From Rhodoflexus caldus (GTDB lineage: Bacteria > Bacteroidota > Bacteroidia > Cytophagales > Thermoflexibacteraceae): a stretch of DNA of 64,000 bases. The stretch is taken from NCBI RefSeq assembly GCF_021206925.1, contig NZ_JAJPRF010000005.1, forward strand, positions 62,001 to 126,000. Reading direction: 5' to 3'. Under the pieces are notes generated by a model. The model did not search any database and was not told the origin of the DNA. It worked only from the letters and a program-made list of their open reading frames with translations. Of the stretch, positions 1 to 64,000 are shown one piece after another (the first letter of the stretch is position 1; every line of letters starts with the position of its first letter). A program made the position numbers and the translations under genes.

Positions 1-213
1 AGCATCGGGGAAGATAAGTAAAATGGTTTCTTCTTGGTCTATACCGCAGAGGTAGAACAAATCACTTTGTTGCTTAAAGCCCATTGTGCCGTCGGCATTG
101 GTAGGCATAATATCATTGGCATTGAACACTGCCAGCCCGCCCGGTTTGAGGTGGCGACGGAATTTGTCACGATTATGAATAAACAAATCGGAGGGTATCG
201 GTTCGTAACGCAT
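1..213 (-). CDS. pepP: Xaa-Pro aminopeptidase, N-terminal part (cut by window edge)
   Basis: The first 71 residues of a minus-strand gene that runs off the left edge. Translation starts MRYEPIPSDLF and continues through KPGGLAVFNAND and FYLCGIDQEETILLIFPDA. This is the AMP_N (creatinase N-terminal) domain pattern of M24B aminopeptidase P, where the FxYLxGxxxxxxxLL stretch is typical. The family removes the N-terminal residue before a proline using a dinuclear metal site; that catalytic domain lies outside the window, so activity cannot be judged. The start ATG (complement of 211-213) is the first in frame. It is divergent from the HIT gene across 69 bp, so the two probably share a promoter region. 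The competing plus- and minus-strand ORFs over this stretch have no family resemblance. Confidence 0.8.
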   Translation of the reverse strand, partial: MRYEPIPSDLFIHNRDKFRRHLKPGGLAVFNANDIMPTNADGTMGFKQQSDLFYLCGIDQEETILLIFPDA

Positions 214-259
214 AGTTTCGTTTGGGAAGATAAATGGGCAACAAGTCTATGCAATTTGG

Positions 260-267
260 TACATTTG
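260..267 (+). promoter_or_regulatory. -7 box (TACATTTG) before the HIT gene
   Basis: Exact match to the Bacteroidota -7 consensus TAnnTTTG, 15 bp before the HIT start codon. I see no TTG at the expected 19-21 bp upstream, so only the -7 half is supported. Confidence 0.4.
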
Positions 268-282
268 CACAAATAAATAGCT

Positions 283-669
283 ATGCCTACCATCTTTACA
301 CGCATCATCAACGGTGAAATACCTTGTCATAAAATTGCGGAAAATGAGCAATTTATTGCCTTTCTGGATATCCGCCCCGTAGCGGAAGGGCATACATTGG
401 TTGTGCCTAAGAAAGAGATTGACTATATTTTTGACCACGACGACCAAACCTTGGCAGACATGATGGTTTTTGCCAAAACGGTTGCCAAAGCCATAGAAAA
501 AGCTATCCCTTGCCTGCGCGTAGGTTTAGCTGTCATTGGTTTGGAAGTGCCTCATACCCATTTGCATTTGATTCCGCTGCATCAGGCGCACATTGATTTC
601 CGCCACCCGATACAGCAAAGCCCCGAACAGTTGGCAGCAACTGCGCAAAAAATAGTAGCACAACTATGA
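283..669 (+). CDS. HIT family protein (histidine-triad nucleotide hydrolase)
   Basis: A 128-residue protein with the family's N-terminal TIFTRIINGEIPCHKI and the catalytic triad HTHLHLIPL at residues 91-99; His91, His93 and His95 form the triad. HIT (HinT-like) proteins hydrolyse AMP-lysine and other nucleoside phosphoramidates in the cytoplasm. The length is normal for the family. The start ATG follows a -7 box by 15 bp and gives the conserved N-terminus directly. Its stop overlaps the start of the next gene by 4 nt (ATGA), which indicates translational coupling with the NadR-like kinase. Confidence 0.9.
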   Translation: MPTIFTRIINGEIPCHKIAENEQFIAFLDIRPVAEGHTLVVPKKEIDYIFDHDDQTLADMMVFAKTVAKAIEKAIPCLRVGLAVIGLEVPHTHLHLIPLHQAHIDFRHPIQQSPEQLAATAQKIVAQL

Positions 670-1250
670 AAAGCGATGAGCCGGATACTATTAAGCGCAT
701 CGTCATATTCGGGCCGGAATGTAGCGGTAAAACCACACTGGCACGCCAACTGGCAGCCCATTTCGGAACAAGTTGGTCGCCAGAATACACCAGACCGTAC
801 CTGACTTATAAAAACGATATTGAACATCGCTGGCAGCGCGGTTTCATCTCTGTGTATGACGATGTAGAGCCCATGGCCATCGGGCAAATAGCCGTTGAAG
901 ACCATGCAGTGGCTTGTGCTGCCAATGGGCTGGTTTTTCACGATACCAACCTGCTGACCAATCTGGTGTATGCAGAGTACTATTTCGGGCAAACTCCCGA
1001 ATGGCTGCCGCTGATGGTAAACAACCGTGCTTACGACGGCTATCTGTTGATGGAGCCTAATTTGCCTTGGTATGCCGATGGCCTCCGTGACCGTCCGATG
1101 CAGCGCAATTTATTGCTTGAAATATTCAAAAATGCGCTCCATTTGCACGAATGCAAGTATGCGCAAATCTCCGCAACAGGTGAAGGCCGCCTGCAACAGG
1201 CACTCGAGGTACTTAGCCAATGGGGTATCAGCCCGCCAGCAAAGCCCTGA
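666..1250 (+). CDS. NadR-like P-loop kinase (AAA_28 domain ATPase)
   Basis: A 194-residue P-loop protein: Walker A GPECSGKT at residues 16-23, followed by the PEYTRPYL element seen in the ribosylnicotinamide kinase domain of NadR and related stand-alone proteins. These phosphorylate nicotinamide riboside to NMN in NAD salvage. Here the nucleotidyltransferase and HTH domains of full-length NadR are absent, so this is a single-domain protein; the substrate is inferred from family resemblance only. It is coupled to the HIT gene by a 4-nt overlap. Its 3' end overlaps tail to tail by 23 nt with the glycosyltransferase gene on the other strand. Confidence 0.7.
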   Translation: MKSDEPDTIKRIVIFGPECSGKTTLARQLAAHFGTSWSPEYTRPYLTYKNDIEHRWQRGFISVYDDVEPMAIGQIAVEDHAVACAANGLVFHDTNLLTNLVYAEYYFGQTPEWLPLMVNNRAYDGYLLMEPNLPWYADGLRDRPMQRNLLLEIFKNALHLHECKYAQISATGEGRLQQALEVLSQWGISPPAKP

Positions 1251-2373
1251 ATTGCTCCCGATTGAATTGCCAAACATCGTCGGGCGGTTCGGGGCTGTAA
1301 AACGATGTCTGCCGAATGCGTTGCAGTAATATTTCCGCATCTACTCGCTGAAAATCAACAACTAAGGCCGCATTGTACGGATGAGCTACCGATTCCCACA
1401 AGGGATTGGCAGGCATCAGAAACGGCAAGCGGAAGGCCATGTATTCGTATATCTTCGTTGGCATACAGCGTTCGGTGCTGCGATTGGGTAGATAACTTAT
1501 AACGGCCAAATCGGCATGGGGAAGCGCATCTATAATCAATTGATGGTTAAGCGGTTGAGTACTTACCTGCCATTCAATAAAAGGGCAGTCTGCTATCATT
1601 TTTTCCAGTTCCTGCCGATAGGTTGCGTCGCTGCATGAGCCGATGACCAACAGGGAAATTTTGTGATTGACCCGATGCATTTTTTTAGCCAGTTCAATGG
1701 CCAAATGTGTGCCATACGCCCGTGAAACCGTGCCTGTGTAAATCAGGCGAAGCCTGCCTTCTGGTAATAGCTTGTTTCCTTTGATAAACCTGACGGGTTT
1801 TGAAAACCCGTCAGGTTTTAATTTGCTTGAAGGCGGATGAAGAGGCGCAAATTTATTGGGCACAAAGTCGTAGTTATGCCGCACAAAAGGTAACTCGGCG
1901 GCATAGCTTTGCTCAGCCAGCCAATAGCGATTGATGCGTAAACTGCTCACCGTTTCAACCGTTCGGACGGCTGCCGCAAGCACGTGTTTGGTCAGCCCCC
2001 GGTAGTACCCCTGATGCAGAATATTAAGGCGATAGTTCTCCCGCACGTCATAAATCAGGCGGCAGTTGCGAAACAGGGAGTAGAAGACCGCAAAAGGCAG
2101 TAAATCAGGGCTTTGTACAATCAGTACATCGGGTTTGATTTGCCGCAATTGCCTGTAAAAAATAAGTGATGCCCGCAAGCGCTGCATGAAACGGCGCGGA
2201 AAAAAATCATACGGCAAAAAATGAATATTAGGTATTTTCGGCAAAGGGGAAAGGCTGGGCGCACCAACCATAAATACCTCAAAATCAGGAGCTAATGAAA
2301 GCGCAAACCGCTCGAAACCACGCACATCGTCCACGGGTTTCAGTAAAGAGGCTATCAGTACTTTACGGGGCAT
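1228..2373 (-). CDS. Glycosyltransferase, family 4-like
   Basis: A 381-residue protein with GT-B fold features: N-terminal KVLIASLLKPVDDVRGFERFA, the central LIYTGTVSRAYGTHLAIELAK (start of the nucleotide-sugar domain), and the C-terminal PTKIYEYMAFRLPFLMP where the acidic residue contacting the sugar nucleotide lies. Such enzymes transfer sugars from NDP- or polyprenyl donors to surface polysaccharides; the donor and acceptor are unknown. Residues 185-196 (LKPDGFSKPVRF), between the two domains, are encoded by a perfect 16-bp palindrome that looks like an inserted intergenic element kept in frame. It lies downstream of ald but behind a terminator, so it probably has its own expression signals. 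Confidence 0.8.
   Translation of the reverse strand: MPRKVLIASLLKPVDDVRGFERFALSLAPDFEVFMVGAPSLSPLPKIPNIHFLPYDFFPRRFMQRLRASLIFYRQLRQIKPDVLIVQSPDLLPFAVFYSLFRNCRLIYDVRENYRLNILHQGYYRGLTKHVLAAAVRTVETVSSLRINRYWLAEQSYAAELPFVRHNYDFVPNKFAPLHPPSSKLKPDGFSKPVRFIKGNKLLPEGRLRLIYTGTVSRAYGTHLAIELAKKMHRVNHKISLLVIGSCSDATYRQELEKMIADCPFIEWQVSTQPLNHQLIIDALPHADLAVISYLPNRSTERCMPTKIYEYMAFRLPFLMPANPLWESVAHPYNAALVVDFQRVDAEILLQRIRQTSFYSPEPPDDVWQFNREQFRALLAG
1786..1818. repeat. Perfect palindrome inside the glycosyltransferase gene
   Basis: Arms 1786-1801 and 1803-1818 are exact 16-base reverse complements around one central base. The arm sequence AAACCTGACGGGTTTT shares its AAACCTGAC core with the terminator-like hairpins at 2383, 5343, 20138, 28425 and 53006. 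Here it is translated in frame in the interdomain region. Confidence 0.85.
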
Positions 2374-2376
2374 TGT

Positions 2377-2414
2377 ATGAAAAAACCTGTCAGCTTTTCA
2401 AAACTGACAGGTTT
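2377..2414 (-). terminator. Intrinsic terminator of ald
   Basis: 11-bp perfect stem (AAACCTGTCAG at 2383-2393 with 2404-2414), 10-nt loop, and a run of Ts on the minus strand (complement of 2380-2385). It lies 19 bp after the ald stop codon. Confidence 0.8.
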
Positions 2415-2432
2415 CGGTGTATGATGGAATGA

Positions 2433-3548
2433 TTAGTTCAAAACGGTTGCTACATCGTGGTAAGGCAAGCCCCAGTCGTCGGCTACGTTTTTGTAAACTA
2501 CTTTCCCTTGTACCACATTCAGCCCCAGCATCAATTCGCGGTTGTCCAAACAAGCTTTTTTCCAGCCTTTGTCGGCCAGTTGGGTAACATAAGGCAGCGT
2601 AGCATTGGTCAGACCCAGCGTAGAAGTATAAGGCACCGCACCCGGCATGTTGGCTACGCAATAGTGTACCACATCGTCAATAATGTACGTAGGGTTTTCG
2701 TGGGTAGTGGCACGGGTAGTTTCAAAGCAACCACCTTGGTCTACCGCTACGTCCACCATTACCGTACCCGGACGCATCAGTTTCAGCATGTCGCGCGTGA
2801 TGAGTTTTGGAGCTTTTGCCCCCGGAATCAGTACCGCACCAATAATCAGGTCGGTGTGAGGCAGTTCCTGCATGATGTTGTAACGGCTCGACATCATCGT
2901 GTTTACGTTGGCAGGCATAATATCGTCCAAAGCACGCAGGCGAGGCAGGCTTACGTCCATAATGGTAACATGTGCGCCCAAACCGGCCGCCATCTTAGCC
3001 GCCTGTGTACCTACAATGCCACCGCCCAGAATCAACACTTTGGCAGGTTTTACGCCGGGGATGCCGCCCAACAAAATGCCGCGTCCTTTAATCGGCTTCT
3101 CGAGGTATTTCGCACCTTGCTGAATAGACATGCGTCCGGCAACTTCCGACATAGGAATGAGCAATGGCAAACTGCGGTCGGCTTTTTCAACGGTTTCGTA
3201 GGCGCAGCAAACCGCACCGCTGCGAATCATGGCATGGGTCAGTTCTTCGGAAGAGGCAAAGTGAAAATATGTAAACAGCAACTGGTCTTTGCGAATCAGG
3301 TTGTATTCGGCTTCAATCGGTTCTTTTACCTTTACAATCATTTCGGCAATGCCGTACACTTCCTCAATGGTTGGCAAAATTTTGGCACCTGCCGCTACGT
3401 ATTCTTCATCTTCAAAACCGCTGCCTATGCCGGCAGTGCTTTGTACGTACACCTGATGGCCGCGTTCGGTCAGTTCTGCCGTACCTGCGGGCGTAAGAGC
3501 TACACGGTTTTCGTTATTTTTGATTTCTTTTGGGACACCAATAATCAT
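2433..3548 (-). CDS. ald: Alanine dehydrogenase
   Basis: A 371-residue enzyme that interconverts L-alanine and pyruvate plus ammonia with NAD(H). The N-terminus MIIGVPKEIKNNENRVALTP is diagnostic. Lys75 (in KVKEP) and His96 (in FTYFHFA) fall at the positions of the catalytic residues known from the family. The Rossmann glycine motif LGGGIVGTQAAKMA is present. The length is the family norm. The gene has its own terminator and a -7 box TACCTTTG about 26 bp before the start, so it is probably monocistronic. It is divergent from the small hypothetical gene at 3616. Confidence 0.95.
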   Translation of the reverse strand: MIIGVPKEIKNNENRVALTPAGTAELTERGHQVYVQSTAGIGSGFEDEEYVAAGAKILPTIEEVYGIAEMIVKVKEPIEAEYNLIRKDQLLFTYFHFASSEELTHAMIRSGAVCCAYETVEKADRSLPLLIPMSEVAGRMSIQQGAKYLEKPIKGRGILLGGIPGVKPAKVLILGGGIVGTQAAKMAAGLGAHVTIMDVSLPRLRALDDIMPANVNTMMSSRYNIMQELPHTDLIIGAVLIPGAKAPKLITRDMLKLMRPGTVMVDVAVDQGGCFETTRATTHENPTYIIDDVVHYCVANMPGAVPYTSTLGLTNATLPYVTQLADKGWKKACLDNRELMLGLNVVQGKVVYKNVADDWGLPYHDVATVLN

Positions 3549-3573
3549 TTTGTTGCTTATTTGATTGAGGCAA

Positions 3574-3581
3574 CAAAGGTA
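3574..3581 (-). promoter_or_regulatory. -7 box (TACCTTTG) before ald
   Basis: Exact TAnnTTTG on the minus strand 25 bp upstream of the ald start. No clear TTG lies at the normal spacing upstream, so this is partial support. Confidence 0.4.
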
Positions 3582-3615
3582 CTAAACAGAACGAAGTTTT
3601 TATACCTGATTTCTT

Positions 3616-3915
3616 ATGAGCTACAACCCTGCCAATGAAGCCCACTGGATTGAGCAATACCGCGCGTTTGCTGCGCTCTACGAAGTTGAAAAGTTTGACG
3701 AGTTGGTCAATCTGTACAACGTTTACGACCTCACCTGTTTCCTGCCTGCCAATCCCACGGCGGAAGACAAGCAAATCCTCAATCAACTCATTGGGGTTAC
3801 GGCCGAATCGGGTTATATGGACTATCAACGCTCCAATAACACCTTTGAACTGATTATGCAGTGGCAAGAGCGGCGCGGCAACTACGACAGCCACGCAATT
3901 TCGTTCCATCGGTAA
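3616..3915 (+). CDS. Hypothetical protein, 99 residues
   Basis: A short acidic, aromatic-rich soluble protein (MSYNPANEAHWIEQYRAFAAL at the start, later NTFELIMQWQERRGNYDSH). No signal peptide, membrane segment or recognised motif is visible. It is divergent from ald and 44 bp upstream of trpB in the same direction, so it may be co-transcribed with trpB. I do not recognise the family. It is preferred over two overlapping ORFs in other frames because its composition is protein-like and the spacing to its neighbours fits. Confidence 0.6.
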   Translation: MSYNPANEAHWIEQYRAFAALYEVEKFDELVNLYNVYDLTCFLPANPTAEDKQILNQLIGVTAESGYMDYQRSNNTFELIMQWQERRGNYDSHAISFHR

Positions 3916-3959
3916 GCGGTTGAGCAAAACAAACGCATACATTATATATCTTTACAGCT

Positions 3960-5174
3960 ATGATACCGGAAACCATTACTTCGCCTTTTCAGGTAGATGA
4001 AAAAGGCTACTACGGGCAATTTGGCGGGGCGTACATCCCCGAATTGCTTTATCCGAACATTGCGGAACTGGCAGAGAATTACCTCCGCTACATCCAATCG
4101 CCTGATTTTCAGGAAGAATTTAACAATTTACTGCGCGACTACGTGGGCAGACCGACCCCATTGTATTTTGCTTCGCGTCTGTCCGAAAAATACAATACTC
4201 GTGTCTATCTGAAACGAGAAGATTTGTGCCATACAGGTGCTCATAAGATTAACAATACCATCGGGCAAATTTTGCTGGCCAAACGATTGGGCAAACGCAA
4301 AATCGTAGCCGAAACGGGCGCAGGGCAGCACGGAGTAGCCACCGCCACCGTTTGCGCACTGATGGGGCTGGACTGCATCGTTTACATGGGTGCGGTTGAT
4401 ATTGAACGCCAAGCCCCCAACGTTGCCCGTATGCGTATGCTGGGTGCGGAAGTTCGGGCGGCCATGAGCGGCAGCCGCACACTGAAAGATGCTACCAACG
4501 AGGCTATGCGCCACTGGATTAACAACCCGACCGACACGCACTACATCATAGGTTCTGTTGTGGGGCCACACCCCTACCCTGACATGGTAGCGCGTTTTCA
4601 ATCGGTTATCAGTACAGAAATCCGCAGGCAGTTGGCAGAAAAAACGGGCAGCGAATTGCCCGATTACGTACTGGCTTGTGTAGGCGGAGGCAGCAATGCC
4701 GCAGGTGCTTTCTATCATTTTATGGATGAACCTTCCGTAAAACTCATTGCGTTGGAAGCAGCAGGCAAAGGAGTAAACAGCGGCCATTCGGCTGCCACTA
4801 CTGCCTTGGGCAAACCGGGTATTTTGCACGGCAGCAAGTCGCTGCTCATGCAAAGCCCTGACGGACAGGTAATTGAGCCTTATTCTATTTCCGCAGGTTT
4901 GGACTATCCGGGTATCGGGCCTCTCCACGCACACCTGTTTACAACAGGCAGAGCCACCTTCGTGCCCGTTACCGACGAAGAAGCAATGGAAGCAGGTTTG
5001 CTTTGCAGCCGATTGGAGGGCATTATTCCTGCCATTGAAACGGCACACGCCTTGGCTTATTTGGAAAAACTAAACGCCGCACCCGACGAAACGGTAATTA
5101 TCTGCCTTTCGGGAAGAGGCGACAAAGACCTGCAAACCTACATCAACTGGTTTGGCGACAGATTAAAAAAATGA
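3960..5174 (+). CDS. trpB: Tryptophan synthase beta chain
   Basis: A 404-residue PLP enzyme catalysing the last step of tryptophan synthesis (indole plus serine). Motifs visible: [12 protein letters not shown] at the start, GRPTPLYFA, the PLP-lysine motif [10 protein letters not shown] with Lys96, [14 protein letters not shown], and the phosphate-binding glycine loop [10 protein letters not shown]. The [12 protein letters not shown] form marks TrpB1, the type that works with TrpA. TrpA and the other trp genes are not adjacent, so the partner must be elsewhere in the genome. A hairpin terminator follows at 5287. Confidence 0.95.
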
Positions 5175-5286
5175 CATTGCCCCCATCGGCAGCGTGCAAA
5201 CACGCTTGCAATTCGGGATTGGTCATTGCAAACATTTCGGAAACTCTGCCGAGTATGCCTCATTGATATACTTGGGATATTATCAC

Positions 5287-5326
5287 ACAGCCCGATGCTT
5301 TCTGAACAGTATCGGGCTGTATTTTC
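5287..5326 (+). terminator. Intrinsic terminator downstream of trpB
   Basis: 10-bp perfect stem (ACAGCCCGAT at 5287-5296 with 5311-5320), 14-nt loop, followed by ATTTTCC. It lies about 110 bp after the trpB stop codon. Confidence 0.65.
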
Positions 5327-5329
5327 CGT

Positions 5330-5438
5330 ATGATTATACACAAACCTGAGAGGGCTTAGGGTTTCATCAGGTTTAAATGCTTGTTTTTCACCGATTTATG
5401 TCAAACATTTTTCGCAAAATAGTTGCGCTTTTGTATAA
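5330..5438. repeat. Dispersed intergenic repeat, copy 1
   Basis: About 109 bp. Starts ATGATTATACACAAACCTGA (also at 20125), then a hairpin AAACCTGA...TCAGGTTT, an AT-rich middle, and a second hairpin CGCAA-n5-TTGCG followed by CTTTTGTATAA. Copy 2 keeps both stems while the loops differ (AATAG here, ACCTC there), which suggests selection on structure. It fills most of the trpB to M61-peptidase gap. Confidence 0.75.
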
Positions 5439-5483
5439 ACCAATCAATTTTGTAAGCTGCAATAAGCCGTTATCCTAATCCTT

Positions 5484-7160
5484 ATGCTATTAGAAGTTGC
5501 CTATCAATTGCCCCATAAGCACCTCATTGACTTTACCTTACACATACCAACAAAAGAGGCAGCGGTACTGCGCCTGCAATTACCCGCTTGGCGGCCGGGA
5601 CGCTACGAGCTGCAAAATTTTGCCCGAAACATACAGCACATCTATGCGGTATCGGACTCGGGCAAACCGCTGAATCTAAAGCGAATTGCACGCAACACGT
5701 GGGAAGTGGCAACCGAAGGCGCAAAAGAGATAACGCTGCACTATAACTACTTTGCCAAACAGTTAGACGCAGGCGGCAGTTGGTTAGACGAGCGGCTGCT
5801 TTACATCAACTGGATTAACTGCACATTTTACGTTGAAGGGCGTATCAACGAGCCTTATGAAGTGCACCTGCACCTGCCCGAGGACTACCGCATCAGTTGC
5901 GGGATGGCAATGCCTGCACCGCACCGCTTGCACGCTGCCGATTTCTACGAATTGGTAGATTCTCCGTTGCTTGCTTCGGCACATTTGCAGCATCGCAGCT
6001 ACTGCGTGGAAGGTTGCAACGCCGATTTCCACATTTGGCTGTACGGCGATTGCCTACCCAATTGGGATAAAATAATCACTGATTTTCAAGGATTTACAAG
6101 GCCACAAGTGGCGCTTTTCGGCGATTTCCCCGCATCGGATTTCCATTTTCAGTTCATTATTGCCCCTTGGCAGGTTTATCATGGCGTAGAGCACCGCAAC
6201 TCTACCGTCATAGTGCTTGGCCCCGATGCCGATTTTGAGGAACAGTATTTTTATGACAATATTTTAGGCATTGCTTCGCACGAATTGTTCCACTTCTGGA
6301 ATGTCATTCGCATTCGCCCGAAAGAACTGACCCCCTATGACCTGACAAAAGAAGTCTATTTTCCCACAGGCTTCGTGATAGAAGGGCTGACGACATTCTA
6401 CGGCGATTGGATGCTCTACAAGGGCGGCGTATGGAGTTTTGAACGCTACTTGGAAGAACTCAATGCTCAATTGAAAAAATATGCCGGAAATTTCGGCAGA
6501 AAAACCATGTCGCTGACAGCTGCAAGCTATGACCTTTGGACAGACGGCTACTCGGCGGGCATTCCGCACCGCAAGGTGTCTATTTACAACGAAGGAGCGC
6601 TGGCGGCGATGCTATTGCACCTGTGGCTGCTGGACTGTACGCAGGGCGAGCGTTCGTTGCATGATGTGATGCAACTGCTCTGGAAACGCTACGGCACTAA
6701 CAGCGGCGGCTACACGCTTGCCGACTATAAACAGTTGGTTGCAGAGGTGGCCTCCCGGCCAATGGATGATTATTTTGACCGATACATTGAAGGAACGGAT
6801 GATATAGCCGAGGCCATCGGCCGATTGGCACACCGCATCTACTGCGAAGCGGAAACCGTACCTGCCACCCACAGTTGGGAACGACGCTTTGGTATGGAAC
6901 TGCAAAAACAGGGCAACTATGTACTCATCACGCACATCATCCCCGGTTCACCTGCCGACAAGGTCGTTTCAGTAAAGGATAAAATCCTGTCTGTCAATGA
7001 TTTAGTTATTCAAGATTTGGCAGAAACTGCCCTTATTATGGAGCACTTCCCGATGGTCAAACTGACGGTCAATCGCGATGAGCGCATCCATCAGGTCATG
7101 CTGGAAGCAGACGGAGCGCAATATTTTACGCGCACCAAATTGCGCCTGTTGCCTGCTTAA
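5484..7160 (+). CDS. M61 (glycyl aminopeptidase-like) metallopeptidase with PDZ domain
   Basis: A 558-residue protein. Residues 1-170 match the beta-rich M61 N-terminal domain. The gluzincin zinc site is HELFH at 266-270 with the third ligand Glu300 in IEGLTTFYGD. A PDZ domain occupies roughly 465-550 (QGNYVLITHIIPGSPADK...VNDLVIQD). The family cleaves N-terminal glycine or alanine, or acts as a general aminopeptidase. No signal peptide is visible, so a cytoplasmic location is likely unless the true start differs. It stands alone between a repeat-filled gap and a convergent gene. Confidence 0.85.
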   Translation: MLLEVAYQLPHKHLIDFTLHIPTKEAAVLRLQLPAWRPGRYELQNFARNIQHIYAVSDSGKPLNLKRIARNTWEVATEGAKEITLHYNYFAKQLDAGGSWLDERLLYINWINCTFYVEGRINEPYEVHLHLPEDYRISCGMAMPAPHRLHAADFYELVDSPLLASAHLQHRSYCVEGCNADFHIWLYGDCLPNWDKIITDFQGFTRPQVALFGDFPASDFHFQFIIAPWQVYHGVEHRNSTVIVLGPDADFEEQYFYDNILGIASHELFHFWNVIRIRPKELTPYDLTKEVYFPTGFVIEGLTTFYGDWMLYKGGVWSFERYLEELNAQLKKYAGNFGRKTMSLTAASYDLWTDGYSAGIPHRKVSIYNEGALAAMLLHLWLLDCTQGERSLHDVMQLLWKRYGTNSGGYTLADYKQLVAEVASRPMDDYFDRYIEGTDDIAEAIGRLAHRIYCEAETVPATHSWERRFGMELQKQGNYVLITHIIPGSPADKVVSVKDKILSVNDLVIQDLAETALIMEHFPMVKLTVNRDERIHQVMLEADGAQYFTRTKLRLLPA

Positions 7161-7179
7161 AGTTACCGGTTTATACAAA

Positions 7180-7218
7180 GGCCGCTCACAGGAAAGTTTC
7201 CTTTTCCGATGAGCGACC
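7180..7218. terminator. Possible terminator hairpin between convergent genes
   Basis: Arms GGCCGCTCA (7180-7188 region) and TGAGCGACC (7210-7218) pair with one mismatch, with an inner GGAAA/TTTCC stem. There is no good T-run, so this is weak. Confidence 0.3.
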
Positions 7219-7344
7219 GATTGATAATTTCGTGTCGTGTTAAATCCGCAAATCTGCTTTATCAGCCTCCAATCCCCAACGAACTTTCAATACACACATG
7301 CAAATTCATTTTGGTAAATGAATCCGAAATACCTCGCTAGGCTT

Positions 7345-10300
7345 TTACTGCACAACTAACCTCACGGTCTGCACATCGCCTGATTTAAGCATGATTTGCA
7401 CCAGATAAACACCGGTACTCATGTTGGCAGGCACGTAAGCGTCTTGCTCTACGGCGGCAGTTTGCGGAACACTCTGATAAATCAATTGCCCAAGCAGGTT
7501 GTACACTGCAATATGGCTGATTTTATTAACCGCCTCATTTACAAAGAAGCCATTGCCTTTGGTAAGCGGGTTAGGATATGCTTGCAACTCTTTCTGCCAA
7601 TCATCAAACGTAACCACCACAATTTTTGAGTACTCAAAAGTGCCGTCTTTATCCACCATTTTCAGGCGATAATAATTGACGCGTGCAGGCTCTGTGTCTA
7701 TCCACTCATAAGCAGCACCATTCTCACCTTTGCCATTGACTTTTGCCAGTTCAAAGAAGGTGTTGCCGTCGCGGCTCTTTTCCAGCACAAAATGATTGAA
7801 CCCTTTTTCACTGACGGTTTGCCATTGCAACAGAGCGGATTTTTCCTGCTTGCGGGCGCTGAAATCTATTAACTCAACAGGCAACAGTGCCAAATTAGGC
7901 GATTGTCCGGTACCAAAATCCGAAAAGCCGGTCATGCCGCCACGGGCTGTATTATTAGGGTTATCATTCAAACAGAAACCGCCGCCAATCTGCCATGGGC
8001 TTGCGCCATTTGCCCGACGGACAATCGTAGCGCTGACGGTCGTGCCGGTGTTGCAAGTAATCCCAAAGTTGCTGTAATGGCGGTTGTAAAGCGTCATATT
8101 GTAATTACCCGAGGTATTAATCTGGTTGTTGGCAGCGTTGAACGCATTAATCGTCCAAAAACCATGATTGAGCATTTGGCAGTTAAAATTGGCATTACAA
8201 ATCAACGGCAGCCCTGTCAAAGTAGGCGGCGTAAACGTATTGAAATAGGCCAGCAGGTTATCTACGCCCGATGTGGTTGTAAAGGTAACATTAGCCAACT
8301 GATATTGTTTTTCCAAACCGCAGACAGCGGTGCGGTGGTTGATAACATTGCCTGAACCTTCCTCAAAGTCGTAGTAAGCCACTAAGCCGGCAGGCGGATT
8401 GCAACGGTCTATGAGCTGGTTGCGCCCTGCATCTATCTCTGCCTGCGAGCGGGCAACATTCCAGATGCGCACTTCGTCCATCTGACCGTTCATGTAACCA
8501 TTTCGCCAGCGTGCCAAAAAGTTTTCAACACCAATAACCGTATTCAGGTTTCGTGCACCTTGAACGGCCAACTGCCCGTTGATGTAAAAACGCACCGTAG
8601 CACCGTCGTAAGTAACCGCATAATGCGCCCATTCATTATTAATGATGAAAGGCGGATTGCTCACGTCAATATCGCTACCCCAGAGCTGTACGCGGAAATT
8701 CAAATTGGTACTGCTGCCATTATTTACCCGCAAAGAAAAATCTTGCAGGCTGGTACCGGTAGAACCTAAGGCAAACAGTCCCCGCTCACCGCTGAAGTCG
8801 CGAATACGTGCCCACATTTCCACAGTTCTTGGGGCATTACCCGCAATGGCGACCGCGGCAGGCAATTCAATGTACTGGTTGTGCGTAGGATTGAAATCGA
8901 GCACTGTGGTTGTGCCTATACCGGTGCTGTAATTGGCTGTCTGCCAAGTAGGTAGATTGCCATTGTTGCCGCGCAGTGTGCCTTGTTTGGCATTGACTAT
9001 CGTTACGTTGCTCGTATTTCTCACCAAGCCGACAGGGAAATCATAGCTGCCCAACGAGTTGGTATAGCGGCGCAGTCGCCCGGCAACAAAACGTCGCGCA
9101 GCTTCATTGTATCCCTGTAAACCGTTAGAGGCTCTATTTTTGATGACCAATTCGCGCTGCCCTTGTGTGCGCACATAACCGTTTTGGAAAGTAAAAGTGG
9201 AGTTACTTTGCACAATCAGGTTGCCGCGACTGTTGGCACTGTCCAAAACTTGCAAATAAGCATCTGTTTGGAAAGTATGCGGCAATGGTGTGGTATTGTT
9301 CAGAACGACATTGGGAAGTTCGCCGGAAGCCTTGCCGACAAAAAATTCATAGTTCTGCGGCACTGTGCCGATAAACCGCACGGTAGCAGATGACACCGCA
9401 TTAAAAGTTCCTTCGTGTCGGAAATGGCGGCAGATATTTAACGTACTGTTCGCATTCATCGTCATTTGGCTGGTAGCAAACAACGACAAATCGCGACAAC
9501 TGAACGTAGCGTTATTTCCTATAACAGGCCAGTGTGAGCCCAATCGCCGCGACAGTGGCGGAATAATCACATCGTAATTGCAATCAGGCACGCCGCTCAG
9601 GCCGCACGGCACACTCCAATTGGCAGGGTCATTTACGTTGGTGTCTTTGCCGCCTTCCCAAACGTACTCAAATGTACCGATACAAATCGTATCGCGCAGT
9701 ACGCAATCGTTGCCTTCCACTTCTACCCGATAACTGCCGCGTGTGAATACGGAAACCGTCAGGGTTTGGTTAGTACCAAGCACCGTAACATCATCAGGTA
9801 TGCGGAACCACTTGTAAGTGATACCGTTAGGGCCTGCATCCAGCAAGATATTGGTACCAAAAGACACGTTGATATCGGCCCCGAGATTGACCGAGTTAAA
9901 ACTTGAAAAATAACCGTAGCGCGTACCGCTTGATGCTCCGCCGTTGATAATGCCTACATGGAAAAGCCCGGAGGAGTTACTGATGGAGCCTGTTGCTCCG
10001 GCAGCAAGACTTGTCGTAGAAATATTGTCATAACGTGCCGCCACCCATCCGGGCAAATTGGGCAATGCCTGAAAATGCGCAGGGCTGATAGTCAGGAAGT
10101 TAGAGGTAAAATTTGCAATATGCGTATCCTTTACCAGAATAAAGACACCAAAAAAATCGGTAGTAGAGCGGGTAAAACGCACCGAGCGCGAACCTGTACA
10201 AGGCAAGGGAGGCACAAGCGCACCACCCGTTTCGCAACCAAAACCACCGAAATGGAATACATAAATAGGTTTATCGGCGACGATGGAAGCATGTATATGT

Positions 10301-11292
10301 GCATCGGTCAAGTTAATGATGGTAAATGCACCTGCTGTTGCCAAATTGACAACCGTAGCCGCAGCATCGGTTGTGCGCCGCCAAGTTACTTGCGTATTTG
10401 CTTGCGTGGCCATTACCACTACCCGCTCCGGATTATTAGAATAAGAGCTGCCGTTGAAACCTAAAAATGAGCGTACGATGCCATATTCTTTTCCTAAAAT
10501 ATTAACAGGCACTAATTGGTCGCCTGCCAAATCGTAACAACCGCCATCGGAAGTATTAATGGAATCGTGGAACATGGTAACAGCCACCGGTTTATCGGAG
10601 GTAATCTTTGTACCGGCCGGCATATTGGCAGCACCTGCCGAACCACCTGAGATAGGCCCCGCTACAGTTCCTGAATAACTCTCACCGCGGTTGAGTGTTA
10701 CTGTATAAGGTACATTTAATGTTCTGCCACCTTCCAATGTTCGGGTAGGAGTAATGGTAACTACTGTGTTATCTTCGGTTGCCACTACAACAAAACCTGA
10801 GCGCCCCGGAGTCGCCAGCGCCTGATGATTCCACACATTTTGCAGAGGCAGATAAAACTCTCGCCCCAAAGCGTTTTTGCCTTTCAAAGCAAAAATATCG
10901 GGGTTATTGCTTCGGTTCACCTCATAGTAAGCGGAAATATTGGCCGTAGATTCTAAAAGAATACCTGTTTTGCGGGCTGTTACGGGCAACCCTCCCGCAT
11001 CAAAGGGAGTTTCAATTTGCGCCAGCCATGGGGTCATATCTTGGCTGACAGTTGTGTTGGCAGGTACGTTTAAAACAAATGGCGTAAATGAAGGATTGGC
11101 CGGCATACTGACTGTTACCGTTGCGGCTGTATTGAAAGCTGTTACCCGAATAGTTATCGGGTCTTGCCCGTGTGTTACGGAAATATCAGGAGCAGCAAAC
11201 CAAAAGGTACGGTCTATCTGAGCATACGTACTGAAGCCGCAAAACACAAATAAGCAAATCACAAGAACAGGAATGCGCAGAATATTTATCAT
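7345..11292 (-). CDS. Large secreted protein: IgGFc-binding-like domain, LamG-like domain, type IX sorting domain
   Basis: I prefer the ATG at the complement of 11290-11292 (1315 residues) because it gives a clean signal peptide (MINILRIPVLVICLFVFCGFSTYAQ); an upstream in-frame ATG would add 15 residues. The mature N-terminus (TFWFAAPDISVTHGQDPITIRV, later KPVAVTMFHDS...GGCYDLAGDQLVP) resembles the N-terminal domain of IgGFc-binding proteins. A concanavalin/LamG-like module follows in the second half (YIELPAAVAIAGNAPRTVEMW...MDEVRIWNVARSQAEI). The end holds a fibronectin-like segment and the type IX C-terminal sorting domain (YPNPLTKGN...GVYLVQIML...VRLVVQ). It is therefore probably exported by the type IX system and attached to the surface; its ligand is unknown. 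Confidence 0.85.
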   Translation of the reverse strand: MINILRIPVLVICLFVFCGFSTYAQIDRTFWFAAPDISVTHGQDPITIRVTAFNTAATVTVSMPANPSFTPFVLNVPANTTVSQDMTPWLAQIETPFDAGGLPVTARKTGILLESTANISAYYEVNRSNNPDIFALKGKNALGREFYLPLQNVWNHQALATPGRSGFVVVATEDNTVVTITPTRTLEGGRTLNVPYTVTLNRGESYSGTVAGPISGGSAGAANMPAGTKITSDKPVAVTMFHDSINTSDGGCYDLAGDQLVPVNILGKEYGIVRSFLGFNGSSYSNNPERVVVMATQANTQVTWRRTTDAAATVVNLATAGAFTIINLTDAHIHASIVADKPIYVFHFGGFGCETGGALVPPLPCTGSRSVRFTRSTTDFFGVFILVKDTHIANFTSNFLTISPAHFQALPNLPGWVAARYDNISTTSLAAGATGSISNSSGLFHVGIINGGASSGTRYGYFSSFNSVNLGADINVSFGTNILLDAGPNGITYKWFRIPDDVTVLGTNQTLTVSVFTRGSYRVEVEGNDCVLRDTICIGTFEYVWEGGKDTNVNDPANWSVPCGLSGVPDCNYDVIIPPLSRRLGSHWPVIGNNATFSCRDLSLFATSQMTMNANSTLNICRHFRHEGTFNAVSSATVRFIGTVPQNYEFFVGKASGELPNVVLNNTTPLPHTFQTDAYLQVLDSANSRGNLIVQSNSTFTFQNGYVRTQGQRELVIKNRASNGLQGYNEAARRFVAGRLRRYTNSLGSYDFPVGLVRNTSNVTIVNAKQGTLRGNNGNLPTWQTANYSTGIGTTTVLDFNPTHNQYIELPAAVAIAGNAPRTVEMWARIRDFSGERGLFALGSTGTSLQDFSLRVNNGSSTNLNFRVQLWGSDIDVSNPPFIINNEWAHYAVTYDGATVRFYINGQLAVQGARNLNTVIGVENFLARWRNGYMNGQMDEVRIWNVARSQAEIDAGRNQLIDRCNPPAGLVAYYDFEEGSGNVINHRTAVCGLEKQYQLANVTFTTTSGVDNLLAYFNTFTPPTLTGLPLICNANFNCQMLNHGFWTINAFNAANNQINTSGNYNMTLYNRHYSNFGITCNTGTTVSATIVRRANGASPWQIGGGFCLNDNPNNTARGGMTGFSDFGTGQSPNLALLPVELIDFSARKQEKSALLQWQTVSEKGFNHFVLEKSRDGNTFFELAKVNGKGENGAAYEWIDTEPARVNYYRLKMVDKDGTFEYSKIVVVTFDDWQKELQAYPNPLTKGNGFFVNEAVNKISHIAVYNLLGQLIYQSVPQTAAVEQDAYVPANMSTGVYLVQIMLKSGDVQTVRLVVQ

Positions 11293-11519
11293 ACCAAGCC
11301 GTATTATTTTACAAAAATAACGGCAAGCATGGCGCAATTAGTTTTTTAAGGGCAGAAGACGATGCCGCAAAGAGGTATTATTTAAGCCGTTTAATCAGCT
11401 TATTGTCAATCATTTCATGGAGTTGGCTCAAAACGCTTGCAACAAGAATTGAACTTTTTCAATTTGTCCTTTCGGTTGTGCTCATTAGGTGCACTAATGA
11501 TATGAAAGTTTGTATAATA

Positions 11520-11570
11520 TAAAACAAAACAACACTAAAACTTACACAAACAAGTTTTTAGTGCTGTTTG
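11520..11570 (-). terminator. Terminator of the 11587-12372 lipoprotein gene
   Basis: Long imperfect stem AAACAACACTAAAACTT (11527-11543) with AAGTTTTTAGTGCTGTTT (11552-11569), followed on the minus strand by TTTTGTTTTAT. It is 17 bp after the stop codon. Confidence 0.7.
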
Positions 11571-11586
11571 CTTAATATTACTGATA

Positions 11587-12372
11587 TTATCTTCTTCTTC
11601 TGCCACCAAAAGAACGTCGGCTGCTGCTTGATGAACTGCTGCCCGATTTGCGGCTGCTGCCAAAAATAGAGCCGGAAGAAGAGGAGCGCCCCGATGAACT
11701 GCTGCGCGTTACACGGCTGTTTACTTTGTCCTTGAAGGCCGTAGCACCGCCTGTGCGGTTGTAGAAGTCGGGATTGGCGCGCTGACCATGTGGAGAGTAA
11801 GTGCCGTAGGCAGGGCGACCGTCGGGCAATGCGCCGTAGTAAGGGCGACGGCCGTAGTAATTATCGCGATAGTCGTAGTAACTGTTGCGATTAATCATGC
11901 TGCCCACTAAACCAAACATACTGCTCATCATGGCATATTTGCCGTAAAATTCCCAAAAAGAGCTACCGTCGGAGGCGGTTCGCCACTGACCGTATTGCGG
12001 ATTGCCTACATAGTTGGAATATCCCGGAGGGGCTACCACTTTACTTACTTTGCCGTCTATTTTGCTGGCAATCTCCATCCCCATGTTGTTTTCGTTTTCA
12101 AAGAAAAACTGTTCATCTACGGGGATCCAGTCAGTAATGCGCTCCTGTGGCACACTGTCTTTCATGGTGATTATCTTGTACTTGTGTTTGTACTCATCGC
12201 TGCCAATATTATCTTCCATTTCCATATCGTACAGGATAATGGTAAAATTCTTTTCCGAATCTAAGTCGCGGATGAGATTATCCAATGGCGATTTGACAAA
12301 TTTGCGCTCGCTGCTGCCACAAGAGGCTAACCAAAGCAAGGCAACGGGAAGTATTAAAAGAATGCGTTTCAT
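11587..12372 (-). CDS. Lipoprotein with Ser/Arg/Gly-rich tail
   Basis: A 261-residue protein with a lipoprotein signal peptide (MKRILLILPVALLWLASC, lipobox LASC). The middle part is Tyr/Arg/Gly-rich (YDYRDNYYGRRPYYGA) and the C-terminus is a low-complexity run of serine, arginine and glycine ending FGGRRRR. I do not recognise a domain. The basic tail could bind polyanions or membranes, which is inference only. It lies just downstream of the DUF4178 gene on the same strand (74 bp), suggesting an operon; genes encoding Ser/Gly-rich proteins near DUF4178 are seen in other bacteria. Confidence 0.75.
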   Translation of the reverse strand: MKRILLILPVALLWLASCGSSERKFVKSPLDNLIRDLDSEKNFTIILYDMEMEDNIGSDEYKHKYKIITMKDSVPQERITDWIPVDEQFFFENENNMGMEIASKIDGKVSKVVAPPGYSNYVGNPQYGQWRTASDGSSFWEFYGKYAMMSSMFGLVGSMINRNSYYDYRDNYYGRRPYYGALPDGRPAYGTYSPHGQRANPDFYNRTGGATAFKDKVNSRVTRSSSSGRSSSSGSIFGSSRKSGSSSSSSSRRSFGGRRRR

Positions 12373-12446
12373 GTGCGTATGTTTGATTTACAGGCATCTG
12401 CCAAATGAGATACCTGCTTTTTAAACGTTTATAAGTGAAATAAAGT

Positions 12447-12986
12447 TTAGCGCGGCAAAATGTTGCTGACAGCATCTGCCGTTTCTATAATACCCACGGA
12501 CAGTTCAAAATCCTGTGTATCCCACTGGTGGATAACCAACATGTGTTTGCCGCTATCATCCAAATAATCCCATTGTATCATCTCTACGGAATCTTCGTCT
12601 TGTGTGCTGCGGAAAAAGCCCGGATTTTCGCGCTCCAAGTAGAAGGTCATTCCTTCGAACTCAATGGAGGAAGGGGCAGTCTGATGCTCTTTAAAATACT
12701 GCGCCGCATCTCCCAACTTGCCGAAAGGCATCTTTTGCGTAAAAATGCAATACACTCGGTCGTCCTCCTCTATGCGCATATACAGCGTTTCGGAGCCGCT
12801 GACAATTTTATACTCATAAGTAAAAAAATTATCGCCCCAATCATACTCAAACTCATCTGTTACTTCCCATGTTTTGAGGTCATAGTCAAACAGGAAGCCA
12901 ATGCGAAGGTCTGTAACCTTCATGTTGGTAGGGTCGTAGTGTGGTTTTGGCGGATTTTGGTCTTTCTTCTTAAACAGATTGAACAT
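12447..12986 (-). CDS. DUF4178 domain protein
   Basis: A 179-residue soluble protein. The stretch MKVTDLRIGFLFDYDLKTWE, then FEYDWGDNFFTYEYKI and YMRIEEDD, follows the DUF4178 pattern (a 'parameter-level-then-tension' beta-rich domain of unknown function). Members often sit in envelope-stress clusters with membrane or polyamine genes. Here it precedes a lipoprotein gene on the same strand. Its function is unknown. It is divergent from a small lipoprotein gene across about 70 bp. Confidence 0.65.
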   Translation of the reverse strand: MFNLFKKKDQNPPKPHYDPTNMKVTDLRIGFLFDYDLKTWEVTDEFEYDWGDNFFTYEYKIVSGSETLYMRIEEDDRVYCIFTQKMPFGKLGDAAQYFKEHQTAPSSIEFEGMTFYLERENPGFFRSTQDEDSVEMIQWDYLDDSGKHMLVIHQWDTQDFELSVGIIETADAVSNILPR

Positions 12987-13025
12987 GGCTTTGACAGTAA
13001 TAAAGTGATTCTGCTATGAAAACGG

Positions 13026-13033
13026 TACTTTTG
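13026..13033 (+). promoter_or_regulatory. -7 box (TACTTTTG) before the 13057 lipoprotein gene
   Basis: Exact TAnnTTTG 23 bp upstream of the ATG at 13057. No TTG at the standard spacing was seen. Confidence 0.4.
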
Positions 13034-13056
13034 CCGCTAAGTTACAATCATTGCGC

Positions 13057-13446
13057 ATGAAGAAAATATTTTATCTGCCTATACTGCTGCTGTTATTGAG
13101 CAACTGTAAGCCCGATGCCGGTCCGGAAGGATTTGACGATGAAAGCTGGCGCAATGACCCGATGGGCTGCCAAAACAAACGCGCCGACCAAATAGATGAT
13201 TTTCTGAAAATAGCTAAACCCTATCTGCTGGAAAAATCGCTGCGAGAAATGGAGGTTCGGCAACTGCTCGGCAAGGCAGATGCCATAGAAATAGCCGAAC
13301 GCGGCATGAAATTTTACAAATACTACATTGACAAGGGCAGACAATGCGAAAACGACAGCAGCGGCAGACAAGGCCGATACATTCAAATTCGCTTTAACGC
13401 ACTCAATAAAGTCAATGAAGTAGCCCTTATCACTCCTAACGCTTAA
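13057..13446 (+). CDS. Small lipoprotein, SmpA/BamE-like size, unknown function
   Basis: The ATG at 13057 is preferred to the in-frame TTG at 13051 because it starts a clean lipoprotein signal (MKKIFYLPILLLLLSNC). The mature part (about 112 residues) contains ...LREMEVRQLLGKADAIEI and YIQIRFNALNKVNEVALI. A 'V-x-x-L-G-x-P/A' turn followed by a strand ending in LNKVNEV recalls SmpA/OmlA-like lipoprotein folds; this is a weak resemblance. It is 14 bp upstream of the methyltransferase gene, so likely co-transcribed. Confidence 0.7.
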   Translation: MKKIFYLPILLLLLSNCKPDAGPEGFDDESWRNDPMGCQNKRADQIDDFLKIAKPYLLEKSLREMEVRQLLGKADAIEIAERGMKFYKYYIDKGRQCENDSSGRQGRYIQIRFNALNKVNEVALITPNA

Positions 13447-13460
13447 CCGAAACACTGTAA

Positions 13461-14363
13461 ATGCTCCCCATACAAGCCCTCACACCGGCCTCGTGGCCTG
13501 ATTATGAACTGATAGACTGCGGTAATTTTGAGAAGCTGGAACGCTTCGGCAAGTACATTGTTGCAAGGCCTGAACCACAGGCAGTTTGGGACAAATCGCT
13601 GCCGGAACAGGAGTGGAACAAACTGGCAGGGGCATGGTTTCGCCGCGAGGAGGGCGACAAAGACCGCAACAGCGAACGAGGCAAATGGCATACTCGCCCG
13701 GGGCAACCCGATAAGTGGTGGATGCACTACCAACGCGGCAAGATGGATTTGCAGTTAAAGTTGTCACTCTCCTCGTTCAAACATGTAGGCATATTCCCCG
13801 AACAGGCCGTAAATTGGGATTATCTGACCGAGAAAATTCGGTCTATGAAAGTACCCCATCCGCGCCTGCTGAATCTGTTTGCCTACACCGGTGTGGCATC
13901 GCTGGCCGCGCGCCATGCAGGTGCAGAAGTTACTCATGTGGACTCCGTGAAACAGGTAATCACTTGGGCGCGCGAAAGCATGGAAGCCTCCCGATTAGAC
14001 GGTATCCGCTGGATGGTAGAAGATGCCCCTAAGTTTGTAGCCCGCGAAATCAGGCGCGGCAACCGCTATCAGGGGCTGGTTTTAGACCCTCCTGCCTACG
14101 GAAGAGGCCCCAATGGCGAAAAGTGGGTACTCGAGGAACAAATTAACGAGCTTTTGAAGAATTGCGCCCAAATACTCGACCCCGACAATTATTTTTGTAT
14201 CATCAATTTGTATTCCATCGGCTTTTCGCCTCTGATTGTGGAAAATCTGGTAAACGGCATTTTTGGCAAAGTAGCTCACATGGAAATCGGCGAATTGTAC
14301 CTGCCCGACCGCTTTGGTAAACGCCTGCCGCTGGGCATCTTTTGTCGTTTTGCGAGTTATTAA
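13461..14363 (+). CDS. Class I SAM-dependent methyltransferase (RlmI/RlmK-like)
   Basis: A 300-residue protein. SAM-binding motif I is in LLNLFAYTGVASLAARHAGAEVTHVD, and the catalytic-site motif is DPPAYGRGPNGEKW. This matches the Methyltrans_SAM family of rRNA large-subunit methyltransferases. It lacks the PUA domain of RlmI, and its N-terminal ~110 residues (FEKLERFGKYIVARPEPQ) are a shorter domain common in Bacteroidota and proteobacterial relatives. The exact substrate is not known. It is followed after 12 bp by the VWA gene. Confidence 0.85.
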   Translation: MLPIQALTPASWPDYELIDCGNFEKLERFGKYIVARPEPQAVWDKSLPEQEWNKLAGAWFRREEGDKDRNSERGKWHTRPGQPDKWWMHYQRGKMDLQLKLSLSSFKHVGIFPEQAVNWDYLTEKIRSMKVPHPRLLNLFAYTGVASLAARHAGAEVTHVDSVKQVITWARESMEASRLDGIRWMVEDAPKFVAREIRRGNRYQGLVLDPPAYGRGPNGEKWVLEEQINELLKNCAQILDPDNYFCIINLYSIGFSPLIVENLVNGIFGKVAHMEIGELYLPDRFGKRLPLGIFCRFASY

Positions 14364-14375
14364 TCAAGCAAACTC

Positions 14376-15353
14376 ATGCAGTGGTTTAGCGAATTTGGCC
14401 TTACGGAAATTGTTCTCATCATCAGCTTTTTGCTGCTCTACGGCTTGTACATTGTGCGCAGCTACGGGCTGGCAAAACAGTTGCAAACCCATGCACGCCG
14501 CGTTTGGATTAAGTTTATCTTGCGTGCGGTTTATTTCAGCCTGTTCATTGTCGCACTGCTGGGGCCTTCCTTTGGCGAACTGATTAGAAAAGAAGTCAAA
14601 TCTGTTGGCAAGGATATTTACATCGCCGTAGATTTGTCCCTTTCCATGAACGCTACCGATATTCAACCTTCTCGCCTTTCCAAAGTCAAATTTGAACTCA
14701 AAAGGCTGGTAGATAACCTGACCAACGACCGAATCGGTTTGATTATTTTTTCGTCGGAAGCCTTTATTCAATGCCCGCTGACCTACGACAAAGGTGCTAT
14801 TTACACTTGGATTGAATCGCTGAAAACCTCGTTGTTGCCCACCAGTGGCACCGATTTTGCCCAACCACTGGCAATGGCACATCGCAAACTGACCGACACA
14901 ACCGAAGTGCAAAAGAAAATGCCACAGTCCAAAATGCTCATCCTCATCAGCGATGGCGAAGATTTTGGCGACGAAACCCAGCAAATGGTCAAAAAATTTG
15001 AACAAGACGAAATTCGCATTTTCACCGTAGGAGTAGGCACAAAGGAGGGCGGCAAAATTCCTTTCCGCGACAACAGCTTCAAGCGCGATGTATCAGGCCG
15101 TGAGGTAATCACGCAACTCAACTCCGAATCGCTGCAAAGCATTGCCGACCAAACCGGCGGACGTTATTTTGAAATCAATGCAAATACGGTTGAAACCAAC
15201 CGGCTGATAGAAACCATCAACCAGATAGAAGGCGAACTGATGGACAAAAAACAGTTAGACGTTACTACCAACAACTACTTCTACTTTCTGTTTGTGGCAA
15301 TCCTTCTGTTAGTGGCAGATATACTTTTCACCGTTAATATTCTCCGTATTTAA
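14376..15353 (+). CDS. VWA domain membrane protein, BatA/BatB type
   Basis: A 325-residue protein: two N-terminal membrane segments (about residues 10-28 and 48-66), a von Willebrand A domain (about 80-255) with a complete MIDAS start DLSLS (Asp86, Ser88, Ser90), and a C-terminal membrane segment (about 300-320). Bat proteins were first linked to aerotolerance in Bacteroides and are usually encoded with a MoxR ATPase and other bat genes. Those partners are not adjacent here, so this is an isolated copy. It lies in a run of closely spaced plus-strand genes. Confidence 0.8.
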   Translation: MQWFSEFGLTEIVLIISFLLLYGLYIVRSYGLAKQLQTHARRVWIKFILRAVYFSLFIVALLGPSFGELIRKEVKSVGKDIYIAVDLSLSMNATDIQPSRLSKVKFELKRLVDNLTNDRIGLIIFSSEAFIQCPLTYDKGAIYTWIESLKTSLLPTSGTDFAQPLAMAHRKLTDTTEVQKKMPQSKMLILISDGEDFGDETQQMVKKFEQDEIRIFTVGVGTKEGGKIPFRDNSFKRDVSGREVITQLNSESLQSIADQTGGRYFEINANTVETNRLIETINQIEGELMDKKQLDVTTNNYFYFLFVAILLLVADILFTVNILRI

Positions 15354-15364
15354 CCCATACACTT

Positions 15365-16072
15365 ATGAAAAAGCATCTTCTATATTGGCTCTCAGTATTT
15401 TACATGATAGCATCGGCCTGTACCGGACAAAATAAGACCGGTGGCGAATCGTTAGACGCTGTTGCTTTCCACCAAAAGATGAAAAGCACTGCCAACCCTG
15501 TTGTGCTGGATGTGCGCACCAAAGGAGAATTTGTCAAGGGACATCTGGCAAATGCCAACTGTATGGACTACAACGACGACAAGTTTCCCGATATGGTAGC
15601 CAATCTGGATAAAAATAAAACTTATTTTGTTTATTGCCTCTCGGGCGCAAGAAGCGCGGCTGCCGCTAACTACATGCGCAAGAACGGCTTTACGCAGGTG
15701 TATGACATGAAAGGAGGTATTTTGGCATGGCAGAAAAACAACCTGCCCGTAGAAATGCCCAAAGTTGCCGCACAGGACAAAATTTCTCAGCAAGAATACC
15801 AACGGCTGATTAACAGCCAAAAAGTTGTACTGGTTGATTTTTACGCGCCTTGGTGTGCACCTTGCAAACAAATGGAACCCATGCTGGACGAATTGGCAAA
15901 AAAACACAAAGGGCATGTTGAAATTGTCCGCATCAACATAGACGAAAACCGCCAATTGGCAAAATCATTGCAGGTAGAAGAAATTCCGGTACTGAAAGTT
16001 TTCAAAAACGGACAGCAAACTTGGCATCACAAAGGCTTGGCAAGTAAAGCCGAAGTTGAAAAGGCACTCTAA
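15365..16072 (+). CDS. Lipoprotein with fused rhodanese and thioredoxin domains
   Basis: A 235-residue protein. The signal peptide ends in lipobox IASAC (Cys19), so it should be membrane-anchored outside the cytoplasm. Residues about 28-130 are a rhodanese domain with active-site Cys91 in YCLSGARS. Residues about 140-235 are a thioredoxin domain with the WCAPC active site at 163-167 and the cis-proline motif EEIPVLKVF. The pairing suggests handling of sulfane sulfur or protein disulfides in the envelope; the thioredoxin could reduce the persulfide on the rhodanese cysteine. Both active sites are intact. It is 11 bp after the VWA gene. Confidence 0.9.
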   Translation: MKKHLLYWLSVFYMIASACTGQNKTGGESLDAVAFHQKMKSTANPVVLDVRTKGEFVKGHLANANCMDYNDDKFPDMVANLDKNKTYFVYCLSGARSAAAANYMRKNGFTQVYDMKGGILAWQKNNLPVEMPKVAAQDKISQQEYQRLINSQKVVLVDFYAPWCAPCKQMEPMLDELAKKHKGHVEIVRINIDENRQLAKSLQVEEIPVLKVFKNGQQTWHHKGLASKAEVEKAL

Positions 16073-16089
16073 GCCATTTGGGGGCAACC

Positions 16090-16527
16090 TCAGTTATTAA
16101 TGCTCAGCAACGAACCACTCAACGATGTGCGGTATCGCACCATTGGGAAGTTGGCAGGGCCGTTAATCGGGTTGCCCTCAAAATCAAACGCCGAGCGACA
16201 GCAGGGACAGCGTATAAAAAAACCCGTAGGTTCTACCTCCACCACCCCGCAAGGATTAGACGGGTGATGCGTACATACCCTGTCAAAGGCGATGAAAGCA
16301 TTAGCCGCACGCCGATAGATAATCAAGCCGCGAACACCTCCTGTTTCGTACACAAATCCTCTGTCAAAGCGCAGCGCCTGATAAAACGTATTGTTCAGGT
16401 CTATCAGTTTTTGCACAAAAACATAAGGCACGGGGTCTGTAACTTGTTGTCTTTCACAGCCCAACAAGCCCATTATCAACAAGCAACCGATACAAACGGC
16501 TCCAATATTTTTCAACATTATTTGCAA
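16090..16527 (-). CDS. Rieske-like lipoprotein
   Basis: A 145-residue protein with a lipoprotein signal (lipobox LLGC, Cys24) and a Rieske-type fold. The first cluster-binding loop is Cys85-Thr-His87 (VCTHHPSNPCG). The second reads Cys107-Pro-Cys-Cys110 (RCPCCRSAFDF) where the Rieske consensus is C-P-x-H, so the fourth ligand is Cys instead of His in the simple alignment. The GPANFPM stretch that follows is the usual proline loop. It could hold an altered 2Fe-2S cluster or have lost it. The gene converges on the rhodanese-thioredoxin gene with a 17-bp gap. Confidence 0.75.
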   Translation of the reverse strand: MQIMLKNIGAVCIGCLLIMGLLGCERQQVTDPVPYVFVQKLIDLNNTFYQALRFDRGFVYETGGVRGLIIYRRAANAFIAFDRVCTHHPSNPCGVVEVEPTGFFIRCPCCRSAFDFEGNPINGPANFPMVRYRTSLSGSLLSINN

Positions 16528-16548
16528 AGCGTTACAGCTAAAAGGTAC

Positions 16549-16556
16549 TATATTTG
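16549..16556 (+). promoter_or_regulatory. -7 box (TATATTTG) before the 16587 gene
   Basis: Exact TAnnTTTG 30 bp before the chosen ATG. A TTTG at 16521-16524 is 24 bp upstream, slightly longer than the usual spacing. Confidence 0.45.
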
Positions 16557-16586
16557 CTTCAATTGTTGCAAAAAATACGACCTTTT

Positions 16587-17267
16587 ATGAAGCAAGGTTT
16601 CACGCTCGCCACAGGCGTTTTCCTGTTACTATTCGCAACTTCAAATGCTTTTGCGCAGTTTAGTGTCAGCATTGGTGGCGGAACAGCAAAATATTTCGGG
16701 AAAACAATCGGTATCTATCCGCAAGTAAACCCCAATACATTTCCTTTTATTTTTGGCGGTAAGTTGCGTGTTGGATACGGCTTCTTTGAACAAAACAGTA
16801 TCAATCTGAGCTTTGGCTATTATGCACCTTCCTCGCCGTTAGACAACTACGGTAACTACACGCTTACCTCGCTCCGTGTGCAAAATATGGAACTGGAACT
16901 GAACTATCACCGCTATCTGTCAGGACGTTACAGTTTCCCCGAAGCAAAAACATATGCATTGGTAGGATTTAGTGCTGTTATGTCTAATCATAACGTAGAT
17001 GGAGCAATTGAATTGGTTTCATCGGGCGAACGCAAATACTTTGAAAACCGCCGCATAGAAACAGGTCATGTAAACATCGGCTTGGGTGGTGAAGTACCCG
17101 TGCGTGGGGCTTTTCTTTTTTTGGAAGCCAAGGCAGCCATTCACATGAATGCCTTCCTTAATAAAACTACTATTTGGGAAACCAGCCTGATTAATTTCGG
17201 TGCTGCCACGGCAGGCGTTCGCTTCCTTGTGGGCGGCGGCCGAAGCCGTGCACCAAGAGGCCGTTAA
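16587..17267 (+). CDS. Outer-membrane beta-barrel-like protein
   Basis: The ATG at 16587 (226 residues) is preferred to an upstream in-frame start because it gives a signal peptide (MKQGFTLATGVFLLLFATSNAFAQ) and follows the -7 box. The mature part alternates hydrophobic and polar residues with glycines (FSVSIGGGTAKYFG, GGKLRVGYGFFEQNSINLSFGYY, GHVNIGLGGEVPVRGAFLFLEAKAAIHM) as in small OmpA-like barrels of Bacteroidota. The C-terminus has a basic tail after the last strand (GGGRSRAPRGR). Function unknown. Confidence 0.7.
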   Translation: MKQGFTLATGVFLLLFATSNAFAQFSVSIGGGTAKYFGKTIGIYPQVNPNTFPFIFGGKLRVGYGFFEQNSINLSFGYYAPSSPLDNYGNYTLTSLRVQNMELELNYHRYLSGRYSFPEAKTYALVGFSAVMSNHNVDGAIELVSSGERKYFENRRIETGHVNIGLGGEVPVRGAFLFLEAKAAIHMNAFLNKTTIWETSLINFGAATAGVRFLVGGGRSRAPRGR

Positions 17268-17314
17268 ATGCATCGTTTGCTTCATCTGCTTACTACTACA
17301 TCCCATAAGCAACA

Positions 17315-17362
17315 GAAAATCCCCGATGATTCATGGAAAAATTGTCAGGGATTTTCGTTTTA
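17315..17362. terminator. Bidirectional terminator between convergent genes
   Basis: 9-bp perfect stem GAAAATCCC (17315-17323) with GGGATTTTC (17348-17356), extended by an imperfect CGA/TCA step and flanked by T-rich sequence on both strands. Confidence 0.65.
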
Positions 17363-19996
17363 TCAAAATCCGATGCCTAATCGGAAGGCATTGGCTATTG
17401 GTTGGTCGCGTTGGAAAGCCATTACATAATCCACGCGCAGAATCTTAAAAATTTTCTCAATACCCAATGTCAGTTCGGCATACTGTTTCAGTTGCTCTGT
17501 GTAAAGTATGTGTAAACCTGCCACCTCCTGCCAGCGCAACTTTTTTAACAGCGGAATTTTATTAAACAGAAAGCCGTTGAAGTGGTGTTCGGCGTGTCCT
17601 TCAAAGAATGTTCCCAAAGTGCTGTATTGGTAATAAGGCAAGGCGCGAAAACTCCGCAGCGCCGATGGGTTAAAGATGGTTTGCGTGGTATTGAAATGCT
17701 TAAAATCCATGAACTGCAAACGGTTGGCATTCAGGAAAGTACCTACCGAAAAATCATATTCGGTGCTGCCCAGCATTCCCAGATTCAGTTCATCCTCTAC
17801 CGAAAATCGCACATAGTCATAGTCCACATCTGCCATACCCTTCCTATAAGCCAGCGTAAATACAGGCCATTTAGAACCCAGAAAAACGCGGCGGTTAGGA
17901 AAACTGCGGTATTGGCTGCCGGGCTGATAACGCATCCTGAATCCTAAAACAAGTGCCTGATGGGCTTCAAATGCAGGGCTGTTGTTCAGTGGATTTTGCG
18001 GGTCATTGCCGGTATATTCACGGTCGGCGATGTCGCGCCGCCAAAATGTAGGCAGTGCCTCTGCATTCGTAAGCGGGCTGCGGCGCTCCCACTGAACAGA
18101 TGCCAATAAGTTCAGTCCGCGGGCAACCTGCATACCGCTTTGTACAATCGCATAGGCTTTCTCGTACAGTTTCATGAAGTTCTGCTCTGTCCAAAGCGTG
18201 TAGCTGGTGTTGTGGGTAAACGGAATGGCATCGGGGTTGAACTGCACGGCTTTGTTACCTGCTTCTGCAAGAATATAAAGCCTGTTGATAGCGTTGAACC
18301 GATGTGACACGCCAAGTCCGCCGTAAGGCCGTTGCAGAGTAAATCCGTAATGCAAATTGCTGTAAACAGAGGTATTGCGTGTACGGGCACTGTCATAGCG
18401 ATTCATTTGCAAGTTCAAATCTAATGCCCAGCCTTCCACGGTATTAAACTGAATGCCATTGATGGGAGCAGATATATCAAAATTGACCCTTTTAGATGAT
18501 TTATTATACCGATAACCTGTCAGTATGTTAATAGGCTTAAATTTATTGCGAATTTCATCTACCGAATCCTTGTAAGGCACCGACTCTACTACCTGCCGAA
18601 TGCTGTCTTTCAGCACATAGTCCGTGCGTTCCTCATCGGTCAGGGGAATGGGGCGAACCTGTGCCCAGTAGTTGGTATCGGCCATGTTAGCTTCTTTTTC
18701 TACCCGTATCAGTTCTCCTTTGAAAAAATTTTTGTCATAGGGTTGGTCTAATTTGTCCGATACGGACTGCGCAACCGATGTGCTGTCAGATTTATTAACA
18801 GGCGGTTTTTCCATTGTTTTGGCAGTTGCAACAGGCTGCCTGCTGCGGGCTTTTCGGGCTGGTGCTGTCTTAGCAAGGGCAGGCGTTTGTTTTTCCTGCA
18901 CAACGGATGCAGTGGAGGTGTAGTACTTGGAAGGCAGGACATAAGAGGAAAACACACCCGTATAACTGCCCGCAAACTTGAGCTTAATACCTAATATTTC
19001 AATGCCGCCGCTTCCGTCTATTACCTGCGAACCAAGCATCCAGACTTGGTCGCTGACGGGTATGTACTGTTGGCGAATGCGCACGGTATCCACAAAGTCC
19101 ACACCCGCGTCTTTGGTGATATAAAGGTCGGTGCTGTGAATGCGCCAAGTGCTGTCCTGTATGTAGATATAGCCACTGAACAACGGCGCGCCCTTTGCGC
19201 GAGGTATTACCTTTATTTTATTGATTGTCAAACCCTTATCTTTATACTCCCCGATGTACTGGAAGCGATAATGCACAAATGAGGTTGCGGCTATGGGCGA
19301 TATGAAGTTGCGCTCGGCAAAACTCTCCATTGAGTTTTCATAAAAGTTGAATTTAAAGGCCATAGCACTGTTCCAACTGAATCCGCGATTATTGCCGCTG
19401 ACTTTGGAGGAAAGCATGACTTCTTTTTGCTTGTTCGGAGCCTCAAAATAGTAGCGTGAAAGCGATTCTGAGAGGTAGATAATGCCCGAACGATTTTTAT
19501 CTAACCCGGGAAGGATGACATCTTGCCCCAGAATTTTCTTGGGCGCATTCAAGATTCGCTGCAAGCCTTTGATATATACCTGACACTCAAATCTGTCCAC
19601 CTGATTGAGATAAAACTTACGGTTGCGCTGCGCAGCGCGAATGATGGCATAGGCGGGGTCTTCATCTTTGCTGCTCACCTGTACTTCTTTCAGAACAACC
19701 GGCTGAGGCTTCATCTGTACGTCTAATGTCAGCGTTTGTCCTTTGCTTATGTCTATCTCGCGGGTTTCAGTCTGGTAGCCCAAGTAACGAAAGACGATAC
19801 GCCTTTTACCTGAAGCTATTTCCAAGAAGTATTCCCCCTCGGCATTGGTGGTTGTACCATTAGATGTTCCTTCCTCAAAAACCGTCAGATACGGCATCGG
19901 TTGGTTTTGCTCGTCGGTAACGCGCCCGCGAACTTTTTGTGCCTGAACGGTAAACACCAGCAAGCAAGACAATATCGGCAATAGTAAGTTTTTCAT
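17363..19996 (-). CDS. DUF5686 outer-membrane protein with carboxypeptidase-like regulatory domain
   Basis: An 877-residue protein. Signal peptide MKNLLLPILSCLLVFTVQAQ, then a CarboxypepD_reg-like domain (about 21-105; VRGRVTDEQNQPMPYLTVFEEGTSNGTTT split by glycine turns), then the DUF5686 body starting with FECQVYIKGLQRILNAPKK. The C-terminal half has beta-barrel-type strands ending in FRLGIGF, as expected for an outer-membrane insertion signal. The domain order is the same as in TonB-dependent-receptor-like proteins, but no plug domain is visible. A poorly conserved Ala/Lys/Pro-rich linker lies at about 350-400. Its role is unknown, presumably in the envelope. Confidence 0.8.
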   Translation of the reverse strand: MKNLLLPILSCLLVFTVQAQKVRGRVTDEQNQPMPYLTVFEEGTSNGTTTNAEGEYFLEIASGKRRIVFRYLGYQTETREIDISKGQTLTLDVQMKPQPVVLKEVQVSSKDEDPAYAIIRAAQRNRKFYLNQVDRFECQVYIKGLQRILNAPKKILGQDVILPGLDKNRSGIIYLSESLSRYYFEAPNKQKEVMLSSKVSGNNRGFSWNSAMAFKFNFYENSMESFAERNFISPIAATSFVHYRFQYIGEYKDKGLTINKIKVIPRAKGAPLFSGYIYIQDSTWRIHSTDLYITKDAGVDFVDTVRIRQQYIPVSDQVWMLGSQVIDGSGGIEILGIKLKFAGSYTGVFSSYVLPSKYYTSTASVVQEKQTPALAKTAPARKARSRQPVATAKTMEKPPVNKSDSTSVAQSVSDKLDQPYDKNFFKGELIRVEKEANMADTNYWAQVRPIPLTDEERTDYVLKDSIRQVVESVPYKDSVDEIRNKFKPINILTGYRYNKSSKRVNFDISAPINGIQFNTVEGWALDLNLQMNRYDSARTRNTSVYSNLHYGFTLQRPYGGLGVSHRFNAINRLYILAEAGNKAVQFNPDAIPFTHNTSYTLWTEQNFMKLYEKAYAIVQSGMQVARGLNLLASVQWERRSPLTNAEALPTFWRRDIADREYTGNDPQNPLNNSPAFEAHQALVLGFRMRYQPGSQYRSFPNRRVFLGSKWPVFTLAYRKGMADVDYDYVRFSVEDELNLGMLGSTEYDFSVGTFLNANRLQFMDFKHFNTTQTIFNPSALRSFRALPYYQYSTLGTFFEGHAEHHFNGFLFNKIPLLKKLRWQEVAGLHILYTEQLKQYAELTLGIEKIFKILRVDYVMAFQRDQPIANAFRLGIGF

Positions 19997-20124
19997 GTAT
20001 GCAACGGATGAAGTGTTGATAGTTGAAACTGATTATACCTCAAAGATGTTGCATTGCCGGCAAAGGTTGCTGCGTTGGTTATTGCAGTGTTGATAAATTT
20101 TTTGTTACAGGATATCCGTTCCCC

Positions 20125-20230
20125 ATGATTATACACAAACCTGACATTCTCTAAGACTTTTCAGGTTTAAACAACTGCTTATCAGGAGTTTACACAAAAA
20201 ATTTCGCAAACCTCTTGCGCTTTTGCATAA
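20125..20230. repeat. Dispersed intergenic repeat, copy 2
   Basis: About 106 bp, the partner of 5330-5438: the first 20 bases are identical, as is the ...TTTCGCAAA-n-TTGCGCTTTTG end, with the two stem pairs retained and the loops changed. It lies between the CAP-domain gene and the DUF5686 gene. Confidence 0.75.
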
Positions 20231-20236
20231 GCTAAC

Positions 20237-20869
20237 TCACCTGTAATCAATCACGACCTCTTGCGAAGGGGGCGCATCGGTCGCAGAGAAATTTTGGGTA
20301 GCAACAATTGCATTGGCCCATCCGTCAAACTTGCCGGTATAAGCACCACAGCCGATGTATTGATAAGAACCATTGAGTATGTTACGACGGTGGCCGGGCG
20401 AATTCATCCAACCTAAAACAATTTTCTTTGCCTGATTGAGATAAGAATCCGCAATATGTGAACGATAGGAAATATTTTCTCCCGTATAGCTGTTACTTAT
20501 ACCTTCTGCCGCTATGCGTTTGCTGTACGTTTCCTTTCCTTGAACGGGGCTTGTATGCGAGAAAAAGTTAAGCCGTATCATATCTTTGGAATGTTCAAAA
20601 GCAGCTTTTTCAAGTGCAGCCGAATACTTTAAAGGTTTTTGCCGCTGCATATCGCGTTGCCAATTGGTTGCATAAAAGATGGCAGCATTGAGCAGCGCAT
20701 AGTCAATATTTTTGCCATCAATCGGCTGATGCGCCATAGGCAATTGGGCAAAACTCTTGTAGTCGTGCTTGGCATACATTTCACGTGTCCATTTTGTCTG
20801 TACAGGTGCATGAGCCATCGTGATGAATCCTACTACAAGGCTGTAAACGATTGGATGCAGTTTTTTCAT
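20237..20869 (-). CDS. CAP (SCP/PR-1) domain secreted protein
   Basis: A 210-residue protein with an N-terminal signal segment (MKKLHPIVYSLVVGFITMAHA) and a CAP domain: SAALEKAAFEHSKDM, FFSHTSPVQGKETYSKRI, GENISY, and WMNSPGHRRNILNGSYQYIGCG. These contain the conserved histidine, glutamate and the SPGHRxNIL motif of the family. Bacterial CAP proteins are extracellular; their biochemical roles vary (lipid, glycan or protein binding). The gene is followed by the dispersed repeat. Confidence 0.85.
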   Translation of the reverse strand: MKKLHPIVYSLVVGFITMAHAPVQTKWTREMYAKHDYKSFAQLPMAHQPIDGKNIDYALLNAAIFYATNWQRDMQRQKPLKYSAALEKAAFEHSKDMIRLNFFSHTSPVQGKETYSKRIAAEGISNSYTGENISYRSHIADSYLNQAKKIVLGWMNSPGHRRNILNGSYQYIGCGAYTGKFDGWANAIVATQNFSATDAPPSQEVVIDYR

Positions 20870-21044
20870 GGTTTCAACGTTTAGGATTTAGGCAAGGAAC
20901 TTAAACGCATGACATAAGCGCAGATTTCACGAATGAATGCCGATGGGATGCTTTACGCAAAATCCGAGCTATCCGCATTCAACAGAAGAACGTCAAAATT
21001 TGCTTCCGCACTTTAATACCCTTTCGCCGAAAACGTTTCCAATT

Positions 21045-22742
21045 TTACTGCCAATTTCTGACGGGTACATCCAACATGCGCAGCACGCGGCGGTCGTGCC
21101 CGTAAACATCGCGGCGCAGGATGAGCAACTGCCGACGGTCGGGGAATGCAGTAAAGTAATGAATGTGCACCGGTTCGCGGCGGGGCAGCATTACGTTGCG
21201 CGTAGTGCCGGGGGCAAGCAGTTTGTCAAAGGCTGCTCTGTCCCATTGAACAGTGTCGCCCATGAGCAAGCCGGCCAAAATGAATGGGTTCCATACGCGA
21301 ATACAGCCGTGGCTGAATGCACGCTCCTGAAACTGAAATTTGCTCAAATTGGGCGTATCGTGCAGATAGATAGCGTGCGGATTGACGCAGAAAAACTTGA
21401 TTTTGCCCAATTGATTCCCTTCGCCGGGCGGCTGGTAGATGTGATAGCGCACTTTACCACTGCGCACGTCGCTCCAATTGACGGTAGAAGCATCTATGTG
21501 CTCACCTTTGCTATTGGCAATTTTGAAGCGATTGCGCGAGATGTAGTTGCTTTTTTTGGCCGCATCAACCGCCACTTCTTTGGTGATGATGCTTTGCGGT
21601 ATGTTCCATACGGGGTTCAGTTCCAAATGCGAGATGTAGGTTTCAAACATGGGCGTTTGATTGACGCGTGTGCCTGCCGTAACGGGTGTGTCCCAAACAG
21701 CCTCGCCATTGCGGAAAAGGAACAGGCGAAAATCTGCCACATTGACCAAAATAAAATTCGGGGTCAGTGTGTCGGGTAGCCAGCGCATGCGCTCCATGTT
21801 CACGCGGATGGTGGCAATGCGCTGCTCTGCCGGAATGTTGAGTGCATTGCGCGTCATCGTATCTAAAATGCCCGTTTGTTTCAAGCCGTGCCTGTATTGC
21901 CATATTTTGAGTGCCTCGCTCAGCGAATCATCCAAAACCGTTGTATCCGAAGCATTGAGGTAAACTTTTTCGGCACGCAGCCGCTTGCGCAGGATACCAA
22001 TGGCTTCATGACTTCCGCCTTTTTTGATGACTGTATCGCATTTAACAGGCTGAAAAACACCGGCAGCAGCCATTTGCCGATAAAAAGCCAATTGATTTTT
22101 CAAGAACACATAGTGCGGATGCCGACGCAGTTGGCGAAAGGTCTGTGCGGTGGAATCGGCCGCAACGTATTTTTCCAGTATCTCACCCTGATTTTTCCAC
22201 ACAAAATCGCGCGAAGGATAATTCCACAAAGTATGGAACATATGAGGTTTGAGTTTGCCTGCCAACAAATGTGAAGCATATTGCAACAGCCCTGTTGTCA
22301 GGTACAGTTCCATTGTTGCCAGAGTTTGCGGATTTTGGTACTCCTCGCGGGCAACCGTGCGTTTCAAGCTCAGAATCTCTTCTGTCAAATAATCTGTGGC
22401 TGCCAAACCGTTTTCATCGGCATTGAGCAGCACATTGGCCGCTTCTTCTATTTTGGCAGGCGTATTCCACAAGGTTTTAAAGTCGCGTTTCCGATAAAAA
22501 TCTCTTAGGACACTGCCTTTTTGCAACAGCAGCGAATCTATTTGCCGATGTACAGACAAGGTACTGTCATGGCGGGAAAGCAATAATTGGAGGGCTTCCG
22601 CATACTCTGCCACTCGCGGTTGTTCGGGTTCTTCCGAGCTGAAAATTATGGCAGTTGCTTCCGACACTTCGGGCTGTTTTTCGCAGCCTGTGATTGTCCA
22701 GAGCAATGCACAATAGAGCCAGAAAAAATAGGTAGCGTTCAT
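21045..22742 (-). CDS. L,D-transpeptidase, YcbB-like
   Basis: A 565-residue protein with a lipoprotein-like N-terminus (FFWLYCALLWTITGC, lipobox ITGC). It has an N-terminal scaffold domain, a peptidoglycan-binding-like segment (about 235-300; DDSLSEALKIWQYRHGLKQTGILDTMT), and the YkuD catalytic domain with WNIPQSIITKEV and SHGCIRVWNP, in which Cys480 is the nucleophile. The size and order match the YcbB (LdtD) class that makes 3-3 cross-links in peptidoglycan. A large opposite-strand ORF over its 3' half is a shadow. Confidence 0.88.
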   Translation of the reverse strand: MNATYFFWLYCALLWTITGCEKQPEVSEATAIIFSSEEPEQPRVAEYAEALQLLLSRHDSTLSVHRQIDSLLLQKGSVLRDFYRKRDFKTLWNTPAKIEEAANVLLNADENGLAATDYLTEEILSLKRTVAREEYQNPQTLATMELYLTTGLLQYASHLLAGKLKPHMFHTLWNYPSRDFVWKNQGEILEKYVAADSTAQTFRQLRRHPHYVFLKNQLAFYRQMAAAGVFQPVKCDTVIKKGGSHEAIGILRKRLRAEKVYLNASDTTVLDDSLSEALKIWQYRHGLKQTGILDTMTRNALNIPAEQRIATIRVNMERMRWLPDTLTPNFILVNVADFRLFLFRNGEAVWDTPVTAGTRVNQTPMFETYISHLELNPVWNIPQSIITKEVAVDAAKKSNYISRNRFKIANSKGEHIDASTVNWSDVRSGKVRYHIYQPPGEGNQLGKIKFFCVNPHAIYLHDTPNLSKFQFQERAFSHGCIRVWNPFILAGLLMGDTVQWDRAAFDKLLAPGTTRNVMLPRREPVHIHYFTAFPDRRQLLILRRDVYGHDRRVLRMLDVPVRNWQ

Positions 22743-23226
22743 TGGCAGCAGTTTGTTAGTATTCCTATATACGGATTTTTGCCAATTTAGCTGTCTTTGA
22801 GAGGGTTTTTAGTGATAAAAGTCACTTTTGCCTTATAATTCATTTCATCAGGCAAATTCATCCCTTCCTGCCTATCTGCTTTAACAGCAATGAGTCATGG
22901 AGATATTTCTGCATCGGCATGATACAAAATTTTAATCAAAAAAATCAACAAAATCAGCAGCCAATCAAAGGAAAAACGACTTTTTAGATAAAAAATCCAA
23001 ATGATTACCAATGGAAATCAACCAACAAAACAAAAGGGAATTTTTACTTTTTAAAAACCGCACTTGCGCGGTTTTTTTACTACAAGGACAATCAAAAAAC
23101 TACACAGAAAAACAAGCGGATTTTCTGAAAAAATTTTTAAAAACCTACGTAACCTGCAAATTTAGGGTGTCGTATTGATACTCACAAATATTTCCTCATT
23201 TTTCTTTCGTTAAATTTTGTTAGGCT
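22743..23226. other. 484-bp AT-rich divergent intergenic region
   Basis: Separates the L,D-transpeptidase (minus) from the 23227 gene (plus). It holds no ORF I can support. Near the middle is an isolated strong hairpin (23053-23078). Upstream of 23227 the sequence TAAATTTTG (around 23210) is one base longer than a consensus -7 box. Confidence 0.6.
23053..23078 (+). terminator. Orphan terminator-type hairpin
   Basis: 9-bp perfect stem AAAAACCGC (23053-23061) with GCGGTTTTT (23068-23076), 6-nt loop, seven Ts. No plus-strand gene ends upstream, so it may end a small RNA or act as an attenuator 150 bp before the 23227 gene; it could also read on the minus strand. Confidence 0.6.
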
Positions 23227-25482
23227 ATGATTAAGCAATTATGGCGACTTTTTTTAGTCGCATGGATTTGTTTTATCTCGGCAGATGCAACAGCACAATC
23301 TGCAAGTGAATTATGGCTTAGCGGCGGATGGGGATTGCTCAATTCCGCGCAGTCTAACCGACAATATGTAAAGTCCGGCATCCAGTTTTCGGGTGGTTAC
23401 AACCACTTTTTAGGCAAATCGCAAACTCCTTTCAGTCTGGGGCTGCAAACGCGCGTACAACACAGCATAGGCGGCAGAAGCGCAACAACCATTGAGCCGC
23501 TGTTTCAAGCTGCCGGTGTTGCAGGTTTATCGGCAGAACTGAATCAATCTTACAGCCAATCGCTCACGTTCTTAGGTGCCGGCCCGTTGGCACGGGTGCA
23601 AATAGGTAAATCGCTGCAATTGACTGCCGGCGTTGTGGGTGGATTGAACCTGTTCAAGCAAGATTCTTTTGCCATTGTGCAACGTTTTAACGTCGGGCAA
23701 GGCGGGGCATTAGTGCCTACCACGAAAGATGTATTGCGACAAAGCCCCGTAAGTTCATCGGCACTTGGATGGCTGCCAACTGCCCGCATCAACTGGATGC
23801 TTAACCAGCGGATAAGTTTGTGGGCAGAGGCTAACTACTTCCTGTCGGATTATAAGGCAAGGCAGCGCGAGCTTGTACCTTTGGGAACGCCTGATGCAAG
23901 CGGCGTGTATAAAATTGAGCAATTGACTCGCAGCAATGAATTTCGGACAACGGAACGCACTTTTTCGCTCAATCACATGCAGTTTAATGCAGGCTTGGGG
24001 ATTCACATAGGCAAAGTAAAAACAGGTTCGCCCGATGCAAGCCCAAGCCAACAGCAACCTTCCCCTCGCCCTACCGAAACGGTCAAATCTGACAAAAAAC
24101 CGACCAAAACCGATAAACCCAAACCCTCTGACCAAGCAAGCGGTGCACCTGCTTGGAATACCTACGAGCACCAGCCCCTGCCCGTCAGTGCTGACGTAAT
24201 CGCCCAATCAGCCGTAGCGGATATACTCACCCCTCAACAACAGCAACAGCAGCAACAAAACGACTATCGCATTGTGTTGGTCGCTCCCTTGAAACAGCAT
24301 TTTGAGGACATCCGCAACCTGAAAGAGTTCAGGTGGAAAATCGCAGGGCAACCCCGCACCAAACCCGATTACACGCTGGAAATCATTGCCGAGCAACAAA
24401 TGCCCAACGGGCAAACCACTCCCACGGTGATTTACCGCAAAGAAGGATTAGGCGCTGCCGAGTCATGGCGCACCGATGAGAATTTTTACAGAGCCGTTGA
24501 AGCAGGCAAGCAACTGCAATTTACATGGCGCGTGATTGACAAGGCCAATAAGAAAGATTCGGAAACGGGTACTTTTTCTTTGAAATGCTGCCGTTTGGAA
24601 CTTGACTTGCAAATAAACTCTGTTCGTTGTTTGGGCTTCCAGAACGGAAAGTTTCGCTATGAGATATGTTTTAACTCTATCTATAATGCGTTGTGTCCGC
24701 AAACTCCGCTTACTTTCAATCAGACAGGTTCAGGGTTATTTATTACGCAAACCAATGGTTCTCCCTTTGCTCCGGGCACTATCACCAATCAGACCCTTAC
24801 GCCTGCCCTTACTCCGCAAGGGCCTCCTTATCCCAATACGAAAAACTATTGCCTGAGCTTTGACGCACCAACTTCCGTTACGGACGTACTGCTTACCTTC
24901 CAAGGCGATAACCTGTTAATGCCTCCTGCCATTTGCAGACCGGGTGTTCAAGACACCGTTAAATTGGAGGCTTGCCGATGCAAAGATTGCGACAACTTTA
25001 ACGCCCAGTTTAACCTAACCGGTGTTTCGCAAACCTCTCCTTCCTCGCCGTTCAAGCTGACAGGCAATTTTGTAACCAATGCCAACGTGCGCCGCGTCAA
25101 TATTACCGTTACGCACATGAGTTTTGTGGACGCACAGCAGTGCAGCAACGGCGTTACCAACCACCAAACAGCAGGCGTATTTATCAACAGCACGCCGTTC
25201 CTTTCTACGGTCAATAGTCAGGCTGTAACCCTATTGGAAGCCGCTCCGGCAAACGGCGCTGCCAAATCCTTAACGGCGCAATGGACTGTGCCGACCATGA
25301 ACATCCCCGTTCAACTGCACTTGGGTTTACCTGTGCCCTTTGGCAATGTTTCTGCCGAGTGCTGCCCGATAAAGTACAAGGTTTGTTTCAAAGCAGAATT
25401 TTTCATTGACAACGGCACCGGCAATTTCTGCACCCGCTGCGTGCGTGAGTTCTGCGTGGAATTTTCCAACGTCTCATTCTAA
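23227..25482 (+). CDS. Outer-membrane barrel protein with poly-Gln linker and Cys-rich C-terminus
   Basis: A 751-residue protein. Signal peptide MIKQLWRLFLVAWICFISADATAQ. Residues about 25-265 look like a small outer-membrane beta-barrel (ASELWLSGGWGLLN..., LQLTAGVVGGLNLF, MQFNAGLGIHIG). Residues about 270-305 form a Pro/Ser/Lys/Thr linker, followed at 337-344 by eight glutamines. The C-terminal half carries many cysteines, including CRCKDC and a terminal module ECCPIKYKVCF...CTRCVREFC. A related terminal module ends the next gene's product, 22 bp downstream. I do not recognise the full protein; it is probably a surface-exposed or barrel-anchored binding protein. Confidence 0.65.
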   Translation: MIKQLWRLFLVAWICFISADATAQSASELWLSGGWGLLNSAQSNRQYVKSGIQFSGGYNHFLGKSQTPFSLGLQTRVQHSIGGRSATTIEPLFQAAGVAGLSAELNQSYSQSLTFLGAGPLARVQIGKSLQLTAGVVGGLNLFKQDSFAIVQRFNVGQGGALVPTTKDVLRQSPVSSSALGWLPTARINWMLNQRISLWAEANYFLSDYKARQRELVPLGTPDASGVYKIEQLTRSNEFRTTERTFSLNHMQFNAGLGIHIGKVKTGSPDASPSQQQPSPRPTETVKSDKKPTKTDKPKPSDQASGAPAWNTYEHQPLPVSADVIAQSAVADILTPQQQQQQQQNDYRIVLVAPLKQHFEDIRNLKEFRWKIAGQPRTKPDYTLEIIAEQQMPNGQTTPTVIYRKEGLGAAESWRTDENFYRAVEAGKQLQFTWRVIDKANKKDSETGTFSLKCCRLELDLQINSVRCLGFQNGKFRYEICFNSIYNALCPQTPLTFNQTGSGLFITQTNGSPFAPGTITNQTLTPALTPQGPPYPNTKNYCLSFDAPTSVTDVLLTFQGDNLLMPPAICRPGVQDTVKLEACRCKDCDNFNAQFNLTGVSQTSPSSPFKLTGNFVTNANVRRVNITVTHMSFVDAQQCSNGVTNHQTAGVFINSTPFLSTVNSQAVTLLEAAPANGAAKSLTAQWTVPTMNIPVQLHLGLPVPFGNVSAECCPIKYKVCFKAEFFIDNGTGNFCTRCVREFCVEFSNVSF

Positions 25483-25504
25483 ACACTTAAACTAAGACTT
25501 GACC

Positions 25505-28402
25505 ATGAAAAAGATATTATTTTTTGTTTGTTTCCTCTGTTTGTGCGCCATTCAGCCTATACAGGCGCAACAAGCCCAAATACCTTCTGCCGGTTTATCG
25601 CAAAACGGCTTTTCAAATATTACTCAGGCTTATTCGGGTGCGCCCTTCAATTTGGTTCTGACCAACTTAGGATGCAACTGCCCCAACCAAACGCTGACCA
25701 TTACCTATAACAATGTAGTAGTTTTCCAAGGCAACAGTCTGCTGCCTCTCACCACACCCACCCCCGGCACCTTGCAGGTGGATTTTGCAGCGCTGCAAAA
25801 CAGCAATAATTGCAATGGGGCTATGCAATATACGCTGCCGTTCATATTTCCGGCAGGCATTACCTGCGACGGCGCAAGCGCAACATTCAACATACAATAC
25901 AGCGGTTGCGGCGTAAATCATACCCAAACGCTTGCAGTAAAAGCCCGCACGCTCAACCTGTGGAAGGCCTCTAAGGAACCGGTAGCGCCAACTGCCTGTG
26001 CCGGAGAAAACATCTTGTGGCGCGTGAAAATATTTAAAGATTTCACCAATGTATCCGCCATTAACGGCATCACGCCGAGCATCAGCAACAACATCGGGAC
26101 TTACGACTTGGTATTAACCGATTTTGCAGACCAAATAACGACTACTTGTACAAACGTTACCAACAGTTTGGGTACTTTTTCCGCCGGTGTTAATGGTTAT
26201 ACGCCACCTGTTTATTTTAATCCTAACACACCCAATCCGCCTTTTATTCCGTTGCCTTCAAACAGCAGCCAATCTGTCAATCTTAACAGCCCTCAGACCA
26301 TCACGGCAAACACAATATACATGTTCATTCGTACACAGGCTTTTACCTGCAACAACAGTTGTACGTTGAACAACTCCATCCAATTGAATGGCGTTTTGGG
26401 CAGCCTTAATAATCCCTGCGGCAACGTTACGCTGAATGCGCAAAGCCAGCAATCCGCACAGGTGAATTATTGCGGCTCTACATTAACCCAGCAAGGTGCT
26501 TTAACGAAATCCATACAATTTCAACCCTTTACCCAACTTTCCCCGGGTTGCAGCGGCAGGTATATTATCTCATTCACAAATACCGGCAATGTACCCATCA
26601 CGCAACTGACCATTACCGACCCTTTCCCGACAGGTTTGACTTATATCAACCATGTCATTTCTCCTGCTAATGCGGGCGTGCTGAACACCGGTAGTTCGCC
26701 TTTTCAGTTCAACATGACGCAAAGCAGTTTAGCGCCCAACGCAAGCATCTTTATTGAAATCAATTTTCAGGTAAATACTGTGGTCAGCCCCGGCACGCTG
26801 ATAACCAACTGTGCCACTGCCAATTTTAATGCAAACATTCCCATTAATCCGGGTAATGATTTTTGCGGCAATCCTGTGCAAACCGTTGTCAGCAATACTG
26901 CGCAGGGCTGTGTCCAATTCAACGTAAAACAACCTTCACCGCTTGTTTCTATTAAAAAATGCGTTACAGGGCCATCTGCCGTAGCTGTCGGAGGGCAACA
27001 AAGTTTTGCCATCTTCATTGCCAACAACGGCGACCAAGCCTTTAACGGTACGCTTACCGACCCGATAGCAGCACATAACCTAAGCAACATTCAAAACGTG
27101 CAGGTTTTTGCAGGCACCGTGCCAAATATTCAATCGGTGAATTATGGCAGTTGTGGTTTCCTCAACAGTCCGTCGGTGCAAAATCACCTGCAACCGTTAA
27201 CTGCTCCTACCAACGGGTTTAGCGTTACCACGTCGGTAAGCAACACGGCACTGACTGCCAACCTGACCATACCGCCCAACTGCAACTTTATGCAGACCAA
27301 CGTAGTGATGATTACGTTTACAGCTACGCAAATGCCCGCATCAATGGGTACCAATCTTGCTACGGTTACGCTTGGCGCAGGACAGACTATCAGTAGCCAA
27401 GTACCTTACAATATTTTGGCAATGGCGGCACTGAACGGCGAAAAACAAGTCAATTCGGGCATTAACCAAAGCAATTGGAGCAATTCGCAGATAGTGCCGG
27501 TAGGAGGAACGTTCCAGTATCGCATCAGAATTAGCAACGTAGGCAGTTTGCCGCTGTCCAAAATTCAGGTGCAGGACAACCTGCCAAGTTGCGTTCAATT
27601 GGCAAACCCTGCCAATATTACGGTGGTAGATGCTAACAACAACACGGTTGCAAGCGCATTGCCGGTCAGCTTCAGTGGAGGCGTGTTTGTACTGCCCGCG
27701 GGTTTCACCTTAAACCCCGGTCAGGATGTATTCTTGGTGTTCAACGCACAGCGCACGGCTGCCACGCCCGAACCTTGCGTAAACTGTGCAACAGTAAGTG
27801 CCGTTTCGCCGCTTTCTGCTAACCCGCTGACATGGAATACCGGCTGCGCTAATATTCTGCAACCTTTGGATTGCCAAAATGAAGCCTGCAAAGAACTGAA
27901 AGTGGAAATTAAACCCGGACTTGTGATGAGTAACGGTAATGTACAGCCGATGTTGTTACAACTGAGCTACCCTGTCCCGATTCAGGAACTTTCCATCCAC
28001 GTGGACGATTTCTTTATCCAATACCTCCCCGGCGACTGCAAACCTGCCAATATTGGCAATGCCGTAGGGCATATGGCTACGGCAAGTTCTCCAATTGGCG
28101 GAGCAAACGGTTTGCTGCTACAACAGCCGCATCCGCCCATGAATACCAGCTTGACATGGATAGGCAACCCTACGTCGGTGAATACGGGCTTCGGTATTCT
28201 TAGCGGCATCCCGTTCAATCTTTCACTGCCCAATATCCTCAACCTGAAATGCTGCGAAGGCAGAATGAATATCTGCTTCACGGTGCGGATTAAAGACGTA
28301 AACTGCGTGGTTTGCGAAAAAAGGATATGCAGGGAGTTGAAATTTCCCAGTGCAGTCATCGTAACGCCATCGCCGTTGCCAAACATCAATCAAAAGCAAT
28401 AA
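25505..28402 (+). CDS. Secreted DUF11-type repeat protein with Cys-rich C-terminus
   Basis: The ATG at 25505 (965 residues) gives the signal peptide MKKILFFVCFLCLCAIQPIQAQ. The mature protein contains at least three DUF11/'conserved repeat' beta-sandwich units, recognisable by ...SFTNTGNVPITQLTITDPFP, ...IFIANNGDQAFNGTLTDP and ...RISNVGSLPLSKIQVQDNLP. The end has a Cys-rich module (KCCEGRMNICF...NCVVCEKRIC) similar to that of the upstream gene. No type IX sorting domain is visible. DUF11 units typically build surface stalks or adhesins. The two genes probably form one operon ended by the terminator at 28425. Confidence 0.7.
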   Translation: MKKILFFVCFLCLCAIQPIQAQQAQIPSAGLSQNGFSNITQAYSGAPFNLVLTNLGCNCPNQTLTITYNNVVVFQGNSLLPLTTPTPGTLQVDFAALQNSNNCNGAMQYTLPFIFPAGITCDGASATFNIQYSGCGVNHTQTLAVKARTLNLWKASKEPVAPTACAGENILWRVKIFKDFTNVSAINGITPSISNNIGTYDLVLTDFADQITTTCTNVTNSLGTFSAGVNGYTPPVYFNPNTPNPPFIPLPSNSSQSVNLNSPQTITANTIYMFIRTQAFTCNNSCTLNNSIQLNGVLGSLNNPCGNVTLNAQSQQSAQVNYCGSTLTQQGALTKSIQFQPFTQLSPGCSGRYIISFTNTGNVPITQLTITDPFPTGLTYINHVISPANAGVLNTGSSPFQFNMTQSSLAPNASIFIEINFQVNTVVSPGTLITNCATANFNANIPINPGNDFCGNPVQTVVSNTAQGCVQFNVKQPSPLVSIKKCVTGPSAVAVGGQQSFAIFIANNGDQAFNGTLTDPIAAHNLSNIQNVQVFAGTVPNIQSVNYGSCGFLNSPSVQNHLQPLTAPTNGFSVTTSVSNTALTANLTIPPNCNFMQTNVVMITFTATQMPASMGTNLATVTLGAGQTISSQVPYNILAMAALNGEKQVNSGINQSNWSNSQIVPVGGTFQYRIRISNVGSLPLSKIQVQDNLPSCVQLANPANITVVDANNNTVASALPVSFSGGVFVLPAGFTLNPGQDVFLVFNAQRTAATPEPCVNCATVSAVSPLSANPLTWNTGCANILQPLDCQNEACKELKVEIKPGLVMSNGNVQPMLLQLSYPVPIQELSIHVDDFFIQYLPGDCKPANIGNAVGHMATASSPIGGANGLLLQQPHPPMNTSLTWIGNPTSVNTGFGILSGIPFNLSLPNILNLKCCEGRMNICFTVRIKDVNCVVCEKRICRELKFPSAVIVTPSPLPNINQKQ

Positions 28403-28424
28403 CCTGCCTTCTTGGTAAAAAATG

Positions 28425-28458
28425 AACCTGACAGGCTTCAAGTCTGTCAGGTTTTTTT
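28425..28458 (+). terminator. Terminator after the 25505 gene
   Basis: 10-bp perfect stem AACCTGACAG (28425-28434) with CTGTCAGGTT (28444-28453) and seven Ts at 28452-28458. Belongs to the AACCTGA palindrome family. It may also serve sprA from the other side. Confidence 0.85.
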
Positions 28459-28489
28459 GTAGCCTGATTAAGCATCGCATTTCAGTTGC

Positions 28490-31400
28490 TTACAACTGTG
28501 CCAAATTGAAGCGCACTTGGAAACCAAAGGCAGTGTTTGTTCGGCGGAAAGAGTTGGAAACCAGCGGATTGTTAATCTGACGGTCAAAGTACAATTGCAC
28601 GCTTACCTGCTGATTTACCACGTAGTTGATGGTAGGCCGCAGTTGCAAATTGTAGTTGCCCATGGTGGCAATACTTTCCTGCACCCCATCCTGAATACGT
28701 CTTTGCAGCGTGCGCGTATCGCGGATGGTAAACGACATGCGGAAGGTCAGGTCGTTTTTCAACACCGTATAGCCGCCGTTAATCTTAAACGGAATTTTCA
28801 GATTGGCTTTTGTGAAACCCACATCCACCGTAACATCATCGTTGCGCATTTCGCTGATTTGCGCATTGTTCAGCGTCAGTCCCAAAGTACGGCGTTTGTT
28901 GTAGTTCACCGTGATAGTCATATTCTTGGTCGTGCGCATTGTTACACCCAGCAACGGCGCAAAGTTTTCGTCAATCGTTACCTGATTCATCACGAAAATA
29001 GGCACAATGGCCTGTGTAACAGGGTCAATAATCGGGAATGGCAAGGCATGTTCGCGAATGTCTAACCGCAGAAAATCGGGGCCGTAGAGCAGCGAAGAAG
29101 TAAAGTTGCCCACGTTGTAGTCGTTTTTGTAGCTGTGCTTAATCTGAATCTGACGGAAATTTTGCTTGAAAAACGCCAATTGCGTCAGGCCGGTGTAAGT
29201 CAGTTGCCAGTTGGGCAACGGAATTTGCGGAAAAGCCGAAAGCGCCTGACTGTTGGCATCTCTGCCTGTGTAAGCGGCCAAAAATGCAGGAATCAGCACA
29301 TCCTGCCCGTTTAAGTCAAAGTTGGCACCGGGTACTTCGGTTTCCATCCGACGGCGGATGATTTCCCGATTTTGGATAAAATTGTCAAATACGGGCGATT
29401 GGTTGGCCGAATTATCGCCGCGGAAGGCCGTGCGAAGCGTATTAAAACTGATGCTGTACTGCCCGTTGCGCATAGGAGACTGCGACTCATGCGCCCCCAG
29501 CGCAGTATTGAATCGGAATACTTCGCTGTAACTGCCGGTAGTAATTTTGCGCCAATCCATGCGCAGGTCAAAGTCTTTGACGGGTGAAATATTGGCAATA
29601 ATTCCCAGATTGCTGTTGCGCCCCTGCATGAATGAGTTGTTCTGTAATGGGCTGACAGACAACGCATTGCTTTGTGCCAAGCGGTCTTTGATGCCGCTGT
29701 CCTGACTGCCGAATACGAAGCCCCAACCGGGATTATTAAAGTCCCTGTCCATACCCAAAAAGCGAGGCACGGTGAGCACGCCCGGAATCATGGTATTGCG
29801 GGTAACATCGTAGTTCAGTTGCACATTCTGAACAGAGGTTAGCAGGCGCGCGATGGTAGCAGGCGCACCTGTTGGTTTCAGAGGAACGGATTTCTTAGCG
29901 GCCTGTCGGGCTTCCACCGCGGCTATTTTGGCTTGCAAACGCTCAATTCGCGCATCAATTTTTGCCAGTTTCTTCTCCAATCGGGCAGAATCAATCGGCT
30001 TTACTTTGGCCGCCTGACGAATCTGGCGGATGCTGTCTTTCAGGCGCAGCGACTCCGAAGGGTTCATCTTGATTTTCCATGCCGCAATCTTATCGCGGTA
30101 GCGGCTGATGCGTTTGCCGTAACGCACCGAATCAAACTGTATTTCCAGAATTTTACCTTCGTAGCGGTCTATTTTGGCCTGATAGCGCTGTTGGCGCGGG
30201 GTAAGCGTGGTTGGCAATTGCCCTCCCATTGGCGTAATGCCGTTGCCGGTTGGCTCTGCGCCTGTCAATACGTTTTTGCGCTTATTGTTGCGTTCTATGC
30301 GTGCCTGCAAGCGGCGTTTTCTGGCTTCGCCCCATTGTTCTGCCTGCCCGCCCTGCTGATTCGGGCTCAACAGCGCCTTTAATACACGGCTTTTGTTGTA
30401 AAGTGTCCGCATATTCATCTGCCCTGCGACCCGCAGCCCGCTGTTGTTTTGCATGGCATTGCCCAAAGTATCGGCTATGCCCACTGCGCCGGCCGTCCAT
30501 GTATAGCCTGCCTGATAGCGCGCATTGGCATTGAGCCAATCGGTAGCAGGAAACATTTTGAAAGGTACTTCGTACTGCACGCCTACGGTTTGCACATAGT
30601 TCTTCATCCGCCCTAAACGGAGGATGTTATTAATCACCGAATCGCGGCGGGTGATATTGCGACGCGGGTCAATCAATTCGTTGTTGATTTCGCCCACCGG
30701 TTCGTCTATAATACTGAAAGCCTGTGCGTTATAGTCCAGCCCCAGCGATTTTGTCAAACTCCAACGCACATTGTAAGCGCGATTGAAGGTAAATGCCTTT
30801 TCATACAGCGGCGCTATGCCAAGCGTATTGAGGTCAGAGTTGCGCAGTTGTGTTTTAATAAAGCGCCTGTCCACATCGCCTGTGATAGTAACACTGGCAG
30901 GCATGGGGTTAATGTTGAAATCTTTCAGGAATTTGAGGTAGGGTGCATCCAGAAATACCACATTCTTGAAAGGCTCTAACGGGGTGGCTGAGGTATTATT
31001 AAAGTTGTATTGCAAGCCGACTTTGGTAAACCGCTCAATGTATTCGGCTGTTCGGATGTTGGTATTGCGTGCGTCGGCAAAAGAGAAGTTCAGTGCCAGA
31101 TTCTCCACATCCCACAAATGAGATTTTGCCCCTTGCTTTACTTTGTTCTTGCGCACGTTGGTAAAGTTCAGGCTGCGCCGAATCATGTCTTCCCGCACCA
31201 AGTTGCGCAAACCGATAGCCTCGGCACCGGGGCGCGTTTCCAAGGCAAGTTCCAGCGGCATATCGGGGTCTAATGGGTTGAAGTACGGTGTCATCAGGCG
31301 GCGCTCGTAGCTGGCAAACATGGGCAGGTTGAGGCCGATGCGCTCCAAACCAAACTTGTGTAACTGTATGGTAGAGGCCAAATCATACTCTAAGGAATGT

Positions 31401-34400
31401 TCGCGGGTGCGCTGCGAAATCTTATCCTGTATGCCGCCAAAGAACGGCGAAGAGTAGCGAACAGAGGCGTTTACCACCGCCAAGTCGGCAAGGGTAGCAT
31501 TCAGGCGCGCCTGCGCTGCCCATCCCGAACGACGGTTGAAGCCCGCCACCCGCAACTCGTTCACCCAGATACAAGCCGACTGCGGCCTTCCATCCGTGGT
31601 TTCAGGGTTGCGAATACCAATCATGATGGTTTGCACGCTGCTCAAATCGGGGTTGCCCACAATAGTAACCTGAAAACGACCTATTTGGGTAATGTAAGGC
31701 AGCCGCAGCGAAAGCCCCAAGCGGTTGCGTTCGGCTTTGGCATTAATCAAATCCATTACCGCGATGTCTAAACTATTCTCCTCCGGCCAGATTCCTTCGG
31801 CAGTGGTGGTGCCGGGCGGCGTAACCTGCGAAGGCATTTGCACTTCGTAGTAGTTCTCGGTAAAGTCTGTACCAAAGCGGACAAATACGTTGATGTCGTT
31901 GTCATTCAGCGGTTTCAGGCGATTGAAAGGGCTTACATGTACGAACATCTTAATGCGTTCGTAGTTCACCATATCCACCACATAGTTTTTGTAAACGGCG
32001 CGGGCATCGCGGTCGGCAAGGTCGTCCACGCACAAACGCAGAGATTGCTCATTGCGGCGCGCCTGTGTGTTGCTTGCAAAATCCAAATCGCGAACGAAGC
32101 CCGGCGGCAGCACATAAGGCGTGCGCCCCGACTCTGTCTTTTCAGGGCCGTTTTCTTCGGCATTTACCGATGAAACGGTAAATATGGTTCGGGTAGGCTC
32201 GCGCGGCACTTGCAGGCCGGGTTGTTCCAAACTCTCCAAAAACGGCCGCCACTGTGCGCCTACCAACTGAAAGTGCGCCATACGCAATACCACAGGCTGC
32301 TCCCAGTCGGTCATGTAGGTGCGGATAAAGCGGATGGATTTAAAATCGTTGATATCGCCTACTTTGCGGGTAAAGTCGCGGATGGGGATGCGGAACAGAT
32401 ACCATGTAACGTCTTCATTACAGCTTGTGCGTGAGGAAGTTACGACCCTATCCACCACGTAAGGGTTATCGTCTAATCTGCCGGGGCGCAAGTCAATTTC
32501 GTATTCGTAATATGCGTCAATATCGTTCAGCGTATTGTCGCGGTTCAGGTCTTCATTATCGGGCAAAAAACTGTTGGATTGCGTACCTGCCCCCTCGGGA
32601 GAGTTGCCCTCCATACCATTGAAAAACTTGTAGCGGTCAAATACTTTCAAATCCTGTGCGGTAGCCTCATCGGAGAGGTAATAGTTAAAGTTATCACCCG
32701 AAGGGTCGCGCTCTATCTGCGCATAGGCTGCGCCGCTTACCCTGCCTCGCACCTGATTGAGATAGTTGCGGAAAAACTGACGCTCGCCTTCATCGTTCAG
32801 ACCGTCCATACCGACATCCTGACGTGCCCGCGCCCCCGGTTCGGCAGCAAAAGCATTGGTCAGGTAAGGTTTGCGCGTAACTACGCCCCAGTCGGTACGC
32901 ACTGTATCGCGGTCGGTGTCGTTGGTGGGTAGGCCGTTTTCAAAGCCGTGCCGCCCGTCGGGAATGTAGTCTTCCGAAATACTGCCCAAATTGAAGTACA
33001 GTTTGCCGCCCGTCGTATTATTGATACCCACATTCCGCCCGTTCACGTTGGTAATAATTTGGCCGTTTACGCCGCGTATGAAGGGGTCTAACAACCAAAA
33101 CTCTATGTACTGGATGTTGATGTTGTCAAAGTCAATGTCGTAGGTAATGCCTTTGGTGATTGCGCCAAAGTTCTGCCGCGGATTAGGCAAGCGACCGTCA
33201 GGGGTCAGGTTGGGGTTGTAGTTATACATCCCCCGCTCTTCGGGATAAAATGCCAAATCCATGGTCAAGTCGGGGTTATTCAACATTTGCGGGTCTCGAC
33301 CACGGAAAATCTCATCAAAAGCAATTGGGCGCACATAGTGGTTGCAGCGGTCTTGCTGGCTGATGTTGGAAGGTGGCGCCTGCCCTAATCCACGATTGAA
33401 AAATACGGTATTGTCCACCGTGTACCACGCCATTCGCGCCCTTTGGTAAGCATACTCCAACGGGTTGTTGCGACCTACGGGTCGGAATTGGTTAGGCGTA
33501 CTGCCCAATGCCCAACTTTGCGGTTGTCGGCCTAACTCGTAAGGCACCTCAGCCCCTTCAAAATCATCTATATATGAAGTACCTCCATCTGTACCGATGA
33601 GTTGATTGGCTCCGGGGATAATCTGTGCAAAATCGCCGCTGAAAGCAATGGTAGAAGGCGCTTTGGTGCTTACCAACGGCAATTTATCCACCATGCGCGT
33701 CAGCCAGCGGCTTTCCTTGCGGTAGTTCAGCCCGAAGCCCCACAGGGTGTTGCGGGTAGGCTCGGCACCAATGCTGACACGTGAAATGTTCGGGCGCTCG
33801 TTCATGTGCATCAGTGTAGTATGCAAACGGAAATCTTTGCTGAAACGGTACTCCAAATCTGTACCTACCAAGTTGCGGGTTTGGAAGTTGAACAAATCCT
33901 GTCGCTCGTACTGGATGATAATTTCCTTGCCCGAACTGAGAATCCCCGTATTGGTAATGCGCACTGTACCCATCTGATAATCAACAGTATAATCCGTTCC
34001 TTCGGTGAGCATAGTGCCACCGGCACGAATTTGCACCGAATTGCGGGCGATGTTAATGCCGTTCAGGCGTATTTCGGAAGAACTTGCCGATTGGAAACTG
34101 CCTTTGAGGAAAAACTTGCTCTTGCTCGTGAGCAGTATCGCATCGGCACGTGTACCACGATACAACTCGTTAAATACGTACTTGTTAATGAGTTGCTGTT
34201 CCAATTGCGGAATAAACTGCCGCTCCAAATGTGAACCGAACGGCTCTAACACGGGAAAAATAATCCGTCCGTTGCGCGAATCTACCGTGATGCCTTCTAT
34301 AAAATCAATGTTGCCGTCGGGTTGCGGGTCGTTGTTTTGGTTGAGCAGGTCTAAGCGCATGATTTGCGCCAGCGGAACGTCTTTCAAATTGGCACCTTCC

Positions 34401-36163
34401 TGCAAATTGGGGTTGTCAATCCCTGTGGCATCGTCGCGATAAATTACGCGCAACTGAAAATTGGTGCGCTCCAATTGCTGCGTTTGCAGGGAGTAAATAT
34501 TTTTCATCATCAAATCCCAAGAGGGAATGTCCTTCCGAATGGTAGAAGGTTTGAGCATTTTCATGATGATGATATCGTTGTTGGGGCGATTCTGGTAGTT
34601 CTCGGTCAGCTCGCCCACCCGATAAACCTGACCATTGTAGGTATATTCAAAAGATACGGCCAAAATTTCATCGTTGCGCAGCGGTGTAATGAGTGAGATG
34701 TAACCCAGATTGGGATGCAACACAAACTCATTGGGCTGCAATCGGCGCGCACCGCGCAGCATTTCATAATCGGAGCCTTTAATCAGCCCGAAGGTCTGTT
34801 CCATAACGCCCGTCAGGCGGTCGGGGTCGCGAATGGCAGCATTGGCTTCTACATTGGCAAACAAGCGGTTGGCGGCATTGCTGGCAGGCCCCCGCCCTGT
34901 TGCCGGCGCAATATTGGGATTATTGGCGCGAAAAGGCTCTCCTTCGCCCAAATCCAGCAGAGCAACAATGTTTCGCAGCGTTTGTGTGTTGTTGTTGCGG
35001 TTGGTAACGTACACCTCCACGCGCGTTACTACCACTCCCGATGTGATAACAGGGATGGTACGCAACGATGGCTCGTAGTTATGACGGAAAAACTGCCCCA
35101 AGAAAAAGTGGCGGTTTTCGTCATACGAATCGGCGCGGATTTCAAAGGGGCGCACTTGTGCCCCACCCCGAATGCGCATGGACTCCACCGTTCCGCGTGA
35201 CTGCGATGCGATGGCATTAATCCACAACTTGCCGAAGCGCAAGCGGGTTTTGAGGCCAAACAGGTTCTGCGCACCGGTAATCAGGCCATTGCTGACGGGC
35301 ATACTGACGTTCCCTACTTTGACCTCTTGTATAATGTCTTCTTCCTGTGCGGTGTAGCCTGTCAGGAAGGTATTTTCAAACTGAAAAGAACTCTTGGTAT
35401 CCCAGTTAAAATTCAGGTTGAGCTTGGTGCCTATTTTTCCGACCATGTTCAGTTGAATCTGCTGGTCAAAAAAAAGACCGCCGTTGCGCTGCTGCCGCAA
35501 AAGAATCTGCGGGTTCTCGATGCGCTGCCACTTGCCGCCCAAATCCAGCAAGATGGTTCCGTTGGGCTGGATGTCTAAGTTGCTGCCACCGAACAGCCTG
35601 TCGGCCAAAGGCGGCAGTTTAATCAGCGGAATCAGTCGCCCCGACTTTACGGGGTCTGTACCATCGGCAGCCCGCGAAAGCGTGCGGTAGTAATCGCGTG
35701 AAAGTTCCGTATTGCGTGCCCGCTCCACCTGCCCGAAGGGAGCGCGTGCAGGCGTGCGATAGTTGAAGTTGCCGATTTGCTGGCGCAGATTGTAAAACTG
35801 CCCGTCAGGGTCTAATTCTATCTTCGGATTAAAGGGTTTGCCCAACAGCGGCGAGGTGCGCTGGCGGTAGGGTGTGAAAAAACCGGAATAGCGACCCATT
35901 TCGCGGTCGGTCAGCGAAAAGGGGCGAGTGGCTGCTTTTCGGTCTATGCCGCTGCCCAAACGGGTCGTATCCGGCTCTTCCAAGTCGGTAGTATCCGGCG
36001 ACAATGAAATATCAGCAGTCGGGTTGGCAGGTCTTGTCTGGGTAGGTCGGGTGGTTGGGTTGCGCCCCGGCTTCCCTTGCGCGCGGGCTTCTTCCATCCA
36101 GCCCAGCAAGCAAAAGAACAACAGGCAACAAAAACCTGCGACAGAACTATTTTTAAACATCAT
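28490..36163 (-). CDS. sprA: SprA, type IX secretion outer-membrane translocon
   Basis: A 2557-residue protein, slightly longer than typical SprA. N-terminal signal peptide (MMFKNSSVAGFCCLLFFCLL...EEARAQ), a Pro/Thr-rich stretch to about residue 55, then two SprA N-terminal-type barrel repeats (MVGKIGTKLNLNFNWDTKSS, ...NVSMPVSNGLITGAQNLFGLKTRLRFG). SprA (Sov) forms the giant 36-strand barrel through which type IX cargo leaves the cell and is needed for gliding in flavobacteria. An unusual Lys/Arg/Gln-rich segment (about residues 1900-2100, near RRLQARIERNNKRKN) lies in the last third and is probably a coiled-coil-like insertion. Two probable cargo proteins are encoded in the same window. Upstream lies gatB, not ruvA as in some relatives. 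Confidence 0.95.
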   Translation of the reverse strand: MMFKNSSVAGFCCLLFFCLLGWMEEARAQGKPGRNPTTRPTQTRPANPTADISLSPDTTDLEEPDTTRLGSGIDRKAATRPFSLTDREMGRYSGFFTPYRQRTSPLLGKPFNPKIELDPDGQFYNLRQQIGNFNYRTPARAPFGQVERARNTELSRDYYRTLSRAADGTDPVKSGRLIPLIKLPPLADRLFGGSNLDIQPNGTILLDLGGKWQRIENPQILLRQQRNGGLFFDQQIQLNMVGKIGTKLNLNFNWDTKSSFQFENTFLTGYTAQEEDIIQEVKVGNVSMPVSNGLITGAQNLFGLKTRLRFGKLWINAIASQSRGTVESMRIRGGAQVRPFEIRADSYDENRHFFLGQFFRHNYEPSLRTIPVITSGVVVTRVEVYVTNRNNNTQTLRNIVALLDLGEGEPFRANNPNIAPATGRGPASNAANRLFANVEANAAIRDPDRLTGVMEQTFGLIKGSDYEMLRGARRLQPNEFVLHPNLGYISLITPLRNDEILAVSFEYTYNGQVYRVGELTENYQNRPNNDIIIMKMLKPSTIRKDIPSWDLMMKNIYSLQTQQLERTNFQLRVIYRDDATGIDNPNLQEGANLKDVPLAQIMRLDLLNQNNDPQPDGNIDFIEGITVDSRNGRIIFPVLEPFGSHLERQFIPQLEQQLINKYVFNELYRGTRADAILLTSKSKFFLKGSFQSASSSEIRLNGINIARNSVQIRAGGTMLTEGTDYTVDYQMGTVRITNTGILSSGKEIIIQYERQDLFNFQTRNLVGTDLEYRFSKDFRLHTTLMHMNERPNISRVSIGAEPTRNTLWGFGLNYRKESRWLTRMVDKLPLVSTKAPSTIAFSGDFAQIIPGANQLIGTDGGTSYIDDFEGAEVPYELGRQPQSWALGSTPNQFRPVGRNNPLEYAYQRARMAWYTVDNTVFFNRGLGQAPPSNISQQDRCNHYVRPIAFDEIFRGRDPQMLNNPDLTMDLAFYPEERGMYNYNPNLTPDGRLPNPRQNFGAITKGITYDIDFDNINIQYIEFWLLDPFIRGVNGQIITNVNGRNVGINNTTGGKLYFNLGSISEDYIPDGRHGFENGLPTNDTDRDTVRTDWGVVTRKPYLTNAFAAEPGARARQDVGMDGLNDEGERQFFRNYLNQVRGRVSGAAYAQIERDPSGDNFNYYLSDEATAQDLKVFDRYKFFNGMEGNSPEGAGTQSNSFLPDNEDLNRDNTLNDIDAYYEYEIDLRPGRLDDNPYVVDRVVTSSRTSCNEDVTWYLFRIPIRDFTRKVGDINDFKSIRFIRTYMTDWEQPVVLRMAHFQLVGAQWRPFLESLEQPGLQVPREPTRTIFTVSSVNAEENGPEKTESGRTPYVLPPGFVRDLDFASNTQARRNEQSLRLCVDDLADRDARAVYKNYVVDMVNYERIKMFVHVSPFNRLKPLNDNDINVFVRFGTDFTENYYEVQMPSQVTPPGTTTAEGIWPEENSLDIAVMDLINAKAERNRLGLSLRLPYITQIGRFQVTIVGNPDLSSVQTIMIGIRNPETTDGRPQSACIWVNELRVAGFNRRSGWAAQARLNATLADLAVVNASVRYSSPFFGGIQDKISQRTREHSLEYDLASTIQLHKFGLERIGLNLPMFASYERRLMTPYFNPLDPDMPLELALETRPGAEAIGLRNLVREDMIRRSLNFTNVRKNKVKQGAKSHLWDVENLALNFSFADARNTNIRTAEYIERFTKVGLQYNFNNTSATPLEPFKNVVFLDAPYLKFLKDFNINPMPASVTITGDVDRRFIKTQLRNSDLNTLGIAPLYEKAFTFNRAYNVRWSLTKSLGLDYNAQAFSIIDEPVGEINNELIDPRRNITRRDSVINNILRLGRMKNYVQTVGVQYEVPFKMFPATDWLNANARYQAGYTWTAGAVGIADTLGNAMQNNSGLRVAGQMNMRTLYNKSRVLKALLSPNQQGGQAEQWGEARKRRLQARIERNNKRKNVLTGAEPTGNGITPMGGQLPTTLTPRQQRYQAKIDRYEGKILEIQFDSVRYGKRISRYRDKIAAWKIKMNPSESLRLKDSIRQIRQAAKVKPIDSARLEKKLAKIDARIERLQAKIAAVEARQAAKKSVPLKPTGAPATIARLLTSVQNVQLNYDVTRNTMIPGVLTVPRFLGMDRDFNNPGWGFVFGSQDSGIKDRLAQSNALSVSPLQNNSFMQGRNSNLGIIANISPVKDFDLRMDWRKITTGSYSEVFRFNTALGAHESQSPMRNGQYSISFNTLRTAFRGDNSANQSPVFDNFIQNREIIRRRMETEVPGANFDLNGQDVLIPAFLAAYTGRDANSQALSAFPQIPLPNWQLTYTGLTQLAFFKQNFRQIQIKHSYKNDYNVGNFTSSLLYGPDFLRLDIREHALPFPIIDPVTQAIVPIFVMNQVTIDENFAPLLGVTMRTTKNMTITVNYNKRRTLGLTLNNAQISEMRNDDVTVDVGFTKANLKIPFKINGGYTVLKNDLTFRMSFTIRDTRTLQRRIQDGVQESIATMGNYNLQLRPTINYVVNQQVSVQLYFDRQINNPLVSNSFRRTNTAFGFQVRFNLAQL

Positions 36164-36249
36164 CCCTGATTATTGTACCAATCGGGTAAATTTGAGTCAT
36201 AGGCGATTACACACAAGTTACAAAGTAAGCAAAAAAAGCATGGACTTTA

Positions 36250-36257
36250 CAAATGTA
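36250..36257 (-). promoter_or_regulatory. -7 box (TACATTTG) upstream of sprA
   Basis: Exact TAnnTTTG on the minus strand 87 bp before the sprA start, in the sprA-gatB gap. No -33 TTG at the expected place. Confidence 0.35.
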
Positions 36258-36285
36258 AGAAGTTACCGACGGCATATAATTTAAA

Positions 36286-37767
36286 TTACGATTCCAGCAC
36301 CTGCCGCAACAGTTCGCCTGCTTTTTTGGGGTCTATCTTAACGGAGGAAGCCTTCATTACCTCACCCATAAACATGCCCAACAAATTTTTCTTGCCCTTT
36401 CTGTAAGCTGCTGCTTCGTTTGGAAATTTCGCCACAATTTCCCGAATGAATGGCAACAGCGTATCGGTGTTGCTTTCCTGCAATAAATTCAATCGGCGCG
36501 CGGTGGCCTCTGCTGCCGCTTCGGGCTGATTGACAAGGGCGGCAAAGAGTTCTTTGGAAGCTACCGAAAAGCTGAGCGCTCCCTGCTCGGTCAGTTCTAC
36601 GGCATCGGCCAACTGACGAACGGTAAGCGGCATTTCGGCTGCTGTTTTTCCCGTTTCGTTCAGGTAGGATTTCACAGGCCCCATCAGCCAGTTGGAAACT
36701 GCCTTGTAGTGCTTGGTAAGTGCGCAAACCTGCTCAAAATACACGGCCATTTCGCGCTCATCGGTCAGCACGGCGGCATCGTACTCCGGCAATTGATATA
36801 CTTGTTGGAACTTTTCCACCAGTTGCTCGGGCAACTCGGGCATCGCCGCACGAATGCGCATCAGGTCTTCATCGGTTACTACAAAAGGCGCTAAGTCCGG
36901 CTCCGGAAAATAGCGATAGTCGTTGAGTTCCTCTTTGGTGCGCATGGCAAAAGTACGCCCGCTGTTTACGTCGAACAGACGCGTTTCGGAAGTTACTTTT
37001 GCGCCGCTTTCCAACACTCCGACTTGGCGCACAAACTCGTACTCAATGGCACGCTGTACGTTACGCATCGAGTTCATGTTTTTTATCTCTACTTTTTGTC
37101 CCAGTTTCGTATCGCCCTTTTTGCGAACGGAAACGTTGGCATCGCAGCGCATAGAACCTTCTTCCATATTGCCGTCGCAAATGCCTAAGTAGCGCACAAT
37201 ACGGCGCACAACGGCCAGATAAGCGGCGGCCTCTTCCGGCTGCCGAATGTCGGGTTCGGTAACAATTTCAATCAACGGCGTTCCGGCACGGTTCAGGTCT
37301 ATGAGCGTGTAATCGGCATCGGCAGGGTGGATAGACTTGCCTGCATCTTCTTCTAAGTGGATGCGATTCAGGCGGATGCGCTTTATCCAATAGTCTTTGC
37401 TGTTGCCTTTGCGGGCTTTTACATCCAAATAACCGCCTTTGCAGATGGGGGTTTTGTCTTGTGTGGTCTGGAAGCCTTTGGGCAGGTCGGGGTAAAAATA
37501 GTTTTTGCGGTCAAATATGTTGTAGCGTGAAATTTCGCAATGGCAGGCAAGCCCCATTTTAATGGCCATTTCTACCACTGCTTCGTTCAACATGGGCAAA
37601 GTGCCCGGATGCCCCAGCGTAATTACGCTCACGTTTGTATTGGGAGCATCGCCGAATCGGTTGGCATCTGCGGCAAAAATTTTACTCTGTGCGCTCAACT
37701 GCGCGTGCACTTCCAATCCGACAACTAATTCGTATTGGGATAAAATAGCTTCCGAAACTGTCTTCAT
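36286..37767 (-). CDS. gatB: Aspartyl/glutamyl-tRNA amidotransferase subunit B
   Basis: The ATG at the complement of 37765-37767 (493 residues) is preferred over the upstream in-frame start because MKTVSEAILSQYELVVGLEVHAQL places the conserved VGLEVHAQL near the N-terminus as in other GatB proteins. Other motifs: GHPGTLPMLNEAVV, YFYPDLPKGFQTTQ, LEEDAGKS, EGSMRCDANVSVR, and the C-terminal YqeY-like tRNA-binding domain. GatB works in the GatCAB complex, converting Glu-tRNA(Gln) and Asp-tRNA(Asn). gatA and gatC are not adjacent, which is common in this phylum. Confidence 0.95.
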   Translation of the reverse strand: MKTVSEAILSQYELVVGLEVHAQLSAQSKIFAADANRFGDAPNTNVSVITLGHPGTLPMLNEAVVEMAIKMGLACHCEISRYNIFDRKNYFYPDLPKGFQTTQDKTPICKGGYLDVKARKGNSKDYWIKRIRLNRIHLEEDAGKSIHPADADYTLIDLNRAGTPLIEIVTEPDIRQPEEAAAYLAVVRRIVRYLGICDGNMEEGSMRCDANVSVRKKGDTKLGQKVEIKNMNSMRNVQRAIEYEFVRQVGVLESGAKVTSETRLFDVNSGRTFAMRTKEELNDYRYFPEPDLAPFVVTDEDLMRIRAAMPELPEQLVEKFQQVYQLPEYDAAVLTDEREMAVYFEQVCALTKHYKAVSNWLMGPVKSYLNETGKTAAEMPLTVRQLADAVELTEQGALSFSVASKELFAALVNQPEAAAEATARRLNLLQESNTDTLLPFIREIVAKFPNEAAAYRKGKKNLLGMFMGEVMKASSVKIDPKKAGELLRQVLES

Positions 37768-38087
37768 AGTTTTTAACGCCTGCGAATTTAGGGAAAAGCG
37801 CGGATACTCCTCAGACAGATGCCGATTATTAGCCAAAACAATTCACATCAATAATGAAAAACATACACACGATAGCTTATCTGACAAAACATGCAATAAT
37901 CGTGTTTGAAAGGCTTAAAAACAGGGCTTTTATTAACAAATAGCCATCAACAATTAATCAATCGGATTATAAAAACGGCAAATGTGCTGCAAATCATACA
38001 AGGTAATTGTCAAAGACTTTTGCAGCATACATACGGATTTACGTTTTTTGGTGTTATCCAATAAAATATATAACTATTCTAAGGCAT
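37768..38087. other. 320-bp AT-rich divergent intergenic region
   Basis: Lies between gatB (minus) and the 38088 gene (plus). I find no supported gene, hairpin or exact -7 box. It presumably carries both promoters. Confidence 0.5.
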
Positions 38088-40679
38088 ATGAAAACTGCTC
38101 TACCGCTTACCGTCCTGCTGATTTTCTGTCGCTTGCTTCTATATGCCGAAGGTACGCCGCAAATGCGCCCTACATATAACGATGGTGGTTTCTTGCACCT
38201 GTTAGACCCTGCCACTACGAATAATTTTGCCGCCTACGGTGCTACCGATGAGCGCCGACTTTATTTCCGTATCAGAAGCACCAACGAACGGGTTTACTTC
38301 GGCTTTGGGCGCTATAAAACCACCAATATGGGAAGTGATGCCAATATTAGCCCCGTGAATGAGGTGCTGCCTTTGCCTACTGCCGCTGCCAATCCTCAAC
38401 GCCAATTGCGTTTCCGCATTCTCAACCCTGCCGGAGTGGTTGTGTGGGCGGAGCAGCCCGTACCCGTAAACGGTCAGGGATTCATCGGCGCGGAAAATCT
38501 GGCTGCCTATAATCGTTGCGTGGCAGGTCCGGCACAGTTAGTAGGCGCGGGTGGCTACTATGCCTATGTTTTCACACCTGCTACTACAGGCGATTATCGC
38601 ATTGAATTTGAAACTTACGATATAGCAACTAATACGGTGGTTACGCCCGCAGCCAACCGCAAGGCCTTGCTTCAACTCTTTGACCTAACCGTTGCCACAG
38701 GCGTAGGCGGTTATACGGTTACGACTCAAAATGCAACTACGGGCGCAGTTACCGCAGTAACGGGCAGTGCAACAGCTACGGCTCTTCCCGGTCGTTTGTG
38801 GTCGCGGGCATGGTGTCTGAACACGGGTGCAGGCAATGTTCCTTACAACGGTCGGGCTTACCCATATGCTGACGATGGTGTGGTAACAGAAATCAATTTT
38901 AACGGGATGCGCCCGTTCGGCTTTGTTGTCAGTTGCAACCGCGACGGTATTGCTACGCTCCCTGCCACACCTGCCAATAATTTCGTTGTCAATCGCCGTT
39001 CGCGCTGGGGATTGACTGCACCCGCAGCGCTACACACGCCGCTTTATCGCATTTTCTTACAAAATCCTGATATTAATGAGTTTCCCAATGGTACTATCGG
39101 GTGTTTATTTACCGCTTCGGTGAAACAATGCGACCAGAGTTCACCTTATTGTATCAATGTAACGGCACAGGCCAACGGAGAGGTGGAAGTTGTAATAGAT
39201 TTGCATCCCGCAACACCTGACGGCATATTTACGCCCGGCACCCGCGACGTGCGCCTGACCACTCAATTTAACACCCCGGGAGCGCCGGAAACTAAATGTA
39301 TTGCATGGGACGGTTTGGACGGTCTGGGCGTGCAAGTACCCAACGGTGATATTTCCGTTATCGTAAACTTTCAGGCGGGCAGAACTAACTTACCTATTTA
39401 TGACATAGAAGACCACCCGAATGGTTTTATAGTTCGTTTGGTTCGCCCGCTCACCAATGCCTGCGGCAATCCCGTAACACCGCCACGCCTGTACTGGGAC
39501 GATACCGACGGCACAACTAATATGCCGGCAGGTACATCACTTGATGGTCATCTCAATCTGGCAGGCTGTACTCCTTCGCCTGTCCCTCCTGCCTACCCTG
39601 CTGCCATTTCCGCAGGTACTATCGGCTGCCACCGGTTCACAGGCAGAGGCGCCAACGGTAACTCCGAAACCATCAATACATGGTGGTATGTGGCCGAAGA
39701 CCGCCTGACGATTCCGTTTTTCAATGACAATTCGTTGTTTGATATTGGCGGACTTTTCCCGGGTGCAGACCCTTGCATATTTACCAATGGCGAATTTCTT
39801 GATGTAAATGTAGTTTACAGCGATGCTAAATTTTCATTACCTGTACTGTCATTTACTATGACCCCTACGCTGCCCGGTTATAGCTTTGCCAGCCCGATAA
39901 CTAACAATCCGGTAGTTGCTAATGCCGCTGCCAATGCCGCCAACGGGCCGCAGGTAGTAAGCAATACATTACTGGGCGGAACACCGGCCAAACGACAAAT
40001 TACCTTGCGCTACAAAGTCGTTACCGGTGGAGGCGCTGTGAACGATATGGGCTATAATCTGACGGTTTCTACCAATGCCTGCGGAAGCGCCCAGAACAGT
40101 ACGGCAAGTATGCTTTGCAGCATATTGATGCCCGTAGAACTGGCAGAGTTCAGCGGCAGAAACACAGGCACTGCCAATATACTGACATGGACAACCGCAT
40201 CAGAAAAGAACAACCAAGGATTTGGCATAGAACGCAGCGTGGACGGCATCAATTTTAGAGAAATTGCTTTTGTCGAGGGCATAGGCAACAGCAACCGCCT
40301 GCAGCGATACAGCTACGAAGACCGCTTGGAAGTACCGCAAACATTCTACTACCGCTTGCGTCAGGTAGATTATGACGGTACATTCACTTATTCCAAAATA
40401 ATTGCCCTCACAGCAGATGCGGCAAACAGCAACTTCATAGAAGTTTACCACGACGGAAGCAGTGCCGATGTTGCCATTCGCACCCAATTTGAGAAGCAAG
40501 ACAAGGCTACACTCACTATCTACTCGCTGACCGGTGCTGTTATCAGCCGTCAGGCATTAGAAATTCCCGTCGGCAACCATTTGCAACGCGTCGGCCTCCC
40601 GCAAGCAGCCAAAGGCGTTTATGTAGTGGAAATCAACACTTTGGGCGGCACGTGGAAACGTCATAAGATTGTGCACTAA
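38088..40679 (+). CDS. Secreted type IX cargo protein with C-terminal sorting domain
   Basis: The ATG at 38088 (863 residues) is preferred because MKTALPLTVLLIFCRLLLYAEG is a signal peptide; the longer ORF adds 27 residues that are unlikely to be translated. The N-terminal region (LDPATTNNFAAYG..., YFRIRSTNERVYFGFGRY) is a beta-rich domain found in Bacteroidota gliding/adhesion proteins of unknown role. Near the end is the usual fibronectin-like pre-domain (VELAEFSGRNTG...TWTTASEKNNQGFGIERS, YYRLRQVDYDGTFTYSKII) and the sorting domain ending KGVYVVEINTLGGTWKRHKIVH (last strand). It should leave the cell by the SprA route. Confidence 0.8.
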   Translation: MKTALPLTVLLIFCRLLLYAEGTPQMRPTYNDGGFLHLLDPATTNNFAAYGATDERRLYFRIRSTNERVYFGFGRYKTTNMGSDANISPVNEVLPLPTAAANPQRQLRFRILNPAGVVVWAEQPVPVNGQGFIGAENLAAYNRCVAGPAQLVGAGGYYAYVFTPATTGDYRIEFETYDIATNTVVTPAANRKALLQLFDLTVATGVGGYTVTTQNATTGAVTAVTGSATATALPGRLWSRAWCLNTGAGNVPYNGRAYPYADDGVVTEINFNGMRPFGFVVSCNRDGIATLPATPANNFVVNRRSRWGLTAPAALHTPLYRIFLQNPDINEFPNGTIGCLFTASVKQCDQSSPYCINVTAQANGEVEVVIDLHPATPDGIFTPGTRDVRLTTQFNTPGAPETKCIAWDGLDGLGVQVPNGDISVIVNFQAGRTNLPIYDIEDHPNGFIVRLVRPLTNACGNPVTPPRLYWDDTDGTTNMPAGTSLDGHLNLAGCTPSPVPPAYPAAISAGTIGCHRFTGRGANGNSETINTWWYVAEDRLTIPFFNDNSLFDIGGLFPGADPCIFTNGEFLDVNVVYSDAKFSLPVLSFTMTPTLPGYSFASPITNNPVVANAAANAANGPQVVSNTLLGGTPAKRQITLRYKVVTGGGAVNDMGYNLTVSTNACGSAQNSTASMLCSILMPVELAEFSGRNTGTANILTWTTASEKNNQGFGIERSVDGINFREIAFVEGIGNSNRLQRYSYEDRLEVPQTFYYRLRQVDYDGTFTYSKIIALTADAANSNFIEVYHDGSSADVAIRTQFEKQDKATLTIYSLTGAVISRQALEIPVGNHLQRVGLPQAAKGVYVVEINTLGGTWKRHKIVH

Positions 40680-40709
40680 AAGATTTTTCAAAAAAAATGC
40701 GGCAGGGTA

Positions 40710-40740
40710 TTGCAAGATAAAATTAGCCGCCCTACCTTTG
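40710..40740 (+). promoter_or_regulatory. tRNA-Glu promoter (TTG-N20-TACCTTTG)
   Basis: TTG at 40710-40712, 20-bp spacer, TACCTTTG at 40733-40740, which ends 17 bp before the tRNA. This full match to the Bacteroidota consensus is a useful local reference for other promoters in the window. Confidence 0.8.
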
Positions 40741-40757
40741 TGCCACAATTAAGGAAC

Positions 40758-40829
40758 GCACCGTTCGTCTAGGGGTTAGGACGTATCCCTTTCACGGATA
40801 AAACACGGGTTCGATTCCCGTACGGTGTA
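40758..40829 (+). tRNA. tRNA-Glu (UUC anticodon)
   Basis: A 72-nt cloverleaf. Acceptor arm GCACCGT pairs with ACGGTGT (one G-U), D-arm region TCTAGGGGTTAGGA, anticodon stem TATCC/GGATA with loop CTTTCAC (anticodon TTC), T-arm CGGGTTCGATTCCCG, discriminator A. CCA is not encoded. It has its own promoter and terminator. It lies immediately beside the CRISPR locus. Confidence 0.97.
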
Positions 40830-40840
40830 CGAAACCTTCC

Positions 40841-40870
40841 AAAGGCGCTGAAAAAATCAGCGCCTTTTTT
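40841..40870 (+). terminator. Terminator of tRNA-Glu
   Basis: 11-bp perfect stem AAAGGCGCTGA (40841-40851) with TCAGCGCCTTT (40857-40867), 5-nt loop, six Ts. Confidence 0.9.
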
Positions 40871-40969
40871 GTTTTTTCCAAGTTCCGGTATGCCAATCTG
40901 ATTTACACTTTTAGTTGCCGCTACGTCCTCCATCTGCCTTACAACGGCTGCAGACACCCTCTCCCGAAA

Positions 40970-41078
40970 AAATAAAAAAGCCCCGCGGAGTACACAGGGC
41001 GAAAATAACTGCGGCATATAGCCTTATTGTGATAAGAAATACAAAATTGGATTATTTTATACGTTTCTTGATTGATTG
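40970..41078 (-). ncRNA. tracrRNA of the type II-C system
   Basis: Read on the minus strand. Anti-repeat: AATCCAATTTTG (complement of 41042-41053) pairs perfectly with 12 bases of the minus-strand repeat; after a bulge, ATCACAAT pairs with the repeat's first eight bases GTTGTGGT (two G-U). Next comes AATAAGGCTATATGCCGCAG, whose GGC/GCC nexus hairpin and ACAATAAGGC...GCCGCA layout match the Neisseria tracrRNA. An 8-bp stem (GCCCTGTG with CGCGGGGC, 40980-41000) and a T-run form the terminator. Start inferred about 6 nt after the -7 box. It is divergent from cas9 and antisense to part of the cas9 leader. Confidence 0.9.
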
Positions 41079-41083
41079 CTGAG

Positions 41084-41115
41084 CAAATGTAGTAAATTTC
41101 AAGCAATCAACCAAA
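41084..41115 (-). promoter_or_regulatory. tracrRNA promoter (TTTG-N20-TACATTTG)
   Basis: On the minus strand: TTTG (complement of 41112-41115), 20 bp, TACATTTG (complement of 41084-41091). Same architecture as the tRNA-Glu promoter. The -7 box is flanked by a 9-bp perfect inverted repeat, TTGATTGCT (41072-41080) and AGCAATCAA (41102-41110). Confidence 0.8.
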
Positions 41116-41129
41116 TAACTGTCAATCTT

Positions 41130-44100
41130 ATGGGAAAAAAAATTTTAGGCTTAGACCTTGGGGAAAATTCTATCGGCTGGGCACTGGTAGAACACAACGC
41201 TGACGAATTAAATAACAACCCGCAAGGGCGAATCCTCGGCACAGGAACCATCATCCCAAAAGCCGGTGGCAAAGAAAACGACAATCCGGGCATTATTCGC
41301 CGACAAAAACGACAACTCAGGCGGCAGGTTTTTCGCACGCGCTTGCGCAAACTTCTGCTAATCAAGTTATTGATGGAGCATAAAATGTTTCCGCCTGTAC
41401 CACACGAAGACTTGGTAGCACGACTGCAAGCACTGCAACTCGACGATGACCTGAGAGGCTTTTTCAGGATAGACCCTTACGAAAAACGTAAAGAGGCAGT
41501 AGAAGGGAAGAAATTGTCGCTATATGAACTGGGGCGTGTGTTCTACCACATGGCACAGCGAAGAGGCTACAAAGAAAACCGCTTGGCAGAATCGGACGCG
41601 GACGAAAGTGGCGCAATCTACACCGGCAACCCGAAAGACGACAAAAAGGGCATTGATGAAACCAGACAAGCCATGGGACAGCAAACACTGGGGCAATACT
41701 TGGCAGGGCTAAATCCGCACAAAGAGCGCCGACGCAATCGCTACACCCTGCGCAGCATGTACCTCAAAGAGTTTGACAGTATTTGGAAAAAGCAAAAAGC
41801 ATACTACCCCGATTTACTGACCGATGAGCTAAAACACCGAATAGGCGATGAAAAAGAGGGCGTGTTGTTTTTCCAACGCAAACTCAAGTCGCAAAAAAGC
41901 CTTGTACGCAAATGTACCTTCGAGTTTGACTATGTGAAGGACAAAAACAAAAAAGAAAGCAAACGTTATTTGACCGTATGCCCCAAAAGTTCTCCGATTT
42001 TTGAGCAGTTCAGGATGTACCAGTTCATCAATAGTATTGAAATGAACGGTATCAAACTGATTGACTGCCCGGGCGGAGAACTTTATCGGCAAAAATTAGT
42101 AGCCCTGTTCAACCAGAAAGAAGAACTGACATTTAAAGATATCAAAAAACTGATAAAATCGCCGGATGCTGCGTTTAATTACCCTGATGACAAAATTATC
42201 CCCGGTAACAAAACCATTGCACGCTTGCGAAAGCTGTTTAACTATTCGGAAAAAGAATATGTTGAAAAATTGAGCGAAGCAGAAAAAGCTCAATGGAAAA
42301 AACTGCCGCAACCGGAAATAGACCGACGCTTAAACATTTGGGAACACCTCAGCCCCGAAGAGCAGATGAAACGTTGGCACGTGTTTTATTCGTTCGACAA
42401 TACGGATAAAATTATAGAACATGCCCAAAAACACGGCTGGAACTTACCTGATGAAAGGCTGGCACTCATTAAAAAAGTACGGCTTGAACAAGGCTATGCC
42501 AATTTGAGCCATAGAGCCATCGGCTTTATCATGCCTTATTTGCAAAAAGGGTATATCTACTCCGAAGCCGTTTTGCTGGGCAGCATACAGCGCGTATTCA
42601 AGAAAGATTGGCAGGAATTTGCACCCGAAGAAAAGAGCAAAATTGAACAGCAGACTGTGGCCATCATCAGGCAAAACAGTAGCGAAGGAAAAAGCATTGA
42701 CCGCATCAAAACATGGCTCAAAACAACGTACAGCCGTACCGACCGCGATTTGGAACGCCTCTACCACCACAGCGACTTGGAAAACCCGCCCGGGGATGCA
42801 TCGGAACTTGGCTTCCCGCCTGCCGTGCGTAACCCTACGGTGCAAAAGGTGCTGGGAGCGCTCCGCAAATTAGTAAACAGTATCATGGCTACTTATGGCC
42901 GCCCCGACCGAATTGTGATTGAGCTGGCACGCGAAATGAACCTTTCGGAACGCGAAAAACAGGAAATGGAACGCACCATCAACAGGAACGAGCGCATCAA
43001 CAATGAGGCGAAGCGATTGCTGGCCGAAAAAGGGCTGCCGCCTACGATAGACAACATCCAAAAGTGGATTTTATGGGAAGAATGTCGGAAAGTATGCCCT
43101 TATACAGGCAAAAAAATTTCTTTTGAAGACTTGTTTGTTAATGCGCGCTTTCAGGTAGAACACATTGTGCCGCGCAGCATTTCCTTAGACAACAGCATGG
43201 CTAACAAAACCCTTTGCGAAGCGAGTGAAAACCTCAAAAAAGGTCAGCAAACACCTTATCAGTTTTACGGCAGCAACCCGCAAAAATGGGAGGAAATCAA
43301 AACGCGCCTTTGGCAAATGGTAAAACGCAGCGGAACGGAAGAACCACAGCAAAACAAATCCGTCATCCCCGATTCGTTCCCTTACAGCAAATTGAAGCGG
43401 TTCTTGTCGGAGCAAGCACCTGCGCCCGAAGGATTTATCAGCCGCCAACTCAACGATACGCGCTACATAGCCAAAGAAGCTAAAAACTACTTGGCGCAAA
43501 TCTGTAAGGCCGAGAATATCATAGTTGCCCAAGGAGGAGCCACTGCCCTATTGAAGCACTACTGGGGGCTGGAAAACATAGAAGGTGTCATGCAGACTGT
43601 CATACCGCTCTACCACGAAGACATCAGTAAGTTCAATCTGAAAAATGAACAGGAGTATCTGGCCGCTTTGGATGCCAAAGACCGACCGGTACAAATGTAT
43701 GAATGGAGCACTAATGCAGAGATCAACAAAAGCAACCGCGAAGCCCTCAAAAAGCAAGGACGGGTCGTTCAGGGACTCGTGCAGCTTCATCCGGCAGGCC
43801 GTCAGGGGCAACTGTTGGCAGGTAAGAACCGCGCCGACCACCGCCACCACGCCTTAGATGCTATTACGCTTGCCTGTATGCAAAAAAGCCACCTGCAAAA
43901 AATTGCCACCCTCATAGGCGAAGGGCGAAAGTTTAAAGAAATCAAAGAAAAAAACCTTTTCCCGTTGCCTTGGCGTACCTTCCGCGCTGATGTGCGTGCG
44001 GCGCTATGCGAACTGCTCACCGTTCATCCGCAGCCACAACAAAAAGTTGTTGCCGACAACAAAAAGCACATAGAAAAGAACGGGAAGAAATACCTTGCCC

Positions 44101-44894
44101 AAGGCATGACGGCAAAAGGAGCATTGCATGAGGAAAGCTATTACGGCTTCCATAAAAACAAAAAAACCGGTGAAGGAGAGTACCGCAAACGCAAACCCTT
44201 GGAAAGCATCACCACGATGAAGCAGGTACATAAAATCGTAGATGAGGGCGTGCGCCAACAAGTTATCCGTCGTTTGCAGGAAATAGGCATTGACACAAAT
44301 AATCCCAAAACCGATTTTAGCAAAGCCAAAAACGTATTTTTTGAGTCGGATGCCGAAGGCAGAAAAATTCCCAAGGTTTTTATGCCTAACAAAAACGGCG
44401 AACCTGTACCTGTTAAGAAAGTGCGTGTAGCTGAAAATTTGGGTACGGCAGTCCCACTGCCCGGCAAAGTAAACCGTTGGGTAAAACCGGGCGGTAACTA
44501 CGGCGTAGCCATCTACCGTGATGCACAAGGCAAATACCATGAGCGGGTAGTTACCTTCTGGGAAGCCGTTGAGCGACAAAAGCAGCAAATAGATGTTTTT
44601 CCCACAGTTAACTCCCAAGGCCATCACTTAATATTAACCTTACAAAAGAATGAACTTTTTTTATTAGGACTTCATCCGGATGAAATAGAGTGGAATAATC
44701 CTTCGCTGCTTTCTGCACATTTATACAGAGTGCAAAAACTTACCGCTGGGGATTATTACTTCCGCCTTCACAAAGCCGCAACAGTCGACATAGTGCACGA
44801 AGGAAAATATATTAAGAGTCTTAATAGCTTCTTCACAGAGCAGCACCCCATCAAAGTTCGCTTAGATGCGCTGGGCAATATTGTGCGGGTTTAA
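41130..44894 (+). CDS. cas9: Cas9, type II-C RNA-guided nuclease
   Basis: The ATG at 41130 (1254 residues) puts the RuvC-I motif at the N-terminus (MGKKILGLDLGENSIGWALVE, Asp9 catalytic); the longer ORF would extend into the tracrRNA promoter. An Arg-rich bridge helix follows (RRQKRQLRRQVFRTRLRK). RuvC-II is in RIVIELAREMN (Glu598), the HNH domain in QVEHIVPRSISLDNSMANKTL (His678), and RuvC-III in ADHRHHALDAI (His907, Asp910). All catalytic residues are present, so both DNA strands should be cut. The C-terminal ~300 residues include the PAM-interacting region; its PAM cannot be read from sequence alone. Absence of csn2 and cas4 marks subtype II-C. A terminator hairpin follows before cas1. Confidence 0.97.
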   Translation: MGKKILGLDLGENSIGWALVEHNADELNNNPQGRILGTGTIIPKAGGKENDNPGIIRRQKRQLRRQVFRTRLRKLLLIKLLMEHKMFPPVPHEDLVARLQALQLDDDLRGFFRIDPYEKRKEAVEGKKLSLYELGRVFYHMAQRRGYKENRLAESDADESGAIYTGNPKDDKKGIDETRQAMGQQTLGQYLAGLNPHKERRRNRYTLRSMYLKEFDSIWKKQKAYYPDLLTDELKHRIGDEKEGVLFFQRKLKSQKSLVRKCTFEFDYVKDKNKKESKRYLTVCPKSSPIFEQFRMYQFINSIEMNGIKLIDCPGGELYRQKLVALFNQKEELTFKDIKKLIKSPDAAFNYPDDKIIPGNKTIARLRKLFNYSEKEYVEKLSEAEKAQWKKLPQPEIDRRLNIWEHLSPEEQMKRWHVFYSFDNTDKIIEHAQKHGWNLPDERLALIKKVRLEQGYANLSHRAIGFIMPYLQKGYIYSEAVLLGSIQRVFKKDWQEFAPEEKSKIEQQTVAIIRQNSSEGKSIDRIKTWLKTTYSRTDRDLERLYHHSDLENPPGDASELGFPPAVRNPTVQKVLGALRKLVNSIMATYGRPDRIVIELAREMNLSEREKQEMERTINRNERINNEAKRLLAEKGLPPTIDNIQKWILWEECRKVCPYTGKKISFEDLFVNARFQVEHIVPRSISLDNSMANKTLCEASENLKKGQQTPYQFYGSNPQKWEEIKTRLWQMVKRSGTEEPQQNKSVIPDSFPYSKLKRFLSEQAPAPEGFISRQLNDTRYIAKEAKNYLAQICKAENIIVAQGGATALLKHYWGLENIEGVMQTVIPLYHEDISKFNLKNEQEYLAALDAKDRPVQMYEWSTNAEINKSNREALKKQGRVVQGLVQLHPAGRQGQLLAGKNRADHRHHALDAITLACMQKSHLQKIATLIGEGRKFKEIKEKNLFPLPWRTFRADVRAALCELLTVHPQPQQKVVADNKKHIEKNGKKYLAQGMTAKGALHEESYYGFHKNKKTGEGEYRKRKPLESITTMKQVHKIVDEGVRQQVIRRLQEIGIDTNNPKTDFSKAKNVFFESDAEGRKIPKVFMPNKNGEPVPVKKVRVAENLGTAVPLPGKVNRWVKPGGNYGVAIYRDAQGKYHERVVTFWEAVERQKQQIDVFPTVNSQGHHLILTLQKNELFLLGLHPDEIEWNNPSLLSAHLYRVQKLTAGDYYFRLHKAATVDIVHEGKYIKSLNSFFTEQHPIKVRLDALGNIVRV

Positions 44895-44904
44895 CCCATT
44901 TTAC

Positions 44905-44937
44905 ATGGCGGTTGCCTCAAAAGCAGCCGCCATTTTT
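44905..44937 (+). terminator. Terminator hairpin between cas9 and cas1
   Basis: 11-bp stem ATGGCGGTTGC (44905-44915) with GCAGCCGCCAT (44923-44933), one G-T wobble, 7-nt loop, five Ts. It begins 10 bp after the cas9 stop codon and ends 38 bp before the cas1 start. Confidence 0.85.
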
Positions 44938-44974
44938 ACATCCTTCTCTCTCCTTACCTCCATGCCTGATACCT

Positions 44975-45940
44975 ATGTTAAAGAAAATCCTGTCTTTCTC
45001 TCGTGCCTATCACCTCAGCACACGCAACGGCCAATTGCTTTTTACCGACAAAGAGCAACAACACACACAGCAACGCCCCATAGAAGACATCGGCTGTATT
45101 GTTATTGAACATCCGCAAATAACAATTACTGCCGGACTTTTGCAGTTGCTGGCTGCACATAACGTAGCCGTTTTATTCTGTGACGAAAAACACATGCCGG
45201 CTTCCATGCTCTACCATTTTGATACGCACTACGTACAAACAGAAAGGCTGAGGCAACAATTGGCAGCATCCGAACCGCTCTGCAAACAGTTATGGCAGCA
45301 AACCGTAAAAAGTAAGATTATCAATCAGGCCGCTGTTTTGGAACTTACCACCCGTTTGCCACAAGCCATTGCACGCCTGCGCAAAATGACAAGCAACATC
45401 CGCAGCGGCGACCCCGATAACTATGAGGCACAAGCAGCGCAACACTACTGGCCGGCACTAATGGGTGAAAATTTCAGGCGCGACCCGGAAGGACTGCCGC
45501 CCAACCCGGGATTAAACTACGGCTATGCCATCCTGCGAGCTGCCGCTGCCCGCGCTTTGGCAGCCACTGGCTTATTGCCTGCCGTAGGCATTCACCACCG
45601 CAACCGCTACAATGCTTTTTGTTTGGCCGATGACCTGATGGAGCCTTTTCGCCCGTGGGTAGACCGAACCGTTTGGCTCATGCGCGAACAACGCGCCGAT
45701 TATCACGTACTCAATCCTGCCAACAAACAAGAACTGCTCGGCATCTTGTATCAAGATGCCTGTTTTGGCAATGAAACCAGCCCCTTGATGGTGGCCATCG
45801 GCCGCTGTGCACAAAACCTTGCACGTGCTTTTGCCGAAGGCGGCAAAGTACGCTTGCAATATCCTACCCTGCCGGGAGTAAGTGCCAAACGCTCCCGCAT
45901 GACCGATGCCGGTGCGGACGATGCCGAAAACGTAGCCTGA
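44975..45940 (+). CDS. cas1: Cas1, CRISPR integrase
   Basis: The ATG at 44975 (321 residues) gives the family N-terminus MLKKILSFSRAYHLSTRNGQLLF; the longer ORF overlaps the terminator. Metal ligands are visible: Glu151 in YEAQAAQHYWPALMG, the histidine pair 207-208 in GIHHRNRYNAFCLADDLMEPFRP and the aspartates that follow. Cas1 inserts new spacers with Cas2. It is 2 bp upstream of cas2. Because a strong hairpin separates it from cas9, its expression should be lower than cas9 or come from its own promoter. Confidence 0.95.
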   Translation: MLKKILSFSRAYHLSTRNGQLLFTDKEQQHTQQRPIEDIGCIVIEHPQITITAGLLQLLAAHNVAVLFCDEKHMPASMLYHFDTHYVQTERLRQQLAASEPLCKQLWQQTVKSKIINQAAVLELTTRLPQAIARLRKMTSNIRSGDPDNYEAQAAQHYWPALMGENFRRDPEGLPPNPGLNYGYAILRAAAARALAATGLLPAVGIHHRNRYNAFCLADDLMEPFRPWVDRTVWLMREQRADYHVLNPANKQELLGILYQDACFGNETSPLMVAIGRCAQNLARAFAEGGKVRLQYPTLPGVSAKRSRMTDAGADDAENVA

Positions 45941-45942
45941 CC

Positions 45943-46290
45943 ATGAATGTCAAACTGCAAGAACGCCTAAACGGCTATCGCACCATGTGGCTTTTTGTAT
46001 TTTTTGACCTGCCCGTTGAAACCAAGAAACAACGGAAGGCTGCAACAGATTTTCGCAAAAAACTGCTGAAAGACGGCTTTTCCATGATGCAGTACTCGGT
46101 ATATATCAGGCACTGCGCCAGCCACGAAAGTGCCGATATGCACACCCTGCGGGTGGAAAAAATGGTACCGCCCCAAGGCATGGTAAGCATCTTGCGAATT
46201 ACCGACAGGCAGTTCGGTAACATCCGAAACTTTTGGGGCACTTCTGCACAGCCGCCACCGCCCAGCCCACCACAACTCGAGTTGTTCTGA
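45943..46290 (+). CDS. cas2: Cas2, CRISPR adaptation protein
   Basis: A 115-residue protein. The N-terminal strand MWLFVFFDLPVETKKQRKAA contains the conserved Asp of the ferredoxin-like Cas2 fold, followed by LLKDGFSMMQYSVYIRHC and VSILRITDRQFGNI. Two Cas2 dimers' worth of Cas1 partners form the Cas1-Cas2 integration complex. The C-terminal tail is Pro-rich (SAQPPPPSPPQLELF). It ends 109 bp before the first repeat with a bidirectional terminator between. Confidence 0.95.
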   Translation: MNVKLQERLNGYRTMWLFVFFDLPVETKKQRKAATDFRKKLLKDGFSMMQYSVYIRHCASHESADMHTLRVEKMVPPQGMVSILRITDRQFGNIRNFWGTSAQPPPPSPPQLELF

Positions 46291-46295
46291 CAGCG

Positions 46296-46345
46296 AAAAA
46301 AAACGGGCAAAACCTCATAAAAGGCGAGGTATTGTCCGTTTTTTT
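46296..46345. terminator. Bidirectional terminator between cas2 and the CRISPR array
   Basis: A long stem: eight As and CGGGCAAAACCTC (46296-46316) pair imperfectly with GAGGTATTGTCCG and seven Ts (46326-46345). It can end both the cas operon (plus) and the array transcripts (minus). Confidence 0.85.
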
Positions 46346-49300
46346 AAGCCCCTATTACAAGATAAGCATTTGACAATCAGCAAAATGTATCAAGTAATAA
46401 GTTAGTCAATCCAATTTTGCAATCAAACCACAACCGGCTCGCTGAAAACGGTTATTTCGCCCGCAAGTTAGTCAATCCAATTTTGCAATCAAACCACAAC
46501 CACAAGGCATAGCTTTTAAATAGAAGACCAAAGTTAGTCAATCCAATTTTGCAATCAAACCACAACCCAGAATCAGTTCCTGAATGCCAAAGCGCAAAGT
46601 TAGTCAATCCAATTTTGCAATCAAACCACAACCAAACTGCTTGAGCTGTACGAGTCAGACAAAGTTAGTCAATCCAATTTTGCAATCAAACCACAACTAC
46701 ACACTCCTGCGCCGCAGGCAACAAACAAGTTAGTCAATCCAATTTTGCAATCAAACCACAACTAGGCTTTCGTACCGCTCATTTTCGCAGCTAAGTTAGT
46801 CAATCCAATTTTGCAATCAAACCACAACAACGGGTTCGCCTACGCGGTAACTGTCGCAAGTTAGTCAATCCAATTTTGCAATCAAACCACAACGTAATTG
46901 TCCAAGTGGCGATATAGACACGCAAGTTAGTCAATCCAATTTTGCAATCAAACCACAACTGAATGCATCTTCGGTCATACCGACTTGCGAAGTTAGTCAA
47001 TCCAATTTTGCAATCAAACCACAACAAAACCAAGTATCAACAAGGCAGCGTAGAGAAGTTAGTCAATCCAATTTTGCAATCAAACCACAACCCTGTATCT
47101 GCTTTTCAAGCGCAATGACCTAAGTTAGTCAATCCAATTTTGCAATCAAACCACAACTGTCGAAGAGTTTACCAAAGAAGGTGTGTAAAGTTAGTCAATC
47201 CAATTTTGCAATCAAACCACAACCACGTAGTGATTTGCGGCTGAAAGTGGTGTAAAGTTAGTCAATCCAATTTTGCAATCAAACCACAACTACGCGATTG
47301 GCGTTCCTCAGTCGCTGATTAAGTTAGTCAATCCAATTTTGCAATCAAACCACAACCGGTGCTTGGGATGCCTCTGGCGGTCTCGTAAGTTAGTCAATCC
47401 AATTTTGCAATCAAACCACAACTCGCTTCGGCTGCTTCAGAAATATTAGTTAAGTTAGTCAATCCAATTTTGCAATCAAACCACAACCGTTACCGGCAAC
47501 CGTCGTACAACGTACGGAAGTTAGTCAATCCAATTTTGCAATCAAACCACAACTGTTTAGAATGCCACCGACACGTTGCTTGTAAGTTAGTCAATCCAAT
47601 TTTGCAATCAAACCACAACCGTGGCCTTCAATTTCAGAGAAGGCTTTATAAGTTAGTCAATCCAATTTTGCAATCAAACCACAACGCAGTGGCACGTCTT
47701 GATATGGACGGACGGAAGTTAGTCAATCCAATTTTGCAATCAAACCACAACTTGTGATAGCCTACTGTGAAGTAATTGTGAAAGTTAGTCAATCCAATTT
47801 TGCAATCAAACCACAACGTTGTACCAATCCCTAAGCGCCGCATCAACAAGTTAGTCAATCCAATTTTGCAATCAAACCACAACTTGGTGGTCGGGCAAGC
47901 TGCGGCGGTGCGCAAGTTAGTCAATCCAATTTTGCAATCAAACCACAACGACTTAGATAAAGTACTCATTTCGCCGCGAAGTTAGTCAATCCAATTTTGC
48001 AATCAAACCACAACTAGCATTTCGCCAGTAGGAAGTAGTAAACAAGTTAGTCAATCCAATTTTGCAATCAAACCACAACTGATTCTCGTAGTCGCAGCTA
48101 CGCGCAGATAAGTTAGTCAATCCAATTTTGCAATCAAACCACAACAGGCACTTTTTTCGGCTTTTCTTTGGGCGGAAGTTAGTCAATCCAATTTTGCAAT
48201 CAAACCACAACGCGCACGTTAAGCAAATACCACAGGGTAACAAGTTAGTCAATCCAATTTTGCAATCAAACCACAACCGCCTTCCAAGCCGTTTACACTT
48301 TTGTCTTAAGTTAGTCAATCCAATTTTGCAATCAAACCACAACCCATACAACGGATGGGATAATGTCCGCATTAAGTTAGTCAATCCAATTTTGCAATCA
48401 AACCACAACACTACTGCCCTGCCAAGCGCGTTGTCCCACAAGTTAGTCAATCCAATTTTGCAATCAAACCACAACCTTTGCCATGAGACCCGTAGAAATG
48501 GAAGAAGTTAGTCAATCCAATTTTGCAATCAAACCACAACTGAATGCGAAACATTGAGCAAAACCGCCTAAGTTAGTCAATCCAATTTTGCAATCAAACC
48601 ACAACATCTGGGAAGTACTCTGTTTCTATTCCCAGAAGTTAGTCAATCCAATTTTGCAATCAAACCACAACTGCGCTCAGGCTTGGAGTATTTCCTGATG
48701 AAGTTAGTCAATCCAATTTTGCAATCAAACCACAACGATGACTTTTAACCCCGTTTCAAAACTCAGAAGTTAGTCAATCCAATTTTGCAATCAAACCACA
48801 ACTGGCTACACGTTGGAGGACACCGTTCGGGAAGTTAGTCAATCCAATTTTGCAATCAAACCACAACCGAAACTTCACGAAACGAATCAAAGAAATAAAG
48901 TTAGTCAATCCAATTTTGCAATCAAACCACAACTTGTGCTTCAATCTCTTTGAGGCGCAACTAAGTTAGTCAATCCAATTTTGCAATCAAACCACAACAC
49001 GTGCCTGTCGCATATCGCGCCGTTCGGCAAGTTAGTCAATCCAATTTTGCAATCAAACCACAACTTGTACCGCGCTCAAATTTCTCGCCTTTCCAAGTTA
49101 GTCAATCCAATTTTGCAATCAAACCACAACTACACATTGGATAACTAAACTATGCAACTAAGTTAGTCAATCCAATTTTGCAATCAAACCACAACCAACT
49201 TGTCTTCCAACGGCGTAATGTTAATAAGTTAGTCAATCCAATTTTGCAATCAAACCACAACATGAATTGCCCATCAGCAATTCCAGATTATAAGTTAGTC

Positions 49301-49592
49301 AATCCAATTTTGCAATCAAACCACAACATCTCCGATGTGCTGCGCCGCTACCTGTCTAAGTTAGTCAATCCAATTTTGCAATCAAACCACAACATCCCAC
49401 ACTTGCAAAAGGCGGCGGCGCACAAGTTAGTCAATCCAATTTTGCAATCAAACCACAACTAAGTCGATTTGGTATTGAAGAGGCAACCCAAGTTAGTCAA
49501 TCCAATTTTGCAATCAAACCACAACCTGCGGGGCACGTTTGTGCGCACGGCAGCCGAAGTTAGTCAATCCAATTTTGCAATCAAACCACAAC

Positions 49593-49621
49593 TGTTGGCA
49601 TTGTTGGCGGGTGCCCGATGC
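49593..49621. repeat. Duplicated spacer A, first copy
   Basis: A 29-nt spacer starting TGTTGGCATTGTTGG, identical to 50516-50544. Confidence 0.9.
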
Positions 49622-49855
49622 AAGTTAGTCAATCCAATTTTGCAATCAAACCACAACAGCGTAAAATAAACCGCTTCATCGGGCTGAAAGTTAGTCAATC
49701 CAATTTTGCAATCAAACCACAACTGGATAGCAGCCAATTCGGCTTGGTCAATAAAGTTAGTCAATCCAATTTTGCAATCAAACCACAACCTGCCGTGCTT
49801 TCTGATTTGTTTCTTTACAAAGTTAGTCAATCCAATTTTGCAATCAAACCACAAC

Positions 49856-49885
49856 TCTTCGCGCTCTTCCTGTACTTTTTGCAGC
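49856..49885. repeat. Duplicated spacer B, first copy
   Basis: A 30-nt spacer starting TCTTCGCGCTCTTCC, identical to 50384-50413. Confidence 0.9.
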
Positions 49886-50383
49886 AAGTTAGTCAATCCA
49901 ATTTTGCAATCAAACCACAACCTCTAATATTTCGTATAACTGGTGTCTGTCAAGTTAGTCAATCCAATTTTGCAATCAAACCACAACAAGTTCCACAGCA
50001 CATTTACATCAACCAATAAGTTAGTCAATCCAATTTTGCAATCAAACCACAACATATCCCGTTCTGGGCTTTCTGTCAGTTCAAAGTTAGTCAATCCAAT
50101 TTTGCAATCAAACCACAACCGTAATCAGCGTGAAAAGCTGGTGGCTGAAAAGTTAGTCAATCCAATTTTGCAATCAAACCACAACGTAAGATGATGCAAC
50201 GGCTGAAAGACTAATAAGTTAGTCAATCCAATTTTGCAATCAAACCACAACTCCGCACCGATTTCAACAAGTCTTGTAAACAAGTTAGTCAATCCAATTT
50301 TGCAATCAAACCACAACTGTTAAGCAGTTCAATAAGTTGGAAATAGTAAGTTAGTCAATCCAATTTTGCAATCAAACCACAAC

Positions 50384-50413
50384 TCTTCGCGCTCTTCCTG
50401 TACTTTTTGCAGC
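50384..50413. repeat. Duplicated spacer B, second copy
   Basis: Identical to 49856-49885; here it comes before spacer A, the reverse of the first pair's order. Confidence 0.9.
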
Positions 50414-50515
50414 AAGTTAGTCAATCCAATTTTGCAATCAAACCACAACTACTTTCTCTATTTGCGTACTCGGATAGGCAAGTTAGTCAATCCAATTTTG
50501 CAATCAAACCACAAC

Positions 50516-50544
50516 TGTTGGCATTGTTGGCGGGTGCCCGATGC
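50516..50544. repeat. Duplicated spacer A, second copy
   Basis: Identical to 49593-49621. Confidence 0.9.
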
Positions 50545-51827
50545 AAGTTAGTCAATCCAATTTTGCAATCAAACCACAACTGTACTGCAAACCAATATTG
50601 CGGACTCCTCAAGTTAGTCAATCCAATTTTGCAATCAAACCACAACGCTTTGCCGCAACTGCGCTTCAAGGGATGAAGTTAGTCAATCCAATTTTGCAAT
50701 CAAACCACAACAACTTCTTTTTCTTGTTATATTAGTAATGAAGTTAGTCAATCCAATTTTGCAATCAAACCACAACTGGCAGTCAGCCACTTGCACAGGT
50801 GCGCGAAAGTTAGTCAATCCAATTTTGCAATCAAACCACAACCTTTGTTTGCCTCTCGTCGGCGTTGTGTGCAAGTTAGTCAATCCAATTTTGCAATCAA
50901 ACCACAACATCGCAAGTAAAAGTACAAGCCGATTACAAAAGTTAGTCAATCCAATTTTGCAATCAAACCACAACTTCCATTTGCTCGACGGGTCTGGCCG
51001 CCAAAGTTAGTCAATCCAATTTTGCAATCAAACCACAACTCGCAATTTTAATTTAAGCTGCTGAATCTAAGTTAGTCAATCCAATTTTGCAATCAAACCA
51101 CAACTAAGGTTCATATTCCTTGTGTCTGCCTTCTAAGTTAGTCAATCCAATTTTGCAATCAAACCACAACTGCTGTCGAGGCTATTGAAATCAATATCTA
51201 AAGTTAGTCAATCCAATTTTGCAATCAAACCACAACTTCCGATGGCGTAGGAAGTTTACCAAAATCAAGTTAGTCAATCCAATTTTGCAATCAAACCACA
51301 ACCGGGTGCATGGGCTGATGATGAGCGGACTAAAGTTAGTCAATCCAATTTTGCAATCAAACCACAACCGTAAATCAGCAACCTGTTCGCGAAGCAAAAG
51401 TTAGTCAATCCAATTTTGCAATCAAACCACAACGCCTCGCGGCGTTCGCCTGAAATTGAGTCAAGTTAGTCAATCCAATTTTGCAATCAAACCACAACTG
51501 CTTGTTGGTTGTGAATTTAGTAACCGTTAAGTTAGTCAATCCAATTTTGCAATCAAACCACAACAGACTAAGCCCTACATCGTTGGTTTGGCTGAAGTTA
51601 GTCAATCCAATTTTGCAATCAAACCACAACTTGATTTCGTCGTTAAAACGCTTCCGCGTAAGTTAGTCAATCCAATTTTGCAATCAAACCACAACTGGAG
51701 TTGCAGCATGATGTGGATATTGTGCAAGTTAGTCAATCCAATTTTGCAATCAAACCACAACTCATTACATCGCGGCGGTCGCCGTAGTGGGAAGTTAGTC
51801 AATCCAATTTTGCAATCAAACCACAAC

Positions 51828-51863
51828 AAAAAGAAGAAAGCACACATTAATCGGTGCTTTCTT
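51828..51863 (-). terminator. Terminator of the 51907-52797 gene, abutting the array
   Basis: 10-bp perfect stem AAGAAAGCAC (51834-51843) with GTGCTTTCTT (51854-51863); on the minus strand it is followed by CTTCTTTTT and then directly by the first transcribed repeat. Confidence 0.75.
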
Positions 51864-51906
51864 CGGATAAATTGCTCAGATAATTTATTCTTGGAAGAAC
51901 CAACAA

Positions 51907-52797
51907 TTAGCGCGTAACTTTCTGATTAGCAAAAGATTGCTCTTTGATGCAGCCATTTTCAAACTCTACTAACACTTTCAGGTTGAATGTAAACTCTTCA
52001 TTGCAGCCCTGTACTTTGGGCGGCAAGTAAAACATGGCATTCCAGAGTTTATCGCCTTTTCCGGTAGCTGAAAAGTCGCGCCCGCCCGGGTAAAGCAGTT
52101 GTGCACTGCTCGTGCTAATCCATTTATAATCGGCAGGTGTTTTTTGGAAGTGCTCATGCGTCAAAGGAATTAAAATCCAGTCTAACACCTTATCGGGTTG
52201 GCCGGGGCACTTGATAATTCTTTTGACATTGCTAACCTCATAAGTGATACCTCTTACTTTGTCACTGCCCGGCCCGGTTTGTAATCCGGCCGTAAAGCTG
52301 ACGGTTTGTTCATTCCGCAATGAGGCTAAAGCATCTGTTACTACAGAAGCTATGACAGGTGCAAACGATACAGTCTGATTGCAATTTACAGCGGCACAAG
52401 GAGTCAGATTGAAGTTGCTGACAGCACGGCAAACCTCATTTTGTCCGTTGGTAGGTGCTAATCGCAAAGCGAGCGAAGGAGCAACGGCAGCCTCATCGTA
52501 GATAAACGATATGTTGGCTTGGTTGTTCTGTAGCGGTACTTGGCTTACGCTGATTGTTCCACCGCTCATGGAAGCGATATTAACAGCAACAAGTGGAGGC
52601 GTAGTGGTCGGAGGATTTACTTTAAAAGTAAATGAAATCGTAAACTTACGATTAGGAGCAGATTGTGTACAAACAGACTGAAAGTTTTCCACAATGTAAC
52701 ATGGTGTAGTAACTTGCGAGTAGAGGGGAGCAACAACCAACAACAGGCAGCAGATGAGAACAATCTGCCACCCTCGCATTTGTTTGAGAGTACTCAT
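51907..52797 (-). CDS. Secreted protein of unknown function
   Basis: A 296-residue protein with a signal peptide (MSTLKQMRGWQIVLICCLLLVVAPLYSQ). The mature part is beta-rich with eight or so cysteines. Its end (VQGCNEEFTFNLKVLVEFENGCIKEQSF split around two Cys) resembles the terminal Cys modules of the 23227 and 25505 proteins, which also pair a CC/GC start with a strand and a later Cys. I do not recognise a family. It has no type IX sorting domain. It lies alone next to the CRISPR array and is not obviously linked to it. Confidence 0.65.
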   Translation of the reverse strand: MSTLKQMRGWQIVLICCLLLVVAPLYSQVTTPCYIVENFQSVCTQSAPNRKFTISFTFKVNPPTTTPPLVAVNIASMSGGTISVSQVPLQNNQANISFIYDEAAVAPSLALRLAPTNGQNEVCRAVSNFNLTPCAAVNCNQTVSFAPVIASVVTDALASLRNEQTVSFTAGLQTGPGSDKVRGITYEVSNVKRIIKCPGQPDKVLDWILIPLTHEHFQKTPADYKWISTSSAQLLYPGGRDFSATGKGDKLWNAMFYLPPKVQGCNEEFTFNLKVLVEFENGCIKEQSFANQKVTR

Positions 52798-53131
52798 AGG
52801 CGTGTATTAGGTTGATAATCAGATAAATCGGCACAAGATATATGCCAAAATCAGCCCCATACTGCCGCCGGATACTGTCGGGACATCGTTCATACACAGC
52901 CTATTATACAAGTTGCTTGCCCTGCAATATCCGAATCGATAACGGAGTTTACATATAATTGCAGGTAGCGCCCTCCACTCACACATTATCGGTTGATTAT
53001 TTTGCAAAAAACCTGACAGGCCTTTGAGACCTCTCAGGTTTTTGTATAAAAAAGAGAATTAAAGCCGTCTGATTGTTTTTTCTTGAAAGAGAAAGCAAAT
53101 TTCTTGTCCCCCTGTTCAAACAGATGTCGGC
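52798..53131. other. 334-bp intergenic region
   Basis: Contains the 53006-53045 terminator and, presumably, the promoter of the 52797 gene. I see no supported gene; short minus-strand ORFs here have no protein-like character. Confidence 0.5.
53006..53045 (-). terminator. Terminator after the saccharopine dehydrogenase-like gene
   Basis: Stem AAAAACCTGA-C-AGG (53006-53020) with CCT-C-TCAGGTTTTT (53030-53043), one C-C mismatch, flanked by T-runs on both strands. Another member of the AACCTGA palindrome family. Confidence 0.75.
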
Positions 53132-54481
53132 CTATTCTATTGGCCGCTCTTTTTCGCGGAAACTGATGCCCATTGCGGAAAGTTCTGCCAGCACGGGCTC
53201 ATACACGCTGCGCACAACGGGAATTTGTACGCCTTTTAACGACAATTGATTGTGTAACAACAGTTTAGCCCCAATACCTAAGGGCAACCCTACTGTTTTT
53301 GCCATGGCTGTATGATGGCTGTCGTCGCCGTAAACTATCAAATCGGACACTATTTCAAATTTGCCTTCCGCTTTGTGGTACTCGAAGCGATGTTGCAAAA
53401 TGACCATGTCGCGGTCGCCTTCTTCCAATTTCCACTTTTTTTCCAACAGGTTTTGCAGAATTTGCGCAGGTGTTGCTCTCTCCAATCCGATTTTGTCATG
53501 GCTGAACAAGCCCAACCATTTGATTTTTTCAATCAAATCCGACTTGGGCGTTACGTTCATCATTTTGGCAAGTTTTTCTTCTACCAGATACATGCGGCTG
53601 TACTGCAAAAACATATTGACAAACTCTCGATAGGTCATATCGGCAGAGTTTTCAATAATGATTTCGTCATCGGTAAGCCCTAATTGAACGAACGTATCCC
53701 ATGCGGCACAGTATCCTTTCCGACGCAGCGTGCCACGCAGAATGGTTGGTATTTGCCGCAAACCGTACAGTTCCCTGTAAATGATGGAGTCGCGGTTGGG
53801 ATAGCCTTCGTAGTCTCCCAAGCCTTCTATAAAAACGTCTTCGGTATGGCTGAACAAACGATGGTAAGGTACATATTTTGCCTGTCCGTTAATCATGTAT
53901 TTGGCCGTGCCTTTGCCTGCCAGCACCACGTTGCGCGGATTCCATGTAAACTTGTAGTGCCATGGGTTGTTATCGTATTCGGGTGCGACCAAGCCACCAG
54001 CATAGGAGCGAAAAGCCGTAATGACGGCATCTTCTCGGTGCAGCCTGTCTATGATTTGCATAGCAGACATGTGGTCTATACCCGGGTCAAAGCCCAATTC
54101 ATTGAGTAGCAGTACGCCCTTTTCCTCCGCCTCTTTGTGCAGTGCACGCATTTCAGGCGATACGTAGGAGGCGGTCAGCAGGGGTTTGCCAAATTCCACG
54201 CAGGCTTTGGCAACAGTCAGATGGGCAGCCGGGGGCAGCAGCGAAATCACCACATCGGCATCTTGCACAATATTGCGACATTGCTCGCGATTGTTGCCAT
54301 CCAACATAACAGCTTTTGCCGACGCATGATTTCCGCCATTGGCAGCTATTTTGGCCTGTGCGGTCTCCTGAACGGCATCAGCCACCGTAAGGCGGTGCCC
54401 TTCTTTCCGACAAAGTTCCAATAAATAATGAATCAAAACATCAGAAGAACGGCCTGCGCCCAGCAAAAGAATGTGTTTCAT
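53132..54481 (-). CDS. Saccharopine dehydrogenase family protein (LYS9-like)
   Basis: A 449-residue protein. Rossmann motif LLLGAGRSSDVLIHYLLELC at the N-terminus, DADVVISLLPPAAHLTVAKAC, and the characteristic NELGFDPGIDHMSAMQIID and SYAGGLVAPEYDNNPWHYKF motifs of the saccharopine reductase domain. In eukaryotes the LYS9 enzyme forms or splits saccharopine in lysine metabolism. Bacteroidota carry such stand-alone proteins, and lysine catabolism or an unknown amino-acid dehydrogenase role is possible. Co-directional with the ABC exporter genes, 71 bp after the permease stop. Confidence 0.85.
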   Translation of the reverse strand: MKHILLLGAGRSSDVLIHYLLELCRKEGHRLTVADAVQETAQAKIAANGGNHASAKAVMLDGNNREQCRNIVQDADVVISLLPPAAHLTVAKACVEFGKPLLTASYVSPEMRALHKEAEEKGVLLLNELGFDPGIDHMSAMQIIDRLHREDAVITAFRSYAGGLVAPEYDNNPWHYKFTWNPRNVVLAGKGTAKYMINGQAKYVPYHRLFSHTEDVFIEGLGDYEGYPNRDSIIYRELYGLRQIPTILRGTLRRKGYCAAWDTFVQLGLTDDEIIIENSADMTYREFVNMFLQYSRMYLVEEKLAKMMNVTPKSDLIEKIKWLGLFSHDKIGLERATPAQILQNLLEKKWKLEEGDRDMVILQHRFEYHKAEGKFEIVSDLIVYGDDSHHTAMAKTVGLPLGIGAKLLLHNQLSLKGVQIPVVRSVYEPVLAELSAMGISFREKERPIE

Positions 54482-54552
54482 AATGGATAAAAAAGGGAAA
54501 ATCTATCTTCGGGCAAAGATAGATTTTCCCGATGAGAGTTTTTTCGGTTTTC

Positions 54553-55803
54553 TTATTCGTCCTTCAAAGCAACCACCGGATTGACGGCAGCGGCTTTGGC
54601 GGCAGGAATAATACCGGCAAGAGCCCCCGAAATAATCAGCATAACCAATGCAGAAAAGGCAACCGTCATATTCACTTCCGGATTGGCAAAAAATTCACCT
54701 TCGGCATTGAATTTTTTTAACAGGTAGTTAATCAGTTCAATTAAACCGATGCCGCACATCAGTCCGATATAGCCTGCTACGGCAGTAATTACGATAGATT
54801 CCTGCACAATCAGGCTGATGATACTCCACGGAGTTGCGCCCAGTGCCTTGCGAATGCCTATTTCTTTGGTGCGCTCCCGCACAACGATGAGCATAATGTT
54901 GCTGACACCGATAATGCCCGCGATGATAGTTCCCAAACTCACCAACCAGCTAAAACCCGCGATGCCGATAAACAGACCATTGATGCGCTGAAATTCTTCT
55001 TCTACATTGGCAGAACCGAATGCTTTGAGGTCGTTGGGGGCTACTTTGTGGCGTTGTGCCAGCAACTTTTTGGCTTCCTGTTCAATCTCGGCGGCAGGTA
55101 CGCCCGGCTTGGGCAGCATCGCCAGCCAGAAAACGCGATTGCCTTGATTAAATGCCTGTTGCATAGCGGTTTGCGGCAAGTAAATCGTATTGCGGTCTTC
55201 GCGCATGTCCTCACCGCGTGTGCCCAGCCCGCGCTGAATGCCTACAACTTTGAAGAAAATGCCTTTGATGTCAATATATTGACCAATCGGGTCTTCGTCT
55301 TGCGCAAAAAGTACATTTACAACCTCTTCTCCAATGACGCAGACTTTGCGGCGTTCGTCAATATCGGTCTGATTAATGAACCTGCCTTTGACCATTTCCA
55401 TTTTTTTCAGGTAGAAAAAGTCGGGATAATCGCCAAAAATGCGAAAAGCAGTAGAGTTTTTCAGCCCGCGAGTTACGATTCCATCTAAACTGTTGCGCGG
55501 GGCAAGTACCTCTATGCCTTTCACCTGTTCGCGCAGGGCTTGCATATCCTCTGTGTTGAGTTGGATGAATCTGCCCGGTTTCAGCCCCATATAAGGCTCG
55601 CTGGTGCGCTGTGTCCACATAAATACCGAGCGCGGCGAAATATCAATGCTCTGCATGATGCCGTTTTCAAAGCCTTTGCCCGAACCCAGCAGTACAATCA
55701 GCATAAAAATGCCCCAGAAAACGCCAAAGGCGGTCAGTGCCGTCCGCAGCTTGTGTTTGCTTACGGTGGCATATATTTCTTTCCATTTGTCTATGTCAAA
55801 CAT
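54553..55803 (-). CDS. ABC transporter permease, MacB/FtsX type (1)
   Basis: A 416-residue protein: an N-terminal membrane helix (about 18-42; LRTALTAFGVFWGIFMLIVL), a MacB periplasmic core domain (about 45-250), and three C-terminal helices in the FtsX domain (IGVSNIMLIVVRERTKEIGIRKALGATP between them). This type does not move substrate through the membrane but couples ATP hydrolysis to periplasmic work, such as export of lipoproteins or peptides. A close relative is encoded 0.8 kb upstream at 56587, and the ATPase at 58295. Confidence 0.9.
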   Translation of the reverse strand: MFDIDKWKEIYATVSKHKLRTALTAFGVFWGIFMLIVLLGSGKGFENGIMQSIDISPRSVFMWTQRTSEPYMGLKPGRFIQLNTEDMQALREQVKGIEVLAPRNSLDGIVTRGLKNSTAFRIFGDYPDFFYLKKMEMVKGRFINQTDIDERRKVCVIGEEVVNVLFAQDEDPIGQYIDIKGIFFKVVGIQRGLGTRGEDMREDRNTIYLPQTAMQQAFNQGNRVFWLAMLPKPGVPAAEIEQEAKKLLAQRHKVAPNDLKAFGSANVEEEFQRINGLFIGIAGFSWLVSLGTIIAGIIGVSNIMLIVVRERTKEIGIRKALGATPWSIISLIVQESIVITAVAGYIGLMCGIGLIELINYLLKKFNAEGEFFANPEVNMTVAFSALVMLIISGALAGIIPAAKAAAVNPVVALKDE

Positions 55804-55815
55804 GGCGGTAAGGTT

Positions 55816-56034
55816 TTAAGTGTTGGTTGAGCAAGTCTTTGACTGCTTCCTCATCTGAAAACAAGTGCAGCTTAATCTGTCGTTGTGTCCGGGCACAATA
55901 CCGTAAGCCGAACAAATCAGATACCACGCAGCCGCCAATCGCTCGCGATAAGTTTTAGATAACCAATACTCTCGCTGATGCGACGCTTGTTCAAAACTTT
56001 GAATTTTAAATGCTGTTCTATCTAACTTTTCCAT
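55816..56034 (-). CDS. Small conserved protein (KLDRTAFKIQS family)
   Basis: A 72-residue protein. The start MEKLDRTAFKIQSFEQASHQ (ATG at the complement of 56032-56034) and the middle YWLSKTYRERLAAAWYLICSAYG follow a pattern I know from many small bacterial proteins of unknown function, where the 'TPEERL-A-YLI--AYG' core precedes a repeated RLDRT-FSMRK tail. It is 12 bp before the permease gene and 4 bp after the VOC gene. An upstream in-frame start would overlap the VOC gene. Confidence 0.65.
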   Translation of the reverse strand: MEKLDRTAFKIQSFEQASHQREYWLSKTYRERLAAAWYLICSAYGIVPGHNDRLSCTCFQMRKQSKTCSTNT

Positions 56035-56038
56035 GCAC

Positions 56039-56494
56039 TTACTTTCGTTGGTTGAGTTCAATCAAATACCCGTCGGGGTCTGCCAGATATATCTGACGCA
56101 CGCCGTCAAATCGCGTCTGCGCATGATAGGGTATTTTTTGCGATTGGAGAAAGCGCTCCGCCGCCGCAATATCGGCAACGAACAGGGCAAAATGGCTGCC
56201 GTCTTTGTCGTTTACTACGGGCTGTGTGCGCCCTGCCAGCAGGTGAATCTGGTGCTGTTCGCTCACCTGAAACCATGCGCGAATCGCCTTTAAGTCGTCG
56301 GGCACAGGTACGGATTTCAACCCGAGTACATTGCCGTAAAACTGCTTAGAAGCCTCAATATCAGCTACTTGTAAGGCAATGTGATTGTGTGCTGTAATGC
56401 CTATCCCTTGCGCCTGTGCCGATAGCCCCGAAAAGAGCAGCAGCCATACGATAGCGAAGCCGTAAAGTATGCTAAAACAATTTTTCATTTTCAA
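56039..56494 (-). CDS. Secreted VOC-family (glyoxalase fold) protein
   Basis: A 151-residue protein with a signal peptide (MKMKNCFSILYGFAIVWLLLF...SAQAQ) and a VOC fold: HNHIALQVADIEASKQFYGNVLGL, then HFALFVADIAAAERFL and VRQIYLADPDGYLIELNQ. The metal-binding positions (His near the start, Glu in LIELNQ) are present. VOC proteins include glyoxalase I, dioxygenases and resistance proteins; here the envelope location argues against glyoxalase I. It sits between the two permease genes. Confidence 0.8.
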   Translation of the reverse strand: MKMKNCFSILYGFAIVWLLLFSGLSAQAQGIGITAHNHIALQVADIEASKQFYGNVLGLKSVPVPDDLKAIRAWFQVSEQHQIHLLAGRTQPVVNDKDGSHFALFVADIAAAERFLQSQKIPYHAQTRFDGVRQIYLADPDGYLIELNQRK

Positions 56495-56586
56495 AAACAG
56501 TAGTGTTTTAAATTGTCGGCTACAAAACGCTGTTGCACACGCCGTTGATTAAAAATCCGAAATTCCCAATCCGCCATCCGAATCGT

Positions 56587-57834
56587 TTAATCTGCCCGCA
56601 ATGCTTCAATCGGCTTGACGCGGGCGGCTTGCACGGCAGGAATCAGCCCTGCCAGCACACCTGCTACCACCAACACCAGCGTTGCGGATATTGCTACGCC
56701 CAAATCAACCTCGGGGCGCGTAAAGTAGGGCAGTTGCGCGCCGCTGGCATCTATCAGGAATCTGAGCGCATCCAGCAGCCCGATGCCAATCAGCATACCG
56801 ATATAACCGGCAATTCCGGTAATAAAAACCGACTCTTGGATAATCAGGCTGACAATGCTTGCAGGGGTAGCCCCCAAAGCCTTGCGAACGCCGATTTCGC
56901 GGGTGCGTTCTTTGACGATAATCATCATGATATTGCTCACACCAACCACACCTGCAATGAGCGTACCGATGCCTACCACCCAAATAAACATGCGAATGCC
57001 TTTAAACAAGCCCTGAAAGCGTTTGTAGTTTTCTTCGTTGTTCCAAATTTCTACTGCCTGTTTGTCTTCGGGTGAAAAATTGTGCCGACGAGCCAACGTA
57101 GCGCGGATTTCGTTTTCCAACTCAATGGCGGGCTTATTGTCGCGAGGCGTTACCACGAAAGTTTGCACCTGATTAGGCTGATTAAACACGTTTTGCAGCG
57201 TACTGAACGGAATATAGGCGCGTTCTTCGTTGCGTCCGTTGTTGCCGTTGCTGGTGAAAATGCCTACTACTTTAAAGGGGATACCTTTCACGTTGATGTA
57301 TTCGCCGATGCCGATATTTTCGTCTTCACCGAAAAGCACTTTGCGAACTTTTTCGCCTAAAATGATGACTTTGCGTTGTTCCGCAATATCGGACTTGTTG
57401 AGCAAGCGTCCGGCTTTCAACTTCTCACCGTTGATGCGGAAGAAGTCGCCTTGTGCACCAAACACCTGATAAGACCCGTTTTTGCGCTGATAGTTAAGCG
57501 TAAATTCACCCATGAGGCGGTTGCGCGGCGAAATTTTTTCCACATCGTCAAGCCCTGTTTCCAGCGTGCGGAGGTCGTCGTTGGTAAATTTAATATACCG
57601 ACCGGGCTTTGTGCCGTTGTGCGGGACAGTGGTTTTACCTGCCCATATCCAAATGCTGTTTTTGGCTTCTTCGGCAAATTCGGCTTCTACGCCGTTCTGC
57701 ATCCCGTTGCCCGCGCCCAGCAGCAGCATGAGCATAAAAATCCCCCAAAAAACGCCGAAAGCTGTTAAAAAAGTCCGCAGTTTATTCTTGCGAATCGTGC
57801 CGAATATTTCCTGCCATTTATCAAAATCAAACAT
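56587..57834 (-). CDS. ABC transporter permease, MacB/FtsX type (2)
   Basis: A 415-residue paralogue of the 54553 permease: N-terminal helix (LRTFLTAFGVFWGIFMLMLL), periplasmic core, and the FtsX C-terminus with VGVSNIMMIIVKERTREIGVRKALGATP split by helices. The shared MFDxDKW start and TAFGVFWGIFML suggest a tandem duplication; they probably form a heterodimer. Downstream of the UPF0175 unit and the ATPase gene, all minus strand. Confidence 0.9.
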   Translation of the reverse strand: MFDFDKWQEIFGTIRKNKLRTFLTAFGVFWGIFMLMLLLGAGNGMQNGVEAEFAEEAKNSIWIWAGKTTVPHNGTKPGRYIKFTNDDLRTLETGLDDVEKISPRNRLMGEFTLNYQRKNGSYQVFGAQGDFFRINGEKLKAGRLLNKSDIAEQRKVIILGEKVRKVLFGEDENIGIGEYINVKGIPFKVVGIFTSNGNNGRNEERAYIPFSTLQNVFNQPNQVQTFVVTPRDNKPAIELENEIRATLARRHNFSPEDKQAVEIWNNEENYKRFQGLFKGIRMFIWVVGIGTLIAGVVGVSNIMMIIVKERTREIGVRKALGATPASIVSLIIQESVFITGIAGYIGMLIGIGLLDALRFLIDASGAQLPYFTRPEVDLGVAISATLVLVVAGVLAGLIPAVQAARVKPIEALRAD

Positions 57835-57858
57835 GGTTGCAGTGGGGTTAGCGTTAAT

Positions 57859-58005
57859 CTATAACTCATTTGCCTGTCTCAATACATGTCCTATCAATTC
57901 CGGCGACAGGCGAAAATTGGTAGCTTGGAGCTTGTTAATCAGAGGCTTAACACTGTCAATGATTCCTAACTGCTTAGCTTTGATAAGGATATTGAAATAA
58001 TCACT
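57859..58005 (-). pseudogene. C-terminal remnant of a DUF3368 (PIN-like) toxin
   Basis: The 48 codons directly after the UPF0175 stop, in the same frame, read SDYFNILIKAKQLGIIDSVK, then PLINKLQATNFRLSPELIGH and VLRQANEL, stop. This is the typical end of a DUF3368 PIN-type toxin (KxxGxIxxVKPLxxxLxxxxFRLS). The roughly 100-residue catalytic part is missing and there is no start codon, so it is a deletion remnant. Confidence 0.75.
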
Positions 58006-58233
58006 CTATGCATTGGCTACGTCGCTTGCAATATCACTTGCCGGATAGTTAAAAATAGATACATCATAGTTACCGAGAAGTTCTGCAAAGGCTCTTTTGC
58101 TGAGTCCTGCCAAGGCAGCAGCCTGTCCGAGAGACAACTTGCCGCGCTCATAAAGTGAACTTGCTACAAGCATTGCCAACTGTTTTTCATCCAAATCCAA
58201 ATCGTCGGGTATATTGAGTGTCAGCGTTTTCAT
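58006..58233 (-). CDS. UPF0175 family protein, orphaned antitoxin
   Basis: A 75-residue protein: MKTLTLNIPDDLDLDEKQLA, then SSLYERGKLSLGQAAALAGLSKRAFAELL, which is the UPF0175 helix-turn-helix-like DNA-binding core. UPF0175 genes are usually paired with a downstream DUF3368 toxin, acting as antitoxins; here only the last 48 codons of that toxin remain. It could persist as a free regulator of its promoter. It lies between the ABC ATPase gene and the second permease gene. Confidence 0.85.
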   Translation of the reverse strand: MKTLTLNIPDDLDLDEKQLAMLVASSLYERGKLSLGQAAALAGLSKRAFAELLGNYDVSIFNYPASDIASDVANA

Positions 58234-58294
58234 GGTTGCCGTTGTAATTGTTGAAAATCAAATTTACGTGTTAAGTTAGGCAATTTTGAGCACT

Positions 58295-59014
58295 TTAATA
58301 ATGCACTGCCGTATGCTTCACCACGTCTTCCTGTCCGAAGTGTGTATCTGCATGTGAAATAATTTGACCGTCGCGCAGGCGGATGATGCGGTTGGTTTGG
58401 TTGGCTACGTCGTTTTCGTGGGTTACAATAACGACCGTCATGCCTTGTGCGTTCACTTGCTTGAAAATATCCATCACTTCCTGTGAAGTTTTGGAGTCCA
58501 GCGCACCTGTCGGCTCATCGGCGAGGATGATTTTGGGCTGACTAATCAAGGCACGGGCAATGGCAACGCGCTGCCGCTGACCACCCGACATTTCGTTGGG
58601 GCTGTGCTCTGCCCAGTCGCGCAGACCAACCATTTCTAAGTATTCCAAAGCCTTTTTGTTGCGCTCTTTGCGGCTTACCTGCTGGTAATACAACGGCAAA
58701 GCCACATTTTCCATCGCATTTTTAAAATTCAACAAATTGAAGGACTGAAACACAAAACCGATGAAGCGATTGCGGTAGTACGCGGCTTTGGTAGCTGACA
58801 AGTTTTTCATCAGCGTATTGTTCAAGTAATATTCGCCGGTGTCGTAATCATCCAGAATACCCAGAATATTGAGCAGTGTGGACTTCCCCGAACCCGAAGA
58901 ACCCATGATAGATACGAGTTCGCCCTCTTCAATGGTGGCTTCCAGCCCTTTCAGCACGTGCAGGCGGCTGTTGCCTACCGAGTAGTATTTGTGGATGTTG
59001 TTGAGTTGAATCAT
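58295..59014 (-). CDS. ABC transporter ATP-binding protein (LolD/MacB type)
   Basis: A 239-residue ATPase with Walker A GSSGSGKST (from residue 38), Q-loop VFQSFNLL, signature MSGGQRQRVAIARAL, and Walker B IILADEPTGALD. These features fit the LolD/MacB family. It is the only ATPase next to the two FtsX-type permeases and so is probably their partner, despite the toxin-antitoxin remnant in between. Divergent from the 59310 gene. Confidence 0.92.
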   Translation of the reverse strand: MIQLNNIHKYYSVGNSRLHVLKGLEATIEEGELVSIMGSSGSGKSTLLNILGILDDYDTGEYYLNNTLMKNLSATKAAYYRNRFIGFVFQSFNLLNFKNAMENVALPLYYQQVSRKERNKKALEYLEMVGLRDWAEHSPNEMSGGQRQRVAIARALISQPKIILADEPTGALDSKTSQEVMDIFKQVNAQGMTVVIVTHENDVANQTNRIIRLRDGQIISHADTHFGQEDVVKHTAVHY

Positions 59015-59309
59015 AATACCGGCGCTTTTAATTTGACTTGCCTACTCATTGCCAAATGCAGTACCAAAAGATACAATCATCTGATAATCAATATTTTAAA
59101 CGAAAATAGCATAAGAAAGTTGTTCACATATGAACACCTGTGCGTACAGAATGGAACAAATGCACAGGTAGCAGGCAGCCAAGGAACTTGGCATCGGATT
59201 TTATGAAGCCAAAGTTTCACACAATTTAACTTTTTATTACATGTTTCTTACTTCAAAGATTCGGTACAAGGCTTGATATAAACACATCAACATAAAAACA
59301 TAAAAACAT

Positions 59310-59837
59310 ATGAAAACATTTCTGTTTGCTTTCTTGCTCAACCTATTGCCTGTTTGGGGCTTTTGTCAAGCTATTTTGGGTACTTACGAACAAAGTACCA
59401 TTGTTGCGCCGCCTAAGTATCGCCAAAGCGAGGAAGATGTGAAGATTACCAAAGACTCGCAATCAACCAAGAAAATCTGGGTATCCGGGCTGATTCCCAA
59501 GCAGAAGTTCTATGCACTTTTGGATACCAAAACCGAAGATGGTGCAGTTTACACCATTCCCAAACAAACTGTCGGCGATTATACCATCAACGTAGGCTGC
59601 ATCGTTTACGACAATGAAGATGAGCGAGTACTTATTTCTCTCAATAATCCCAAAGACTGTAACAGTAACGTCTCCGCATCTGTGGGCAAAGGTGGCGTAA
59701 GTGCAGGCGATGTGAAGGTTGGTTCTAACGGTACTATCAGCGCACCGGGCGTAAAAATGGATAAGGAAGGAATTAAAGTGAATACCAAGGATATGTACGG
59801 AAGCGGTATCACCTACATAGGTGAGAAAGCACAATAA
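59310..59837 (+). CDS. Small secreted protein of unknown function
   Basis: A 175-residue protein with a signal peptide (MKTFLFAFLLNLLPVWGFCQ). The middle (KIWVSGLIPKQKFYALLDTKTEDGAVYTIPKQ split in two) is beta-rich, and the end (VGKGGVSAGDVKVGSNGTISAPGVKMDKEGIKV, with a repeating K/V-x-G pattern) looks like a short beta-helix or repeat region. No known family. It has a strong terminator downstream and is probably monocistronic. Confidence 0.65.
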   Translation: MKTFLFAFLLNLLPVWGFCQAILGTYEQSTIVAPPKYRQSEEDVKITKDSQSTKKIWVSGLIPKQKFYALLDTKTEDGAVYTIPKQTVGDYTINVGCIVYDNEDERVLISLNNPKDCNSNVSASVGKGGVSAGDVKVGSNGTISAPGVKMDKEGIKVNTKDMYGSGITYIGEKAQ

Positions 59838-59867
59838 AATTCGGGCTTTGTTAAAGGCCATTTATTG

Positions 59868-59906
59868 TTCAGGGACAGGAGATATTTCCTGTCCCTGAAT
59901 TTTTTA
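59868..59906 (+). terminator. Terminator of the 59310 gene
   Basis: 13-bp perfect stem TTCAGGGACAGGA (59868-59880) with TCCTGTCCCTGAA (59887-59899), 6-nt loop, six Ts. Confidence 0.9.
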
Positions 59907-60026
59907 GCCGTCAAGCGATTGATTATTTCGGCATTCGGATTTGTGATTGCAAATTTAATCGTCCGATAAATCTGTATGCTTGTGCCATGCGTTTTTTGCT
60001 CACGGAACTATCGCTGCGTACCGCTT

Positions 60027-61271
60027 TCAGCTCAATTTAGCCAGTGCTTCGCCGATGCGACGCACAGCCTCTTTGATTTGCTCATCGGCGGCGGCGGTGG
60101 AGATGCGCACGCAAGGCGGTGCACCGAAACTGTCGCCGTCCACGATGGAAACGTGGGCTTCGTTGAGCAGATAAATGCACAAATCGTATGAATTTTTGAT
60201 GTGATAATCGCCGTAAGACTTGCCGAAATACGCGCTCACATCAGGGAAAATGTAGAATGCGCCTTCAGGGTTATTGGTTTTGATGCCCGGAATTTGGTCT
60301 AACAACTGTTTGGCAAGGTCGCGGCGACGCAGGTAGGCTGCTGCCATTTCGCGGGTAGGGGTCATATCGCCCGTGATGGCAGCTACGGAAGCCTTTTGTG
60401 CGATGGAGCAAGTGCCCGAAGTTACTTGTCCTTGCATTTTATCGCAGGCATCGGCAATCCATTTGGCAGCCGCAATGTAGCCCACGCGCCAGCCGGTCAT
60501 GGCAAAACCTTTGGAAAAGCCATTGACGGTAATCACGTTGTCTTTGATGAAATCCAGCGAACCAATGCTGAAATGTTCGCCGGTGAAATTGATGTATTCG
60601 TAAATTTCGTCGGCAATAATGTAAATCGGATTGCCACCATTGTCTTCGTGTGCTTTTACCACTTTGGCAATTTCGGTCAATTCTTCGCGGGAAAACACTG
60701 CACCGGTTGGGTTGCAGGGCGAAGAGAACATAATCGCCTTGGTTTTTGGGGTGATGGCCGCACGTACTTGCTCGGCTGTTACTTTGTATTCGTTTTCCAA
60801 TGAACCGCTGATGATAACGGGCGTTCCTTCGGCCAGTTTGACCATTTCCATATAGGAGACCCAAAAAGGTGCAAAAATGATAACCTCATCGCCCGGATTA
60901 ACCAAACAAAGCAATACGTTGGCAAGCGATTGCTTGGCGCCTGTGGAAACCACAATATTTTCAGGTTTCACATCCAAGCCGTTTTCGCGGTTGAGTTTGT
61001 CGGCAATTCCCTTGCGCAAGTCAGGAATACCGGCTACGGGTGTGTAGAAGGTAAAGCCCTCGTCAATGGCCTTTTTGGCTGCATCTTTGATGTGCTGCGG
61101 TGTCTGAAAATCAGGCTCGCCAAGATTCAGGCTGATTACATCAATGCCCTTGGCTTTCAGCTCGCGGGCTTTCTTTGCCATTTCAAGGGTTTGAGATTCG
61201 GCCAATGAGTTGATGCGGTCTGAAAGGCTCTGCGGGCCTGCATGTACTTGGTGTGTAGCAAGGGAACTCAT
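60027..61271 (-). CDS. Class I pyridoxal-phosphate aminotransferase (aspartate-type)
   Basis: The ATG at the complement of 61269-61271 (414 residues) is preferred: MSSLATHQVHAGPQSLSDRI begins the family N-terminus and follows a -7 box; the longer ORF adds a basic stretch. Motifs: LNLGEPDFQTPQHI, FYTPVAGIPDLRKGIA, SSPCNPTGAVFS, IADEIYEYINF, and the PLP lysine motif NGFSKGFAMTGWRVGYI. This is the subgroup-Ib aspartate aminotransferase pattern. The plus-strand ORFs over it are shadows. Confidence 0.93.
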   Translation of the reverse strand: MSSLATHQVHAGPQSLSDRINSLAESQTLEMAKKARELKAKGIDVISLNLGEPDFQTPQHIKDAAKKAIDEGFTFYTPVAGIPDLRKGIADKLNRENGLDVKPENIVVSTGAKQSLANVLLCLVNPGDEVIIFAPFWVSYMEMVKLAEGTPVIISGSLENEYKVTAEQVRAAITPKTKAIMFSSPCNPTGAVFSREELTEIAKVVKAHEDNGGNPIYIIADEIYEYINFTGEHFSIGSLDFIKDNVITVNGFSKGFAMTGWRVGYIAAAKWIADACDKMQGQVTSGTCSIAQKASVAAITGDMTPTREMAAAYLRRRDLAKQLLDQIPGIKTNNPEGAFYIFPDVSAYFGKSYGDYHIKNSYDLCIYLLNEAHVSIVDGDSFGAPPCVRISTAAADEQIKEAVRRIGEALAKLS

Positions 61272-61300
61272 AGAATAGAACAAAAGAATTTTTAAGTTGC

Positions 61301-61308
61301 CAAATTTA
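61301..61308 (-). promoter_or_regulatory. -7 box (TAAATTTG) before the aminotransferase gene
   Basis: Exact TAnnTTTG on the minus strand, 29 bp before the start codon. No TTG at the expected spacing. Confidence 0.4.
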
Positions 61309-61392
61309 CGCGGTTTTTTTGCGAAAATCGCATGAAAACGCATGTTTATTTGAATAAATAACGTTTTGCGACACTGTTTTTTTTAAACTCTG

Positions 61393-62760
61393 TTACTGCT
61401 GCCGCCTGTTGCGAAGATACCACTCGCGGAAACTTTCCTTAGGCGGTTCGGGCATTTGGCGGTTTTTTGCCCAAACATTCAGCGGATGATTCACCAAAAA
61501 TTCGGGGGCAAATCGCAGCGCACTTCTGCCGACTTTTCCCGCCATCCGATACAGCCCGGGATTGGCAAAAATTTTACCCAATACTTTCATTCCCTGCCGC
61601 TTAGAGGCAGGCAACAACCCTTCGCGGGCAATCACTTGCCGCCATTTGTAGAGTTGTTGGTGGATGTCAATTTTTACGGGGCAAACGTCGGTGCAAGAAC
61701 CGCAGAGGGTAGAGGCAAAGGGTAGCGAGGCATATTCCCGCATATCTACGTTGGGCGAAAGGATAGAACCAATCGGGCCGGGGACGGTGTAGCCGTAGCT
61801 GTGCCCGCCGCTGCGTCGGTAAACGGGGCAGGTGTTCATACAAGCCCCGCAGCGAATGCAGTAGAGCGACTTGCGAAAATCGGCTCTGCCCAACTGTTCG
61901 GTGCGCCCATTGTCCACCAGAATCACATGAATTTCTCCGCCTTTTTTGGGTTTGAAAAAGTGAGAAGAATAGGTTGTAATGGCCTGTCCCGTGGCGCTGC
62001 GTGCCAAAAGTCGCAGAAAAACGCCCAGATGTTCTTGCTTGGGAATTATTTTTTCAATGCCCATGCTGGCAATGTGTACATCGGCAATGTGTGCGCCCAT
62101 ATCGGCATTGCCCTCGTTGGTGCAAACCACAAAACCGCCTGTTTCGGCAATGGCAAAATTTACGCCCGTTAGTGCTACTTTATTTTGCAGAAATATCTCC
62201 CGCAGATGCTGTCGGGCGGCTTCGGTGAGGTATTTGGGGTCGCTTGCACCTTTTTCAGTGCCTAATTTTTCATGGAACAACTCCCCTATTTCCTCTTTTT
62301 TCATGTGGATGGCAGGCAGTACAATGTGGCTCGGCGGCTGATTGGCAAACTGCACCACGCGCTCGCCAAGGTCTGTATCAACCACCTCAATGCCGTTTTC
62401 TACCAAAAATTGATTCAGGTGGCACTCTTCGGTGAGCATGGACTTGCTTTTTGCCATGCGCCTGACGCCTTTTGCCTGCAAAATGCCAAGCACAATGCGG
62501 TTGTGTTCGGCGGCATCTTTCGCCCAATGTACGCGTATACCGTTGCGTGTGGCGTTCTCCTCAAAAGCAATCAAATATTCATCTAAGTTGGCCAACACAT
62601 TCGCTTTGATTTGCGAAGCCCATTCGCGGAGTTGCTCCCACTCGGGTACTGCCTTAACGGCCAAGTCTCGTTTGTTGCGGACAAACCAGAGCGTTTCATC
62701 GTGCCAGTTAGTCCGTGGCACATCCTGATTGAATTTGGCTGCTTCAAGGGCATGGTTCAT
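61393..62760 (-). CDS. lutB: LutB-type iron-sulfur protein (L-lactate utilisation)
   Basis: The ATG at the complement of 62758-62760 (455 residues) is preferred over a longer ORF whose extra N-terminus is unlike the family and overlaps a terminator. The N-terminal two thirds are the LUD domain (MAKSKSMLTEECHLNQFLVENGIEVVDTD in parts; AIAETGGFVVCTNEGN). The C-terminal part has two iron-sulfur motifs, CIRCGACMNTCPVY and CGSCTDVCPVKID. LutB works with LutA and LutC to oxidise L-lactate to pyruvate. No lutA or lutC is adjacent in this window. Confidence 0.88.
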   Translation of the reverse strand: MNHALEAAKFNQDVPRTNWHDETLWFVRNKRDLAVKAVPEWEQLREWASQIKANVLANLDEYLIAFEENATRNGIRVHWAKDAAEHNRIVLGILQAKGVRRMAKSKSMLTEECHLNQFLVENGIEVVDTDLGERVVQFANQPPSHIVLPAIHMKKEEIGELFHEKLGTEKGASDPKYLTEAARQHLREIFLQNKVALTGVNFAIAETGGFVVCTNEGNADMGAHIADVHIASMGIEKIIPKQEHLGVFLRLLARSATGQAITTYSSHFFKPKKGGEIHVILVDNGRTEQLGRADFRKSLYCIRCGACMNTCPVYRRSGGHSYGYTVPGPIGSILSPNVDMREYASLPFASTLCGSCTDVCPVKIDIHQQLYKWRQVIAREGLLPASKRQGMKVLGKIFANPGLYRMAGKVGRSALRFAPEFLVNHPLNVWAKNRQMPEPPKESFREWYLRNRRQQ

Positions 62761-62816
62761 ATCGGCAGAAGAATTAAACCAACTGCAAATTAACCCGAAA
62801 ACAGGAATTCTAAAGG

Positions 62817-62864
62817 AAATAAAAGCACAATCCCGACAGGCGTTTGTAAACCTACCGGGATTGT
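62817..62864 (-). terminator. Terminator of the 62894-63352 gene
   Basis: Stem ACAATCCCG (62827-62835) with CGGGATTGT (62856-62864), extended by imperfect pairing inside, followed on the minus strand by GCTTTTATTTCC. Confidence 0.75.
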
Positions 62865-62893
62865 TCATTCAAATGGCCAAAAATCCGGACTGC

Positions 62894-63352
62894 TTATCTG
62901 AAATCTTCCAAGTCGTCCATCTCCTCATCGGCTGCCCCACCCTGATTGCGACCTCTGCCGCCGTGTTTGCCGCCGCGCTTGTGCATCCTGTCTTTCATCT
63001 GCTCTTTGCGCTTGGCCTGAAATTGTTCAAACTTCGCATGTTGCTCGGCGTTCAGGATTCCTTTCATAGATGCATTGAAGTTCTGTTGAATAGCACGGGC
63101 TTTGTTCATGCGCTCCTGACGGTCGGCGGCTGCTTGTGCACGCAGTTCGTCTGCAGCCCTCACACGCTCTTGCAGGGCTGCTCTTACCTGTTCCTGTTGC
63201 TTATTATCTAACTGTAATTCGGCCGTAAGTTTCTTCACTTGTGCTTCTACGCGCTGTTCCGGTGTCATTTTTTTTCCCTGACCGCGGCGACCTTGCGCCT
63301 GTACTTGCAGCCCCATCAATAAAAGCAGGGCAATCAATCCAAAAATTCTCAT
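62894..63352 (-). CDS. Spy/CpxP-like periplasmic protein
   Basis: The ATG at the complement of 63350-63352 (152 residues) gives a signal peptide (MRIFGLIALLLLMGLQVQAQ). The mature part is a helical, charged protein (MTPEQRVEAQVKKLTAELQL, QQEQVRAALQERVRAADELR, LNAEQHAKFEQFQAKRKEQM) with the LTAEQ-type motifs of Spy/CpxP-like proteins. These bind unfolded proteins or modulate envelope stress signalling. The C-terminus is Gly/His/Arg-rich with an acidic end, which could bind metal. Confidence 0.8.
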   Translation of the reverse strand: MRIFGLIALLLLMGLQVQAQGRRGQGKKMTPEQRVEAQVKKLTAELQLDNKQQEQVRAALQERVRAADELRAQAAADRQERMNKARAIQQNFNASMKGILNAEQHAKFEQFQAKRKEQMKDRMHKRGGKHGGRGRNQGGAADEEMDDLEDFR

Positions 63353-63419
63353 AATCGTGTTATTGTTTAAAAGTTTGTCAGTAAGACAAGATAGCAAACA
63401 CAGGGTTTAATGTCAATTC

Positions 63420-64000
63420 CTATTCCTGCCAAATTTCCCACGCTTTTTCAGCTTGACGGTAGAGCATTTCCAAGCCGTTTTTGACTTGTGCCCCCTGTTG
63501 GCTGCCCCGCTTCATAAATTCGGTTTCTTCGGGGTTGTAAACCAAATCGTGCAGATAATGTGAAGCGGTCAGTTGCTCGTAGGGCAGCGGCGGGAACTCA
63601 TGCACGTTCGGATACATGCCCAGCGGCGTTGTATTGACAATCAGCCGATAAGCATCCAACCCCAGCAGCGGCAACTCGTCGTAGCTGATGCAGTTATGGC
63701 CTACAGGAGTCCGCGAAACAAAGGTGTATTCCATGCCCATGTCTTCCATTACGGCCTGCACCGCTTTGGAAGCGCCGCCCGTTCCCAGAATCAATGCATC
63801 AAACATGTGCCCTTCGGGAACGAAACGCTGCAAAGAATATCTAAAACCCTCATAGTCAGAATTATAACCCGCCAAACTACCATCTGTACAAACTTTAATC
63901 ACATTCACCGCACCTATTTGAGCCGCCTTAGGGTCTATGTAATCCAACAATGGCATCACATCCAATTTGTAGGGAATCGTTACGTTCAATCCTTTGATAT
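63420..64000 (-). CDS. aroE: Shikimate dehydrogenase, C-terminal part (cut by window edge)
   Basis: The reading frame is open from the right edge; the visible part starts IKGLNVTIPYK, which includes the shikimate-binding lysine motif NVTIPYK. Then AVNVIKV...GYNSDYEGF, the NADP-binding ALILGTGGASKAVQA, and NTTPLGMYP and DLVYNPEETEF near the end. The enzyme reduces 3-dehydroshikimate to shikimate in aromatic amino-acid synthesis. The missing N-terminus lies beyond 64000. Confidence 0.93.
   Translation of the reverse strand, partial: IKGLNVTIPYKLDVMPLLDYIDPKAAQIGAVNVIKVCTDGSLAGYNSDYEGFRYSLQRFVPEGHMFDALILGTGGASKAVQAVMEDMGMEYTFVSRTPVGHNCISYDELPLLGLDAYRLIVNTTPLGMYPNVHEFPPLPYEQLTASHYLHDLVYNPEETEFMKRGSQQGAQVKNGLEMLYRQAEKAWEIWQE

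Follow-up and report, generated by a model that had tools for sequence, protein, structure and literature searches.

The CRISPR locus of Rhodoflexus caldus was analysed in a window, by which we mean the whole stretch of 64,000 nt of DNA under study, taken from a genome of 4.0 Mb. After a tRNA-Glu gene at 40758 come a minus-strand tracrRNA (40972–41079, ends approximate), the plus-strand genes cas9 (41130–44894), cas1 (44912–45940) and cas2 (45943–46290), and then the CRISPR array (46399–51827). The cas genes have Pfam matches (HNH_4, RuvC_III, Cas_Cas1 and CRISPR_Cas2); the combination of a 1254-aa Cas9 carrying HNH and RuvC_III domains with cas1 and cas2, and with neither csn2 nor cas4 beside them, places the system in type II-C. 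The same Cas9 was absent from all 12 of the other genomes of the family. The array comprises 83 identical 36-nt repeats (GTTGTGGTTTGATTGCAAAATTGGATTGACTAACTT on the minus strand, running from 51827 down to 46399) and 82 spacers of 29–31 nt, mostly 30 nt. Numbered from 51827, spacers 20 and 34 are the same, as are spacers 22 and 30; the second copies stand in reverse order to the first, which simple duplication of a block would not account for.

The orientation of the array follows from the tracrRNA, which contains an anti-repeat (41026–41056) and a terminator. Because the anti-repeat pairs with positions 1–28 of the minus-strand repeat (duplex −27.7 kcal/mol), the crRNA strand is the minus strand, read from 51827 to 46399. 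On this strand the array is preceded by an intrinsic terminator of the upstream gene (51828–51864, minus strand), whose T5 tract touches the first repeat and whose stem-loop (51833–51864) has a fold of −15.8 kcal/mol (z −6.4). As the terminator lies flush with the first repeat, it leaves no space for an external or leader promoter ahead of the array, and the analysis of the flanks revealed none evident there. The leader region (46291–46398, minus strand) separates cas2 from the array, on the side where crRNA transcripts would have their 3′ end, and holds a terminator stem-loop at about 46297–46345 (−19.8 kcal/mol, z −5.4). The product of the gene that lies before the array (51907–52797), 296 aa long, matched no Pfam family.

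Promoter-like letters within the repeat

In the minus-strand orientation every repeat holds TTTG at positions 8–11 and TAACTT at positions 31–36, separated by a gap of 19 nt, exactly as the first-pass annotation had reported. In the first repeat, the candidate −33 element TTTG lies at 51817–51820 and the truncated candidate −7 element TAACTT at 51792–51797 (both minus strand), and their offsets are constant in all repeats. The two reference promoters named alongside them, TTG-N20-TACCTTTG for the tRNA-Glu and TTTG-N20-TACATTTG for the tracrRNA, were also found as described, the latter being a complete Bacteroidota promoter (41084–41115, minus strand; matrix score 19.3). Since all repeats are identical, the 83 copies amount to one observation; counting a single sequence as 83 tests was rejected.

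Promoter likeness was scored with a two-block matrix trained on gene-upstream sequence (392 regions, from 863 kb of the host genome), which returned TTG, a gap peaking at 20 and cTA(A)(C)TTTGC. The −7 consensus of the host genome, cTAACTTTGC, is equalled by the in-repeat CTAACTT at 7 of 7 covered positions, and TAnnTTTG was 3.9 times more common upstream of host genes than in shuffles (392 regions). Bacteroidota sigma-ABfr promoters are described as TTTG / TAnnTTTG (PMC7366714), and the repeat resembles them in having TTTG where TTG or TTTG is expected near −33, a 19-nt gap within the usual range of about 19–21, and both the TA and the TT in place. When the repeat was shuffled with its dinucleotides preserved, TTTG-N18-21-TAnnTT arose in 0.9% of cases, and under the host matrix the in-repeat letters gave shuffle P values of 0.0044 when any register was allowed and 0.0016 for the 3′ end, a match that is only moderately better than chance. 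A scan for sigma-70 promoters yielded 21 sites, compared with 18.5 expected in shuffles, and nothing consistent.

The repeat differs from sigma-ABfr promoters in that the complete −7 sequence TAnnTTTG is not contained within it. The final TG falls in the spacer, where it is supplied by 6 of the 82 units (spacers 13, 27, 31, 79, 80 and 81, counted from 51827) and missing in 76. The earlier statement that each repeat carries a promoter is therefore too strong: the repeat has a candidate −33 element and most of a candidate −7 element, and the commonest related repeats have GATATT where the −7 box would be. When the spacer bases were included, the full matrix gave a median score of 3.5, which is reached at 1 in 73 genome positions, and the repeat did not rise above its own shuffles (P=0.25); the opposite strand of the repeat contains CCAATTTTGC, which has a higher score of 12.3 with the host matrix. 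Upstream of host genes, the box without TG, combined with TTG at N18–21, was enriched 1.55-fold, compared with 6.5-fold for the full form. The letters of the repeat are real, yet on their own they argue only weakly for a promoter.

With the end of the −7 box lying in the spacer, units would be expected to differ in promoter strength. Selection on such a split box by way of TG-starting spacers was considered and rejected: TG opened 6 of the 80 distinct spacers here and 50 of the 968 spacers of relatives, a frequency no higher than that of TG inside spacers. We suggest tentatively that in the 36-nt repeats of Bacteroidota II-C systems the −7 box might straddle the repeat–spacer junction, the strength of each spacer's own promoter being set by its two or three opening bases. 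If this were true, the stored sequence would control the expression of its own memory, crRNA levels would be partly predictable from spacer sequence and the six TG-starting spacers would yield the most crRNA.

Recurrence in II-C repeats of Bacteroidota and other phyla

Sampling of Cas9-positive loci in Bacteroidota and other phyla led to 131 arrays, with 51 non-redundant clusters of Bacteroidota II-C repeats. The pattern TTG-N17-21-TAnnTT was present on the crRNA strand in 24 of the 51 clusters, on the other strand in 2 and in 2.3 in shuffles; with G allowed as the first T of TAnnTT, it was present in 39 of 51 (3 on the other strand and 4.0 in shuffles). Among the 46 clusters of an initial set, the crRNA strand outscored the other strand in 41 (Wilcoxon P=1 × 10−9), one of the exceptions, L143, being an orientation error, and 17 of the 46 scored above their shuffled versions at P≤0.05, the expected number being 2.3; these P values are too optimistic because the repeats share ancestry. 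The position of the promoter-like box differs between divergent repeats. The sequence GATCTTTG, a −7 box in which G takes the place of the first T, was observed in the divergent repeats L076, L082, L085, L139 and L140, and most 36-nt repeats, which end in GATATT, have the same G at the first box position.

A Cas9 tree (FastTree, 126 sequences) split clade S, which has mostly 36-nt repeats and includes Rhodoflexus caldus, from clade L, which has mostly 46–47-nt repeats and consists entirely of Bacteroidota. Unsupervised motif finding in the 46–47-nt repeats beyond position 17 returned GTATCTTTGA (log-likelihood 78, compared with 28.6±3.4 in shuffles), which, judged by its letters, is the Bacteroidota −7 box, TAnnTTTG. 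TAnnTTnG was found in 17 of the 31 long-repeat clusters, whereas the other strand contained it in no cluster. A 5′ GTTG is nearly universal, and its TTG is placed 18–21 nt upstream of the box. Base-pairing of the anti-repeats is concentrated in this class on positions 1 to about 24, and pairing with the tracrRNA therefore does not explain TCTTTGA. Transcription in the long repeats would be predicted to start about 10–12 nt before the spacer, so that 5′ trimming would be expected in the 46–47-nt class. In the relatives of clade S, the 3′ flank of the array, on the cas2 side, is conserved and is the leader; the 5′ flanks are not conserved. A leader motif of approximately AGTTGGnntgttACCTTCTgatattCAT adjoins the last repeat in the clade S arrays L074, L078, L154, L207, L216, L239 and L244; the leader of the Rhodoflexus caldus array differs from it.

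The 13 relatives from other phyla (Pseudomonadota, Acidobacteriota, Planctomycetota, Lentisphaerota, Synergistota and others) all have TAnnnT at the end of the repeat (TACAAT, TACACT, TATAAT and similar), and the alphaproteobacterial repeat L277 reads TTGGCA-N16-TATAAT. Bacteroidota repeats have TAACTT, TACATT, TAGATT or GATATT at the same positions (31–36); GATATT replaces TAnnTT in the commonest related 36-nt repeats, and AACTTT is also found there in close relatives. All 18 of the related repeat clusters have TTG at positions 9–11, and TTG 9–11, A32 and T36 were invariant in a seven-repeat sample spanning Bacteroidota and other phyla. Among the clusters ending in xAxxxT, T35 was present in 1 of 12 from other phyla versus 10 of 12 from Bacteroidota (Fisher's exact test P=6 × 10−4), a contrast rather than a replicated proof because the swap is a single transition on the Cas9 tree.

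These comparisons suggest that one architecture (TTG, about 19 nt and TA at the repeat end) may serve both promoter grammars, with the end of the second box alone changing. The first-pass annotation had proposed that the array uses the design of other II-C systems independently and with a completely different grammar. Independent invention is disfavoured by the Cas9 tree and by the shared register, as the related Cas9s of other phyla come with TTG at 9–11 and TAnnnT at 31–36, and 'completely different' is too strong for two grammars that have TTG, a gap of 19–20 nt and TA in common. The array is probably a host-tuned form of the known II-C design.

Source of the crRNAs

With intact cas genes, a tracrRNA, identical repeats and no evident outside promoter, starts within the array are the simplest source of crRNAs; read-through into the array from outside is possible. 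We consider it fairly probable that the crRNAs are started inside the array by the host primary sigma factor, reading TTTG at 8–11 and TAACTT at 31–36. In the model that we propose, TTTG would serve this Bacteroidota sigma factor as the −33 element and TAACTT, extended by two bases of the adjoining spacer, as the −7 element, and RNA would start about 5–8 nt into each spacer. The transcript would continue through the next repeat, which would pair with the tracrRNA, and transcripts would head toward cas2 and the leader and stop at the terminator in the leader region, giving guides of about 22–25 nt without 5′ trimming. Internal, repeat-borne transcription in the Bacteroidota grammar, as put forward in the first-pass annotation, is favoured by the strand, by the terminator at the 5′ end and by recurrence, far above controls, in divergent Bacteroidota repeats; the weakness of the single repeat and the truncation of its box count against it.

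The 3′ letters of the repeat could also have been kept for integration by Cas1–Cas2, with an incidental likeness to a −7 box and with crRNAs derived from read-through, which we regard as unlikely. Cas1–Cas2 would here recognize both repeat ends, and xAxAxY at 31–36 would be the remnant of a terminal inverted repeat (GTTGTG...CACAAC). Mirrored ends are common in integration sites, the long repeats of clade L have CACAAC-like ends that mirror GTTGTG, conservation at the 3′ side of the short repeats is strongest for A32 and A34, and the leader adjoins the 3′ end of the repeat. Integration can thus account for part of the 3′ conservation (A32 and A34), but it leaves unexplained the T31 and T36 found in every relative from other phyla, the T35 of 10 of the 12 Bacteroidota clusters ending in xAxxxT, and the internal TATCTTTGA of the long repeats.

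Production of one long precursor, by read-through of the terminator from the gene at 51907–52797 followed by processing with tracrRNA and RNase III as in II-A systems, would be in line with the upstream gene pointing at the array, with the good pairing of the tracrRNA to the repeat and with the fact that intrinsic terminators are rarely complete. It is nonetheless quite unlikely, given a strong terminator that touches the first repeat, a 5′ flank that is not conserved and 5.4 kb of array to be covered. A chance likeness in the Rhodoflexus caldus repeat, with other Bacteroidota repeats bearing promoters and with starts elsewhere in this array or a match without meaning, appears very improbable: the ordinary score obtained once spacer bases count, the higher score of the antisense strand and the occurrence of GATATT or AACTTT at the same place in close relatives speak for it, whereas the agreement with the host −7 consensus at 7 of 7 covered positions, at a permitted gap to TTG, and the recurrence of the pattern in divergent repeats speak against it.

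Known II-C systems and the tracrRNA promoter

The repeat boxes of Neisseria and Campylobacter are TACAAT and TAAAAT. On the strength of work on these two genera, promoters inside repeats are described as the rule for II-C systems (Feussner 2025, PMC12080349), a promoter in each repeat being attributed to Zhang 2013 and Dugar 2013 as they are cited in PMC12080349 and PMC8092290. The Rhodoflexus caldus array is similar in that the putative second box occupies the six bases at the 3′ end of a 36-nt repeat, starts internal to the spacer would be expected and there is no leader promoter; it differs in that the TATAAT-like box of those systems lies wholly in the repeat, whereas TAACTT would be completed, if at all, by the spacer. 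Furthermore, it resembles the insulated II-C arrays of Feussner 2025 (PMC12080349) in that its first repeat, on the side of the oldest spacers, is immediately preceded by an intrinsic terminator, whose insulating role would here be putative. Such terminators occur in 11–12% of II-C systems and are no commoner there than in other intergenic regions (Feussner 2025, PMC12080349).

A promoter borne by the repeat is not a new idea in Bacteroidota. For F. columnare, the TTG in the repeat was proposed as a −33 element with eight array reads in support (Hoikkala 2021, PMC8092290), and the proposal was repeated in a paper on F. psychrophilum (PMC10309648). The Flavobacterium II-C systems share with the present array the Cas9 clade (F. 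psychrophilum MAG L216 falls in clade S), transcription toward the leader and the TTG proposed as a −33 element. They differ in that TTG alone was named for them, 33 or 35 bp upstream of each spacer, and no −7 box in the repeat, and in that the F. psychrophilum-type repeat ends in GATATT and that of Rhodoflexus caldus in TAACTT. In Riemerella, no promoter was found in the 47-nt repeats, and the leaders were run through a predictor hosted at fruitfly.org (PMC5006608). The open-access literature that we searched did not name a −7 box in Bacteroidota II-C repeats, and no mapped transcription starts in Bacteroidota arrays were found in it; B. thetaiotaomicron has no CRISPR array. The elements that would be new are thus the putative −7 box across Bacteroidota, its two registers and the split box that takes its last bases from the spacer. 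If these hold true, II-C arrays would work without a leader promoter in a phylum that has other sigma boxes, the repeat having been retuned to its host; this would help to explain the differences between phyla in repeat 3′ ends and would restrict the hosts in which an array works after horizontal transfer. The putative promoter pattern of the repeats likewise provides an easy means of telling the direction of Bacteroidota II-C arrays.

Upstream of the anti-repeat, TAnnTTTG was found in 38 of 94 Bacteroidota loci, compared with 8.2 in shuffles, and its distances to the anti-repeat in these tracrRNA regions formed two tight groups of 33–38 and 46–50 nt, making it a useful handle for locating tracrRNA starts. 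Within the tracrRNA promoter of Rhodoflexus caldus, GGTTGATTGC resembles repeat positions 7–16 (GTTTGATTGC) and is overlapped by the −33 element; this promoter might be a relic repeat in which the promoter has been retained.
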